A stretch of DNA of 44,963 nucleotides, taken from an uncultured Clostridia bacterium (GTDB lineage: Bacteria; Bacillota; Clostridia; Oscillospirales; Oscillospiraceae). The translations under genes and the position numbers were made by a program. The notes beneath the pieces were generated by a model, which was given only the letters and a program-made list of their open reading frames with translations, searched no databases and was not told the origin of the DNA. Of this stretch, positions 1 to 44,963 are shown one piece after another (within the stretch, counting starts at the first letter, position 1; each line of letters starts with the position of its first letter). The stretch is taken from positions 1-44,963 of the forward strand of contig CAMNHH010000002.1 of assembly GCA_946539175.1 (NCBI GenBank), in the 5' to 3' direction.

Positions 1-7
1 TGCAGCG

Positions 8-29
8 GGCGGGTGATGGCCGCCGCTAC
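8..29 (-). repeat. palindromic element at the 3' end of hflX
   Basis: On the minus strand the bases GTAGCGGC begin inside the last codon of hflX and provide its TAG stop. They run into a short hairpin with arms GGCGG and CCGCC around a CCAT-containing loop. The same GTAGCGGC start followed by a GC hairpin with CCAT is found at the ends of three other minus-strand genes in this window (17741, 25716, 27934). Confidence 0.5.
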
Positions 30-1279
30 GGGCGGATCTCGTATTGGGCGAGGCGGCCGCAGAGCGCCGGGTCGCACTCGGCTTCGATTTCGATTCCGGC
101 GGCGGTGTAGTCCACCCGGAAGACCCTGGCCTTGTCATGCAGGGTCTCCACCATGCCGCCCATGCTGTAGGGCAGCAGGAAGACCGCCCGGCGCAGCTGT
201 CTGCAGAGCTCCCGCTCCATGACGGCAAACAGCTGTTCCAGTCCCTGTCCGGTTTTGGCGGAGACGGCCACGTTGTCAGGCCCTACGGGCAGGGCCTCCG
301 GCTCCACCAGGTCCGCCTTGTTGTAGCAGCGGATCACCGGGGTCTCCGGATCCGCCAGCTGGCCGATGAGCCGGTCCACCACCTGAATGTGGGCCTCCCG
401 TTCCGGGTCCGCCGCGTCGATGACGTGGATCAGCAGATCCGCGTAGGCCAGCTCCTCCAGGGTGGCCCGGAAGGCGTCCACCAGATGGTGGGGCAGCTTG
501 GCGATGAAGCCCACGGTATCCGACAGCAGCAGCGTCAGCCGGTCGGAGACCGTCAGCTGGCGGGTGGTGGTGTCCAGGGTGTCGAAAAGCCGGTCGTTGG
601 CGGGGATCTCCGCCCCGGTAAGACGGTTCAGCAGGGTGGATTTGCCGGTGTTGGTGTAGCCCACCAGGGCCGCCACCGGGATCTCGTTCTTCTGACGGCG
701 GCGGCGCTCCACCGCCCGCAGCTTCCGCACCTGCTCCAGCTCCTCCTCCAGCCGGTCGATCCGGGCCCGGATGTGGCGCCGGTCCGTCTCCAGCTTGGTC
801 TCGCCGGGGCCCCGGGTGCCGATGCCGCCGCCCAGCCGGGACATGGACTTGCCCATGCCGGAGAGCTTGGGCAGCAGATACCTGTACTGGGCCAGCTCCA
901 CCTGCAGACGCCCCTCGGCCGTGCGGGCCCGCTGGGCGAAGATATCCAGGATCAGGGCGGAGCGGTCCAGCACCGTGGCTTCGGTGATCTCCTCCAGGGC
1001 CCGGATCTGGCTGGGAGAGAGATCGTTGTCAAAGACCACCATATCCGCCCCGTGGGTCCGGCAGAGCTCCTTCAGCTCCTGGGCCTTGCCCTCCCCCAGA
1101 AAGCTGTGGGGGTCCGGGGCGCGGCGGGTCTGCAGCAGCTTGGCGACGCAGACGCCCCCGGCAGTCTCCAGCAGGGCCTCCAGCTCGTCCAGGCTCTGCT
1201 CGGTGGCCTGGTCCTCTTTTTTGAAGCAGTCGGCGGCAAGACCCGCCAGGACCGCGCGTTCGATTTTATGTTCCTCCAT
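26..1279 (-). CDS. hflX: GTPase HflX
   Basis: HflX is a ribosome-associated GTPase that splits stalled or stressed 70S ribosomes in the cytoplasm. The 417-residue product has the HflX N-terminal domain (about 1-195), including the RGPGETKLE motif at 156-164 and a charged helix rich in Arg and Glu. A G domain follows, with G1 GYTNTGKST at 207-215, G3 DTVGF and G4 NKAD. A longer open frame reaches 1480, but I chose the ATG at 1279 because AAGAAGGAGGAA lies just upstream and the family N-terminus fits there. The extension would be translated repeat DNA. The gene stands alone between rpmE and the window edge. Its TAG stop falls in a palindromic element. Confidence 0.95.
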   Translation of the reverse strand: MEEHKIERAVLAGLAADCFKKEDQATEQSLDELEALLETAGGVCVAKLLQTRRAPDPHSFLGEGKAQELKELCRTHGADMVVFDNDLSPSQIRALEEITEATVLDRSALILDIFAQRARTAEGRLQVELAQYRYLLPKLSGMGKSMSRLGGGIGTRGPGETKLETDRRHIRARIDRLEEELEQVRKLRAVERRRRQKNEIPVAALVGYTNTGKSTLLNRLTGAEIPANDRLFDTLDTTTRQLTVSDRLTLLLSDTVGFIAKLPHHLVDAFRATLEELAYADLLIHVIDAADPEREAHIQVVDRLIGQLADPETPVIRCYNKADLVEPEALPVGPDNVAVSAKTGQGLEQLFAVMERELCRQLRRAVFLLPYSMGGMVETLHDKARVFRVDYTAAGIEIEAECDPALCGRLAQYEIRP

Positions 1280-1296
1280 GGGTTCCTCCTTCTTCG

Positions 1297-1461
1297 GGGG
1301 ATGCGCTGTGCGATACGCCGCCTCATCCGCCCCAGTGCCAGCGCGATCAGCGCCGAGAGCCCGGTGGGCTCTCGCGGGCAGTCGCGGACGGCTAAGCCGG
1401 GAGCGACAAGCCATGCCTTTTGGCGGCTTCGCACCGGGGCACCTTCCCCGCAAGGGGAAGG
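1297..1461. repeat. cluster of GC-rich palindromes between rpmE and hflX
   Basis: This noncoding stretch holds several perfect hairpins: CGAGAGCCC/GGGCTCTCG with a GGT loop (1354-1374), and CCTTCCCC/GGGGAAGG with a GCAA loop (1442-1461). The outer parts carry imperfectly inverted GTGCCCCGGTG and CACTGGGGCG. It looks like a small non-autonomous interspersed element, not a regulatory leader. It lies between the rpmE terminator and the hflX ribosome site, so it would be in the hflX leader if hflX is transcribed from upstream of it. Confidence 0.55.
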
Positions 1462-1462
1462 C

Positions 1463-1501
1463 AAAGAAAAAAGCCCGCACCGAATCCAGGTGCGGGCTTT
1501 G
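1463..1501 (-). terminator. rpmE terminator
   Basis: Just after the rpmE stop, AAAGCCCGCACC pairs with GGTGCGGGCTTT around a short loop (stem about 1470-1500), followed on the minus strand by a T-rich tract TTTTTTCTTTG. This is a classical intrinsic terminator for rpmE. Confidence 0.9.
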
Positions 1502-1506
1502 ATTTC

Positions 1507-1707
1507 TTATTTCAGGCCGTACTTCTTGTTGAAACGATCAACACGTCCACCGGTGTCAACCAGCTTCTGCTTGCCGGTGTAGAAAGGGTGGCACTTGGAG
1601 CAGATTTCAACCTTGATGTCTCTCTTGGTAGAGCCGGTCTCGATGATCTCGCCGCATGCGCATCTGATGGTCGTCTGTTCGTACTTGGGATGGATACCTT
1701 CCTTCAT
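1507..1707 (-). CDS. rpmE: 50S ribosomal protein L31 (zinc type)
   Basis: L31 bridges the two ribosomal subunits. The 66-residue product has the full-length L31 pattern beginning MKEGIHPKY. It keeps all four zinc cysteines, C16, C18, C36 and C39 (RCACGE and CSKCH), so this is the C+ form rather than the zinc-free paralogue made under zinc starvation. The ATG is preceded by AAAGAGGTG. The gene is monocistronic, with its own promoter and terminator. Nothing in the upstream region looks like a Zur operator, which fits the C+ form being the constitutive one. Confidence 0.98.
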
Positions 1708-1772
1708 TTCAGTTCACCTCTTTCTGTTATGGTAAAGGGCATTTCGCCCCGTGATTTTTAATCAGCCCGCAT

Positions 1773-1801
1773 ATAATAGCACAGTCAATCGGAAAAAGCA
1801 A
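1773..1801 (-). promoter_or_regulatory. rpmE promoter
   Basis: On the minus strand TTGCTT (1796-1801) and TATTAT (1773-1778) are separated by exactly 17 bases, about 65 bases upstream of the rpmE start. It is a good SigA-type match. Confidence 0.75.
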
Positions 1802-1843
1802 GTGTTTTTTTGAAAAATTTCAAACATTTTTTGGAAAAACACT
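1801..1843 (-). terminator. AT-rich hairpin at the tmcAL end
   Basis: AGTGTTTTT and AAAAACACT form 9-base arms around an AT-rich interior, overlapping the tmcAL TAG stop. It may end tmcAL transcription, but the stem is weak and the rpmE -35 box starts in it, so this is tentative. Confidence 0.35.
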
Positions 1844-3134
1844 ATATGTTGGGGCACCGGCCCGGCCAAACCCACACCCGAAGGCGTTCCTCCTCCCCGG
1901 CCGGGCGGGGGCCCGCGGCGGAAAAGAGGCTGTAGAGATCCGAGGCCCGGGTCTCCAGGGCATAGTATCCGGCGTCGGCGGGCCGCTCCCCGGCGTTCAC
2001 CAGGGGGAAGCGGGCCTTCATCTCCCGCAGCAGGGCCCGGCCCCGGCGGTTGAAGCCCAGGATGCGGGCATAGGGGGCCGGACGGGCCAGATCCTCCGCC
2101 CGCAGGCCCAGGACCGCGCAGAGCAGCATTCTCTGAATCCGGGTACGGGTGTAGCGCTTGGATATGGTGCTTTGGAGAATCTCCTCCGTGGAGCCGCGGC
2201 TGCGGCAGTTCTTCATCAGCTTGGACCAGAGGCCCTCGGCGCCGAAGGGAAGCTGCCGGAAGGCCTCCTCCGGCAGGGTTCGGAGGATGGCCAGGACCGC
2301 CCGTTCCCCCGTCCGCCAGCTATGGACGGGGGCGTTTTCGTACAGAGCGTGAAGGCAGGATGGGACGGCGGCGTGCCAGGACGGCGTTTCTTGAAGGGAA
2401 CGTGGGGACAAGCATTGCTTGTCCCCCTGCCGGGCCTCCAGGCCGTGCTTTGCCTCCGGCAAATGGCATTCGTTCCGAATGCCGGACGGGCAACGCAGGT
2501 CCCTGCCGGCGGAGATCAGGGCTGCTCGCAGGGCGGTGGCGGAGGGGGCCTCGGGGTCCAGGGCTTCGGAATGGTAGTCCCCGGGGCGGTGGATGGGCAT
2601 GGGGCGCATGGGGCTGCTCTGGCGGAGCAGGGCCTTCAGGTATTCCACGGCCAGAATGTCGTTGGGGGAGGACAGGCCCTCCCCTGCCCCCAGGGCCGTC
2701 AGAGCCCGCTGCCGGGCGGCGGCGTAGGAACAGCCGCCCTCCAGCTCCCGGCGCAGCAGACCGTCGAAGGCCGGGTCCAGGTTGGCCTCGGCGCTGCGGC
2801 GGAGCAGCTCAAGCTTCTCCGTCTCCGTGCCGAAGCAGAGCCAGTCGCAGCCGAGGGCGGTGAGGACCCGGACGCCTCCCGCGGCAAAGCCCTCCGCGGA
2901 GGACAGGGCGGCGGTCAGAGGCAGCTCCAGCACCAGATCCGCCCCGCAGCGCAGGGCGGCCTCGGCCCGCAGGCGCTTGGGAAAGACGGCGGGCTCACCC
3001 CGCTGGACGTAGTTTCCGCTCATCAGGCAGACGATGGCGCAGTCCTCCCCCCCTTGCTCCCGGGCCAGCCGGAGCTGCCGCAGGTGGCCCCTGTGGAAGG
3101 GGTTATATTCGCATATGATTCCAGTCGTTCCCAT
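1842..3134 (-). CDS. tmcAL: tRNA(Met) cytidine acetate ligase TmcAL with an in-frame insert
   Basis: TmcAL (YlbM family) uses acetate and ATP to acetylate the wobble cytidine of elongator tRNA-Met. The 430-residue product begins MGTTGIICEYNPFHRGH, whose EYNPFHxGH is the family's nucleotidyltransferase HxGH signature. NYVQRGEPA, SSPNDILAVEYLKAL and SATALR are also conserved family segments. The ATG at 3134 has AAGAAGG upstream, so I reject the start at 3218. Residues about 210-250 do not look like the family. They are encoded by GC palindromes that also occur between genes in this window, so a repeat element seems to have inserted in frame and made the protein longer than usual. Its head-to-head neighbour is acetate kinase. 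Whether the insert harms activity cannot be judged from sequence alone. Confidence 0.9.
   Translation of the reverse strand: MGTTGIICEYNPFHRGHLRQLRLAREQGGEDCAIVCLMSGNYVQRGEPAVFPKRLRAEAALRCGADLVLELPLTAALSSAEGFAAGGVRVLTALGCDWLCFGTETEKLELLRRSAEANLDPAFDGLLRRELEGGCSYAAARQRALTALGAGEGLSSPNDILAVEYLKALLRQSSPMRPMPIHRPGDYHSEALDPEAPSATALRAALISAGRDLRCPSGIRNECHLPEAKHGLEARQGDKQCLSPRSLQETPSWHAAVPSCLHALYENAPVHSWRTGERAVLAILRTLPEEAFRQLPFGAEGLWSKLMKNCRSRGSTEEILQSTISKRYTRTRIQRMLLCAVLGLRAEDLARPAPYARILGFNRRGRALLREMKARFPLVNAGERPADAGYYALETRASDLYSLFSAAGPRPAGEEERLRVWVWPGRCPNI
2385..2506 (-). repeat. palindromic element inside the tmcAL coding sequence
   Basis: Perfect inverted repeats lie within the gene: GGGGACAAGCA/TGCTTGTCCCC around one base (2404-2426) and GGCATTCG/CGAATGCC around TTC (2465-2483). 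At 2484-2506 the minus strand reads GCAGGGACCTGCGTTGCC, continuing CGTCC. This matches 19 of 23 bases of the intergenic palindrome at 44005-44027. The reading frame stays open throughout. Confidence 0.65.
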
Positions 3135-3162
3135 GTTTTTTCCTTCTTGCCGCAAATTCTGC

Positions 3163-3191
3163 TTGCCTTTGGCTGAATTATAGTATAAAAT
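3163..3191 (+). promoter_or_regulatory. ackA promoter candidate in the tmcAL-ackA divergent region
   Basis: On the plus strand TTGCCT (3163-3168) and TAAAAT (3186-3191) are 17 bases apart, about 69 bases upstream of ackA. The same AT-rich patch carries TATAAT on the minus strand (3177-3182), which may be the -10 box for tmcAL, though I see no good -35 box for it. Confidence 0.45.
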
Positions 3192-3259
3192 AGAAACGTT
3201 GAGATCATTGTACCACACAATGCCAAAAATTCATAGAACAAATTTAGGAGAGGAAAACA

Positions 3260-4447
3260 ATGAAAATTCTGGTCATCAACGCAGGCAGCTCTTCCCTGAA
3301 GTATCAGCTCATGGACCCGGATACCGGCGACGTCTTCGCCAAGGGTCTGTGCGAGCGCATCGGCATTGACGGTCGTCTGAACCACAAGGCGCCCGCCAAG
3401 GACATCAAGGTGGTCCGGGAGATCCCCATGCCCACCCATGCCGAAGCCATCACCGCCGTTCTGGACATCCTGGTGGACCCCGTCAACGGCGTGGTCGCCT
3501 CTGTGGATGAGATCGACGCCGTGGGTCACCGGGTGGTGCACGGCGGCATGAAGTTCGCCTCCTCCTGCCTCATCGACGAGGCCTGCCTGGAAGCCGTCCG
3601 GGAATGCATCCCCCTGGGCCCCCTCCACAACCCCGCCAACCTGCTGGGCATCGAGGCCTGCCAGAAGATCCTGCCCAACAAGCCCCAGGTCGCCGTCTTC
3701 GACACTGCCTACCACATGACCATGCCCCCCAAGGCCTACCGCTACGCCATTCCCGACGAGTACTATGAGAAGGACAGCCTGCGCCGCTACGGCTTCCACG
3801 GCACCTCCCACCGCTACATCGCCAAGCGGGTGGAGGCCCTCATGGGCAAGGGCCTGAAGGTCATCAACTGCCACCTGGGCAACGGCTCCTCCCTGGCCGC
3901 CATTCTGGACGGCAAGTGCCAGGACACCTCCATGGGTCTGAGCCCCCTCTGCGGCGTGCCTATGGGCACCCGCGCCGGCGACCTCGACAACACCGTGCTG
4001 CAGTACATCTGCAAGAACTATGGCAAGACCGTGGACGAGGTCATGACCATCCTCAACAAGAAGTCCGGCGTGCTGGCTCTGTCCGGCGGCGTCAGCTCCG
4101 ACTTCCGTGATCTGGAGGCCGGCGCTGCCGAGGGCAACGAAAAGTGTAAGCTGGCGCTGGAGAAGTTCGCCTACGAGGTCAAGAAGTACATCGGCGCCTA
4201 TGCCGCGGCGCTGGGCGGCGTGGACGTTCTGGTCTTCACCGCGGGCGTGGGCGAGAATGGCGTTCTGATGCGCTCCATGATCTGCGAGGGTCTGGAATTC
4301 CTGGGCGTCAAGCTGGACGCCGAGAAGAACAAGCTCCGGGGCGACGAGCGGATCATCTCCGCCGACGATTCCAAGGTCAAGGTCTGGGTCATCCCCACCA
4401 ACGAAGAGCTGATGATCGCCCAGGACACCGCCGAGCTGGCCAAGTAA
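3260..4447 (+). CDS. ackA: acetate kinase
   Basis: Acetate kinase interconverts acetyl phosphate plus ADP with acetate plus ATP, the ATP-yielding last step of acetate fermentation. The 395-residue product is family length and begins MKILVINAGSSSLKYQL, the N-terminal ASKHA phosphate-binding signature. It retains RRYGFHGTSHRY, HLGNGSS, the TRAGDLD segment with its catalytic Arg, and FTAGVGENG. The ATG is preceded by AGGAGAGG. The gene is monocistronic, with its own terminator and no adjacent pta. It is divergent from tmcAL, whose product uses acetate. Confidence 0.98.
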   Translation: MKILVINAGSSSLKYQLMDPDTGDVFAKGLCERIGIDGRLNHKAPAKDIKVVREIPMPTHAEAITAVLDILVDPVNGVVASVDEIDAVGHRVVHGGMKFASSCLIDEACLEAVRECIPLGPLHNPANLLGIEACQKILPNKPQVAVFDTAYHMTMPPKAYRYAIPDEYYEKDSLRRYGFHGTSHRYIAKRVEALMGKGLKVINCHLGNGSSLAAILDGKCQDTSMGLSPLCGVPMGTRAGDLDNTVLQYICKNYGKTVDEVMTILNKKSGVLALSGGVSSDFRDLEAGAAEGNEKCKLALEKFAYEVKKYIGAYAAALGGVDVLVFTAGVGENGVLMRSMICEGLEFLGVKLDAEKNKLRGDERIISADDSKVKVWVIPTNEELMIAQDTAELAK

Positions 4448-4460
4448 GCGGCCGAGCCGC

Positions 4461-4495
4461 AAAGGAACCTCCCGTTTCGGGAGGTTCCTTTCGTT
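4461..4495 (+). terminator. ackA terminator, possibly bidirectional
   Basis: AAAGGAACCTCCCG pairs with CGGGAGGTTCCTTT, and a short T-rich tail TTTCGTTT follows on the plus strand. The minus-strand side also ends in T residues, so it may serve the convergent DUF4129 unit too. Confidence 0.85.
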
Positions 4496-4505
4496 TGCGT
4501 CCGGA

Positions 4506-5702
4506 TTATTTCCGCTCCAGGCTTTTCACCGCCTCCCTGAAGGCGGCGTACTGCTCCTTTGTGGGGGACGCGGGACTGTAGCGAGTACGGCGGTAGATCT
4601 CGTGGACGGTCTCGGCGGCGGGTCCGCGGAGGCCGGCGGCGGCCTCCAGCTCCGTTGGGGTCAGGGCCTCCAGGGCCCGGGCGGGCTCGGTTCTGCGGAG
4701 GATCAGCTTTTCGTAGCGGCGGCGGATCTTCTTTTCGTAGCCGGAGAGCCGCTCCCTCTCCCGCTTGCCCGCAGCTTCCTCCTCCAGGTACTCAATGGTC
4801 AGACCGTCCTCCTGCCGCCCGGGCAGCTTCTTTTGGTCCCGCCTCAGCAGCTCCAGCAAAGCCTTCACGAGATAAAAGAGCAGGATCCCCAGGCCCAGGG
4901 CGCCCAGCAGCAGAAGAAGGCCGATGAAGCCGTCCCGCAGCCATTCCAGATTCAGCGGCTCCGCGTGTCCGGTGCCGGCGTATTCCTTTTCGGGCAGGGT
5001 CTCATTGTGGGGCTCGGTGGATTCCGCCTGGTACTCCGGAATGGGCCGCACAGTCCCGGGCTCCGGCTGCCGCTGCAGCAGGAAGGGCACGGCGGCCAGA
5101 ATCAGCGTCCCCAGCAGGGCGAAGGCCAGCAGGACCCGGCGGTTTTGCCGCACCAGGTTCTCCACGGAGACCTGGGTATTTCTGGACATGCGGATGTCCC
5201 GCAGCAGGCGGCTCAGATTCGTATGCACCAGGAAGGTGAGGGTCAGAAGGGCTGTCAGCGCCACCCCGAGGCCCGCCAGCATGGGAATGCCCAGGGCCTT
5301 GCCCAGGGCAAAGGCCGGCACGCCCAGCACCAGGGTAAAGAAGCGAGGCACCGTCAGAATCAGCTTGTCCTGGGGCCGGGGCAGCAGCAGACCGCTGAGC
5401 AGCATGGGGACGCAGCAGCAGAGATAGTAGACCCAGTGGTGATCCCGGCGGGTCATCAGCAGGCTCAGGCCGAACACGGCAAGGCTCAGCAGCGTCCGCA
5501 GGGGCTTGCCTCGGATCCTTTCGCAGATCACCCGGATCAGCTGCACCGGGATCAGGGTTCCCAGGGCCCAGCAAAGGCGGCGGATGGGATCGTCCTCGGT
5601 GAAGAGCAGGGCGATGGGCAGGGCCAGGCACAGGGTCAGAAGGCCCAGGTGGACGCACTCCATCCAGTGGATGCTTCGCTCCAGCTTTCGCAGGTTCTTC
5701 AC
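4506..5702 (-). CDS. multi-pass membrane protein with DUF4129-like C-terminus
   Basis: The 398-residue product has about six hydrophobic segments in residues 15-165 and another near 190-210. A presumably extracytoplasmic linker rich in Pro, Glu and Thr follows, then a last membrane segment near 255-280. The soluble C-terminal part is rich in Arg and Glu and holds ALTPTELEAAAG and RTRYSP, the pattern of DUF4129 domains. Such proteins are usually the third partner of MoxR-DUF58 units, often fused to a transglutaminase core, which is absent here. The GTG start overlaps the DUF58 stop by four bases, and the ribosome site GGGGAGGTGA lies inside that gene, so the two are probably translationally coupled. 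The molecular function is unknown. Confidence 0.8.
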   Translation of the reverse strand: MKNLRKLERSIHWMECVHLGLLTLCLALPIALLFTEDDPIRRLCWALGTLIPVQLIRVICERIRGKPLRTLLSLAVFGLSLLMTRRDHHWVYYLCCCVPMLLSGLLLPRPQDKLILTVPRFFTLVLGVPAFALGKALGIPMLAGLGVALTALLTLTFLVHTNLSRLLRDIRMSRNTQVSVENLVRQNRRVLLAFALLGTLILAAVPFLLQRQPEPGTVRPIPEYQAESTEPHNETLPEKEYAGTGHAEPLNLEWLRDGFIGLLLLLGALGLGILLFYLVKALLELLRRDQKKLPGRQEDGLTIEYLEEEAAGKRERERLSGYEKKIRRRYEKLILRRTEPARALEALTPTELEAAAGLRGPAAETVHEIYRRTRYSPASPTKEQYAAFREAVKSLERK

Positions 5703-6802
5703 AGCGTCACCTCCCCTTCCGAGGCGTTCCAGTTCAGCAGCGTGACGCCGCCCTCGGTCCGCGGGCCGCCCCGTCCGTTGACGGAGAGGAAATAGCCGCC
5801 CCGAACGCCGGGGGTCCGCTGAAAGGCCCCGAAGGCCGCGCCCGTCGGATCGGCTGAGAGCCCAAGGGGCAGAGCGCCCCGCAGGGCATCCCGGCCCACC
5901 CCCGCCAAAAATTCCCCGTAGGGCTGCGTTGCGGGGGCCGACAGATTGATCCGGGCCAGGGCCTCGTCCACCGCAATCTGGTGGCTCGGGTCCCCGCCGG
6001 CTCCCACCCGTATGGGCAAACCGCTGCTGCAGCTGCGGCCGTTGGCCAGCAGGGCCACGCTGACCCCGCGGCGAAGAAAAAGCTGACTCAGGGAGGAGGC
6101 CAGGCGGATCAGCTCCTCCCGGTCCGCCTCCGAGCCGCTGCCCAGGTCCAGCAGAAAGAGCAGCGCCTCGTCGGTGCTGTGATCATACTGATTGACCTTC
6201 AGCTCCCCGGTTCTGGCGCTGGCCTTCCAGTTGATGAGCCGGGGGCTGTCGTAGATCTCATAGGGACGGATGGCCTTCAGGGCAAAGGGGTCCTCCTGGG
6301 CCACCCGGCGGGTGCTGACGGAGCCCAGCAGCAGCCGGACGGGCAGCGCCAGCCTCTGCGCCGGGATCTTGGCGGGGTAGACGGTGAGACCGGAGCCCGC
6401 GGCCATGGGCTGCTCCAGCTGCAGGGTGTGGAACAGGTCCGAGGCGTAAACCGTCAGCTCCGAGATGGAGTAGACGCCCCGGGTCAGGCCCTCCAGACGG
6501 GCCCGGTTGACGACGGCCCGTCTGCCGGGCAGGGCCAGCTTCCGCTTCAGGGTCATGCTCCCGTCGCCGTCAGCCCCGGTGATGAAGTTCCGCTTTACCA
6601 CGTAGCGATAGCCGAAGCTGGGCAGGGGCAGCCATTTGCGGTTCTCGCTGCGCTCCAGCAGGACCGCGGACGCTCCCTCCGTGACCGCATTCTCGGTAAA
6701 CCGAAAGTCCAGCCGGAGCTTCCGATCCCAACGGGCCTCATAAATCGAACGCTGAATGAAATACAGCAGGGCGGAGCCCAGCAGGATCCAAAGGATCAGC
6801 AC
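5699..6802 (-). CDS. DUF58 domain protein
   Basis: The 367-residue product has one N-terminal membrane helix (about 2-18) and a mixed alpha/beta body. The DUF58 signature IRPYEIYDSPRLINWKASAR lies at 178-197 and is followed by a vWA-like fold region (FLLDLGSGSEAD). DUF58 proteins act with MoxR ATPases, perhaps as substrates or adaptors in assembling surface or enzyme complexes, but the biochemical role is not established. The GTG start has a perfect AAAGGAGGT upstream. It sits between moxR (31-base gap) and the DUF4129 gene (four-base overlap), so the three are co-transcribed. Confidence 0.88.
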   Translation of the reverse strand: MLILWILLGSALLYFIQRSIYEARWDRKLRLDFRFTENAVTEGASAVLLERSENRKWLPLPSFGYRYVVKRNFITGADGDGSMTLKRKLALPGRRAVVNRARLEGLTRGVYSISELTVYASDLFHTLQLEQPMAAGSGLTVYPAKIPAQRLALPVRLLLGSVSTRRVAQEDPFALKAIRPYEIYDSPRLINWKASARTGELKVNQYDHSTDEALLFLLDLGSGSEADREELIRLASSLSQLFLRRGVSVALLANGRSCSSGLPIRVGAGGDPSHQIAVDEALARINLSAPATQPYGEFLAGVGRDALRGALPLGLSADPTGAAFGAFQRTPGVRGGYFLSVNGRGGPRTEGGVTLLNWNASEGEVTL

Positions 6803-6833
6803 CGGAGTACCTCCTTTCGCGTCTTGCGGCGGC

Positions 6834-7787
6834 TCAGCGCTCGAAGCGTTCTGTGGGAACGGGCAGCCGCTCCAGGATCTCCCGGAGCAGATTCTGTCCG
6901 CTGCGGCGGTCCAGGCTGCCCTGCTCCAGGGTGATCCGGTGGGAGAGCACCGGCAGCGCCAGCTTCTTCACGTCCTCCGGGGTCACGTAGCTCCGGCCCC
7001 GGAGCAGGGCGGAGGCCCGGACCGCGTTCAGCAGGGCCAGGGAGCCTCTGGGGCTGACGCCGGTGACGGAGTCCTGCCGGGTTCTGGTGGCCTGGATCAG
7101 GTCCGTCAGATAGCCCAGCACAGCCGGGTGGACGTAGACGCTTTTCCGCAGCTCCTGCAGCTCCAGCAGCTCCTTCCCGGAGCAGACGGGCTGCAGCTCC
7201 TCCAGGGGATCCTGCCGCATGAAGCGCTCCAGAATGGCGAGCTCCTCCGCCCGGCTGGGCAAACCCATGGACAGCATCATGAAGAAGCGGTCCAGCTGGG
7301 CCTCCGGCAGCGGGAAGGTGCCCACGGTCTCAATGGGGTTCTGGGTGGCCACCACCAGGAAGGGGACGGGCAGCGGCCGGGTGACCCCGTCCATGGTCAC
7401 CTGCCGCTCCTCCATGCACTCCAGCAGGGCGGACTGGGTCCTGGGGGTCGCCCGGTTGATCTCGTCCGCCAGCAGCACGTTGGTGAAGACGGGGCCGGGC
7501 CGGAAGACGAACTCCCCCTGCTTTTGATTGTAGTAATTGAGGCCTGTCACGTCGGAGGGCAGCAGGTCCGGGGTGAACTGGACGCGGCGGAATTCCCCGT
7601 CCAGGGACCGTGCCAGGGATTTGGCCAGCTTGGTCTTGCCGGTGCCCGGCAGATCCTCCAACAGGACGTGGCCGCCGCAGCACAGGGCCGTCAGCAGCAG
7701 CTCCACGGTGTCCTCCCGGCCCACGATGACCTTGCCGATATTCTGCTTCAGCCCCTCCAGCAGGGCGGCGGCTTGCTTCAGTTCCAT
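6834..7787 (-). CDS. MoxR-family AAA+ ATPase
   Basis: MoxR ATPases are chaperone-like AAA+ proteins that mature or activate partner proteins, often with DUF58 and vWA proteins. The 317-residue product is family length. It has Walker A LPGTGKTKLA near 46-55, Walker B LLADEINRA, sensor 1 VVATQNPIE, and the C-terminal lid starting near TGVSPRGSLALLNA. The ATG at 7787 is preceded by GGGAGGAAA. The gene starts 13 bases after msrC and is followed by DUF58 and DUF4129 genes, the usual MoxR unit. Confidence 0.93.
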   Translation of the reverse strand: MELKQAAALLEGLKQNIGKVIVGREDTVELLLTALCCGGHVLLEDLPGTGKTKLAKSLARSLDGEFRRVQFTPDLLPSDVTGLNYYNQKQGEFVFRPGPVFTNVLLADEINRATPRTQSALLECMEERQVTMDGVTRPLPVPFLVVATQNPIETVGTFPLPEAQLDRFFMMLSMGLPSRAEELAILERFMRQDPLEELQPVCSGKELLELQELRKSVYVHPAVLGYLTDLIQATRTRQDSVTGVSPRGSLALLNAVRASALLRGRSYVTPEDVKKLALPVLSHRITLEQGSLDRRSGQNLLREILERLPVPTERFER

Positions 7788-7800
7788 GGCGTTTCCTCCC

Positions 7801-8247
7801 TCAGATGCTGTTTTCCAGGATGGCGGCGAAGGCCTCCAGACCCGCCCGGTCCGCCTGGGTGAAGCGGTCCAGGCTGGGGCTGTCCAGGTCCAGGACGCCG
7901 ACCACCGCGCCGTTCTTCCGCAGCGGGACCACGATCTCGGATCTGGAAGCGCTGTCGCAGGCGACGTGACCCCGGAAGGCGTGGACGTCCGCCACCAGCT
8001 GGGTTTCGTTCTTTTGGGCCGCCGTGCCGCAGACGCCCCGGCCCAGGGGGATCTCGATGCAGGCGGTCTTGCCCTGGAAGGGCCCCAGCACCAGCCTGTC
8101 CCCCTCCAACAGATAGAAGCCCGCCCAGTTCAGATCCGGCAGGCTGTGCCAGAGCAGGGCGGCGGCGTTGGCCAGATTGGAGATGGGATGGGGGATTCCC
8201 TCCACCAGGGCAGCCAGTCGGACGTTGAGCTCGTGATAATCGCACAT
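7801..8247 (-). CDS. msrC: GAF-domain free methionine-(R)-sulfoxide reductase
   Basis: This enzyme reduces free L-methionine-(R)-sulfoxide with catalytic cysteines in a GAF fold. The 148-residue product has the diagnostic segments GPFQGKTACIEIP, GRGVCGTAA, VADVHAF and GHVACDSASRSEIVVPL. These contain the three family cysteines, corresponding to C84, C94 and C118 of the E. coli enzyme. I start at the ATG at 8247 because AAAGGAGG lies upstream. A longer frame to 8319 would cover the promoter. It shares a unit with moxR, which is not an obvious functional partner. The divergent neighbour is tsaE, with abutting promoters. Confidence 0.93.
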   Translation of the reverse strand: MCDYHELNVRLAALVEGIPHPISNLANAAALLWHSLPDLNWAGFYLLEGDRLVLGPFQGKTACIEIPLGRGVCGTAAQKNETQLVADVHAFRGHVACDSASRSEIVVPLRKNGAVVGVLDLDSPSLDRFTQADRAGLEAFAAILENSI

Positions 8248-8284
8248 ATCGCGCGGCCTCCTTTCGGACTGTTTTACACCTCCT

Positions 8285-8313
8285 ATTTTATCACAGGGAA
8301 AGAGGAATTGCAA
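8285..8313 (-). promoter_or_regulatory. msrC-moxR promoter
   Basis: On the minus strand TTGCAA (8308-8313) and TAAAAT (8285-8290) are exactly 17 bases apart, 38 bases upstream of the msrC ATG. Its -35 box directly touches the -35 box of the opposite promoter. Confidence 0.75.
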
Positions 8314-8342
8314 TTGCATTTTCTCCAGCGATATGCTATAAT
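8314..8342 (+). promoter_or_regulatory. tsaE operon promoter
   Basis: TTGCAT (8314-8319) and a perfect TATAAT (8337-8342) are 17 bases apart on the plus strand, 28 bases before the tsaE ATG. The two divergent -35 boxes form the run TTGCAATTGCAT. Confidence 0.85.
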
Positions 8343-8369
8343 GTTCGGAGAATCGAAAGGAAGACTGCT

Positions 8370-8813
8370 ATGACTTATACCACCCACTCCGCCGCTGAGA
8401 CGGAGCTTCTGGGGGCAAGACTGGCTGAGACCCTGCGGCCCGGCAGCGTGCTGGCCTTCCGGGGCGACCTGGGGGCGGGCAAGACCGCCTTCGTCCGGGG
8501 CGTGGCCCGGGGCCTGGGGATACGGGAGCCCGTCACCTCCCCCACCTATACCATCGTAAACGAATACCCCCAGGGACGGATGCCCCTGTTCCACTTTGAC
8601 ATGTACCGGCTCCGGGACCCGGAGGAGCTCTTTGACCTGGGCTGGGAGGACTATCTGGCCCGGGACGGCGTCTGCGCCGTGGAATGGAGCGAGAACGTGG
8701 CGGAGGCCCTGGAGGACCCCATCACCGTCACCATCCGCAAGGACCCGGCGGACGAGAATCTACGGTACGTCACCATCACAGGAGGAGGCCCGGATGCGGA
8801 TCATTGCCTTTGA
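8370..8813 (+). CDS. tsaE: tRNA threonylcarbamoyladenosine biosynthesis ATPase TsaE
   Basis: TsaE is the P-loop ATPase that works with TsaB and TsaD to put t6A on ANN-decoding tRNAs. The 147-residue product has Walker A GDLGAGKTAFVRG near 32-44, the SPTYTIVNEY switch segment and HFDMYRL with the family Asp. The C-terminal part carries the EWSEN motif. The ATG is preceded by GAAAGGAAG. It is the first gene of the operon tsaE-tsaB-upp-antiporter and overlaps tsaB by 20 bases. tsaD is not in this window. Confidence 0.97.
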   Translation: MTYTTHSAAETELLGARLAETLRPGSVLAFRGDLGAGKTAFVRGVARGLGIREPVTSPTYTIVNEYPQGRMPLFHFDMYRLRDPEELFDLGWEDYLARDGVCAVEWSENVAEALEDPITVTIRKDPADENLRYVTITGGGPDADHCL

Positions 8814-9504
8814 GACCTCCGCCAAGGCCGTCTCGGTCGCCCTGCTGACCGACGGCGCCCTGACGGCGGAATATTTTCAGAACAGCGGCCAGACCCACAG
8901 CCGGACTCTGATGAAGCTGGCCAAGGACATGCTGGACAACTGCGATCTCTCCCCCGCCGACCTGGACTATGCGGCCTGGGCCAACGGGCCGGGGAGCTTC
9001 ACCGGGGTTCGGATCGGCGCCGCGGCGGCCAAGGGCCTCTGCTGGGGCCTGGAGCTGCCCGCCCTGCCGGTCTCCACCCTGGAGGCCATGGCCTGGACCG
9101 CCGCGGATCGGGACGGGCCGGTCTGCTGCTGCATGGACGCCCGGCGCGGCCAGATCTACAACGCCCTCTTCCGCTGCCGCAGCGGACAGCCGGAGCGGAT
9201 CACGCCGGACCGGGCCATCGCCCTGGAGGAGCTGGCGCCGGAGCTGGCCGCCCTGGAGGGTCCGATCTATCTGGTGGGGGACGGGGCCAAGCTGGCCTAC
9301 GACGCCCTGTATCCGCAGCTTCCGGCGCTGCGGCTGAGCTCTGAGCATCTGCGGCAGCAGCGGGCTTCCGGCGTGGCGCTGGCGGCCCGGGCCGCCGTTT
9401 TGCTGGGCAGGACCGCCGACCCGGCCCTGTCCGTACCCAATTACCTGCGTCTTTCCCAGGCTGAACGGGAGAGACTGGCAAAAGAATCGAAAGAAGGAGA
9501 ATAG
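8794..9504 (+). CDS. tsaB: tRNA threonylcarbamoyladenosine biosynthesis protein TsaB
   Basis: TsaB is the inactive ASKHA-fold partner of TsaD in t6A synthesis. The 236-residue product starts [17 protein letters not shown] and carries the hallmark [18 protein letters not shown] near residues 67-84, as well as the [13 protein letters not shown] segment. The start at 8794 is supported by GGAGGAGG and by homology. The long frame beginning at 8596 is a shadow of tsaE. It overlaps tsaE by 20 bases and ends two bases before upp, so expression is tightly coupled. Confidence 0.96.
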
Positions 9505-9506
9505 TT

Positions 9507-10139
9507 ATGGGTTCATTACACGTTTTGGAGCATCCGCTGATTCAGCACAAGCTGGCCATTCTGCGGAACAAGGATACCGGCGTCAAGGAGTTCCGGGAGC
9601 TGGTGGGCGAGATCGCCCAGCTGATGTGCTACGAGGCCACCCGAAATCTGCCCACCAAGGAGGTGGAGATCGAGACCCCCGTGGCAAGGGCCAAGGTTCG
9701 GATGCTGGCAGGCAAGAAGCTGGCCATCGTGCCGATCCTGCGGGCCGGCCTGGGTATGGTGGATCCCATCATCGACCTGATCCCCTCTGCCAAGGTGGGC
9801 CACATCGGCCTGTACCGGGATCCCGAGACCCATCTGCCTGTGGAATACTACTGCAAGATGCCCCCGGACATCTCCGAGCGTCAGGTCTTTGTGGTGGATC
9901 CCATGCTGGCCACCGGCGGCAGCGCCTCCGCGGCCATCAGCCTGCTGAAGGAGAAATTCGGCTGCAAAAACATCGTCCTCATGGACATCATCGCCGCCCC
10001 CGAGGGCGTGGCGGTGATCCGCAGGGATCATCCCGACGTGGAGCTCTTTGTGGCCTCCGTGGATGAAAAGCTCAACGAACACGCCTACATTGTGCCCGGC
10101 CTCGGCGACGCCGGAGATCGGATTTTCGGGACAAAATAA
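9507..10139 (+). CDS. upp: uracil phosphoribosyltransferase
   Basis: UPRTase salvages uracil by joining it to PRPP to give UMP. The 210-residue product is family length. It has the PRPP-binding loop [15 protein letters not shown] near 130-144, the PILRAGLGM segment and the C-terminal uracil-binding region [12 protein letters not shown]. The ATG is preceded by AGAAGGAG. It follows tsaB after two bases and precedes the antiporter after two bases. No leader or attenuator resembling a PyrR site is present, so it is probably expressed with the t6A genes. Confidence 0.98.
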
Positions 10140-10141
10140 TT

Positions 10142-11434
10142 ATGGAAACACTACTCTCTATCGCAGTTTCTCTGCTGGCTGGCCTCATCATGTCCCGGGT
10201 GGTAAAGCCCTTGAAGCTGCCCGCTGTGACAGGCTATCTGATCGGCGGTCTGCTGATCGGTCCCTTTGCGCTGGGCGCCCTGGGCGTCAGGGGCCTGGGC
10301 TTCACCAGCTTTGACGAGGTGGGCGCCCTGAAGCCCATCTCCGACGTGGCCCTGGGCTTCATCGCCTTCGCCATCGGCAACGAGTTCCGCCTCAAGCAGC
10401 TCAAGACCATCGGCCGGCAGGCCACGATCGTCGCCGTCTTCCAGGCCCTTTCCGCGACGATTCTGGTGGACCTGGGCCTGCTGGGCCTCCACCTGCTGAT
10501 GCCCGACAAGATCAACGTGGCCGACTGCATCACCCTGGGCGCCATCGCCACGGCCACGGCCCCGGCGGCCACCCTCATGGTCGTCAACCAATACAAGGCC
10601 AAGGGTCCCCTGGTGGACATCCTGCTGCCCATCGTCGCCCTGGACGACGCCGTGGGTCTCATCGTCTTCGCCGTCAGCTTCGGTATCGCCAAGAGCCTGG
10701 TCAGCGGCGTGGGCGTCAGCCTGGTCTCCGTCCTGGTGAACCCCCTGCTGGAGGTCTTCGCCTCCCTGGCCCTGGGCACGGTCCTGGGTCTGATCTACAC
10801 CTGGTTCGAGCGCTTCTTCCACTCCCGCTCCAAGCGGCTGACGGTGGCCATCACCTTCGTGGTCTTCGCCGTCTCCTTCTCCATGCTGCGGATTCCTCTG
10901 GGCGGTGAGGTGGAGCTGGGCTTCTCCTCCCTGCTGGTCTGCATGATGATGGCCACGGTGTTCTGCAACATCTGCCCCAGCTCCGAGGAGCTCATGGCAA
11001 AGACCGACCGCTGGACCGCGCCCCTGTTCGTGCTCTTCTTCGTCATCAGCGGCGCGGAACTGGACCTGTCCGTCTTCAAGGACTGGGTGGCGGTGCTGGT
11101 GGGCGCGGCCTACATTCTCCTGCGCTCCAGCGGCAAGATCGGCGGCGCCTCGGTCTCCTCCCGCTTTACCAAGTGCAGCCCCACCATTCAGAAATGGCTG
11201 GGCATTACCCTGCTGCCCCAGGCGGGCGTGGCTTTGGGCATGTCTCTGACGGTTTCCACCCAGCTCGGACCCGACGGGGCCGTGATCCGGTCCATCGTGC
11301 TGTTCTCGGTGCTGGTCTATGAGCTGGTGGGACCCATGCTCACCAAGATTGCCCTGACCAAGGCCGGGGAGATCTCCCCCAAGGAGCTCAACCCGCCCCA
11401 CCAAGAGCCCAAGCGTCACAGGGCGAAGGTCTGA
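10142..11434 (+). CDS. cation:proton antiporter (CPA2 type)
   Basis: The 430-residue product is nearly all hydrophobic, with about 12-13 membrane segments. It has the N-terminal PAVTGYLIGGLLIGPF motif of monovalent cation/proton antiporter-2 (Na+/H+ exchanger) proteins. ALDDAVGLIVF carries the paired aspartates typical of electrogenic exchangers, and FAIGNEF resembles the early family segment. The ion (Na+ or K+) cannot be told. There is no RCK/TrkA regulatory domain after residue 420. The ATG follows the upp stop by two bases without a clear ribosome site (only GGGACAA), so translation probably depends on ribosomes finishing upp. Confidence 0.87.
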   Translation: METLLSIAVSLLAGLIMSRVVKPLKLPAVTGYLIGGLLIGPFALGALGVRGLGFTSFDEVGALKPISDVALGFIAFAIGNEFRLKQLKTIGRQATIVAVFQALSATILVDLGLLGLHLLMPDKINVADCITLGAIATATAPAATLMVVNQYKAKGPLVDILLPIVALDDAVGLIVFAVSFGIAKSLVSGVGVSLVSVLVNPLLEVFASLALGTVLGLIYTWFERFFHSRSKRLTVAITFVVFAVSFSMLRIPLGGEVELGFSSLLVCMMMATVFCNICPSSEELMAKTDRWTAPLFVLFFVISGAELDLSVFKDWVAVLVGAAYILLRSSGKIGGASVSSRFTKCSPTIQKWLGITLLPQAGVALGMSLTVSTQLGPDGAVIRSIVLFSVLVYELVGPMLTKIALTKAGEISPKELNPPHQEPKRHRAKV

Positions 11435-11454
11435 GCCCGTTTCCCCGCATTTGT

Positions 11455-11489
11455 CAAGAGGCATCCACACGACCTGCGGATGCCTCTTG
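11455..11489 (+). terminator. hairpin after the antiporter gene
   Basis: CAAGAGGCATCC pairs perfectly with GGATGCCTCTTG across an 11-base loop, ending the tsaE operon. No T-tract follows, so termination may be partial and leave some read-through into the cotH-like gene. Confidence 0.55.
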
Positions 11490-11529
11490 CGCATTCCGAC
11501 TTCATCACCGTGAAAGGAGATCGATCACC

Positions 11530-14007
11530 ATGCGGAAATGCGCTCGGCTGTTGCTGCTGGTCCTCTGTCTCGGACTGACGGTCTTTGCCGTCCACGCCCA
11601 GCAGGGCCCGGAGCTGCTGGTCAATCCCTATGGCGGCGACGCCGACGCCATAGACTGCGTCCGCCTGCACGTCGGGGAGGACGGTCTGTATCTCTTCCTG
11701 CCCGCCGGGACAGAGCCCGGGCAGGCCCGGATCTATTTCTCCCCGGAGGCCACTGTGCTCCTGGATGGGCTCTCCCTGCGCTCCGGCGACAGCGGGGCGC
11801 TTCTCACCGAGGGCGCCCATCTGCTGCGCTGGGAGGGCCGGGACTATCCGCTTCGGGTCTGCATCTCCGAGCACCTGCCCGCCGTCTTCCTCTCCACCCA
11901 ATCCGGGAGCCTGGACTACCTCCACGCCGACAAGGAGAACAAGGAGGCCGGTGCCATCCGGGTCTATGAAAACGGGGAAATGACCCTGGATCAGAGTCTG
12001 AAGCAGATCAAGGGCCGGGGCAACTCCACCTGGGCCTATCCGAAAAAGCCCTACAACATCAAGTTTGACAAGAAAACCGCCCTGCTGGGCATGGCCAAGG
12101 CGAAAAAATGGACCCTGCTGGCCAATTACATCGACCCCACCCTGCTGCACAACGCCTGCGGCTGGGCCTTCGCGGAGGCCCTGGGGCAGCCCTGCACCGC
12201 CTCCTACCGCCACGTGGATCTCTACGCCAACGGCTGCTATCTGGGCAGCTACGTGGTCTGCGAAAGCGTGGAGGTGGGGGAAAACCGGGTGGACATTCCG
12301 GATCTGGATAAGGCCAACGAGGACGCGAACCCGGATCTGGATCTGGCGGGACTGCCAAGGGGCGGCACCGGTCCCAACGGCAGCGTCCAGAGCGCCGCGG
12401 TGAAGGGCTCCCGCAAGTGGCTGCAGATCCCCCAGGAGCCCGCCGACATCAGCGGCGGCTATCTGCTGGAGCTGGACTACCCGGACCGCTACGTCAAGGA
12501 GCTCTGCGGCTTCGTGACCCAAAACGGACAGCCCGTGGTGCTGAAGTCCCCGGAATGCGCCTCCCAGGCGGAGGTCAGCTACATCGCGGATCTGACGGAC
12601 GAGGCCTTTGAGGCCCTCTACAACGCTACGGGGCTGAACAGCCTGGGCAGACACTACAGCGAATACTTCGACCTGGACTCCCTGGCCGCGGCCTATCTGG
12701 TGCAGGAGCTGTCCATGAACTTTGACGCGGGCTTCTCCAGCTTTTTCTTCTATAAGCCCGCAGGCGAGGAGAAATTCTGCTTCGGCCCGGTTTGGGACAT
12801 GGACAACGCCTTCGGCAGCCCCTACGCCAATCTCAACGTGCCTCTCATCACCACAAATCTCTGGTGGGCCAACCAGATGGGCTGCAACGGCATCCCCAGC
12901 ATTCTGGCGGCGGCCAACCGGCACGGAGACTTCCGCCGTCTGGTCTCGGAAAAATGGGAGCGCTTCTGCAGCTCCGGCTCCCTGGCCCAGGTGGAGCGGC
13001 AGCTGGCGGAGCTGGCTGTGACGGTGAGGAAAAGCGCCGTTATGAACGGCCTGCGCTGGGCCGGGGAGGAGATCCCCGGCGCTGCCGCCACGGAGGCGGA
13101 CTGGATCCGGCAGGCCAGGATCTGTCTGAGCTTTGTCAGCGATCGGGCGGCGGCGCTGAGCCGGGGTCTGGGGGCCCGGGGGGCCTATCTCTATTACGAT
13201 CTGAACGGCGCCGCGGCGGATCGCTGGGCCACGGTCTCCCCCATTCTGCAGCAGGGAGACTACGCTGTGCTGCGGGAGCTGCAGGGCAACGGGCCCATCG
13301 CGGCCCCGGAGGGCATGCTGTTTTGCGGCTGGAGCCCCACGCCCGACGGCAGCGGCCCCGTCTGCCAGCCGGGTGACCGGCTTCTGCTGGACAGCGACGC
13401 CACGGTGCTTTACGCCGTCTGGCGCAGCCAGCGGGATCTGGACCGGGAGAACGGGGTAAATCCCTTCCTGGACGTGGCGGAGGGGAAATACTATTATGAC
13501 CCGGTGCTCTGGGCCTACTACCACGAGCCTCAGATCACGAGCGGCACGGACCTGAACCGCTTCTCCCCCAACGCCCTGTGTACCAGAGAGCAGATCGTCA
13601 GCTTCCTCTGGCTGGCCATGAACAGGCCGGAGCCCGCGGGAGACGAGATGCCCTTTGCCGACCTGCAGCCCGCGAACTATTATTACAAGGCGGTGCTCTG
13701 GGCTGTGGAGCAGGGCATCACCGGCGGCGTGGGCGGCGGACGCTTCGGCGTGGGCCAGCCCTGCACACGGGAGCAGGTGGTCAGCTTCCTCTGGATCGCC
13801 GCGGGCAGGCCGGAGCCCCAAGGCACCGGGCAGTCCTTCCGGGACATATCCCCGGAAAAATACTACTATAAGCCGGTACTCTGGGCCCAGGAGCAGGGCA
13901 TCACCGGCGGCGTGGGAGAGGGACTCTTCGGCGTGGGCCGCAGCTGCAGCCGGGCCGAAGCCATGACCTTCCTCTATCTGGCCCTGGGACGGCAGAATGA
14001 AGCATAA
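11530..14007 (+). CDS. secreted CotH-kinase-like protein with three SLH repeats
   Basis: The 825-residue product opens with a signal peptide (MRKCARLLLLVL..., likely cleaved after AVHA near residue 23). A CotH domain at about 150-450 carries GRGNSTWAYPKKPYNIKF, YRHVDLYANGCYLGSYVVCE and GPVWDMDNAFG. Such domains can be atypical protein kinases, as Bacillus CotH is for spore coat proteins. Three SLH-type repeats follow from about 643 to the end, with Y-Y-K-V-LWA-EQGITGGV and CTREQVVSFLW cores. SLH repeats anchor proteins to cell-wall polymers, so this is an exported, wall-bound protein rather than a coat protein. AAAGGAGATCG precedes the ATG. Kinase activity and substrate are inference. Confidence 0.88.
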   Translation: MRKCARLLLLVLCLGLTVFAVHAQQGPELLVNPYGGDADAIDCVRLHVGEDGLYLFLPAGTEPGQARIYFSPEATVLLDGLSLRSGDSGALLTEGAHLLRWEGRDYPLRVCISEHLPAVFLSTQSGSLDYLHADKENKEAGAIRVYENGEMTLDQSLKQIKGRGNSTWAYPKKPYNIKFDKKTALLGMAKAKKWTLLANYIDPTLLHNACGWAFAEALGQPCTASYRHVDLYANGCYLGSYVVCESVEVGENRVDIPDLDKANEDANPDLDLAGLPRGGTGPNGSVQSAAVKGSRKWLQIPQEPADISGGYLLELDYPDRYVKELCGFVTQNGQPVVLKSPECASQAEVSYIADLTDEAFEALYNATGLNSLGRHYSEYFDLDSLAAAYLVQELSMNFDAGFSSFFFYKPAGEEKFCFGPVWDMDNAFGSPYANLNVPLITTNLWWANQMGCNGIPSILAAANRHGDFRRLVSEKWERFCSSGSLAQVERQLAELAVTVRKSAVMNGLRWAGEEIPGAAATEADWIRQARICLSFVSDRAAALSRGLGARGAYLYYDLNGAAADRWATVSPILQQGDYAVLRELQGNGPIAAPEGMLFCGWSPTPDGSGPVCQPGDRLLLDSDATVLYAVWRSQRDLDRENGVNPFLDVAEGKYYYDPVLWAYYHEPQITSGTDLNRFSPNALCTREQIVSFLWLAMNRPEPAGDEMPFADLQPANYYYKAVLWAVEQGITGGVGGGRFGVGQPCTREQVVSFLWIAAGRPEPQGTGQSFRDISPEKYYYKPVLWAQEQGITGGVGEGLFGVGRSCSRAEAMTFLYLALGRQNEA

Positions 14008-14016
14008 GAACGAAAG

Positions 14017-14056
14017 AAGGAAGAAGCAGCCGCGCTGACTGCTTCTTCCTTTTATT
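14017..14056. terminator. terminator between the cotH-like gene and the HAD gene
   Basis: AAGGAAGAAGCAG pairs with CTGCTTCTTCCTT (13-base stem, nine-base loop), followed by TTTATTTCG on the plus strand. On the minus strand the stem ends in TTCCTTCTTTCG, so it can stop both convergent transcripts. Confidence 0.85.
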
Positions 14057-14066
14057 TCGTACAGCT

Positions 14067-14888
14067 TTATTCCGTATAGGCCCGCCAGATCTCCCGCACG
14101 TTTTCAAACAGCCAGGTGGGCGGGGTGTCGGTATGGGTGAAGTCCTCCAGCGTGGCCTCCCCCGACAGGACGCCGATGGTATCCACCCCGGCGCGAACGC
14201 CGGAGGCCACGTCGGTATAGACCCGATCCCCCACCACCACGGTTTCCGCCGGAGCGCGGCCCAGCTTCTCCATGACGATACGGACCATGGTGGGCTGGGG
14301 CTTGCCGATGAAGACGGGCTCCCGGCCCGTGGCGTTGCGGATCATGATGCTCATGGAGCCGCAGTCCGGCACGTAGCCGAAGCTGACGGGACAGACCAGG
14401 TCCGGGTTGGTGGCGTAATAGGCCACGTGCTTCTGCTCCGTCAGGATCTGGCAGGTCCGGCGGAGCTTCTCCATGCTGAGCTCCGTATCGAAGCCCGTCA
14501 GCACCAGATCCACCGGCTCCAGCTCCGTGGTGACCCGGATCCCCGCCGCCCGCAGCTCCCGGACCAGACTCTCGGTGCCCTGGCAGTAGACCCGGGCCCC
14601 GGGATAGCGCTGCTTCAGCAGCAGCACAGCCGCCTGGGCGGAGGTGAAAAAGTCCTCCTCCCCCGCGGGGATGCCCATGCCCCGGAGCTTTTTCAGATAG
14701 TCCGTCACGGACTTGGAGGAGTTGTTGGTAATGAAGACGTAGCTGCCCCCCCGCTCCCGGATGGCCCGCAGCAGATCCAGGGTCCCGTCAAAGATCCGGT
14801 CCTCCATATAGATCGTGCCGTCCATGTCCAGGAGCCAGAGCTTCTTCTCACCCAGCTCAGCCGCTTTGCCCAGATAATCCTGCGTCAT
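14067..14888 (-). CDS. HAD-superfamily IIA phosphatase (NagD-like)
   Basis: The 273-residue product has the HAD motifs of subfamily IIA: LLDMDGT near 19-25 (nucleophile and acid Asp), FITNNSSKS as motif [10 protein letters not shown] as motif III, and [13 protein letters not shown] as motif IV. The C2A cap between motifs II and III is present. Family members dephosphorylate small molecules such as nucleotides or glycerol phosphates. It is the last gene of the polymer operon and its ATG overlaps the tagD stop by four bases. That placement suggests a glycerol-phosphate-type substrate, but this is inference and a general NagD-like housekeeping role is possible. Confidence 0.88.
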
Positions 14889-15280
14889 GCCTTACGGTTC
14901 AGATCCTGCTTGATCTGCGTGGTGCTGATCTCCGGGGTACGGGGCAGATAGACCACCTCGCAGTAGGGCTTCAGGAAATCGAACTTGCCCTTCCAGTCGT
15001 CGCCCATGACGAAGGTGTCCACGTGGTACTCCTTCACGTCGGAGATCTTCTGCTCCCAGTTCTCCTCCGGGATCACCAGATCCACGTAACGGATGGCCTC
15101 CAGAAGCTGCTTGCGGACCTCGTAGGGAAAATAGCACTTCTTCCGCTTCTCGTTCCAGTTGAACTCATCGGTGGACAGCACCACGATCAGATAGTCCCCC
15201 AGGGCCTTGGCCCGGCGGAGCAGGTTGATGTGGCCGTAGTGGAGCAGATCAAAGGTACCGTAGGTAATGACACGTTTCAT
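14885..15280 (-). CDS. tagD: glycerol-3-phosphate cytidylyltransferase
   Basis: TagD makes CDP-glycerol from CTP and glycerol-3-phosphate, the donor for glycerol-phosphate teichoic acids. The 131-residue product matches Bacillus TagD closely in pattern and length: [14 protein letters not shown] with the HxGH nucleotide site, [22 protein letters not shown] and [15 protein letters not shown]. The cytidylyltransferase signature [12 protein letters not shown] is also present. The ATG has AAAGGAGAA upstream and overlaps the preceding stop by four bases. It lies next to the CDP-glycerol-using transferase, so donor synthesis and use are coupled. Confidence 0.97.
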
Positions 15281-16416
15281 TTCGTTTTCTCCTTTTTTAT
15301 TTGCTGTAAAATCAGAGCGGCGCAGCGGACGGAGGCCTGCCCGTCCTCACAGAATTCCTGTTCCCGGGCGAACTCCGCCCAGGCCTGGCTGGTCCAGAGG
15401 GGCTGCAGCTCCTTTAAGATCGCCTCCAGCTCCCCATTGCTCCGGGCCAGGGGGAAGGGCAGCCGGTCCAGGGGGAGGTAGAAGTCCCGGTCCTTCCGGT
15501 ATTGCTCCACGTCCGTGGCAAACTGGACGATGGGCTTGCCCGTCAGCGCGTAGTCGAACATGGAGGAGGAATAGTCGGTAATCAGCAGTCCCGCGGCGCA
15601 GAGCAGCTCCTGCATGTCCGGATAGTCGGTGGCGTTCACCAGACGGTCCGCGTCATAGGCAAAGAGCTGCTTCGACTGCTCCGCCACGTTGGGGTGCAGG
15701 CGGATCAGCACCGTCCACTCCCCCTTGAAGTTCTCCTGACAGCAGCGGCGGACCATGTCGGCGTCCAGGCGGTAGGCCTCCATGCTGTGGTCGTCCCGGA
15801 AGGTGGGGGCGTAGAGCGCCAGCTTCCGATCCTCCGGCAGACCCAGGGACTTGCAGACCTTGGCGTGGAGGGCGGCGTGATCCCGGTAGAAGATATCGTT
15901 GCGGGGGGTGCCGGTGTTCAAAACCGGGCCCTGATACCAGAAGCTGTTCCGGTAGAGCCCGGTCATGAAGCCGCTGCCGGAGACGAAGACGTCGCACTGG
16001 GCGGAGTCCCGCCTGGCTGCAGCCACGTAGGCGGCCTCCAGGCCCTTGTCCGCGTCCGCCTCCACCTTCTTCAGGGCGAAGCCGTGCCAGGTCTGCATGT
16101 AGAGCTGACCCTTGCGCTTCATATTCTCATACTTGCGGCAGTTGTCCACCCAGACCCGGGCGGAGGCCAGCGCCCGCAGCTTCTTCAGGCCGGTGTTGGG
16201 CACCGCCCGGACCCCCTCGGGAAGGGTCCTGGCGGCAGCCTCGTCCTTACAGAGCCAGATCAGATCCAGGTCCTCGCCGCTCTGCAGCAGGACCTCGCAG
16301 ATGGCCTTGGGGCTGTCGGACCAGCCCCGTCCGTAGTAGCTGGAAAAGACCACCCGGTTTTTCCGGATGGGGGTCACGGCACAGAGGGCCTTGACGGCCA
16401 GATCATGCATCGACAT
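15277..16416 (-). CDS. CDP-glycerol glycerophosphotransferase (TagB/TagF family)
   Basis: These enzymes transfer glycerol phosphate from CDP-glycerol to a lipid-linked acceptor (TagB priming) or extend the chain (TagF). The 379-residue product carries the family segments [35 protein letters not shown] and [12 protein letters not shown]. Its length is close to TagB and much shorter than TagF, but primase or polymerase cannot be decided. Three in-frame ATGs lie at 16422, 16416 and 16410. I chose 16416 because AAAGGAG is seven bases upstream. It overlaps the flippase end and the tagD start. No tagO or tagA homologue is visible nearby. Confidence 0.92.
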
Positions 16417-17716
16417 GGGCATTCTCCTTTAGTCGGTTCCGGTGACGCCAGATGACCGCCAGCCGGTAGGCCAGAATCCAGGCCTCCGCCACAGACATGG
16501 CGGCGCCCAGGGTGATCATATTCATGTTCCCGGTGAAATAGAGGATCGCCAGATTGATGAGATGGATCACGGAGCCGAACACGGTGGAATAGTTGGCGTG
16601 CTTCGCCAGGCCCATGGAGGAGAGCATGGGGAAGCCGCAGATATAGCTGGGCAGGATGATCACTGCGGTGGGCAGCATCACCCGCAGCACGTCGCCGGCG
16701 GGGCCGAACTCCGCGCCGAAAAGCAGTTCACAGAACCGGGGGGCGAGGATGAAGATCACCGCGCAGCCCGCCAGGATGATGGGCTCCAGGATCAGCAGGA
16801 CCTTCTTCACCAGCCGGTAGTCGTGGTGCTTCACCATATAGGGGTACAGGCTGTCGGAGATGGGGGTCAGGGCCTGCTTGCCGGTGGTCATCAGCTTGTC
16901 CGCCGAGGTATAGTAGCCCCGGACCGGGTTGTCCACCATCAGACCGCCGCTGCTGATCTTGCTGGGCGAGACAATGTCCAGGATCACGGTGTTCAGGGCG
17001 GAATAGGCGGTGGTGGCAAAGCGGGAGAGGAAGAACACGGAGGACTGCTTCATCCGCAGCCACACGTCCCCGGGACTGACCCGGCAGAAGCGGATGTTCA
17101 GACGCTTTTTCGCGTCGATCAGACAGGCGAAGACCGCCGCGAAGTTGCCGATGGCGGTCATGGCGGGGATGACCCAGATGGTCTCGGGTCCCTTGAGGAA
17201 GAGGATGATGCCCAGGGTGGAAAAGGCCCGGATGCACACCGTACGGATGGTGATGGCGGACATCTTCTCCAGGCCCCGGTAGAGATAGTCCGGCAGCAGG
17301 GCGTTGAAGGCGGTGCCCAGGAAAAACAGGAAGTAGAAGCCGAACTTTCCCCTCCAGGCGGGGATCACCCGGCAGAGCACAAACAGGGCCGCCAGGGTCA
17401 GGAGCGTCAGAGCCAGCTTGCACCAGCTCACCGCCGTCAGGATCACGTTCAGCCGCTTGCCGTCCTCCCGGAAGCGGGAGACCTCGTCGGTGGCGGAGAG
17501 CAGAAAGCCGAAGTCGATGAAGAGCTGGAAATAGACCATGATGGCCATGGCCACGCCCACGGTGCCGTAGACCGACACCCCCAGCTTCCGGGTCTCAAAG
17601 GGAACCACCAGGGCGGAGAGCAGGTAATTGGAAAAGGTCAGCAGATAGAGCATCAGGGTGTTCCAGGCCAGGACGCCCTCCTTCTTCCCCATTAATCTTT
17701 TGAATTTAGAAAACAC
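16403..17716 (-). CDS. polysaccharide flippase (Wzx/MviN-like, MOP superfamily)
   Basis: The 437-residue product has about 12-14 hydrophobic segments and the N-terminal pattern of polysaccharide biosynthesis exporters (NTLMLYLLTFSNYLLSALVVPF, GVSVYGTVGVAMAIM). Such proteins flip undecaprenyl-linked repeat units across the membrane. The start is a GTG at 17716 with GAGG seven bases upstream. An internal ATG at 17692 lacks a ribosome site. It lies between the glycosyltransferases and the teichoic-acid-type genes, so the exported unit may be a glycan that also carries glycerol phosphate. No TagGH-type ABC exporter gene is in the window. Confidence 0.9.
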   Translation of the reverse strand: MFSKFKRLMGKKEGVLAWNTLMLYLLTFSNYLLSALVVPFETRKLGVSVYGTVGVAMAIMVYFQLFIDFGFLLSATDEVSRFREDGKRLNVILTAVSWCKLALTLLTLAALFVLCRVIPAWRGKFGFYFLFFLGTAFNALLPDYLYRGLEKMSAITIRTVCIRAFSTLGIILFLKGPETIWVIPAMTAIGNFAAVFACLIDAKKRLNIRFCRVSPGDVWLRMKQSSVFFLSRFATTAYSALNTVILDIVSPSKISSGGLMVDNPVRGYYTSADKLMTTGKQALTPISDSLYPYMVKHHDYRLVKKVLLILEPIILAGCAVIFILAPRFCELLFGAEFGPAGDVLRVMLPTAVIILPSYICGFPMLSSMGLAKHANYSTVFGSVIHLINLAILYFTGNMNMITLGAAMSVAEAWILAYRLAVIWRHRNRLKENAHVDA

Positions 17717-17740
17717 AGTTATGCCTCATTTATCTTGTTT

Positions 17741-17759
17741 GATGGGGCCGCGCCGCTAC
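17741..17759 (-). repeat. palindromic element at a glycosyltransferase 3' end
   Basis: The minus strand reads GTAGCGGCGCGGCCCCATC, and its TAG is the stop codon of the glycosyltransferase ending at 17756. It is a short member of the GTAGCGGC-CCAT family found at three other gene ends. Confidence 0.4.
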
Positions 17760-18739
17760 AGGAGCTTTGTCAGCCGAAACAGGGTCCGGGCCAGGCGGTA
17801 ACGTCTGCCCTCCAGGAGCTTGAGAAGAATCAGCTTTTTCTTCCCCAGGGAGGGAAGCAGGGCGCAGCTTCGATACTCGGGGTAACGCTTCTGCACGTAG
17901 CCCAAAAACTCCGGCAGATAGTCGGCCCCGGGGTCCTCCAGCAGGACCCGGCGGGCCGCGTCCAGCACGTTGGTCACCGCCAGCTGGGTCAGCCAGGGCA
18001 GATAGCGCTCCGTCTCCCCCGCCGCCTCAAAGGGGGCCCGGGCCATGTCCAGCGCGTTCAGAATCTCCAGGTTGCGCTTGAGATTGGAGCTCCGCATGAT
18101 GGAGCCCCGGCGGATCAGATAGCCGTAGAAGGGGTCCCGCAGCCGGACCACGCGCTTGGCCGCCAGCAGCAGACCGGGGGTGGTACACAGATCCTCATAC
18201 CAGACCCGGCCCGGGAATCGGATGCCGGTGTCGGTAAACAGGCTTCTGCGGCACAGGCGGCACCAGGCCATGGGCGGATCCAGCAGCAGCTCCGGGGTGT
18301 CCCTGAGGGCTGTGGGCCTGCCCGCCTCCGGGATGGGCCGGGACTCCGCCGGACTTTCCGTCCCGTCCTCCGCCACGTAGCGGAAGGAGAAGGTATACAT
18401 ATCGGCTCCGCTTTTGTCGATCTCCTCCGACAGCCGGGAGAGGGTGTCGGGGGCCACGGTGTCGTCGCTGTCCACAAAGAGCAGATAGTCCCCCCTTGCG
18501 GCCTCCAGCCCCGTATTCCGGGCGGCGCCCAGGCCGCCGTTGGGCTGGTGGATCACCCGGATCAGCTCCGGGTGGGCGGCCCCGTATTCGTCGCAGAGGG
18601 CGGGGCATTTGCCGTCGGTGGCCCCGTCGTCCACCAAAATCAGCTCCCAGTCCCCGCAGCGCTGGGCCAGCAGGGACTCCACGCATTTGGGCAGCCAATC
18701 CGCCACATTGTAGACCGGAACGATGACAGAAAATCGCAT
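17756..18739 (-). CDS. family 2 glycosyltransferase (first of a tandem pair)
   Basis: The 327-residue product has a GT-A fold of family GT2: SVIVPVYNVADWL at the N-terminus, LILVDDGATDG, NGGLGAARNTGLEAARG and the metal-binding LLFVDSDD near 88-95. GT2 enzymes transfer sugars from nucleotide donors. Donor and acceptor cannot be read from sequence. The C-terminal RRYRLARTLFRLTK is basic and matches the end of the neighbouring glycosyltransferase. The two are alike throughout the first 100 residues, so they look like tandem duplicates. AAAGGAT precedes the ATG, and the upstream gene ends four bases before it. Confidence 0.93.
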   Translation of the reverse strand: MRFSVIVPVYNVADWLPKCVESLLAQRCGDWELILVDDGATDGKCPALCDEYGAAHPELIRVIHQPNGGLGAARNTGLEAARGDYLLFVDSDDTVAPDTLSRLSEEIDKSGADMYTFSFRYVAEDGTESPAESRPIPEAGRPTALRDTPELLLDPPMAWCRLCRRSLFTDTGIRFPGRVWYEDLCTTPGLLLAAKRVVRLRDPFYGYLIRRGSIMRSSNLKRNLEILNALDMARAPFEAAGETERYLPWLTQLAVTNVLDAARRVLLEDPGADYLPEFLGYVQKRYPEYRSCALLPSLGKKKLILLKLLEGRRYRLARTLFRLTKLL

Positions 18740-18743
18740 AGCT

Positions 18744-19712
18744 TTATCCTTTCAGATTGAAGAGGGTCCGCAGCAGCCGATACTGCCGATGGCGCACCAG
18801 CCACAGGGCCAGGCGCTTCAGCCGGGGCAGCCTGGCGTTGTAGGAATTGTGCTTCCAGTCCGGGAAGGTCCTGTCGGTGTAGGCCCGGAACTCCGCCAGC
18901 AGCGGATGCTTCGGGTCCTGCCGGGCCACCCGCACCGAAGCGGCCAGCAGCACGTGCTGGACGGTGAGGGCGCAGAGCTCCTCCCGGTAGTCGTCATAGC
19001 GGCCCGTCTGCCGGAACCAGGCCAGGATGTCGTCCAGGGCCTCGAAGATCTCCCGGTTCCGGTCCAGCCTGGTGCTGCTCATGATGGAGCCGGGACGGCT
19101 CAGATAGTAGTAGAAGGGCTCCGGCAGCACCAGAATGCTCCGGGCAGCCGCCTCCAGCTTCACGGTGGTGCGGATGTCCTCGTACCAGACCCTGGAGGGG
19201 TAGCGGATCCCGTTCTCCAGAAACAGCGCTCTACGCCACATCCGCATCCAGGCGGAGGGGGGCGCCAGCAGATAGTCCTTCCGCCGCGTCAGGCTGAAGG
19301 GCGCGCCGGGGGCCGCGTAGGCCGTCTGTGGGACAGGGGGATCGGAGCCGTTGTCGGCAAAGAACTGGAAGCCCACCACGTCCAGATCGGGCGTCGCCGC
19401 TTTCTTCAGTGCCGCCAGGGTGCCGGGGTGGATCTTGTCGTCGCTGTCCACGCAGAGCAGCCACTCCCCTGCCGCAGCCTCGATGCCCGTGTTCCGGGCG
19501 GCCCCCAGGCCGCCGTTGGCCTGATGGATCACCCGGATCAGCTCCGGGTACCGGGCGGCGTAGGCGTCGCAGATCGCGCCGCTGGCGTCGGTGGCCCCGT
19601 CGTCCACCAGAATGATCTCACAGTCCGCGGTATCGTTGGCCAGGACGGAGTCCAGGCAGCCCCGCAGATAGGCTTCCACGTTATAGACCGGAATGATGAT
19701 ACTGATTTTCAT
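18744..19712 (-). CDS. family 2 glycosyltransferase (second of a tandem pair)
   Basis: The 322-residue product has the same layout as its neighbour: ISIIIPVYNVEAYL, IILVDDGATDAS, ELIRVIHQANGGLGAARNTG and the DxD-type LLCVDSDD, with a basic tail RQYRLLRTLFNLKG. The ATG at 19712 is backed by AAAGGAGC and by the family start. The longer frame to 19967 runs into the ligase gene and is rejected. It overlaps the upstream ligase-like gene by four bases (ATGA). It probably adds one sugar of the surface polymer repeat. Specificity is unknown. Confidence 0.93.
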   Translation of the reverse strand: MKISIIIPVYNVEAYLRGCLDSVLANDTADCEIILVDDGATDASGAICDAYAARYPELIRVIHQANGGLGAARNTGIEAAAGEWLLCVDSDDKIHPGTLAALKKAATPDLDVVGFQFFADNGSDPPVPQTAYAAPGAPFSLTRRKDYLLAPPSAWMRMWRRALFLENGIRYPSRVWYEDIRTTVKLEAAARSILVLPEPFYYYLSRPGSIMSSTRLDRNREIFEALDDILAWFRQTGRYDDYREELCALTVQHVLLAASVRVARQDPKHPLLAEFRAYTDRTFPDWKHNSYNARLPRLKRLALWLVRHRQYRLLRTLFNLKG

Positions 19713-21196
19713 GGGGACAGCTCCTTTTTTCTTCCGGGCAATCCGGGCAGCGGGCCGCGGGTCAAGTGCCACAGGCCCGCCAGAACGTAGGCAAGATACA
19801 CGGAGGCGTTGTTCCTGCGGAGCACGGAGACCGTGGTGCAGGCATAGACCAGTGCGATGGCAAAGGCGATGAGAAAGGCGGCCAGCCGTGGATGGAACAG
19901 CATTCGGGGCTGCCTGCGGAGGAAGCGAAGGACACGCAGCGGGAAGATTCCCAGAAAGCACACGCACAGAGCCAAGCCCAGGTAACCGCAGAGATAGACC
20001 ACGCCCAGGACGTCGTTCTCCGGGTCGTAGGTCTCAAACTCCCGCTTCCACTGGTCCGCCTCGAAATAATAGACCTCGGTCTCCTCCACCCGGGTCCTGC
20101 CGATCTCCAGACCGAAGAAGGGGGACAGGGGCGAGGCCTCGGTGGATTCCCGCATCAGCAGCTCGCAGTAGCGGAGCTTCCGCAGCCGGTCGTCACAGAT
20201 CCGGTTCGCGTCCAGGGTGCCCTCATAGGCCTCCGCCACGGCCTGGATGCCGAAGCGGTCCACCATGCCCTGCAGATTGTAGCGGTAGGCGATCCGCAGC
20301 GTCTCAGGATCCCCCGGCTCCAGACCGGCCACGGCAGCGTCGATGCGCTGCTGCTTGGTTACCGCGTTCCGGGCCACCTCCCGCTGGTTCCGCATCATGG
20401 GAGACACGGGCAGCAGGCAGGCAAAGACGGCGGTACACAGCAGCAGAGTCAGCGCCTGGGGCCGGAGCGATTTGTCATGCAGCAGCATGCAGGCCGCCAG
20501 GCAGAGGCCGGTGGCCATCAGAGAAGCGTAGGCCAGGCGGGTGCCAAAGAGAAACAGAACGCCGAAGCACAGCAGGCAGGCCCCCACAAGGGGCAGAAGT
20601 CTGCCGGGAAAGCGCTCCAGAGTCCAGGCCAGGACCAGGGGGCAGAGCAGGCTCAGAATGGCGCTCTGTGCGGAGCTCCAGAAAAACCAGCCCCGGACCC
20701 CGATCCCCTTGGCCTCGTAGGTATGGGGATCCGTCCCGGTGAGGACGCTCAGCAGCATTACGAGAAGAATGACGCCGAAGCTCAACAGCAGGCCCTTCAT
20801 CAGTACGGAGAAGCCGTCCTGCAGCTCCTTGGAAAAGGTGATGAAGCAAAGCGTCGCGATGGGCAGGAAGAGAAAGCGGATCTGATCCGCCAGATCCTCC
20901 AGCCAGGCGTAATCCGGGTTGACCCTCCGGCACACCAGGCAGTGGCCGCTGAGATAAGCCAGGACGATCAGCCCCAGCACCAGATAGACCCAGCGGCGGC
21001 GGCTCAGCAGGACTCCCAGGACCAGGATCATCACCAGCAGGACGATCCGTGCCGTCAGGGTAAAGGTATTGCTCAGACCCGTCCGAAGCTGCCAGTAGCC
21101 CAGTACGTCCAACAGGGGCTGGAGCACGCAGAAAACCACGATCAGCACCGGAAGGCGCCTTTTGAGCCAGGTCATCAGCTGATTGGAACTTGTCAA
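19709..21196 (-). CDS. O-antigen ligase/polymerase-like membrane protein (copy 1)
   Basis: The 495-residue product has about 11-12 hydrophobic segments and a large polar loop at about 270-390, the layout of O-antigen ligase and Wzy-like proteins. Conserved-looking segments are VRGWFFWSSAQSAIL, FLFGTRLAYASL and, near the end, VSVLRRNNASVYLAYVLAGLWHL. All three recur in the adjacent gene. The start is a TTG at 21196 with AAAGGAG upstream. The first internal ATG has no ribosome site. It may polymerise a glycan repeat or attach it to the wall, but which is not decidable here. Confidence 0.82.
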   Translation of the reverse strand: MTSSNQLMTWLKRRLPVLIVVFCVLQPLLDVLGYWQLRTGLSNTFTLTARIVLLVMILVLGVLLSRRRWVYLVLGLIVLAYLSGHCLVCRRVNPDYAWLEDLADQIRFLFLPIATLCFITFSKELQDGFSVLMKGLLLSFGVILLVMLLSVLTGTDPHTYEAKGIGVRGWFFWSSAQSAILSLLCPLVLAWTLERFPGRLLPLVGACLLCFGVLFLFGTRLAYASLMATGLCLAACMLLHDKSLRPQALTLLLCTAVFACLLPVSPMMRNQREVARNAVTKQQRIDAAVAGLEPGDPETLRIAYRYNLQGMVDRFGIQAVAEAYEGTLDANRICDDRLRKLRYCELLMRESTEASPLSPFFGLEIGRTRVEETEVYYFEADQWKREFETYDPENDVLGVVYLCGYLGLALCVCFLGIFPLRVLRFLRRQPRMLFHPRLAAFLIAFAIALVYACTTVSVLRRNNASVYLAYVLAGLWHLTRGPLPGLPGRKKELSP

Positions 21197-21267
21197 GTAC
21201 GCGTGCTCCTTTCTGTCAAACTCGTCCCTTCAGCGGGACGGCATTGCGGATACCGATTGCCGGGCGA

Positions 21268-22845
21268 TTACTTTTGAAGCGCCGGCTTCCGCTCGGTTTC
21301 CTCTTTCTTTTGGCTCAGATACCAGAGTCCCACCAGCACCAGTGCCATGTAAACGGAGGCGTTGTTTCGGCGCAGGACGGAAACGGTGAAGTAGGCGTGG
21401 GCCAGGCCGAACAGGTAGGCGCCGGCAAAGGCGATCATATCCACGGTGAAATAGCTTCTGAAATCCCGCAGGACACAGACCAGCGCCTTGACGCCGAACC
21501 AAAGCAGGAAGAGCACCATCAGCACCAGGCCCACGATGCCCAGCAGGAAGTAGATGCCGTGGAAGTCGTTCTCCACGTCGTAGTTGATGTACCCGTCCTC
21601 CCACTCGCCGGTCTTTTCGTTCTTCACGCCGTAGTGGACGAACTCCCGCATATCCAGCAGATTGATGCCGAACAGGTGCTGGAGCAGGTTGGCGTCCTCC
21701 ATCAGCAGCTCGCAGAAGCTGAGCTTTTCGATACGCCAATTGCCGAGAACGGCAGCGTCCATGGTGTATTTGTATTTGTCCATGACCCGGGCGTAGCCGA
21801 AGTGCTGGACCATGCCGGCCAGGTAGCCGCGGTAGATCTTCTCCAGCTTTTTCCAGTCGCTTCTGGACATATTGGGGGCGTCGGGAGAATCCGGCACAGG
21901 CACCTCAGTCTCACCCGGGGCCAAGGGCTCGGTTTCCTCCGTCGGAGGCGTTACGTCATCGGGCAGAATGGTGATATGCTGATCGTCGATGACTTTATCG
22001 TTTCGCTCGGTGATCTCATCCACCGCATGCATCCGCTGAGCCATGGGAGACAGCGGAAAGGCGCCGGTGAAGATCGCCGTAATCAGGAAAACCACCAGAG
22101 CCTGCTTCCAGCGCTTGTGGTCCATCAAAAACAGGCAGACGCTGACGCCGAGGCCGCAGGCCACCATGGCGCCAAAGGTCAGGCGGGTGCCAAAGAAATA
22201 GAGCGTGACCTCCGCCGCCACCGTACACAGAGCCACAGGCAGCAGCTTGTCCCGCCAGCGGCTGAGCGACCAGCAGATAACGATGGGGGCCATCATAGCC
22301 AGGATGGCGCTCTGGCTGTTGGCCCAGAAAAACCAGCCCAGCACGCCGATGTGCTCGTGCCGGTAGGTCTCCCGGTCGGTGCCGGTCAGTACGCTGACGA
22401 TCTCCACAGCCACGATGATCAGGATATTGATGAGCATGCCGGTTTTCATGGCCTGGAAGGCCTTCTCCCCGCCGCAGCGCAGGAAGGTGATGAAGCACAG
22501 CACCGTCATGGGCATCAGATAGATCCGAATCAGATTGATCAGATCTGTCACAGGCTCCGTATAGCCGCCGGGCAGGTTTGCCGCCACGTGCAGCGCGGTC
22601 AGAACCAGAAGCACGGCCGCGAACAGAAAGTAGTACCGCTTGCGGTCAGAAAGCAAAAATCCCAGCAGCACGGATCCGCAGAGCAACAGCATACGAACGG
22701 CCATGGTCAGCGTGTTGCCGATCTCCAGCATCATCTGCCAATAGCCCACCACGTCCAGGATGGGCTGCAGGATGCAATAGATCATAATCAATATCGGAAG
22801 GCGCCGGATCAGTGCGGCCTTCAGGGAGTCTCTTTGCTTCAGCAA
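21268..22845 (-). CDS. O-antigen ligase/polymerase-like membrane protein (copy 2)
   Basis: This first gene of the operon encodes about 525 residues with a multi-pass layout like its neighbour: LPILIMIYCILQPILDVVGYWQ at the N-terminus, VLGWFFWANSQSAILAMM, YFFGTRLTFGAM, and a C-terminal VSVLRRNNASVYMALVLVGLWYL. The long extracytoplasmic loop is acidic (EETEPLAPGETEVPVPDSPD). The start is uncertain. A TTG at 22845 fits GAAGGG upstream and parallels the TTG of copy 1, whereas the frame back to 22989 would cross the promoter. The two copies arose by duplication and may have split roles between polymerase and ligase, which is inference. Confidence 0.8.
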   Translation of the reverse strand: MLKQRDSLKAALIRRLPILIMIYCILQPILDVVGYWQMMLEIGNTLTMAVRMLLLCGSVLLGFLLSDRKRYYFLFAAVLLVLTALHVAANLPGGYTEPVTDLINLIRIYLMPMTVLCFITFLRCGGEKAFQAMKTGMLINILIIVAVEIVSVLTGTDRETYRHEHIGVLGWFFWANSQSAILAMMAPIVICWSLSRWRDKLLPVALCTVAAEVTLYFFGTRLTFGAMVACGLGVSVCLFLMDHKRWKQALVVFLITAIFTGAFPLSPMAQRMHAVDEITERNDKVIDDQHITILPDDVTPPTEETEPLAPGETEVPVPDSPDAPNMSRSDWKKLEKIYRGYLAGMVQHFGYARVMDKYKYTMDAAVLGNWRIEKLSFCELLMEDANLLQHLFGINLLDMREFVHYGVKNEKTGEWEDGYINYDVENDFHGIYFLLGIVGLVLMVLFLLWFGVKALVCVLRDFRSYFTVDMIAFAGAYLFGLAHAYFTVSVLRRNNASVYMALVLVGLWYLSQKKEETERKPALQK

Positions 22846-22879
22846 GGTCCCACTTCCCTTCTTATCTTTATGTTGATAT

Positions 22880-22908
22880 AGTATACCATACGGAACAGCT
22901 TTTGTCCA
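22880..22908 (-). promoter_or_regulatory. promoter of the surface-polymer operon
   Basis: On the minus strand TGGACA (22903-22908) and TATACT (22880-22885) are exactly 17 bases apart, about 35 bases before the first gene. No other strong promoter was found within the eight genes, which mostly overlap, so this likely drives them all. Confidence 0.75.
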
Positions 22909-22909
22909 G

Positions 22910-22946
22910 ATAAAAAAGAGAAGCGGCATCCGTTTCCGGATGCCGC
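22910..22946 (-). terminator. terminator after the zinc-ribbon gene
   Basis: GCGGCATCCG pairs with CGGATGCCGC around a four-base loop, followed on the minus strand by TTCTCTTTTTTA. It insulates the polymer-operon promoter from the upstream genes. Confidence 0.9.
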
Positions 22947-22958
22947 GAAGCTGAAAAA

Positions 22959-23237
22959 TCAGCCGTTCTCTCTCATCTTTGCAAAGCACTCGCTGCAGTA
23001 GACGGGACGGTCGGTCTTGGGCTCGAAGGGAACGCGAGCTTCCCGGCCGCAGGCCGCGCAGGTGGCGGTGAAGAACTCTCTGGGGCCGCGGGCAGCGTTC
23101 TTGCGAGCGTCACGGCAGGCCTTGCAGCGCTGGGGCTCGTTCTGGAAGCCGCGCTCTGCATAGAATTCCTGCTCACCGGCGGTGAAAACGAACTCTTTGC
23201 CGCACTCTTTGCAAACTAAGGTCTTGTCTTCGAACAT
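22959..23237 (-). CDS. small zinc-ribbon protein
   Basis: The 92-residue product has two CxxC-type knuckle pairs. The first half reads LVCKECGKEFVFTAGEQEFYAERG and then RCKACRDARK, the pattern of the probable zinc-ribbon family (zf-trcl). The second half has CAACGREARVPFEP and VYCSECF, resembling a CxxC-x-CxxC DNA- or RNA-binding ribbon. AGAGAGGT precedes the ATG. No function is assigned to the family. It follows a SigH-like sigma factor on the same strand with a 64-base gap and has its own terminator, so the two may be co-transcribed. Confidence 0.85.
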   Translation of the reverse strand: MFEDKTLVCKECGKEFVFTAGEQEFYAERGFQNEPQRCKACRDARKNAARGPREFFTATCAACGREARVPFEPKTDRPVYCSECFAKMRENG

Positions 23238-23301
23238 GGATTTTACCTCTCTTTTGGTTGCCTGTCCTGATGGTTGCGAACATTGGCAGATTTAGAATAT
23301 G

Positions 23302-23880
23302 CTAAACGGTTGAACCGTCTTCGCCAAGGATATGGGCGGCCTTGCGGCGAATCCGCTGCACGGCGTTGTCCACGGATTTCTGTGCCTTGCCCAGACGCCG
23401 GGAGATCTCGCGGTAGGAATAGCCCTCCAGATACAGGGCCAGAACCCGCCGCTCCGTGGGACTGAGCTGCTGCTCCAGGGCTTTCATGAAGTCCCGGAAC
23501 TGCTCCCGGCTGATCAGCTCCGACTCCGGATCGCTCAGCAGGACTCCGCTTCCTTCCAGGGGAACGGAGTCGTTCAGAGGCGCATGCTTCCGGGCGGCGG
23601 CGGCGCGGACTGCCGAGATCAAATGCCGTCGGATACAGAGGGCCGCGAAGGCCTCAAAGGGGGTCCCGCTGTCGGGACGGTAGCCGCGAATGGCGTCCAG
23701 CAGGCCGATCATGCCCTCCTGGACCAGATCCTCATGATCGCCTCCCGCCAGAAACAGGGGACGGGCGCAGGCCCGCACCAGACGGGTGTGCCGCTGGATC
23801 AGCTCCCGCATGGCGCCGTGGGAGGCAGCGGCAAGGGCCAGCAGCTCCCGGTCGCTATAGTGTGTGAAATCTTCTGTCAT
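23302..23880 (-). CDS. sigH: SigH-like sigma-70 family sigma factor
   Basis: The 192-residue product has sigma region 2 with GGDHEDLVQEGMIGLLDAIRGY near 47-68 and FEAFAALCIRRHLISAVRAA, patterns close to SigH of Bacillus, including the KHAPLND linker. Region 4 follows with LSPTERRVLALYLEGYSYREISRRLG. SigH directs stationary-phase and early sporulation genes. It lies away from the usual secE-nusG surroundings and 120 bases upstream of the ruvB end on the same strand. The ATG has no obvious Shine-Dalgarno and the predicted transcript leader is only about 15-20 bases. Assignment as SigH rather than another SigH-type paralogue is likely but not certain. Confidence 0.85.
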   Translation of the reverse strand: MTEDFTHYSDRELLALAAASHGAMRELIQRHTRLVRACARPLFLAGGDHEDLVQEGMIGLLDAIRGYRPDSGTPFEAFAALCIRRHLISAVRAAAARKHAPLNDSVPLEGSGVLLSDPESELISREQFRDFMKALEQQLSPTERRVLALYLEGYSYREISRRLGKAQKSVDNAVQRIRRKAAHILGEDGSTV

Positions 23881-23904
23881 ATATTCTGAAATGTGTTCCC
23901 GATA

Positions 23905-23932
23905 ATTATACCACTTCTCGCCTGTCTGTCAA
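23905..23932 (-). promoter_or_regulatory. sigH promoter (consensus)
   Basis: On the minus strand a perfect TTGACA (23927-23932) and perfect TATAAT (23905-23910) are 16 bases apart, ending only 24 bases before the sigH ATG. It is the strongest vegetative promoter in the window by consensus. Confidence 0.9.
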
Positions 23933-23999
23933 CTGGTTTTTTGCAAAAATCCGAAGTTTTTATCATTTCTTAAGAATAAAAGCAGGAATTAATGTATAT

Positions 24000-25067
24000 T
24001 CATGCTTGAATATCCGCAGGATTTACGGCAAAGAGCTTCATCTGCTGCTGTCCGGCATAAGCGATACCAAGATGCTCATAAGCCAGTTTTGTCACGCATC
24101 GTCCTCTGGGGGTCCTGGAAAGGAAGCCGATCTGCATCAGATAGGGCTCGTACACGTCCTCCAGGGTCACCGCCTCCTCCCCGATGGTGGCCGCCAGGGT
24201 TTCCAGACCCACGGGGCCGCCGCCGTAGTTCTCGATGATGGCCCGCAGCATCCGGTGGTCGATCCGGTCCAGGCCCAGCTGGTCGATCTCCAGCCTCTCC
24301 AGGGCATGGGCCGCCGCCTGGGCGGTGATGACTCCGTCGTAGTAGATCTGGGCAAAATCCCGGACCCGGCGCAGGATGCGGTTGGCGATCCGGGGCGTGC
24401 CCCGGCTGCGGGAGGCAATCTCCCGGGCGCCGGCGGGGTCGATCTGCATCCCGAAGAGGGTCGCGGATCGGGTGACGATCCGGGCCAGCTCCTCCGGCTG
24501 ATAGAGCTCCAGCCGCAGGGAGACGCCGAAGCGGTCCCGCAGGGGGGACGACAGCTGCCCGGCCCGGGTGGTGGCGCCGATCAGCGTGAATTTGGGCAGA
24601 TCCAGCCGGATGGAGTTGGCGCTGGGGCCCTTGCCCACGATGATGTCGATGGCGAAGTCCTCCATGGCGGGGTACAGGATCTCCTCCACCACCCGGTTCA
24701 GCCGGTGGATCTCGTCGATGAAGAGGATATCGCCGGGGTTCAGATTGGTCAGCAGGGCCGCCAGGTCGCCGGGCTTCTCAATGGCGGGGCCGGAGGTGAC
24801 CCGGATATTGACCCCCATCTCATTGGCGATGACCCCGGCCAGGGTGGTCTTGCCCAGGCCCGGAGGGCCGTAGAGCAGCACATGGTCCAGGGGCTCGTTC
24901 CGGCGGCGGGCCGCCTCGATGTAGACCGCCAGATTCTCCTTGGCCTTTTCCTGGCCGGTATAATCCCGGAGGGTCTTGGGCCGGAGGGTGAATTCTCCCT
25001 CGTCCATGGGGGTCATGGAGGCGGTCACCACGGGGGCGTCGTAATTCTGGGAAAAGTCGATGCTCAT
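24000..25067 (-). CDS. ruvB: Holliday junction branch-migration helicase RuvB
   Basis: RuvB is the AAA+ motor that drives Holliday junction branch migration with RuvA. The 355-residue product has [15 protein letters not shown], Walker [12 protein letters not shown] near 66-76, Walker [10 protein letters not shown], sensor 1 [10 protein letters not shown] and the C-terminal winged helix with [18 protein letters not shown] precedes the ATG. It lies 12 bases after ruvA in the order ruvC-ruvA-ruvB. No LexA (Cheo) box was recognised upstream of the cluster. Confidence 0.98.
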
Positions 25068-25079
25068 ACCCGGCCCTCC

Positions 25080-25688
25080 TTATTTCATGACCATGGCCCG
25101 CAGGCCGTAACGCACCAGCTCCTCGACGCTCATCTGCTCAGCGTCGGCGCCCTTCAGCGCGGCGGCGGCCTCGGACTGGGAATAGCCCAGCTCCGCCAGA
25201 GCGGCGGCGGCCAGGGCCACCCGGCTCCCGTCCTGATAAGCCGCGGCGGGCACGCCCCCCGCGGCCTGTCCGCCGGAGAAGTCCAGCTCCCCGCCGATCT
25301 TGTCCTTCAGCTCCAGGATGATGCGCTTGGCGCTCTTGGCGCCCACGCCCTTGGCCCGGGTGATGGATTTCTCGTCCCCCGTCATGATGGCCAGCGTCAG
25401 CTGGTCCGGGGAGAGCACGGACAGAATCGCCAGGGCCGAAGCGGGGCCGACGCCGGTGACGCCTGTGAGCTGCTCAAACAGCCGCAGCTCCTCCCGCCCG
25501 GAAAAGCCGAAGATATCGAAGGCGTCCTCCTTCACGTTCACGTGGGTATAGAGCTTATGGGGCTCCCCCACCCGAAGCTGGGATTGGGTGTAGGTGCTGC
25601 AGTGGCAGGCGTAGCCCACCCCGGCGCAGTCCACCACGGCAAGCCCCGCCTCCAGGACGGTGATGGTTCCGTTCAAGTAGTAAAACAT
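25080..25688 (-). CDS. ruvA: Holliday junction-binding protein RuvA
   Basis: RuvA tetramers hold the four-way junction and load RuvB. The 202-residue product has the N-terminal OB fold (MFYYLNGTITVLEAGLAVVD), the paired helix-hairpin-helix segments LTGVTGVGPASALAIL and ITRAKGVGAKSAKRIILELKDK, an Ala/Gly-rich linker and the C-terminal RuvB-binding domain (AAAALAELGYSQSEA). AAAGGAACG precedes the ATG. It lies between ruvC and ruvB. A short palindromic element separates it from ruvC. Confidence 0.97.
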   Translation of the reverse strand: MFYYLNGTITVLEAGLAVVDCAGVGYACHCSTYTQSQLRVGEPHKLYTHVNVKEDAFDIFGFSGREELRLFEQLTGVTGVGPASALAILSVLSPDQLTLAIMTGDEKSITRAKGVGAKSAKRIILELKDKIGGELDFSGGQAAGGVPAAAYQDGSRVALAAAALAELGYSQSEAAAALKGADAEQMSVEELVRYGLRAMVMK

Positions 25689-25715
25689 AACGATTCGTTC
25701 CTTTATCGTGGGTGT

Positions 25716-25735
25716 GGCGCATGGCGCGCCGCTAC
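25716..25735 (-). repeat. palindromic element at the ruvC 3' end
   Basis: The minus strand reads GTAGCGGCGCGCCATGCGCC. The TAG is the ruvC stop, and GGCGC/GCGCC form a hairpin around GCCAT. It belongs to the same family as the copies ending hflX, spoIVA and a glycosyltransferase. Confidence 0.45.
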
Positions 25736-26235
25736 GGGCTGCCTTGCAGCTTTGCCAGCATGGAGCTCTGGGAGCGGGCGTGGCAGAGGGCGATGGCGAT
25801 GGCGTCGGCGGCGTCGTCGGGCCGGGCCACCTGCTCCATATGCAGCAGCCTGCGGGTCATATCCATGACCTGGCGCTTTTCCGCCTTGCCGTAGCCCACC
25901 ACCGCCTGCTTCACCTGCATGGGCGTGTATTCAAAGACGGGGACCCCGGCCTTGGTCAGGGCCAGAAGGATCACGCCCCGTCCGTGGGAAACGCCGATGC
26001 CCGTGGTGATGTTGTGGCCCCAGAACAGCTCCTCCACGGCGGAGGCGTCCGGCTTTGTAAGCTCCACCAGCCGCAGCAGATCGTCGTAGAGCATCTCCAG
26101 CCGCCGGGGAAAGGGCAGCTCCTTGGGGGTGGTGATCACCCCGTACTGCAAAAGGCGGATGCCCGCGCCGCCCTCGGTCTGCAAAAGGCCGAAGCCGGTG
26201 GTGGCGTAGCCGGGGTCAATGCCTAAAATTCGCAT
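25732..26235 (-). CDS. ruvC: Holliday junction resolvase RuvC
   Basis: RuvC cuts Holliday junctions symmetrically. The 167-residue product begins MRILGIDPGYATTGFGL with the first catalytic Asp. It continues with AVEELFWGHNITTGIGVSHGRGVI (catalytic Glu), TPMQVKQAVVGYGKA, and a C-terminal PDDAADAIAIALCHA with the last acidic residues. The ATG lacks a clear ribosome site and lies three bases after the stop of the small membrane protein gene, so translation is probably coupled to it. Confidence 0.97.
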   Translation of the reverse strand: MRILGIDPGYATTGFGLLQTEGGAGIRLLQYGVITTPKELPFPRRLEMLYDDLLRLVELTKPDASAVEELFWGHNITTGIGVSHGRGVILLALTKAGVPVFEYTPMQVKQAVVGYGKAEKRQVMDMTRRLLHMEQVARPDDAADAIAIALCHARSQSSMLAKLQGSP

Positions 26236-26238
26236 GGC

Positions 26239-26430
26239 TCAATGGAGGATGCCGGCGATCCAGCCGAGATACAGCAGCACGCCCACCGTCACAAGCCCCG
26301 CCAGGATCCAGGCCAGGATCCGCTGGCTTCTGGGCCGCTCCACGTAGGGGGCAGGCTCCTGCTCCGCGCTGCCTTGCTGGGCCAGAGCCTCGTGCTCCAG
26401 CTCCTCGTGATTCATCTGATTCTCTGTCAT
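26239..26430 (-). CDS. small single-pass membrane protein upstream of ruvC
   Basis: The 63-residue product has an acidic, Gln/Glu-rich N-terminal half and one hydrophobic segment near the C-terminus (ILAWILAGLVTVGVLLYLGW). I recognise no family. The ATG at 26430 has GGAGGT seven bases upstream, and an upstream in-frame GTG overlaps that site. It has its own good promoter and leads the ruvCAB unit, so it may serve mainly as a leader gene for ruvC, but that is inference. Confidence 0.75.
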   Translation of the reverse strand: MTENQMNHEELEHEALAQQGSAEQEPAPYVERPRSQRILAWILAGLVTVGVLLYLGWIAGILH

Positions 26431-26448
26431 GCGTACCACCTCCGATCT

Positions 26449-26477
26449 ATGATAGCATATCTATTCAGAAATTGCAA
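26449..26477 (-). promoter_or_regulatory. promoter for the ruvCAB unit
   Basis: On the minus strand TTGCAA (26472-26477) and TATCAT (26449-26454) are exactly 17 bases apart, about 19 bases before the small membrane-protein gene. The -35 box overlaps the T-tract of the upstream terminator. Confidence 0.75.
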
Positions 26478-26519
26478 GAAAAGACATACCCGCGAAGAAA
26501 GAATTTCTCCGCGGGTATG
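26476..26519 (-). terminator. aminotransferase terminator
   Basis: CATACCCGCG pairs with CGCGGGTATG, with additional pairing inside the loop, followed on the minus strand by TCTTTTCTTG. It separates the aminotransferase from the ruvCAB promoter directly downstream. Confidence 0.88.
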
Positions 26520-26535
26520 GGAAACGCATACAGAA

Positions 26536-27801
26536 TTACTTTTCCAGAGCTGCCAGCTTCAGGCAGAGGCAGAAGATCTCCATGGCCTGCTCCAGCTCCT
26601 CCAGGGCGGGGTAGCTGGGAGCGATGCGGATGTTGCTGTCGGCGGGGTCCTTGCCGTAGGGGTAGGTGGCGCCGGCGGCGGTCATGGTGACGCCGGCCCC
26701 GGCGCAGAGCTCCAGAGTCCGCTTGGCCAGGCCGGGCAGGGTGTTGACGGAGACGAAGTAGCCGCCCTTGGGGTTCTCCCAGGTGGCCAGGCCCAGGGGC
26801 CCGATCTCCCGCTTCAGGGTCTCGGTGACGCAGCTGAACTTGGGGGCCAGAACCTTGGCATGCATCTGCATGACCTCGATGGTGTGGGCCTTATCCCGCA
26901 GGAAGCGGACGTGGCGCAGCTGGTTGACCTTGTCGTAGGAGATGATCTGGAATTTCAGCAGGCCCTGCAGATAGGCCTGGTTCTCCTCGGAGCAGGCCAT
27001 CACGGAGATGCCCGCGCCGGGGAAGGTGATCTTGGAGGTGGAGGCGAACTCGTAGACCATATCCGGATTCCCGGCCTGGGCGCAGAGGCGGATAATGTCC
27101 GGGAAGGGCAGATATGCACCGTAGACCTCGTGGACGCAGTAGGCGTTGTCCCACATCAGGGCGAAGTCCGGGGCGGCGGGCCGCAGGGCGGCGATCCGGG
27201 CGATGGTCCTTTCGGAATAGACGATGCCCTGGGGGTTGGAATACTTGGGAACGCACCACATGCCCTTGACGGCGGGGTCCTTTACCAGCTCCTCCACCAG
27301 ATCCATATCCGGGCCCTCGGCGGTCATGGGTACGGTGATCAGCTCCATGCCGAAGCTCCTGGAGACGCCGAAATGCCGGTCATAGCCGGGGGCCGGGCAG
27401 AGCCACTTGACCTGGGGCTCCCGGGACCAGGGCCGGGGACTGTGCCGCAGGCCGTGGGTATAGGCCTTGGCGATCAGATCGTACATGAGCTGCAGGCTGG
27501 CGCTGCCGCCGATGAAGCACTGCTCCGGCTTGCAGTCCAGAATCTCCGCGAAGAGCCGCTTGGCGGAGGGCAGACCGGAGAGATTGCCGTAGTTGCGGAC
27601 GTCCAGGTCCTCATCCACGCAGTCGGCGGGCTCGGACAGCACCGTGAGGATGCCGGAGACCAGATCCAGCTGCTCCTTGCCGGGCTTGCCCCGGGCCATG
27701 TTGAGTTTCAGTTTCTTTTCGCAGACGCGGGCGTACTGCTCCCGGAGGGTCTTGCGAAGGGCTTCCTTTTCGGGAAGCGTCAGATTTGCGAAGGGTTCCA
27801 C
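26536..27801 (-). CDS. PLP-dependent class I/II aminotransferase
   Basis: The 421-residue product belongs to the fold-type I aminotransferases of the PF12897-like group. It shows MARGKPGKEQLDL, RNYGNLSGLPSAKRLFAEIL, the glycine-rich FIGGSASLQLMY and the PLP lysine in STSKITFPGAG. Members are related to aspartate and alanine aminotransferases, but the amino acid used cannot be told. I start at a GTG at 27801 because GGGAAAGGAT lies nine bases upstream. An ATG at 27822 has a ribosome-like AAGGA directly against it and is the alternative. The gene is monocistronic, with its own promoter and terminator. Confidence 0.9.
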   Translation of the reverse strand: MEPFANLTLPEKEALRKTLREQYARVCEKKLKLNMARGKPGKEQLDLVSGILTVLSEPADCVDEDLDVRNYGNLSGLPSAKRLFAEILDCKPEQCFIGGSASLQLMYDLIAKAYTHGLRHSPRPWSREPQVKWLCPAPGYDRHFGVSRSFGMELITVPMTAEGPDMDLVEELVKDPAVKGMWCVPKYSNPQGIVYSERTIARIAALRPAAPDFALMWDNAYCVHEVYGAYLPFPDIIRLCAQAGNPDMVYEFASTSKITFPGAGISVMACSEENQAYLQGLLKFQIISYDKVNQLRHVRFLRDKAHTIEVMQMHAKVLAPKFSCVTETLKREIGPLGLATWENPKGGYFVSVNTLPGLAKRTLELCAGAGVTMTAAGATYPYGKDPADSNIRIAPSYPALEELEQAMEIFCLCLKLAALEK

Positions 27802-27865
27802 GATCGATTCATCCTTTCCCATTCCTTGCGCGATTCTTACTGGTTTTCGCCTTTTCGGCAGTTCT

Positions 27866-27894
27866 ATTGTACTGCAAGCGGAATGGGAATGCAA
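27866..27894 (-). promoter_or_regulatory. aminotransferase promoter
   Basis: On the minus strand TTGCAT (27889-27894) and TACAAT (27866-27871) are 17 bases apart, about 65 bases upstream of the GTG start. Confidence 0.75.
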
Positions 27895-27933
27895 GCCCGT
27901 TTTCTTTCGTTTTGTAGAAGGAACGCTTATAGC

Positions 27934-27985
27934 TCGGCGGCCGATGGCCGCCGACCCGTCTCGGGCCATGCCCGGGGGCCGCTAC
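27934..27985 (-). repeat. palindromic element after spoIVA
   Basis: The minus strand begins GTAGCGGCCCCCGGGCATGG, whose TAG ends spoIVA. A CGGGC/GCCCG hairpin and then a perfect TCGGCGGCC/GGCCGCCGA hairpin around GAT (27934-27954) follow. No T-tract follows, so it is probably a repeat element rather than a terminator. Confidence 0.5.
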
Positions 27986-29451
27986 AGCACCAGACAGATC
28001 AGGCCGTTGGCGCCCTCGTTGACGATGCGCTCCAGGGCCCGGCGGAGCTTCATGCGGACGTCCTCCGGCAGCTCCGTCAGCTTGGCGTTCAGGCGCTCGC
28101 TGACCAGATCGTAGAGGGTCTTGCCGAAGAGATTGCTCTCCCAGACCGCGTCGCTGTCGGTCTCGCAGGCGGCGGCCAGGCTCTGGACCAGCTCCCGGGC
28201 CTGCTGCTCTCCACCCACGGTGGGCGTCAGCTCCGCCGCCAGATCCGCCCGGAGCATATGGATGGAGGGGGCGCCGGCCCGGAGCCGGACCCCGTAGGCG
28301 CCGTTTTTCCGCAGCAGCTCCGGGGTCTGCAGCCGAAGCTCCTCCCGGGTGGGCATCACCACCCCGTAGCCCGTGGTCCGCACCTGCTCCAGGGCGGCCT
28401 GCAGACGCTCGTACTCCCCCCGGATCTCCGCGTAGCGGCTCAGCGTCCGCAGCAGGTCTCCCTCGTTCTCCATCTCCACCCCGGAGCGCTGGGAGAGGAT
28501 CCCGAAATAGAGCCGCTCCGGCAGCCGCACCGTATATCGGACCGCGCCGCGGCCCAGGTCGATCTCCGTCACGTCGCAGCCGGAAACCTGCTCCAGCTCC
28601 TCCAGCGCCGCCGACAGCCGCCCGGCGTGGGCCATACGGTCCACCCGGGGCCCCGCCTCCCGCAGGGCCCGGAAAACGGCCCGCTTGATGGGCTGCTCCC
28701 CCTCCAGGGCGTCGAACCAGGCGGGGAAGCTGAGCTCCAGCACCTGCGGCGCGAACTGGCCCAGCAGCTCCCCAAGGATGGCGCCGAGACCGGCGCGGTC
28801 CAGCCGCAGCAGATCCGCCGGGATCACCCTGGCTCCGGTGCTCTGCTCCAGAGAAGCCGCCAGCGCCTTGGTCTCCGCCGCCTCCGGGTTCGCGCTGTTG
28901 AGCAGCACCAGATAGGGCTTGCCGGAGGCCTGCATATCCCGGATGGCCCGCTGCTCCGCCTGGACGTAATCCGCCCGGGGGATCTCTGTGACGCTGCCGT
29001 CGGTGGTGATCACCAGGCCCACGGTACAGTGGTCCGCCATCACCTTCCGGGTCCCCAGCTCAGCTGCCTCTGTCATGGGGATCTCATGGTCGAACCAGGG
29101 CGTGGTGACCATGCGGGGACTGCCGTCCTCCGTGGCCCCCAGGGCGCCGGGGATCACGTAGCCCACGCTGTCGATGAGCCGCACCGACAGCTTCGTCTGG
29201 CCGTCCGGGGAGATCTCCACCGCCTCCTCCGGGACGAACTTGGGCTCGGCGGTCATGATGGTCCTGCCGGAGCCGCTTTGGGGCAGCTCATCTCTGGCCC
29301 GCTCCAGGAGGTATTCGTCCCGGATATTGGGCAGCACCAGCTCCTCCATCATCCGCTTGACAAAGGTGGACTTCCCCACCCGCACCGGCCCGGTGACGCC
29401 AACGTAGACGTTGCCGCCGGTCCGCTGCCTGATCTGCTCATAGAGTTTCAT
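27982..29451 (-). CDS. spoIVA: stage IV sporulation protein A (coat morphogenetic ATPase)
   Basis: SpoIVA is the ATP-hydrolysing protein that polymerises on the forespore surface and forms the basement layer of the coat. The 489-residue product is family length. It starts with YEQIRQRTGGNVYVGVTG and Walker A GPVRVGKST at 21-29, then LIDSVGYVIPGALG, VGLVITTDGS and LLNSANPEAAETKALA. The C-terminal part lacks a clear membrane segment, as expected. The ATG overlaps the sipL stop by four bases, with GGAGGAGCGGGC upstream inside sipL. The two products should interact directly, and mother-cell SigE control is expected. Confidence 0.97.
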   Translation of the reverse strand: MKLYEQIRQRTGGNVYVGVTGPVRVGKSTFVKRMMEELVLPNIRDEYLLERARDELPQSGSGRTIMTAEPKFVPEEAVEISPDGQTKLSVRLIDSVGYVIPGALGATEDGSPRMVTTPWFDHEIPMTEAAELGTRKVMADHCTVGLVITTDGSVTEIPRADYVQAEQRAIRDMQASGKPYLVLLNSANPEAAETKALAASLEQSTGARVIPADLLRLDRAGLGAILGELLGQFAPQVLELSFPAWFDALEGEQPIKRAVFRALREAGPRVDRMAHAGRLSAALEELEQVSGCDVTEIDLGRGAVRYTVRLPERLYFGILSQRSGVEMENEGDLLRTLSRYAEIRGEYERLQAALEQVRTTGYGVVMPTREELRLQTPELLRKNGAYGVRLRAGAPSIHMLRADLAAELTPTVGGEQQARELVQSLAAACETDSDAVWESNLFGKTLYDLVSERLNAKLTELPEDVRMKLRRALERIVNEGANGLICLVL

Positions 29452-30959
29452 GCCCGCTCCTCCTCCAAGGTGTTGACGCCCCTGCCTGTGGGGATCAGAA
29501 GCAAACGCCTGCCCTGCAGACAGAGCTCCTCCAGCTCATTGGCGCTCTGGATGGCCCGGACCGTGCTGCCGTTCGCCCGGGCGATCTGCCAGAGCTCTCC
29601 CTCCTCCGAGCGCAGCAGCAGCGATGGGCCGTCCTCCCGGGGCCTGGGCTCCAGGACGCAGCCGCAGAGGTTGCGCTGGGCCTCCGATTGGCAGAAGCGC
29701 TGCCAGAGTCTCAGGGGAACCGACATCTGTCTGCCCCGGGGTCCGATCTCACTGCCCGGCAGCAGCCGGATCTGCCAATCCGCCGCAGCGGGCGTCTGCC
29801 TTGGGATCTGGAGCTCCCGCCGCAGCAGCTTACCCTGCAGGCGATGGGCCTCGTCGTAATACAGAAGCTGCAGGCCGATCCCTGCCCGGGCGTCCGCCCC
29901 CGGCGCGGCGGCGACCCGGTCCGGGAACAGGGTCCAGTCCAGCACCGAAGCCGCGTCGGCGGGCAGCTCCAGGCTTTGGCTCAGCTCCGTCTCCGTCTCG
30001 TCCAGGCAGGAGGCCAGCTGGCAGCTCTGCCACTGGGGGCTCATCTCTCCCTCCAGGTAATAGGCGTCCTCCGTCAGGCTGACCGGGACCTCCCCCCAGA
30101 GCACCAGCTGGGCGGTGAAGCTGACGTTCACCAGCAGCCTTCTGGAGTCTGGCTGGCCGTCGGTGTCGATCTCCGCGTGGTTCAGGATGGGCTGGATGCT
30201 GATTTGTACGTTTTCCTCCATGGGCCGGTCCAGCTCCGCGTATTGGGAGAAGGGCAGGGTTCCGGTCCAGGTGAAGGGCTCCCCTGCCTCCGTCACGGCC
30301 AGGATCCGCAGCCGCAGCTCCCCCTGGAAGATGGCCCGCTCCCCCAGGACCCGGCGCTCGGCCAGCTCCACGCCGCACTGGCACTTCAACAGCCGGTCGG
30401 CGCCCTTGCCCTCCTCCGGCATCAGCAGCTCGTCTGCGATCTGTACCTCCTTCTCCGCCGCGCAGAGGGGCAGCCGCATGGGATAGGTCTGGGTCCGGCA
30501 CACCAAGCCCCTGGGGCAGCTCTCCATCCGGGCCAGCTCCAGCTCCGCCGGACTCAGAAGCGTCAGCTCGCTGGCCAGGTCCGCCCGGACCAGCAGCTTG
30601 CGGCGGTTCACAAAGCGGGCCTCCAGGGCGCGGAGCCAACCCCAATAGTGGAGTCGGGTGTCGGGCTGGGTCTGGATCTTTTTCGTCACGGTAAAGGGCA
30701 GCCAGAGCTCCAGCCGCTCCAGCCCCTCCTCCCCCTCCGGCACGTAGAGCACTCCGGTCTGGATGCCGCCGCTGACGGTTACGCTGCCGCTGTCCACGCT
30801 GCGGCTCTGGACCAGAACGGTGCCGAAGCAGTCCACCACCCGCCCCAGCTCCGGCAGGCTCTCCGGCACCGGGATCTCCCCGGTCTGCTCTTGGTGCAGA
30901 TCGTCGCAGCGTTTCTCCGCCAGATACGTGATTTTCTGCGTTTGAAACAGGATTTCCAT
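29448..30959 (-). CDS. sipL: SipL-like spore coat protein (DUF3794/SPOCS repeats plus LysM)
   Basis: In Clostridioides difficile SipL binds SpoIVA through a C-terminal LysM domain and is required to localise the coat, doing the job of Bacillus SpoVID. This 503-residue product has the same layout: repeated DUF3794/SPOCS-type beta-rich segments (ARFVNRRKLLVRADLASEL near 110, AERRVLGERAIFQGELRLRIL, PDSRRLLVNVSFTAQLVL) and a C-terminal LysM-like region (EGELWQIARANGSTVRAIQ). AAGGAGG precedes the ATG at 30959. The longer frame to 31040 is rejected because it crosses the promoter region. It lies directly upstream of spoIVA with a four-base overlap, strong context for the assignment. Confidence 0.9.
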   Translation of the reverse strand: MEILFQTQKITYLAEKRCDDLHQEQTGEIPVPESLPELGRVVDCFGTVLVQSRSVDSGSVTVSGGIQTGVLYVPEGEEGLERLELWLPFTVTKKIQTQPDTRLHYWGWLRALEARFVNRRKLLVRADLASELTLLSPAELELARMESCPRGLVCRTQTYPMRLPLCAAEKEVQIADELLMPEEGKGADRLLKCQCGVELAERRVLGERAIFQGELRLRILAVTEAGEPFTWTGTLPFSQYAELDRPMEENVQISIQPILNHAEIDTDGQPDSRRLLVNVSFTAQLVLWGEVPVSLTEDAYYLEGEMSPQWQSCQLASCLDETETELSQSLELPADAASVLDWTLFPDRVAAAPGADARAGIGLQLLYYDEAHRLQGKLLRRELQIPRQTPAAADWQIRLLPGSEIGPRGRQMSVPLRLWQRFCQSEAQRNLCGCVLEPRPREDGPSLLLRSEEGELWQIARANGSTVRAIQSANELEELCLQGRRLLLIPTGRGVNTLEEERA

Positions 30960-30989
30960 TGCTGTTTCCTCCTTGTAGGATCTGGAACA

Positions 30990-31018
30990 ACTATATGCGC
31001 GCAGCGGCGGAAACATGT
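30990..31018 (-). promoter_or_regulatory. SigE-like promoter for sipL-spoIVA
   Basis: On the minus strand ACATGTT (31012-31018) and CATATAGT (30990-30997) are 14 bases apart. This resembles the SigE pattern KMATATT and CATACAHT with two mismatches in each box. It lies about 30 bases before the sipL ATG. A mother-cell promoter is expected for these genes, so the match is plausible but unproven. Confidence 0.4.
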
Positions 31019-31069
31019 TTTGCGGCGGCAGCTTTTGCATAGAATGATGTGAAAGGTGGTGTTCCGCGG

Positions 31070-31207
31070 ATGTTCTGTAACCGGATTCTTTGCAGGCCCA
31101 TGACCTGGGCCGGGGCCGCGTTTCTGGTCTCGGCGCTGATCGGCTCCTTCTGGATCAGCTTTCTCCTGGGCGGTCTGCTCCTGTGCGTGGGGATTTTGGC
31201 AAGATAA
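31070..31207 (+). CDS. 45-residue membrane peptide divergent from sipL
   Basis: A short open frame begins MFCNRILCRPMTWAGAAF and has a hydrophobic stretch through residue 43 that could form one long helix or two short ones. It has no recognised family. AAAGGTGG lies about ten bases before the ATG and a hairpin follows the stop at once, so it looks like a real small gene. A CATAGAAT box at 31038-31045 resembles a SigE -10 element, though no matching -35 is seen. Being divergent from sipL and spoIVA, it may be a sporulation peptide, which is inference. Confidence 0.6.
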   Translation: MFCNRILCRPMTWAGAAFLVSALIGSFWISFLLGGLLLCVGILAR

Positions 31208-31208
31208 T

Positions 31209-31250
31209 AGCAGCGGCCTGGTTGCCTCCCGGCAATCAGGTCGCTGCTTC
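31209..31250. terminator. terminator between the 45-residue peptide and rsgA
   Basis: A long stem pairs AGCAGCGGCCTGGTTGC with GCAATCAGGTCGCTGCT with only G-T wobbles, followed by TTCTTGCG on the plus strand. The convergent rsgA transcript would also form it and run into TATTATCTT. Confidence 0.75.
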
Positions 31251-31264
31251 TTGCGCTTTCCTTG

Positions 31265-32152
31265 TTATTTGGAGCTCTCCCAGGGCTTGAGCTTCTCCGC
31301 GGCCTCGTAGAGCCGCAGGTAGCTCTGGTGGCGGCTGGCGGGGATCTCCCCCGCCTCCACCGCCGCCAAGACCCTGCAGCCCGGCTCCTGCCGGTGGGCG
31401 CAGTCCTGGAAGCGGCAGCCCCCCAGATGGGACCGGAATTCCGGGAACAGCTCCGCCAGGTCCTCCTTGGGAATTGGCTCCATCAGCTCCAGATCAAAGG
31501 AGGCGAAGCCCGGCGTATCCGCCGCGTAGGTCTCGTCCCCGATGGGGAACAGCTCCACGTGGCGGGTGGTGTGGCGGCCCCGGCCCAGCTTCCGGGAGAC
31601 CTCCCCGGTCTCCACCCGAAGCTCCGGGCACAGGCGGCGGAGAATGGCGCTCTTGCCCACGCCCGAGTTGCCGGTGAAGGCAACGGTTTTCCCCCGGATC
31701 AGCGCCCGCAGCGTCTCGATCCCGGCTCCGGTCTCTGCGCTGGTGCAGACCACGGGAAAGCCCGCGGCCCGGTAGAGCCCGGCCAGCCGCTCCGGCTCAG
31801 CCAGATCGGTCTTGTTCACGCAGATGATGGGCTCCACCCCCTGCCGCAGGGCCAGGACGGTCATACGGTCAATGAGGAAGGGCTCCGTGATCGGGATGGC
31901 CCGGGAGGCCAGGATCACAAGGGCGTCCACATTGGCCACCGCGGGCCGCAGGAAGGCGTTCTTCCTGGGCAGGATGGTCTGGACGGTGCCCTTGCCGTTC
32001 TCGATGAGGACCGTCACCCGGTCTCCCACCAGAGGCGACTCGCCCGTCTTGCGGAATTTGCCCCGGGCGCGGCATTCAATCAGCTCCCCGCCCAGCGCCA
32101 CGTAGTAGAAGCCGGACAGGGCCTTGATGATGAGTCCTTCGGTCTGGGTCAT
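31265..32152 (-). CDS. rsgA: ribosome small-subunit GTPase RsgA
   Basis: RsgA is a circularly permuted GTPase that checks late 30S maturation. The 295-residue product has an N-terminal OB fold, then the permuted G motifs G4 NKTDL, G1 GNSGVGKSAI near 170-179 and G3 DTPGF, and a C-terminal zinc finger GGCRFQDCAHRQEPGC. AGGGGG lies just before the ATG. It follows pknB after 12 bases, the usual firmicute order stp-pknB-rsgA. No thiN or rpe gene follows. The terminator at 31209 ends the operon here. Confidence 0.97.
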   Translation of the reverse strand: MTQTEGLIIKALSGFYYVALGGELIECRARGKFRKTGESPLVGDRVTVLIENGKGTVQTILPRKNAFLRPAVANVDALVILASRAIPITEPFLIDRMTVLALRQGVEPIICVNKTDLAEPERLAGLYRAAGFPVVCTSAETGAGIETLRALIRGKTVAFTGNSGVGKSAILRRLCPELRVETGEVSRKLGRGRHTTRHVELFPIGDETYAADTPGFASFDLELMEPIPKEDLAELFPEFRSHLGGCRFQDCAHRQEPGCRVLAAVEAGEIPASRHQSYLRLYEAAEKLKPWESSK

Positions 32153-32164
32153 ATCCCCCTGCCG

Positions 32165-34216
32165 TTACGGCTGGACCGCTTCCGCGGACTCCGACTCGCT
32201 GGGCCCGGGCTCGCTGCCGGACTCGCTGGGCGCCTCACTGGAGGAGGGCTCCGGCTCCTCGCTGGTGCTGGGAACCGGGACCGGACCCAGGGACAGGGTG
32301 ATGGTCACGGTGCTGCCGGGCAGCACCTCGGTTCCGGCCTCGGGAGACTGGGAGATGACCTGCCCCGCGGGAACGGTGCTGCTGTAGTCGGATCTCGTCT
32401 GGGCCACCAAGCCAAGGCCGCTGAGGGCGGTGGCGGCGGAATTCTCCGTCTGGCCCGCCAGGCTGGGGAGCTTGACGGTCTGCTTGCCCTTGGAGATCAC
32501 CACCGTTACCGTCTCTCCCTCCTCCAGCTCCGTGCCGGCCTCGGGAGACTGGGAGATCACGTAGCCCACCGGAACGGTGCTGCTGTAATCCTCCCGGCTC
32601 TGGATCTCCAGGCCGCGGCTCTTGACGGAGGCGGTGGCGTTGGACAGGGAGGCCCCCTCCACGTTGGGCACCTTGGTGGTTTTGACCTCCTTGCCCAGGC
32701 TGATGAACACCGTTACCACCTGGCCGTTTTTCAGCTCCGTGCCGGCCTCGGGATCCGTGCGGGTGACGTGGTCCACGGGGACCGTATCGCTGTACTCCCG
32801 GTCTGTCAGCACCGTGAGCTCGATCTCCAGGGCCTTCAGCAGGGTGTTGGCATTTTCGGCGGAATAGCCCTCCAGGGGCGGCATGGTGTCGGTCTGCTCG
32901 CCCATGGAGATATAGACGAAGATCTCGGTGCCCGGCGGGACCCTCTCGCCGTTGGCGGGCCGCTGATCGCAGATCACGCCCGCAGGATATTTGTCGTTGT
33001 AGACGTAGGAGCTCTCGTTCTCCACCAGCTTCAGATTGGGGTAGTTCTTCTTCAGCTCGTCGTCCCAGAGGGAGCCGATGAGCTGGGGCACAAACTGCTC
33101 CCCGACGGTGGTGGCGGGGGCCGTGCTTTCGGCGGGAGCCGTGGTTCCCGTCTGCCCGCCGCTCTGGCCCAGCAGCAGGATCAGCAGTCCCACCAGCGCA
33201 ATGGCGGCCAGACAGATGGCCACGATCATCCACACCCGGCGGCGCTTTTCCTCCCGGTCCTGCCGCTCATACTCCCGCTCCAGCTCCTTCTGCCGGACAG
33301 CCTGGTTCTGGGGCTTGGAGGTCTGGGCCCGGGGGGCGCCGGAGAGCGGTCCCGCCGCGGCGGTCTTGGGCAGGAAGGTGAAGCGGATGGCAGGGTTCTT
33401 GCGGAATTCCTCCATGTCCTTCAGCATATCCGTCACAGAGGCGTAACGGATGTTGATGTCGGAGCACATGGCGTGCATGGTGATCTGCTCCAGGCCGGTG
33501 GGGATGTCCCCGTTCAGCAGGGAGGGCGACAGGGGCGTGCCGTTGATGTGCTGGATGGCCACGCTGACCGGGGTCTCGCCGTCGTAGGGAGGCCGGCCCG
33601 TGAGCATCTCGTACATGACGACGCCCAGGGAATAGATGTCGGAGCGGTTATCCACCCGGGCTCCTCGGGCCTGCTCAGGGGAGATGTAATGCACTGAGCC
33701 CAGAGCCTCCTTGGTCAGCGTGTTCTGGGCGGAGGCGATGCGGGCGATGCCGAAGTCGGCCACCTTGACGCTGCCGTCCTTCAGGATCATCACGTTGTGG
33801 GGCTTGATGTCCCGGTGGATGATGCCCCGGCTGTGGGCGTGCTCCAGGGCCTTGGCGATCTGCATGGAGAAGTGCAGGGTCTCCCGCCAGGAAAGTGGGG
33901 CCCGCTGGTCCATGTACTGCTTCAGGGTGATGCCGTCGATGAGCTCCATGACGATATAGTCCAGCCCGTCGTTTTTGGAGACGTCATAGACGCTGACGAT
34001 ATTGGGATGGGAAAGCATCGCGACAGCCTGGGATTCCCCGTGGAAGCGGCGGCGGAACTCCGCGTCGTTGAGATAGTCGTCCTTCAGGATCTTGACGGCC
34101 ACCAGCCGGTTCAGCCGATGGTCCATGGCCTTGTAGACCACCGCCATGCCGCCGACGCCGATGACCTCCAGGATCTCATAGCGCCCGTCCAGCAGCTTGC
34201 CGATATATTTTTCCAT
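32165..34216 (-). CDS. pknB: PASTA-domain Ser/Thr protein kinase
   Basis: This membrane kinase (PrkC/PknB/Stk1 type) senses muropeptides or lipid II and phosphorylates cell-wall and translation proteins. The 683-residue product has a kinase domain at about 13-265 with GVGGMAVVYKA, Lys42, HRDIKPHN (134-141), DFG (154-156) and a TLTKEALGS activation loop. A basic juxtamembrane segment and one membrane helix at about 329-350 follow, then four extracellular PASTA repeats and a Ser/Glu/Pro-rich tail. PASTA repeats 3 and 4 are nearly identical around DYSSTVP and VISQSPEAGTE, a sign of recent repeat duplication or conversion. The gene is directly downstream of its phosphatase stp. Confidence 0.97.
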   Translation of the reverse strand: MEKYIGKLLDGRYEILEVIGVGGMAVVYKAMDHRLNRLVAVKILKDDYLNDAEFRRRFHGESQAVAMLSHPNIVSVYDVSKNDGLDYIVMELIDGITLKQYMDQRAPLSWRETLHFSMQIAKALEHAHSRGIIHRDIKPHNVMILKDGSVKVADFGIARIASAQNTLTKEALGSVHYISPEQARGARVDNRSDIYSLGVVMYEMLTGRPPYDGETPVSVAIQHINGTPLSPSLLNGDIPTGLEQITMHAMCSDINIRYASVTDMLKDMEEFRKNPAIRFTFLPKTAAAGPLSGAPRAQTSKPQNQAVRQKELEREYERQDREEKRRRVWMIVAICLAAIALVGLLILLLGQSGGQTGTTAPAESTAPATTVGEQFVPQLIGSLWDDELKKNYPNLKLVENESSYVYNDKYPAGVICDQRPANGERVPPGTEIFVYISMGEQTDTMPPLEGYSAENANTLLKALEIELTVLTDREYSDTVPVDHVTRTDPEAGTELKNGQVVTVFISLGKEVKTTKVPNVEGASLSNATASVKSRGLEIQSREDYSSTVPVGYVISQSPEAGTELEEGETVTVVISKGKQTVKLPSLAGQTENSAATALSGLGLVAQTRSDYSSTVPAGQVISQSPEAGTEVLPGSTVTITLSLGPVPVPSTSEEPEPSSSEAPSESGSEPGPSESESAEAVQP

Positions 34217-34235
34217 GTTGATTCTCCCTTCTGCT

Positions 34236-34967
34236 TCAGCAGGCGATGAGCACGGCGGTCACGTTGTCCGGCGCGCCCCGGTCCTTGGCGATGCCCAAAA
34301 GGCGCTGGCAGCAATCCTGCTTGTTGACGCCGTGGATCACTTCAAACAGAAGCTCCTGATCCGCTAAGTGATTGGTCAGACCGTCGCTGCACAGCAGGAT
34401 GCAGTCTCCGGCCCGCAGGGAGGCGGTATAGAGGTCGCATTCCACCGCCTGCTCCGTGCCGATGGCACGGGTGATGAAGTTCTTGCCGGGATAGGTCTTG
34501 GCCTGCTCGGAGCTGAGCTCGCCCCGCTGGACCATCAGCTCCACCAGAGAGTGGTCCACGGTGACCCGCTGGATCCCCTGGCGGTTCATCAAATAGCCCC
34601 GGCTGTCGCCCACGTTGGCGAAATAGGCCCGCTTGCCCAGGATCAGCACCGCCACCAGGGTGGTGCCCATTCCCTTCATATCCTCATTGAGCTGGGCGTT
34701 CTCATAGACCGCGGTATTGGCGATGGACACGGCGGTACGCAGCAGGTAATCCGCCTGGTCCTGGCTCATGCCGGAGCGGTAGCCCCGCTTGAGCTCCTCG
34801 GCAAAAACCTCCGCGGCCAGACGGCTGGCCACGTTGCCGGAGCGGGCGCCGCCCATGCCGTCGCATACCACAGCCGCCAGGTCGTGAGCGCCCAGCTTCT
34901 GCAACAGATAATAGTCCTGATTCTGGGTCCTCACAAGACCCGGATCGGTCAGGCCCCAAACTTCCAT
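34236..34967 (-). CDS. stp: PP2C-family Ser/Thr protein phosphatase
   Basis: This Mn2+-dependent phosphatase (PrpC/Stp) reverses phosphorylation by the adjacent PASTA kinase. The 243-residue product has the PP2C metal-binding motifs RTQNQDYY, VVCDGMGGARSG, FANVGDSRGYL, LLCSDGLTNHL and GAPDNVTAVL. I start at the ATG at 34967 because AAAGGAG lies nine bases upstream. The frame extends to 35000 without a ribosome site. It is followed by pknB after 19 bases. Confidence 0.97.
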   Translation of the reverse strand: MEVWGLTDPGLVRTQNQDYYLLQKLGAHDLAAVVCDGMGGARSGNVASRLAAEVFAEELKRGYRSGMSQDQADYLLRTAVSIANTAVYENAQLNEDMKGMGTTLVAVLILGKRAYFANVGDSRGYLMNRQGIQRVTVDHSLVELMVQRGELSSEQAKTYPGKNFITRAIGTEQAVECDLYTASLRAGDCILLCSDGLTNHLADQELLFEVIHGVNKQDCCQRLLGIAKDRGAPDNVTAVLIAC

Positions 34968-35012
34968 TCGCTGTGGCTCCTTTCTCTGGTGATCTGACAA
35001 ACAGAAATCCCC

Positions 35013-35029
35013 GGACAGCAGAGCTGTCC
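35013..35029 (-). terminator. small hairpin after rlmN
   Basis: GGACAGC pairs perfectly with GCTGTCC around three bases immediately after the rlmN stop. Only GGGGATTTCTG follows, so it is a weak attenuator at best within the operon. Confidence 0.3.
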
Positions 35030-36052
35030 TTATTGGGCGTTCCGGTATTTTCTTCGTAATTGGCCGCAGGAGGCGTCGATGTCGCTGCCCAGGGTGCGGC
35101 GGACCGTACAGGCCACCCCCGCCTCCTCCAGAAGCTTCTGGAAGCGCAGCACGGCGGCCCGGTCGCTGGGCTTCAGGGGGCTCTCCTCCACGTTATTCAG
35201 AGGGATCAGATTGACGTGGGCCGGAAGGCCCTTCAGCCGCTTCAGCAGCAGCCGGGCCGTCTCGGGACTGTCGTTCACGTCCCGAATCATGGCGTACTCA
35301 AAGGAGATCCGGCGGCCGGTTTTCTCGTAGTAGCTGCGGCAGGCCGCCAGCAGCTCCTCCACGGGCCAGCGGCGGTTCACCGGCATGATCTTGCTGCGGG
35401 TCTCGTCGTCCGGCGCGTGGAGGCTCACGGAGAGGGTCAGCTGCAGCCTGCTCTCCGCCAGCTCCAGGATCCTGGGGACGATGCCGCAGGTGGACAGGCT
35501 GATGTGGCGCATGCCGATGTTCATGCCTTCCTCGCTGTTCACCAGCTCCAGGAAGCGGCAGACGTTGTCGAAATTGTCCAGGGGCTCTCCGATGCCCATC
35601 AGGACGATGTTGGAGACGCTCTGGCCGGAGTCCAGCTCCGTGAAAAGCACCTCGTCCAGCATTTCCCCGGCCGAGAGCTTCCGCACCAGGCCGCCGATGG
35701 TGGAGGCGCAGAAGGCGCAGCCCATGGGACAGCCCACCTCGGAGGAGATGCACACCGTATTGCCGTGGTGGTACTTCATCAGCACCGTCTCCACGCAGTT
35801 GCCGTCGTGGAGCTGCCAGAGGTACTTCACGGTGCCGTCCAGCCTCGATTCCTGGCGGCGCACCGGTACGGGGGCCGTCAGGAGCCATTGCTCCGCCAGT
35901 CGCTCCCGCAGAGCCTTGGGCAGATCCGTCATTTCTTCAAAGGAGCGGACCCCCCGGTGCAGCCAGGTATAGACCTGTTTCGCCCGGAAGGCAGGCTGGT
36001 CACCCAGGGCGGTCTTCAGTTCGGAAAGGGTCAGATTTTTGATCTCATTCAT
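35030..36052 (-). CDS. rlmN: 23S rRNA (adenine2503-C2)-methyltransferase RlmN
   Basis: RlmN is a radical-SAM enzyme that methylates C2 of A2503 in 23S rRNA and of A37 in some tRNAs. The 340-residue product has an N-terminal HhH-like domain (AFRAKQVYTWLHRG), the radical-SAM cluster cysteines C108, C112 and C115 in CPMGCAFC, the GIGEPL segment and the C-terminal resolving cysteine in ASCGQLRRK. The ATG overlaps the rsmB stop by four bases. It lacks anything that would mark it as the resistance enzyme Cfr. Confidence 0.97.
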   Translation of the reverse strand: MNEIKNLTLSELKTALGDQPAFRAKQVYTWLHRGVRSFEEMTDLPKALRERLAEQWLLTAPVPVRRQESRLDGTVKYLWQLHDGNCVETVLMKYHHGNTVCISSEVGCPMGCAFCASTIGGLVRKLSAGEMLDEVLFTELDSGQSVSNIVLMGIGEPLDNFDNVCRFLELVNSEEGMNIGMRHISLSTCGIVPRILELAESRLQLTLSVSLHAPDDETRSKIMPVNRRWPVEELLAACRSYYEKTGRRISFEYAMIRDVNDSPETARLLLKRLKGLPAHVNLIPLNNVEESPLKPSDRAAVLRFQKLLEEAGVACTVRRTLGSDIDASCGQLRRKYRNAQ

Positions 36053-37350
36053 CTTTTTCTCAGTTTCGCGATGAAGAACCCGTCGGTCCCCTCTGTGCAG
36101 GGCAGCAGGGTCTTCATACCGCTTTCGATCCGGCCCAGGCCGGGAAGCTCCAGGGGCTCCGGGCCGAATTCCGGGTGCTCCGCCAGAAAGGCGGAGACCA
36201 CTTCCTCGTTTTCCCGGCGCAGCAGGGTGCAGGTGCTGTAGACCAGCAGACCGCCGGGGCGCAGATGGCTGGCCTGGGCCTCCAGGATCCGGCGCTGCAC
36301 CGCCGGCAGGCCCTCCAGAGGCGCCAGCTCCTTGTAACGGATATCCGGCTTCTTCCGGATGACCCCCAGGCCGGAGCAGGGCACGTCGGCAATGATCCGG
36401 TCAAAGGCTCCGGCCCAATCGGGGTTGGGCACAGAGGCGTCCTGCAGCCGGACCTGAATGGCGTCCAGCCCCAGGCGCTCCGATCCGGCCCGGATCAGAT
36501 CCAGCTTATGCGGATGGATGTCGCAGCAGACCAGGGTCCCCTCGTTCTTCATATCGATGGCGGCGCTCACGCTCTTGCCGCCGGGCGCGGCGCAGCAGTC
36601 CAGCACCCTGTCTCCCGGCGCGGGGGCCAGGGCCAGGACCGCCAGCCGGGCAGCCGGGTCCTGGACGTAAAAACGGCCGTCCCGGAAGGCTTCGGTCTGC
36701 TCCGGACCGCCGCCGCTCACCGTGACGCAGTCCGGCAGCCAGGGATGGGGCTCCGCGGCAAGTCCCTCCTGCCGGATCAGATCCGAGATCAGGGCCTGGC
36801 AGGAGGTACGCAGGGTATTGGTCTGCAGGAAGACGCCGGGGGCCTCGTTGTGGCAGCGGAGCAGGGGCTCCAGCAGCGTCTCCCCCACGTTCGCCCGCAG
36901 CAGCTCCACCAGCTGCCCGGGATGGCTGTAGCGCAGGGAAAGCTCCCGGGGCAGCTCCAGCCGGGAGGGGTCCCGGAGCATGGCCCGCAGCACCCCGTTC
37001 ACCAGGCCGGCGGCCCTGGGATTTGCCAGGCGCTTGGCCTGCTCCACCGCCTCGTTCACCACGGCGGAGGGGGGCAGCTTGTCGAAAAAGCGGAGCTGGC
37101 ACAGGGCCAGCCGCAGAATATCCAGCACCGCGGGCTGGAGCCGGCTCGGTTTATCCTTGAGATAGCGGGAGATCCACTCGTCCAGCAGCAGGCGATTTTG
37201 CGTCACAGCAGCGCACAGGCGGGTAGCCAGCGCGGCGTCCCGTCGGTCCAGCCGATCCCGGGCCAGCTGCTGCTTCAGAGCCGCGTCCAGCCAGGCGTTG
37301 TTCTTGCGGCATGCGATGAGAACGGATAAGGCGGTGTCTCTTGCTGACAT
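36049..37350 (-). CDS. rsmB: 16S rRNA (cytosine967-C5)-methyltransferase RsmB
   Basis: RsmB methylates C967 of 16S rRNA. The 433-residue product has an N-terminal NusB-like RNA-binding domain (about 1-140, ending DKLPPSAVVNEAVEQAK) and a SAM-dependent methyltransferase domain with LDCCAAPGGKS. The two cysteines of the family are present in ADVPCSGLG and VYSTCTL. AAGGAG precedes the ATG. It lies between fmt (35-base gap) and rlmN (four-base overlap). A DUF116 or peptidase gene often found here is absent. Confidence 0.97.
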   Translation of the reverse strand: MSARDTALSVLIACRKNNAWLDAALKQQLARDRLDRRDAALATRLCAAVTQNRLLLDEWISRYLKDKPSRLQPAVLDILRLALCQLRFFDKLPPSAVVNEAVEQAKRLANPRAAGLVNGVLRAMLRDPSRLELPRELSLRYSHPGQLVELLRANVGETLLEPLLRCHNEAPGVFLQTNTLRTSCQALISDLIRQEGLAAEPHPWLPDCVTVSGGGPEQTEAFRDGRFYVQDPAARLAVLALAPAPGDRVLDCCAAPGGKSVSAAIDMKNEGTLVCCDIHPHKLDLIRAGSERLGLDAIQVRLQDASVPNPDWAGAFDRIIADVPCSGLGVIRKKPDIRYKELAPLEGLPAVQRRILEAQASHLRPGGLLVYSTCTLLRRENEEVVSAFLAEHPEFGPEPLELPGLGRIESGMKTLLPCTEGTDGFFIAKLRKR

Positions 37351-37385
37351 AGGCGCTCCTTGATCGGCGCAGGGGCCGATGGGAA

Positions 37386-38318
37386 TCAGTCCCTGGGGGA
37401 TGTTGAAAGTTCAATGGGATGGCCCCGGAAGTAGTCGGCGGCGGGCATGGCCTTGCCGCCGGGGGCCTGGAGGCGGGTGATCAGCACGGCGCCGTCACCG
37501 CAGGCCACCGCCAGGCCCTGCCTGGTGAGGGCCAGCAGGGTGCCGGGGGCAGCCGGCTCCTCCACGGCGCAGGGACGGGCCTCCCAGAGCTTGAACGCCG
37601 TGCCGCCCAGATTTGCCGTGGCGGCGGGCCAGGGATTCAGACCCCGGATCTGGGCCAGGATGGCCCGGGCGGGCCGGGTCCAGTCCACAGGGGACAGCTC
37701 CTTGGTGAGCATGGGGGCGTAGCTGGCCAGGGCGGGATCCTGGGGTCTGCGGGTGACGGTCCCGGCGTCGATGGCGGCCAGAGTGTCCCGCAGCAGGGCC
37801 GCGCCGATGGGCGCCAGGCGCTCCATCAGCTCCCCTGCGGTCTCATACGCGCCGATGGGGGTCCGGCGGACGTCGATGATGTCCCCCTCGTCCATGCCGG
37901 CGTTCATATACATGGCGGTGACGCCGGTCTCGGGCAGATCCCGCAGGACCGCCCACTGGACCGGGGCGGAGCCCCGCAGGGCGGGCAGGATACTGCCGTG
38001 GATGTTGACGCAGCCCTTGGGGGGAATGTCCAGCACCCGCTGGGGCAGGAGCTTGCCGTAGGCCACGGCGATGATCAGATCCGGGGCCAGGGCCTTCAGC
38101 TCCTCATAGACCCCGTCGTCCTTGAACGTGGCGGGCTGGTACACCGGCAGGCCGTGGGCCAGGGCCAGGGTCTTTACCTCGGAGGGGATCAGCTTCATGC
38201 CCCGGTTCTTGGGAGTGTCGGGCTTGGTATAGACGGCGACCACCTGATGCTCTGTCTCCAGCACGGCCGCCAGGCAGGCGGCGGCGAAAGCGGGGGTGCC
38301 CATGAACACAACGTTCAT
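37386..38318 (-). CDS. fmt: methionyl-tRNA formyltransferase
   Basis: Fmt formylates initiator Met-tRNA using 10-formyl-tetrahydrofolate. The 310-residue product has the N-terminal VVFMGTPAFA, the catalytic region VNIHGSILPALRGSAPVQWAVL and GVTAMYMNAGMDEGDI, and a C-terminal OB-like domain. The ATG overlaps the def stop by four bases, with GGAGGACGG upstream. Fmt and Def act at opposite ends of N-formyl-methionine metabolism and are co-transcribed here. Confidence 0.98.
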   Translation of the reverse strand: MNVVFMGTPAFAAACLAAVLETEHQVVAVYTKPDTPKNRGMKLIPSEVKTLALAHGLPVYQPATFKDDGVYEELKALAPDLIIAVAYGKLLPQRVLDIPPKGCVNIHGSILPALRGSAPVQWAVLRDLPETGVTAMYMNAGMDEGDIIDVRRTPIGAYETAGELMERLAPIGAALLRDTLAAIDAGTVTRRPQDPALASYAPMLTKELSPVDWTRPARAILAQIRGLNPWPAATANLGGTAFKLWEARPCAVEEPAAPGTLLALTRQGLAVACGDGAVLITRLQAPGGKAMPAADYFRGHPIELSTSPRD

Positions 38319-38812
38319 TCGCCGTCCTCCGCGTTCTGGTTCATCAGCTCCTCGTACTCCTCCTCGGTCAGCATCCGGTAGGCCTTCTCGGTATACAGGT
38401 GCCCGTCCAGGTGCTCCAGCTCGTGGCAGAAGCAGCGCGCGATCAGATCCTCGCCCTCATATTCGTACCAGTCCCCGTGGCGATCCTGGGCCTCCACCCG
38501 GACCTTCCGGGGACGCTTCACCAGGCCGTAGCGCTCGGGAACGCTGAGACAGCCCTCCAGACCGTCCTGCTCCCCCTCCTGCTCCAGGATGCGGGGATTG
38601 ATCAGCTCAATGATCTCTTCTCCCAGGTCCACCACCACGACCCGGCGCAGGACCCCCACCTGGGGGGCCGCCAGACCCACGCCGTTGGCATGGACCACGG
38701 TATCCTTCATATCGTCGATCAGCGTGGCAAGGCGCTCGTCAAAGGCCGTTACGGGACGGCAGACCTTGTTCAGAGTGGAATTTCCCTCGGTGAGGATGTT
38801 TCTCAGTGCCAT
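38315..38812 (-). CDS. def: peptide deformylase
   Basis: Deformylase removes the formyl group from nascent proteins with a metal ion. The 165-residue product has motif 1 GVGLAAPQVG, motif 2 EGCLSVP with the metal-binding Cys, and motif 3 HELEHLDG. The HExxH is intact, though most family members have Asp rather than Glu at the fourth position. AGGAGAAC precedes the ATG, and the priA stop lies inside that ribosome site. It is followed by fmt. Confidence 0.97.
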   Translation of the reverse strand: MALRNILTEGNSTLNKVCRPVTAFDERLATLIDDMKDTVVHANGVGLAAPQVGVLRRVVVVDLGEEIIELINPRILEQEGEQDGLEGCLSVPERYGLVKRPRKVRVEAQDRHGDWYEYEGEDLIARCFCHELEHLDGHLYTEKAYRMLTEEEYEELMNQNAEDGE

Positions 38813-38821
38813 AGTGTTCTC

Positions 38822-41275
38822 CTATTCGTAGCCGTTCACGTCCACGTAGACCGTAACGCCCCTGGTCTCCTTTTCCCTGGAGAATTGCTTCACCAGGACC
38901 GCCAGCTCCAGCCGCAGGGGCTTGGAGTTGGCGCAGAGCAGGGTCAGACGGAAACGGAATTTGTTGTTGATTTTTGCGACGTATGCGGGAGCCGGGCCCA
39001 ACAGGTCCGTCAGCTGCCCCTTGAGCCCCGCCTGCTCCAGCTGCTGCCAGAGGCGCCGGGCAAAGCGGGCGGCGCAGTCCTCCACATGCCGCTCCGGAAA
39101 GCCCACAAAGCCGATCAGGAGCTGGTCACAGAAGGGCGGGCAGTTCCGCAGGCGGCGCAGGGGCAGCTCCGCCTCGTAGAAGCTGTCATAGTCCTGGGCT
39201 GCGGCCTGCCGCAGCACCGCGTTGCGGGGGGTCAGCGTCTGGATGATGGCGGCGCCGGGCTTCTCCCCCCGGCCGGAGCGGCCCACCACCTGGGTGATCA
39301 GCGCGAAGGTGGTCTCGGCGGAGCGGTAATTGTCCACGTAGAGGGAGGCGTCCGCGTCCACCACGCCCACCAGGGTCACGTCGGGGAAGTTCAGCCCCTT
39401 GGCCACCATCTGGGTGCCGATCAGGACGGAAACGTCCTCGTTGGCAAAGCGGCTCAGCACCGCCTCGTGGGGATTGGTGGGGGTGATGGTATCCGCGTCC
39501 ATCCGCAGCAGCTTTGCCTCCGGCAGCAGCTTCTGCAGATCATATTCCAGCTGCTGGGTCCCGACGCCAACCCGCTTGAGATGGCCGCCGCATTCGGGGC
39601 AGCGCTCATAGGCCGGCTGGGAGTGGCCGCAGTAGTGGCACATGAGCCGCTGGTTCACCATATGATAGGTGAGATTTACGCTGCAGCGGGGGCAAGCGGG
39701 CACGAAGCCGCAGTCCACGCAGAGGATCAGGCGGTTGCTGCCCCGGCGGTTCAGCAGCAGGATGGATTTCTCCCGGCGGGCCATCCGCTCCCGGATGGCC
39801 TCCAGAAGTCTGCCGCTGACGGCGGTGGCGTTGCCCTCCAGCAGCTCCTGCTTCATATCCACCAGCTCCACCTCGGGCAGAGCCCGGCCGTTGTAGCGGG
39901 CGGGCAGCCTGTAGAGGCTGTAGTCCCCCCGCCGGGCATGGTACATGGTCTCCACGCTGGGGGTGGCGGAGCCCAGCAGCACCAGGGCTCCCTCCCGGCT
40001 GCCCCGGTACAGGGCGATCTCCCTGGCATGGTAGCGGGGACTGTTTTCCGATTTATAGGTGTGCTCCTGCTCCTCGTCCACCACGATGAGCCCCAGCTTG
40101 TCCAGGGGGGCGAAGACGGAGGAACGGGTGCCCACCACCACCCGGGCGTCGCCCCGGGCAATGCGCTTGTATTCGTCGTAGCGCTCCCCCACCCGCAGAC
40201 CGCTGTGGAGCACCGCAATCTCCGAGCCGAAGCAGGCGGAGAACAGGCTCAGCAGCTGGGGGGTCAGGGCGATCTCCGGCACCATCAGCAGGGCGCTTCT
40301 GCCCAGGGACAGGCAGCGGCGGATCAGATTGATATACACCGCCGTCTTGCCGGAGCCGGTGACGCCGTAGAGCAGAGCCGCGCCGGGGGCTTTCTGCTCC
40401 AGACGGGCGCTGAGCTCCCGGAAGACCCGCTCCTGGTCCCGGGTCAGGGCGAATTCCGTGTCCCCCTCATAGGGGGCGATCCGGGTCCGGCGCAGCACTT
40501 CCCGGGCCGTGATTTGCACAAGGCCCGCCCGCTCCAGGGCGCGGAGGGTGGGCATGGAGGCCCCGGTGAAATACTGCAGCTCCTTTTGGGAGATGACGCC
40601 CACGGTGCTCATCAGCTCCAGAACGGAGCGCTGCATGGGGGCGCTTTTGCCCCTGGCCCGCAGGTGCTCCCGGATTTGCGCGGGATCCGCGCACAGCTCC
40701 AGGATCAGCTCTGTTTTATCGCTGCTGCGCCGCTGCAGCTCGGTATCGGCCCGGAGCCAGCCCCGGTCCCGGAGCCGACGCAGGGCCTCCGTGATCACGG
40801 GACCGCTGCCGCACTGCCGGTAGAGGGCGTCGTCCCGCAGACGGCCGCCGCTGTCCCAAATCAGACGGACCAGCTTCTCCTGCACCGGCTCCGCCGCAAG
40901 TCTGGCCTCCCAATCCTCCGGCAGCCCGGCCAGGGAGAAGACCTCCCGGCTCTGCAGCCAGAGGCCTGCCGGGAGCATGGCCCGAACGGCTTCATAGAGG
41001 GTGCAGAAATAGCGTTCCCGGACGAAGGCGGCCAGCCGCAGCATCTGCCCGGAAAGCACAGGGGCAGGGTCCAGCAGCTCCCGCACGGATTTCAGCTCCG
41101 GCCCCTCCCCCGGCTCCAGGGCCAGGATAACGCCCTCCCTGAGCCGGTCACCCGGGCCGAAGGGCACGCTGACCCGGCAGCCGGGGCGTGCCGCCGACAG
41201 GGCGGCGGGCAGCAGGTAGCTGTAGGGCTTGTCGATGGCGTAGATCAGCCCGTCCAGGGCGATTTTGGCAATCAT
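38822..41275 (-). CDS. priA: primosomal replication helicase PriA
   Basis: PriA reloads the replisome at stalled forks. The 817-residue product has the N-terminal 3'-DNA-binding domain (ALDGLIYAIDKPYSYLLP), the DEAD-type helicase with Walker A GVTGSGKTAVYI and the DEEQEHTYK box. A zinc-binding insert with four cysteine pairs follows (CVDCG, CPRCS, CHYCG, CPECG), and then helicase motifs IGTQMVAKGLNFPDV and QVVGRSGRG. The ATG has no Shine-Dalgarno-like bases, but homology fixes the start, so initiation may depend on ribosomes leaving rpoZ 26 bases upstream. Confidence 0.97.
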   Translation of the reverse strand: MIAKIALDGLIYAIDKPYSYLLPAALSAARPGCRVSVPFGPGDRLREGVILALEPGEGPELKSVRELLDPAPVLSGQMLRLAAFVRERYFCTLYEAVRAMLPAGLWLQSREVFSLAGLPEDWEARLAAEPVQEKLVRLIWDSGGRLRDDALYRQCGSGPVITEALRRLRDRGWLRADTELQRRSSDKTELILELCADPAQIREHLRARGKSAPMQRSVLELMSTVGVISQKELQYFTGASMPTLRALERAGLVQITAREVLRRTRIAPYEGDTEFALTRDQERVFRELSARLEQKAPGAALLYGVTGSGKTAVYINLIRRCLSLGRSALLMVPEIALTPQLLSLFSACFGSEIAVLHSGLRVGERYDEYKRIARGDARVVVGTRSSVFAPLDKLGLIVVDEEQEHTYKSENSPRYHAREIALYRGSREGALVLLGSATPSVETMYHARRGDYSLYRLPARYNGRALPEVELVDMKQELLEGNATAVSGRLLEAIRERMARREKSILLLNRRGSNRLILCVDCGFVPACPRCSVNLTYHMVNQRLMCHYCGHSQPAYERCPECGGHLKRVGVGTQQLEYDLQKLLPEAKLLRMDADTITPTNPHEAVLSRFANEDVSVLIGTQMVAKGLNFPDVTLVGVVDADASLYVDNYRSAETTFALITQVVGRSGRGEKPGAAIIQTLTPRNAVLRQAAAQDYDSFYEAELPLRRLRNCPPFCDQLLIGFVGFPERHVEDCAARFARRLWQQLEQAGLKGQLTDLLGPAPAYVAKINNKFRFRLTLLCANSKPLRLELAVLVKQFSREKETRGVTVYVDVNGYE

Positions 41276-41301
41276 GGAACGAAAGCCGCGCCGGCAAACG
41301 C

Positions 41302-41508
41302 TCAGCGCAGGTATTCCTTTTTGACCTCGGCGGCCAGCTTGCCGTCGGCCACCTCACGGATGGCCAGAGTCACGGGCTTTTCCGCCAGAGGCTCACCGAA
41401 CTCTCTGGACTCGATGGCGATCTGCCGGGCCCGGCGGGCCACCACGTTCACCAGAAGATAGCGGCTGTCAATGTGTTTCAAAAGCTCGCTCATAGGGGGA
41501 TAAAGCAT
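41302..41508 (-). CDS. rpoZ: RNA polymerase omega subunit
   Basis: Omega helps assemble the core RNA polymerase. The 68-residue product has the family core LLKHIDSRYLLVNVVARRARQIA and the C-terminal EKPVTLAIREVADGKL. AAGGAGG lies nine bases before the ATG, inside the end of gmk, and the gmk stop is one base away. The order gmk-rpoZ-priA is the usual firmicute arrangement, here without coaBC between them. Confidence 0.95.
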   Translation of the reverse strand: MLYPPMSELLKHIDSRYLLVNVVARRARQIAIESREFGEPLAEKPVTLAIREVADGKLAAEVKKEYLR

Positions 41509-41509
41509 A

Positions 41510-42109
41510 TTAAAGTGCCTCCTTCAAAAGATGCTGTTGATGTTGGGTTTTTAAGGCCTCCGCCCGGAGGATGGCCTGCACGTCGGAAACGGCGTCCTCC
41601 AGCCGGTCGTTGACCACGATGTACTGATATTGGGGGGCCACCAGGTATTCCATCCTGGCCTGCTGCAGCCGCATGAGGACCTTCTCTTCATCCGTGTCGC
41701 CCCGGCCCCGGAGACGACCCGCCAGCACCTCAAAGGAGGGAGCGGCAATGAACAGCGAAATGGCCTCGGGCCGCCGCTGCATCACCTGCAGGCCGCCCTG
41801 GACCTCGATCTCCAGGATCACGTCGAAGCCCTGCTCCAGCATGGCGTCCACCGGCTCCTCGGGGGTGCCGTAGCGGTTGCCCACGTATTGGGCGTGCTCC
41901 AGGAAGCAATCCCGGTCGATCATTTCCTCGAACGCTTCCCGGCTGATAAAGTAATAGTGAACGCCGTCGATCTCTCCTGGGCGCATTTCCCGGGTGGTGG
42001 CGGAGACGGAGAGCTTCACCCGGGGGTCCCGCTCCATCAGGGCCTTCACCACGGTTCCCTTGCCCACGCCGGAGGGCCCGGAGATCACGATCAGTCTACC
42101 CTTCTTCAT
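41510..42109 (-). CDS. gmk: guanylate kinase
   Basis: Guanylate kinase phosphorylates GMP to GDP. The 199-residue product has the P-loop GPSGVGKGT near 10-18, the GMP-binding [17 protein letters not shown] segment, and [10 protein letters not shown]. Its ATG lies inside the end of the remA-like gene (14-base overlap), which supplies the GAAGAGG ribosome site. A guanine-nucleotide enzyme here is the conserved firmicute order. Confidence 0.98.
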
Positions 42110-42359
42110 CCTCTTCTTCCTCCTCTTCCCCGCCTGCGCGGGCGCGAATGGTTTTTGGCTCCAGCGCGGAGAGGATCACATGGTCCGTGTCCATCACCAG
42201 GACGGACTTGGTCTTCCGCCCGAAGCTGGCGTCGATGAGCATGCCCCGGTCCCGGGCCTCCTGCACCAGACGTTTCACGGGCGCGGAGTCCGGGCTGATG
42301 ACGGAGAGCAGACGCCTGGCCGATACCAGGTTGCCAAAGCCGATGTTGATCAGTTTCAT
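42096..42359 (-). CDS. remA: RemA-like DNA-binding regulator (DUF370)
   Basis: RemA (DUF370) activates matrix and osmoprotection genes in Bacillus and binds repeated sites as a ring-shaped oligomer. The 87-residue product has the family core [25 protein letters not shown] and [17 protein letters not shown]. It ends in a run of 13 residues nearly all Glu, Asp or Gly, which is unusual for the family and coincides with the overlap with gmk. TAAGGCGG precedes the ATG. Position between yicC and gmk is the conserved location. Its targets here are unknown. Confidence 0.93.
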
Positions 42360-42369
42360 ATCTGCCGCC

Positions 42370-43248
42370 TTATTCGATGTTCTGGATCTGCTCGCGGATC
42401 TTTTCCAGCTCGGCCTTGATATCCACCACGGTACGGGCGATCTCCAGGTCGGAGCACTTGGAGCCGATGGTATTGGTCTCCCGGTTGATCTCCTGCATGA
42501 GGAAATCCAGCTTGCGGCCGATGGGCTCGGAGGACTTCAGCATGGCTTGGAGCTGATCCATGTGGCTGCGGAGCCGGACGGTCTCCTCGTCCACCGCCAC
42601 CTTGTCCGCGAAAATGGCGGCCTCCGTGAGGATCCGGGCCTCGTCTACGGTGGCGGAGGCCAGCACCTCCTGCATTTTGGCGTAGAGCTTTTCCCGATAT
42701 TCCGCCACGGACTGGGGAGAGCGCCGCTCCACGAAGGCCACCCGCTCCAGGATCCCATCCGCCTTGGCCATCAGGTCCCTGGCCAGGGCCTCGCCCTCGG
42801 CGCGGCGCATGGCGTCATAGCCCGCCAGGGCCTCCGCCACCACCTCCAGAAGCTGGGCCTTGAGCCGGTCCTCGTCCTGCTCGGTCTTTTCCACGGTAAA
42901 CACGTCGGGCAGCCGGGAGAGGCTGCTGACGCTGACGTCGTCCGCAATGGCATAATCCGCGGCGATGCTCCGCATAGCGGCCAGATAGCCCTCCAGCACG
43001 GGGCGGTTCAGGCCGACGGACACGTCGCCGCTCTGGGTCAGGTTGACGGTGACGAACACGTCCACCTTGCCCCGGGTGACAGACTGCTTTACCGCCTGCT
43101 TCACGGCGTCCTCGCAGAAGGCGCAGAGCCGGGGCAGCTTCACAGAGCAGTCCAGATAACGGTTATTGACGGAGCGGAGCTCCACGGTGATCTGCTTGTC
43201 CTCAAAGACAGCGACAGCCCGTCCGTAACCTGTCATACTTTTGATCAC
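42370..43248 (-). CDS. yicC: YicC-family endoribonuclease
   Basis: YicC/YloC proteins are endoribonucleases implicated in RNA turnover. The 292-residue product begins [12 protein letters not shown] and contains [27 protein letters not shown] and the C-terminal [20 protein letters not shown], which hold the family's conserved acidic and His/Asn residues. The start is a GTG at 43248 with AAGGAG nine bases upstream. An internal ATG 12 bases later is the alternative. It leads the conserved block yicC-remA-gmk-rpoZ-priA. Confidence 0.95.
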
Positions 43249-43281
43249 GTTGATTTTCTCCTTTGGTTCAGTGTTCAGCGC

Positions 43282-43935
43282 TCAGCAGCCGCTGCAGACG
43301 CTATCGCAAATCACGTCGCAGAGCGCCTCGCAGGCGCATTCCCCCGCGCAGGCGCCGCAGGCGCCGCAGACCCACTTGGCGCGGGTCTTTTTGGATTCCT
43401 TCAGCTTGTTCAGGCTGGGCGGGGCAAAGAGGACCTTATCCAGGGCCGCCTTGTATTCTGCGTTGTTCGGCTCCAGCTTGGCGGCCTGCTTCACAGACCT
43501 GGCGGCCTCGTCCAGCCAACCCCGCTTCCAGGCGGTCATGCCCCGGAGATAGATCAGCTCCGGATTGGTGTCCAAATCCGGCTGGGCCTTCAAAAGGGCT
43601 TCGGCCCCATCCGGATCGTTGGCGTTCAGCAGCTTGCGGACCCGCACAGAGACAGACTGTTCGGGAAGGCTGCCTTGCTTCACAGGGGCATCTTTGGAGG
43701 CCGCTTTCTGCTCCGGCAGTTCCTCCGTCGTATCCGCAGCGGTCAGCAGATTGTAAGCGTTCCGGATCTGGGCCCGCTTTTCGGCAGCCATATCCCAAAG
43801 CGGGCTGCCCATGTAGTTTTCCTCGCTGAAACGCTCCATCAGGGAAGCGTAGGCCTCGACAATTTCCTCCCGGGAAGCGTTTTCCGGGAGGTTCAATATT
43901 TTATATGCTTCCGATTGATGTTGCATTTTTCTCAA
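43282..43935 (-). CDS. degenerate J-domain/TPR-like protein with Cys-rich tail
   Basis: The 217-residue product starts with a J-domain-like helical region (YKILNLPENASREEIVEAY... near 11-70) but has no HPD motif, so it should not stimulate DnaK. A linker leads to a TPR-like part at about 100-175 (DPDGAEALLKAQPDL, AWKRGWLDEAARSVKQAAKL). The last 29 residues hold nine cysteines in CxxC-like spacing, a possible metal site or disulfide knot. The start is a TTG at 43935 with GGAGGA upstream. The ATG three codons later is too far from the ribosome site. It resembles the partial protein at 44571 in its GWLDEA helix and Cys-rich end. Function unknown. Confidence 0.7.
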   Translation of the reverse strand: MRKMQHQSEAYKILNLPENASREEIVEAYASLMERFSEENYMGSPLWDMAAEKRAQIRNAYNLLTAADTTEELPEQKAASKDAPVKQGSLPEQSVSVRVRKLLNANDPDGAEALLKAQPDLDTNPELIYLRGMTAWKRGWLDEAARSVKQAAKLEPNNAEYKAALDKVLFAPPSLNKLKESKKTRAKWVCGACGACAGECACEALCDVICDSVCSGC

Positions 43936-43950
43936 GTATCTGTTTCCTCC

Positions 43951-44045
43951 ACCCTCGGGCTGCTCACCCTTCGGGTAAGAGCAGCCCCTACGCTGTGGTA
44001 CGACGGACAGGCAATGCCTGTCCCTGCATTCCCTGATCCCTGATC
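43951..44045 (-). repeat. intergenic palindromic element
   Basis: This gap holds a nested hairpin GCTGCTC-ACCC-TTC-GGGT-AA-GAGCAGC (43959-43985), the minus-strand GTAGGGG at its edge, and a perfect GGACAGGCA/TGCCTGTCC palindrome around one base (44005-44023). A short direct repeat CTGATCC-CTGATCC lies before the membrane-protein gene. The second palindrome matches the one inside tmcAL. Confidence 0.65.
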
Positions 44046-44046
44046 C

Positions 44047-44574
44047 CTATTTCATCTTCGGCATCACATTGATCCGGAACCATCCGATCAAAATCGAAAA
44101 GGCCACGTCATAGACCGCGAAGGCGGCCAGCAGACCCAGGGCCAGCAGAATGGGTCCCGCGCTGCCCAGGTCAAAGGGCAGGGCCAGGGTGAAGAAGGAC
44201 CGGAAGGCCAGGTACAGCAGGCCCGCGCAGAGGGCGAAGCCCAAGAGCTTCAAAAGCCAGCCCAGGGCCGTCTGCCCGTTTCGGGTCTGCCAGGCCTCGA
44301 TGAGGGCCTTCCAGACGGGATAGTGGCCAAAGAAGCAGGCGAACCACACCGCCGGCGTCTTTACCGGCAGCAGGAGCAGTCCCAGGATGGCGGCCGCCGC
44401 GTAGGTTCCCAGGGCCCAGCCGGAGCCGCAGAGGATCACGATGGCCGCCGGAAAGAGCCCCGCCAGGGCCGCCATGGAGAGGCTCACGCTGGACAGCAGA
44501 CTCCCCAGGGCCAGGCAGCCCACGCAGAGGGCCGCCACCAGGGCGGAAAGGCTCAGCTTTTTGGTGGACTTCAT
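44047..44574 (-). CDS. small multi-pass membrane protein between the Cys-tailed TPR genes
   Basis: The 175-residue product has a short basic N-terminus (MKSTKKLSLS) and about five hydrophobic segments (LVAALCVGCLALGSLL, LFPAAIVILCG, AAAAILGLLLLPV, LLGFALCAGLLYLAF, ILLALGLLAAFAVYDV). I do not recognise the family with confidence. The layout recalls ECF-transporter S-component-like or rhomboid-sized membrane proteins, but no motif proves this. GGAGG six bases upstream supports the ATG at 44574, which overlaps the upstream gene's stop by four bases. Its partners on both sides are TPR proteins with Cys-rich tails. Confidence 0.7.
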   Translation of the reverse strand: MKSTKKLSLSALVAALCVGCLALGSLLSSVSLSMAALAGLFPAAIVILCGSGWALGTYAAAAILGLLLLPVKTPAVWFACFFGHYPVWKALIEAWQTRNGQTALGWLLKLLGFALCAGLLYLAFRSFFTLALPFDLGSAGPILLALGLLAAFAVYDVAFSILIGWFRINVMPKMK

Positions 44575-44963
44575 CGGCAGCCTCCGCACAGGCAGTTCAG
44601 GCACAGCAGGGTATTGCAGACGTTGCAGGCCGTTTCCATGTCACTGTTCTGGTAATTGCTCTGCCGGTAGGGGGTATAGCCCCCCTGGACCGTGCGCAGG
44701 GCGTTCCGGTACTCATAGTTGGACGGCACCATGGCGCAGGCGGTCTGATAGTGCTGCCGGGCCTCGTCCAGCCAGCCCCGGCGATAGGCAATGGTGCCCT
44801 TGAGGAAGTACCACTCCCCGTCCCGGCCGGCGGCGGCGTTCAGAAGGGACTCCGCCGCGTCCAGCTGGTTGGCGTTGATATAGGAGCGGATCTGGGCGTA
44901 ATTGCCGCCGGAGCCGCTGTAACTGTTGTAGCTCTGATAAGCGCCGCTCTGGTGGCCGCCGCT
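44571..44963 (-). CDS. TPR-like protein with Cys-rich tail (N-terminus outside window)
   Basis: The visible 130 residues are the C-terminal part of a protein cut by the window edge. A Ser/Gly/Tyr-rich linker (SGGHQSGAYQSYNSYSG) leads to TPR-like helices (NANQLDAAESLL, IAYRRGWLDEARQHYQTA). The end, ETACNVCNTLLCLNCLCGG, has six cysteines in the last 19 residues. Such linkers and TPRs commonly follow an N-terminal J domain, which would lie outside the window. The stop overlaps the next gene by four bases (ATGA), so the two are translationally coupled. The Cys tail resembles that of the protein at 43282. The function is unknown. Confidence 0.75.
   Translation of the reverse strand, partial: SGGHQSGAYQSYNSYSGSGGNYAQIRSYINANQLDAAESLLNAAAGRDGEWYFLKGTIAYRRGWLDEARQHYQTACAMVPSNYEYRNALRTVQGGYTPYRQSNYQNSDMETACNVCNTLLCLNCLCGGCR

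Follow-up and report, generated by a model that had tools for sequence, protein, structure and literature searches.

Positions 8285–8342 of the window, the whole 44,963-nucleotide stretch of DNA analysed, raise the question of how two divergent transcription units are read from promoters whose -35 boxes touch, and whether the use of one promoter comes at the expense of the other. Read from the sequence, this interval holds two divergent sigma-A-type promoters with abutting -35 boxes (gap 0), one ahead of msr on the minus strand and one ahead of tsaE on the plus strand. We regard it as likely that these are housekeeping promoters of the sigma-A type in a compact back-to-back layout, and that they exclude each other mildly at most. 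The window genome has a size of 2.1 Mb and is 75% complete; named relatives of its tsaE at 74–81% identity are Oscillospiraceae bins, by their titles mostly from the ruminant gut.

The two transcription units and their promoters

The genes and promoter elements of both units are as follows.

4506–5702, minus strand: DUF4129 gene, msr unit (weak match)
5699–6802, minus strand: DUF58 gene, msr unit
6834–7787, minus strand: moxR, MoxR-type ATPase, msr unit (domain match; starts 13 bases after msr)
7801–8247, minus strand: msr, GAF protein of the free methionine-R-sulfoxide reductase type, heading its unit, start ATG at 8247 (structure relatives)
8257–8264, minus strand: msr Shine-Dalgarno sequence AAAGGAGG (sequence)
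8285–8293, minus strand: msr extended -10, TGA plus TAAAAT (8290–8285) (consensus scan; conserved in seven loci)
8308–8313, minus strand: msr -35 box TTGCAA, read 8313–8308 (box present in all seven msr-divergent loci, as TTGCAT in G001 and G009)
8308–8319, no strand: pair of abutting -35 boxes, pseudo-palindromic 12-mer TTGCAATTGCAT (sequence, conservation, copy search)
8314–8319, plus strand: tsaE -35 box TTGCAT (near-invariant at genus tsaE promoters with or without adjacent msr; lineage-wide -35 type)
8334–8342, plus strand: tsaE extended -10, TGC plus TATAAT (8337–8342) (sequence, conservation)
8356–8363, plus strand: tsaE Shine-Dalgarno sequence AAAGGAAG (sequence)
8370–8813, plus strand: tsaE, first gene of its unit, ATG at 8370 (TIGR00150, 2.8e-37)
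8794–9504, plus strand: tsaB, tsaE unit (clear identification)
9507–10139, plus strand: upp, tsaE unit
10142–11434, plus strand: Na/H-exchanger-type transporter gene, tsaE unit

The gene names given in an earlier note on this DNA hold, TsaE by its match to TIGR00150 (2.8e-37) and msrC as consistent with the PDB relatives of the GAF protein, which include YebR (1vhm), 3ksf and 3mmh; the 3mmh entry bears the name methionine-R-sulfoxide reductase. The same note spoke of an oxidative-repair unit, which is right in part: the unit runs on into moxR, DUF58 and DUF4129 and is therefore not purely one of oxidative repair.

Direct reading also bears out the previously described touching divergent -35 boxes, 17-base spacers and good -10 elements. 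The spacer measures 17 nt in both promoters, each of which combines a TGn extended -10 with a good Shine-Dalgarno sequence, and the -10 hexamers TATAAT and TAAAAT with their 17-bp spacers (16–18 bp being the range for sigma-A) are kept in seven species. Transcription is predicted to start about 7 bp beyond each -10, at approximately 8349 for tsaE (plus strand) and 8278 for msr (minus strand), which places 71 bp between the two predicted starts. A consensus scan found the msr promoter with 9 of 12 matches, where about 0.5 hits are expected in 8 kb. The tsaE promoter was not returned by the same scan because TTGCAT agrees with TTGACA at only three of six positions; TTGCAA agrees at four of six, and both hexamers are enriched 17–24 fold at -35 distance in the genus. 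Folding of the window site gave no hairpin (z-score 0.18, no better than shuffles).

TTGCAT and TTGCAA as -35 hexamers of the lineage

Genome-wide figures were obtained by pattern searches in 23 genus genomes and from an 816-kb sample of genus DNA. Perfect TTGCAT-17-TATAAT occurs at 371 sites with both strands summed (reversed control, 0) and is present in all 23 genomes, about half as common as TTGACA-17-TATAAT with 805 sites in the same genomes (reversed control, 2). Among TTG-initial hexamers located 16–18 bp from a -10 in the 816-kb sample, TTGACA ranked first (36 vs. a background of 0.8), followed by TTGCAA (20 vs. 1.2) and TTGCAT (12 vs. 0.5). Being common and enriched at -35 distance, TTGCAT and TTGCAA are both credible -35 elements at the window site. 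The bases after the -35 are T-rich for TTGCAT and A-rich for TTGACA, and the genes behind TTGCAT promoters look like housekeeping genes as judged from their protein sequences, e.g. methionyl- and glutaminyl-tRNA synthetase.

We found no description of a TTGCAT -35 element in Clostridia in the literature, and the main text of two clostridial start-mapping papers does not mention one. At cspA, TTGCAT has been called a good match to consensus (Hook-Barnard and Hinton, PMC2613000). The window pair resembles the -35/TGn sigma-A/sigma-70 promoters treated there in joining an extended -10 to an imperfect -35, but differs in that TTGCAT and TTGCAA are common enough in this lineage for a second -35 consensus. 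We tentatively entertain, as a possibility that we hold to be doubtful, that TTGCAW, with flanks of its own and a distinct set of housekeeping promoters, is a genuine second -35 consensus, doubled into a palindrome at tsaE/msr so that one 12-bp block would serve two promoters usable only in turn.

Conservation, rarity and splitting of the pair

The genus comparison covered 23 same-genus genomes, 19 of which yielded tsaE, and msr is divergent from tsaE in seven species including that of the window. All seven msr-divergent loci keep both -10s, both TGn motifs, the 17/17 spacing and the abutting 12-mer WTGCAATTGCAW, so that conservation of the 12-base run, put forward earlier as a check, is found in every one of them. 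Pairwise identity across the seven loci is 0.94 for the core vs. about 0.50 for the two inner spacers, mean column conservation of the extended -10s is 0.92–0.95, and the GAA and TT flanks of the 12-mer are invariant. Perfect symmetry of the 12-mer, with TTGCAT in both promoters, is reached in two species (G001, G009), and in G001 the symmetric core extends to GAAATGCAATTGCATTTC. For a further species, G005, the reading of the pair comes from two contigs that have this stretch in common and both end close to it.

Abutting -35 boxes are rare, and close ones are not unique: the 816 kb of genus DNA contained 198 promoter-like sites and, among them, 13 divergent pairs within 80 bp, and a gap of 0 occurred only in the window pair, the next closest pairs being 6 and 7 bp apart. 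In the family, tsaE lay near none of 29 further msr loci that were read, and a search of 201 family genomes for the whole double promoter with up to three mismatches gave no family-wide conservation of the pair, only looser matches elsewhere. One of these, a looser double-promoter match (L131), lies between a HAD-like gene (by sequence reading) and an unrelated gene.

Even without msr next to it, tsaE has TTGCATT at its -35 position in almost all of the genus, and across the family this position often holds a TTGCAW or TTGCGN variant; the msr-side half is not kept intact at genus tsaE loci without adjacent msr. Since TTGCAT persists without its neighbour, it is a box of the tsaE promoter in its own right. 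In two species the following genes, one for an ECF-type sigma factor and one for a zf-HC2 anti-sigma-like protein, sit between tsaE and the msr-moxR unit, and in a third an anti-sigma-like gene precedes msr.

L177, 1165–2956 (G003): ECF-type sigma and zf-HC2 anti-sigma-like genes between tsaE and msr
L178, 1139–2984 (G002): ECF-type sigma and zf-HC2 anti-sigma-like genes between tsaE and msr
L179, 651–1958 (G018): zf-HC2 anti-sigma-like gene before msr, tsaE being on a different contig

The msr gene lies directly behind the anti-sigma-like gene in all three, there is no promoter of the TTGCAW type ahead of it, and the letters of the msr-side box are altered (ATGCAC in G003). In a tree of TsaE plus TsaB these three species group with G001 and G009 in a clade with 100/100 support, support outside this clade being modest. 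Given this placement, it is simpler to suppose that the sigma pair was inserted first and the msr promoter then lost, although the direction of change is our inference.

The idea that the msr promoter arose when the tsaE promoter was duplicated in inverted orientation was rejected as a general account, as in most species the inner spacers mirror each other no better, or hardly better, than expected by chance (1–7 of 12 positions). Mirrored inner spacers were found only in G005 (11 of 12), near contig ends. These mirrored promoters (L274 near 1501, contig C17; L267 near 159, contig C6) form a strong inverted repeat with a folding z-score of -7.1, and the two contigs, whose ends lie no more than about 220 bases from the repeat, diverge just beyond the tsaE -10. 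The repeat may be either an assembly artefact or strain variation.

Elsewhere in the family, outside this genus, tsaE showed further symmetric arrangements. An inverted repeat of the TTTACCA...TGGTAAA type straddles the TTTTGCRTT -35 of tsaE at five loci (L105, L107, L111, L122, L244), and many more loci have a single GTAAAC copy close to the promoter of tsaE (L205, L207, L208, L220, L225, L255); the repeat is a possible candidate operator of a putative tsaE regulator. Upstream of tsaE at further loci (L219, L237, L238, L247, L256, L257, L258, L261, L264), AGTATAGCACA...TRTGCTATACT comprises two mirrored extended -10s about 10 bp apart, a symmetric tsaE promoter of bidirectional type.

Possible mutual exclusion and alternative readings

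Measured from the predicted starts, the -35 box of one promoter covers -41 to -36 of the opposite one. With starts 71 bp apart and each -35 where the opposite polymerase would have its upstream edge, the polymerase footprints probably overlap, two RNA polymerases are unlikely to occupy the pair at once, and exclusion is plausible from this geometry. How much it would matter depends on promoter occupancy. A stronger version, in which polymerase on one promoter excludes the other so that expression of msr and tsaE is reciprocally coupled, could draw on the zero gap, the 71 bp between predicted starts and the good extended -10s on both sides, as well as on conservation of the zero gap in seven species. 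Strong activation of one side of an E. coli bidirectional promoter can also repress the other (PMC12825309). Yet no activator site was seen at the msr/tsaE pair, sister species uncouple the two genes while tsaE retains its promoter half, and the 29 further family msr loci have no tsaE beside them. Moreover, bidirectional promoters of E. coli with a shared -10 are too weakly active at the basal level to compete, short of strong activation of one side, and five of five that were tested showed no basal competition (PMC12825309). We therefore consider such a switch unlikely. The earlier proposal that msr and tsaE may compete thus found no support: tsaE keeps its promoter half where msr lies elsewhere and is in this respect independent of its partner. 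Exclusion as such is plausible; that it would be mild is presumed by analogy with differently arranged E. coli promoters, a point against our preferred reading.

The symmetry of the 12-mer invites a different account, namely that it is the operator of a dimeric regulator controlling both msr and tsaE. The near-perfect symmetry, up to GAAATGCAATTGCATTTC in G001, resembles such an operator equally well and in this counts against our preferred reading, and the invariant GAA and TT flanks point the same way. Against it, the window genome has a single copy of WTGCAATTGCAW and five of the six other species carry it at the tsaE/msr locus only (two further copies lie beyond this locus in G005), only the tsaE -35 half is kept where msr is missing, and the half site is explained by the lineage-wide -35 type. 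A dimeric operator is thus quite improbable. The palindrome was likewise rejected as a regulon operator, for it does not recur at other promoters and, as a single-copy 12-mer in the window genome, is not a regulon site. Least probable of all, and very much so, is that one or both promoters are coincidental and the genes are read from elsewhere; TTGCAT has just three of six matches to TTGACA and the scan missed the tsaE promoter, but both promoters stand at fixed spacing in seven species and the tsaE promoter is found in most of the genus.

The compact constitutive pair is favoured because the tested E. coli promoters show competition only under strong activation and none at the basal level. 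It agrees with what was observed directly, namely the anatomy, its conservation in seven species, the lineage-wide occurrence of the -35 type and the single copy of the 12-mer in the window genome; recognition by sigma-A, the start positions, steric exclusion and its small effect are presumed. On this reading TTGCAT would be a long-standing -35 element of the tsaE promoter and, in part of the genus, the msr-moxR-DUF58 unit would have a promoter of its own, with a -35 (TTGCAA or TTGCAT) that directly adjoins and mirrors the tsaE box; the palindrome would be a by-product of this abutment. Sigma region 4, presumably that of sigma-A, could read either half of the 12-mer with the assistance of the extended -10 elements, and expression of both units is probably constitutive. 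Simultaneous filling of both promoters by two holoenzymes is probably impossible, at a cost that should be small at ordinary initiation rates.

The arrangement is of a known kind. Phage lambda pR and pRM are complete, separate promoters that face away from each other with -35s several bases apart and a repressor operating between them. The window pair shares with them close -35 regions, at which the upstream contacts of two polymerases can interfere, but its -35 boxes abut exactly and no regulator site was seen. Bidirectional promoters as described by Warman, Grainger and colleagues have a shared -10 and starts 10–23 bp apart, with separate divergent promoters excluded from the class (PMC12825309). 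Pseudo-symmetric DNA, divergent mRNAs and room for polymerase exclusion are common to these prokaryotic promoters and the window pair, whose -10s are however separate (8285–8290 and 8337–8342), whose -35s abut and whose predicted starts are 71 bp apart, and which therefore falls outside the class.

The locus is a clean, evolutionarily supported case of zero gap between the -35 boxes of two promoters and, as the pair is broken up in sister species, makes back-to-back steric exclusion testable on a short piece of natural DNA. Of wider use is the second -35 hexamer of this lineage, TTGCAT/TTGCAA, which a standard consensus scan missed at tsaE.
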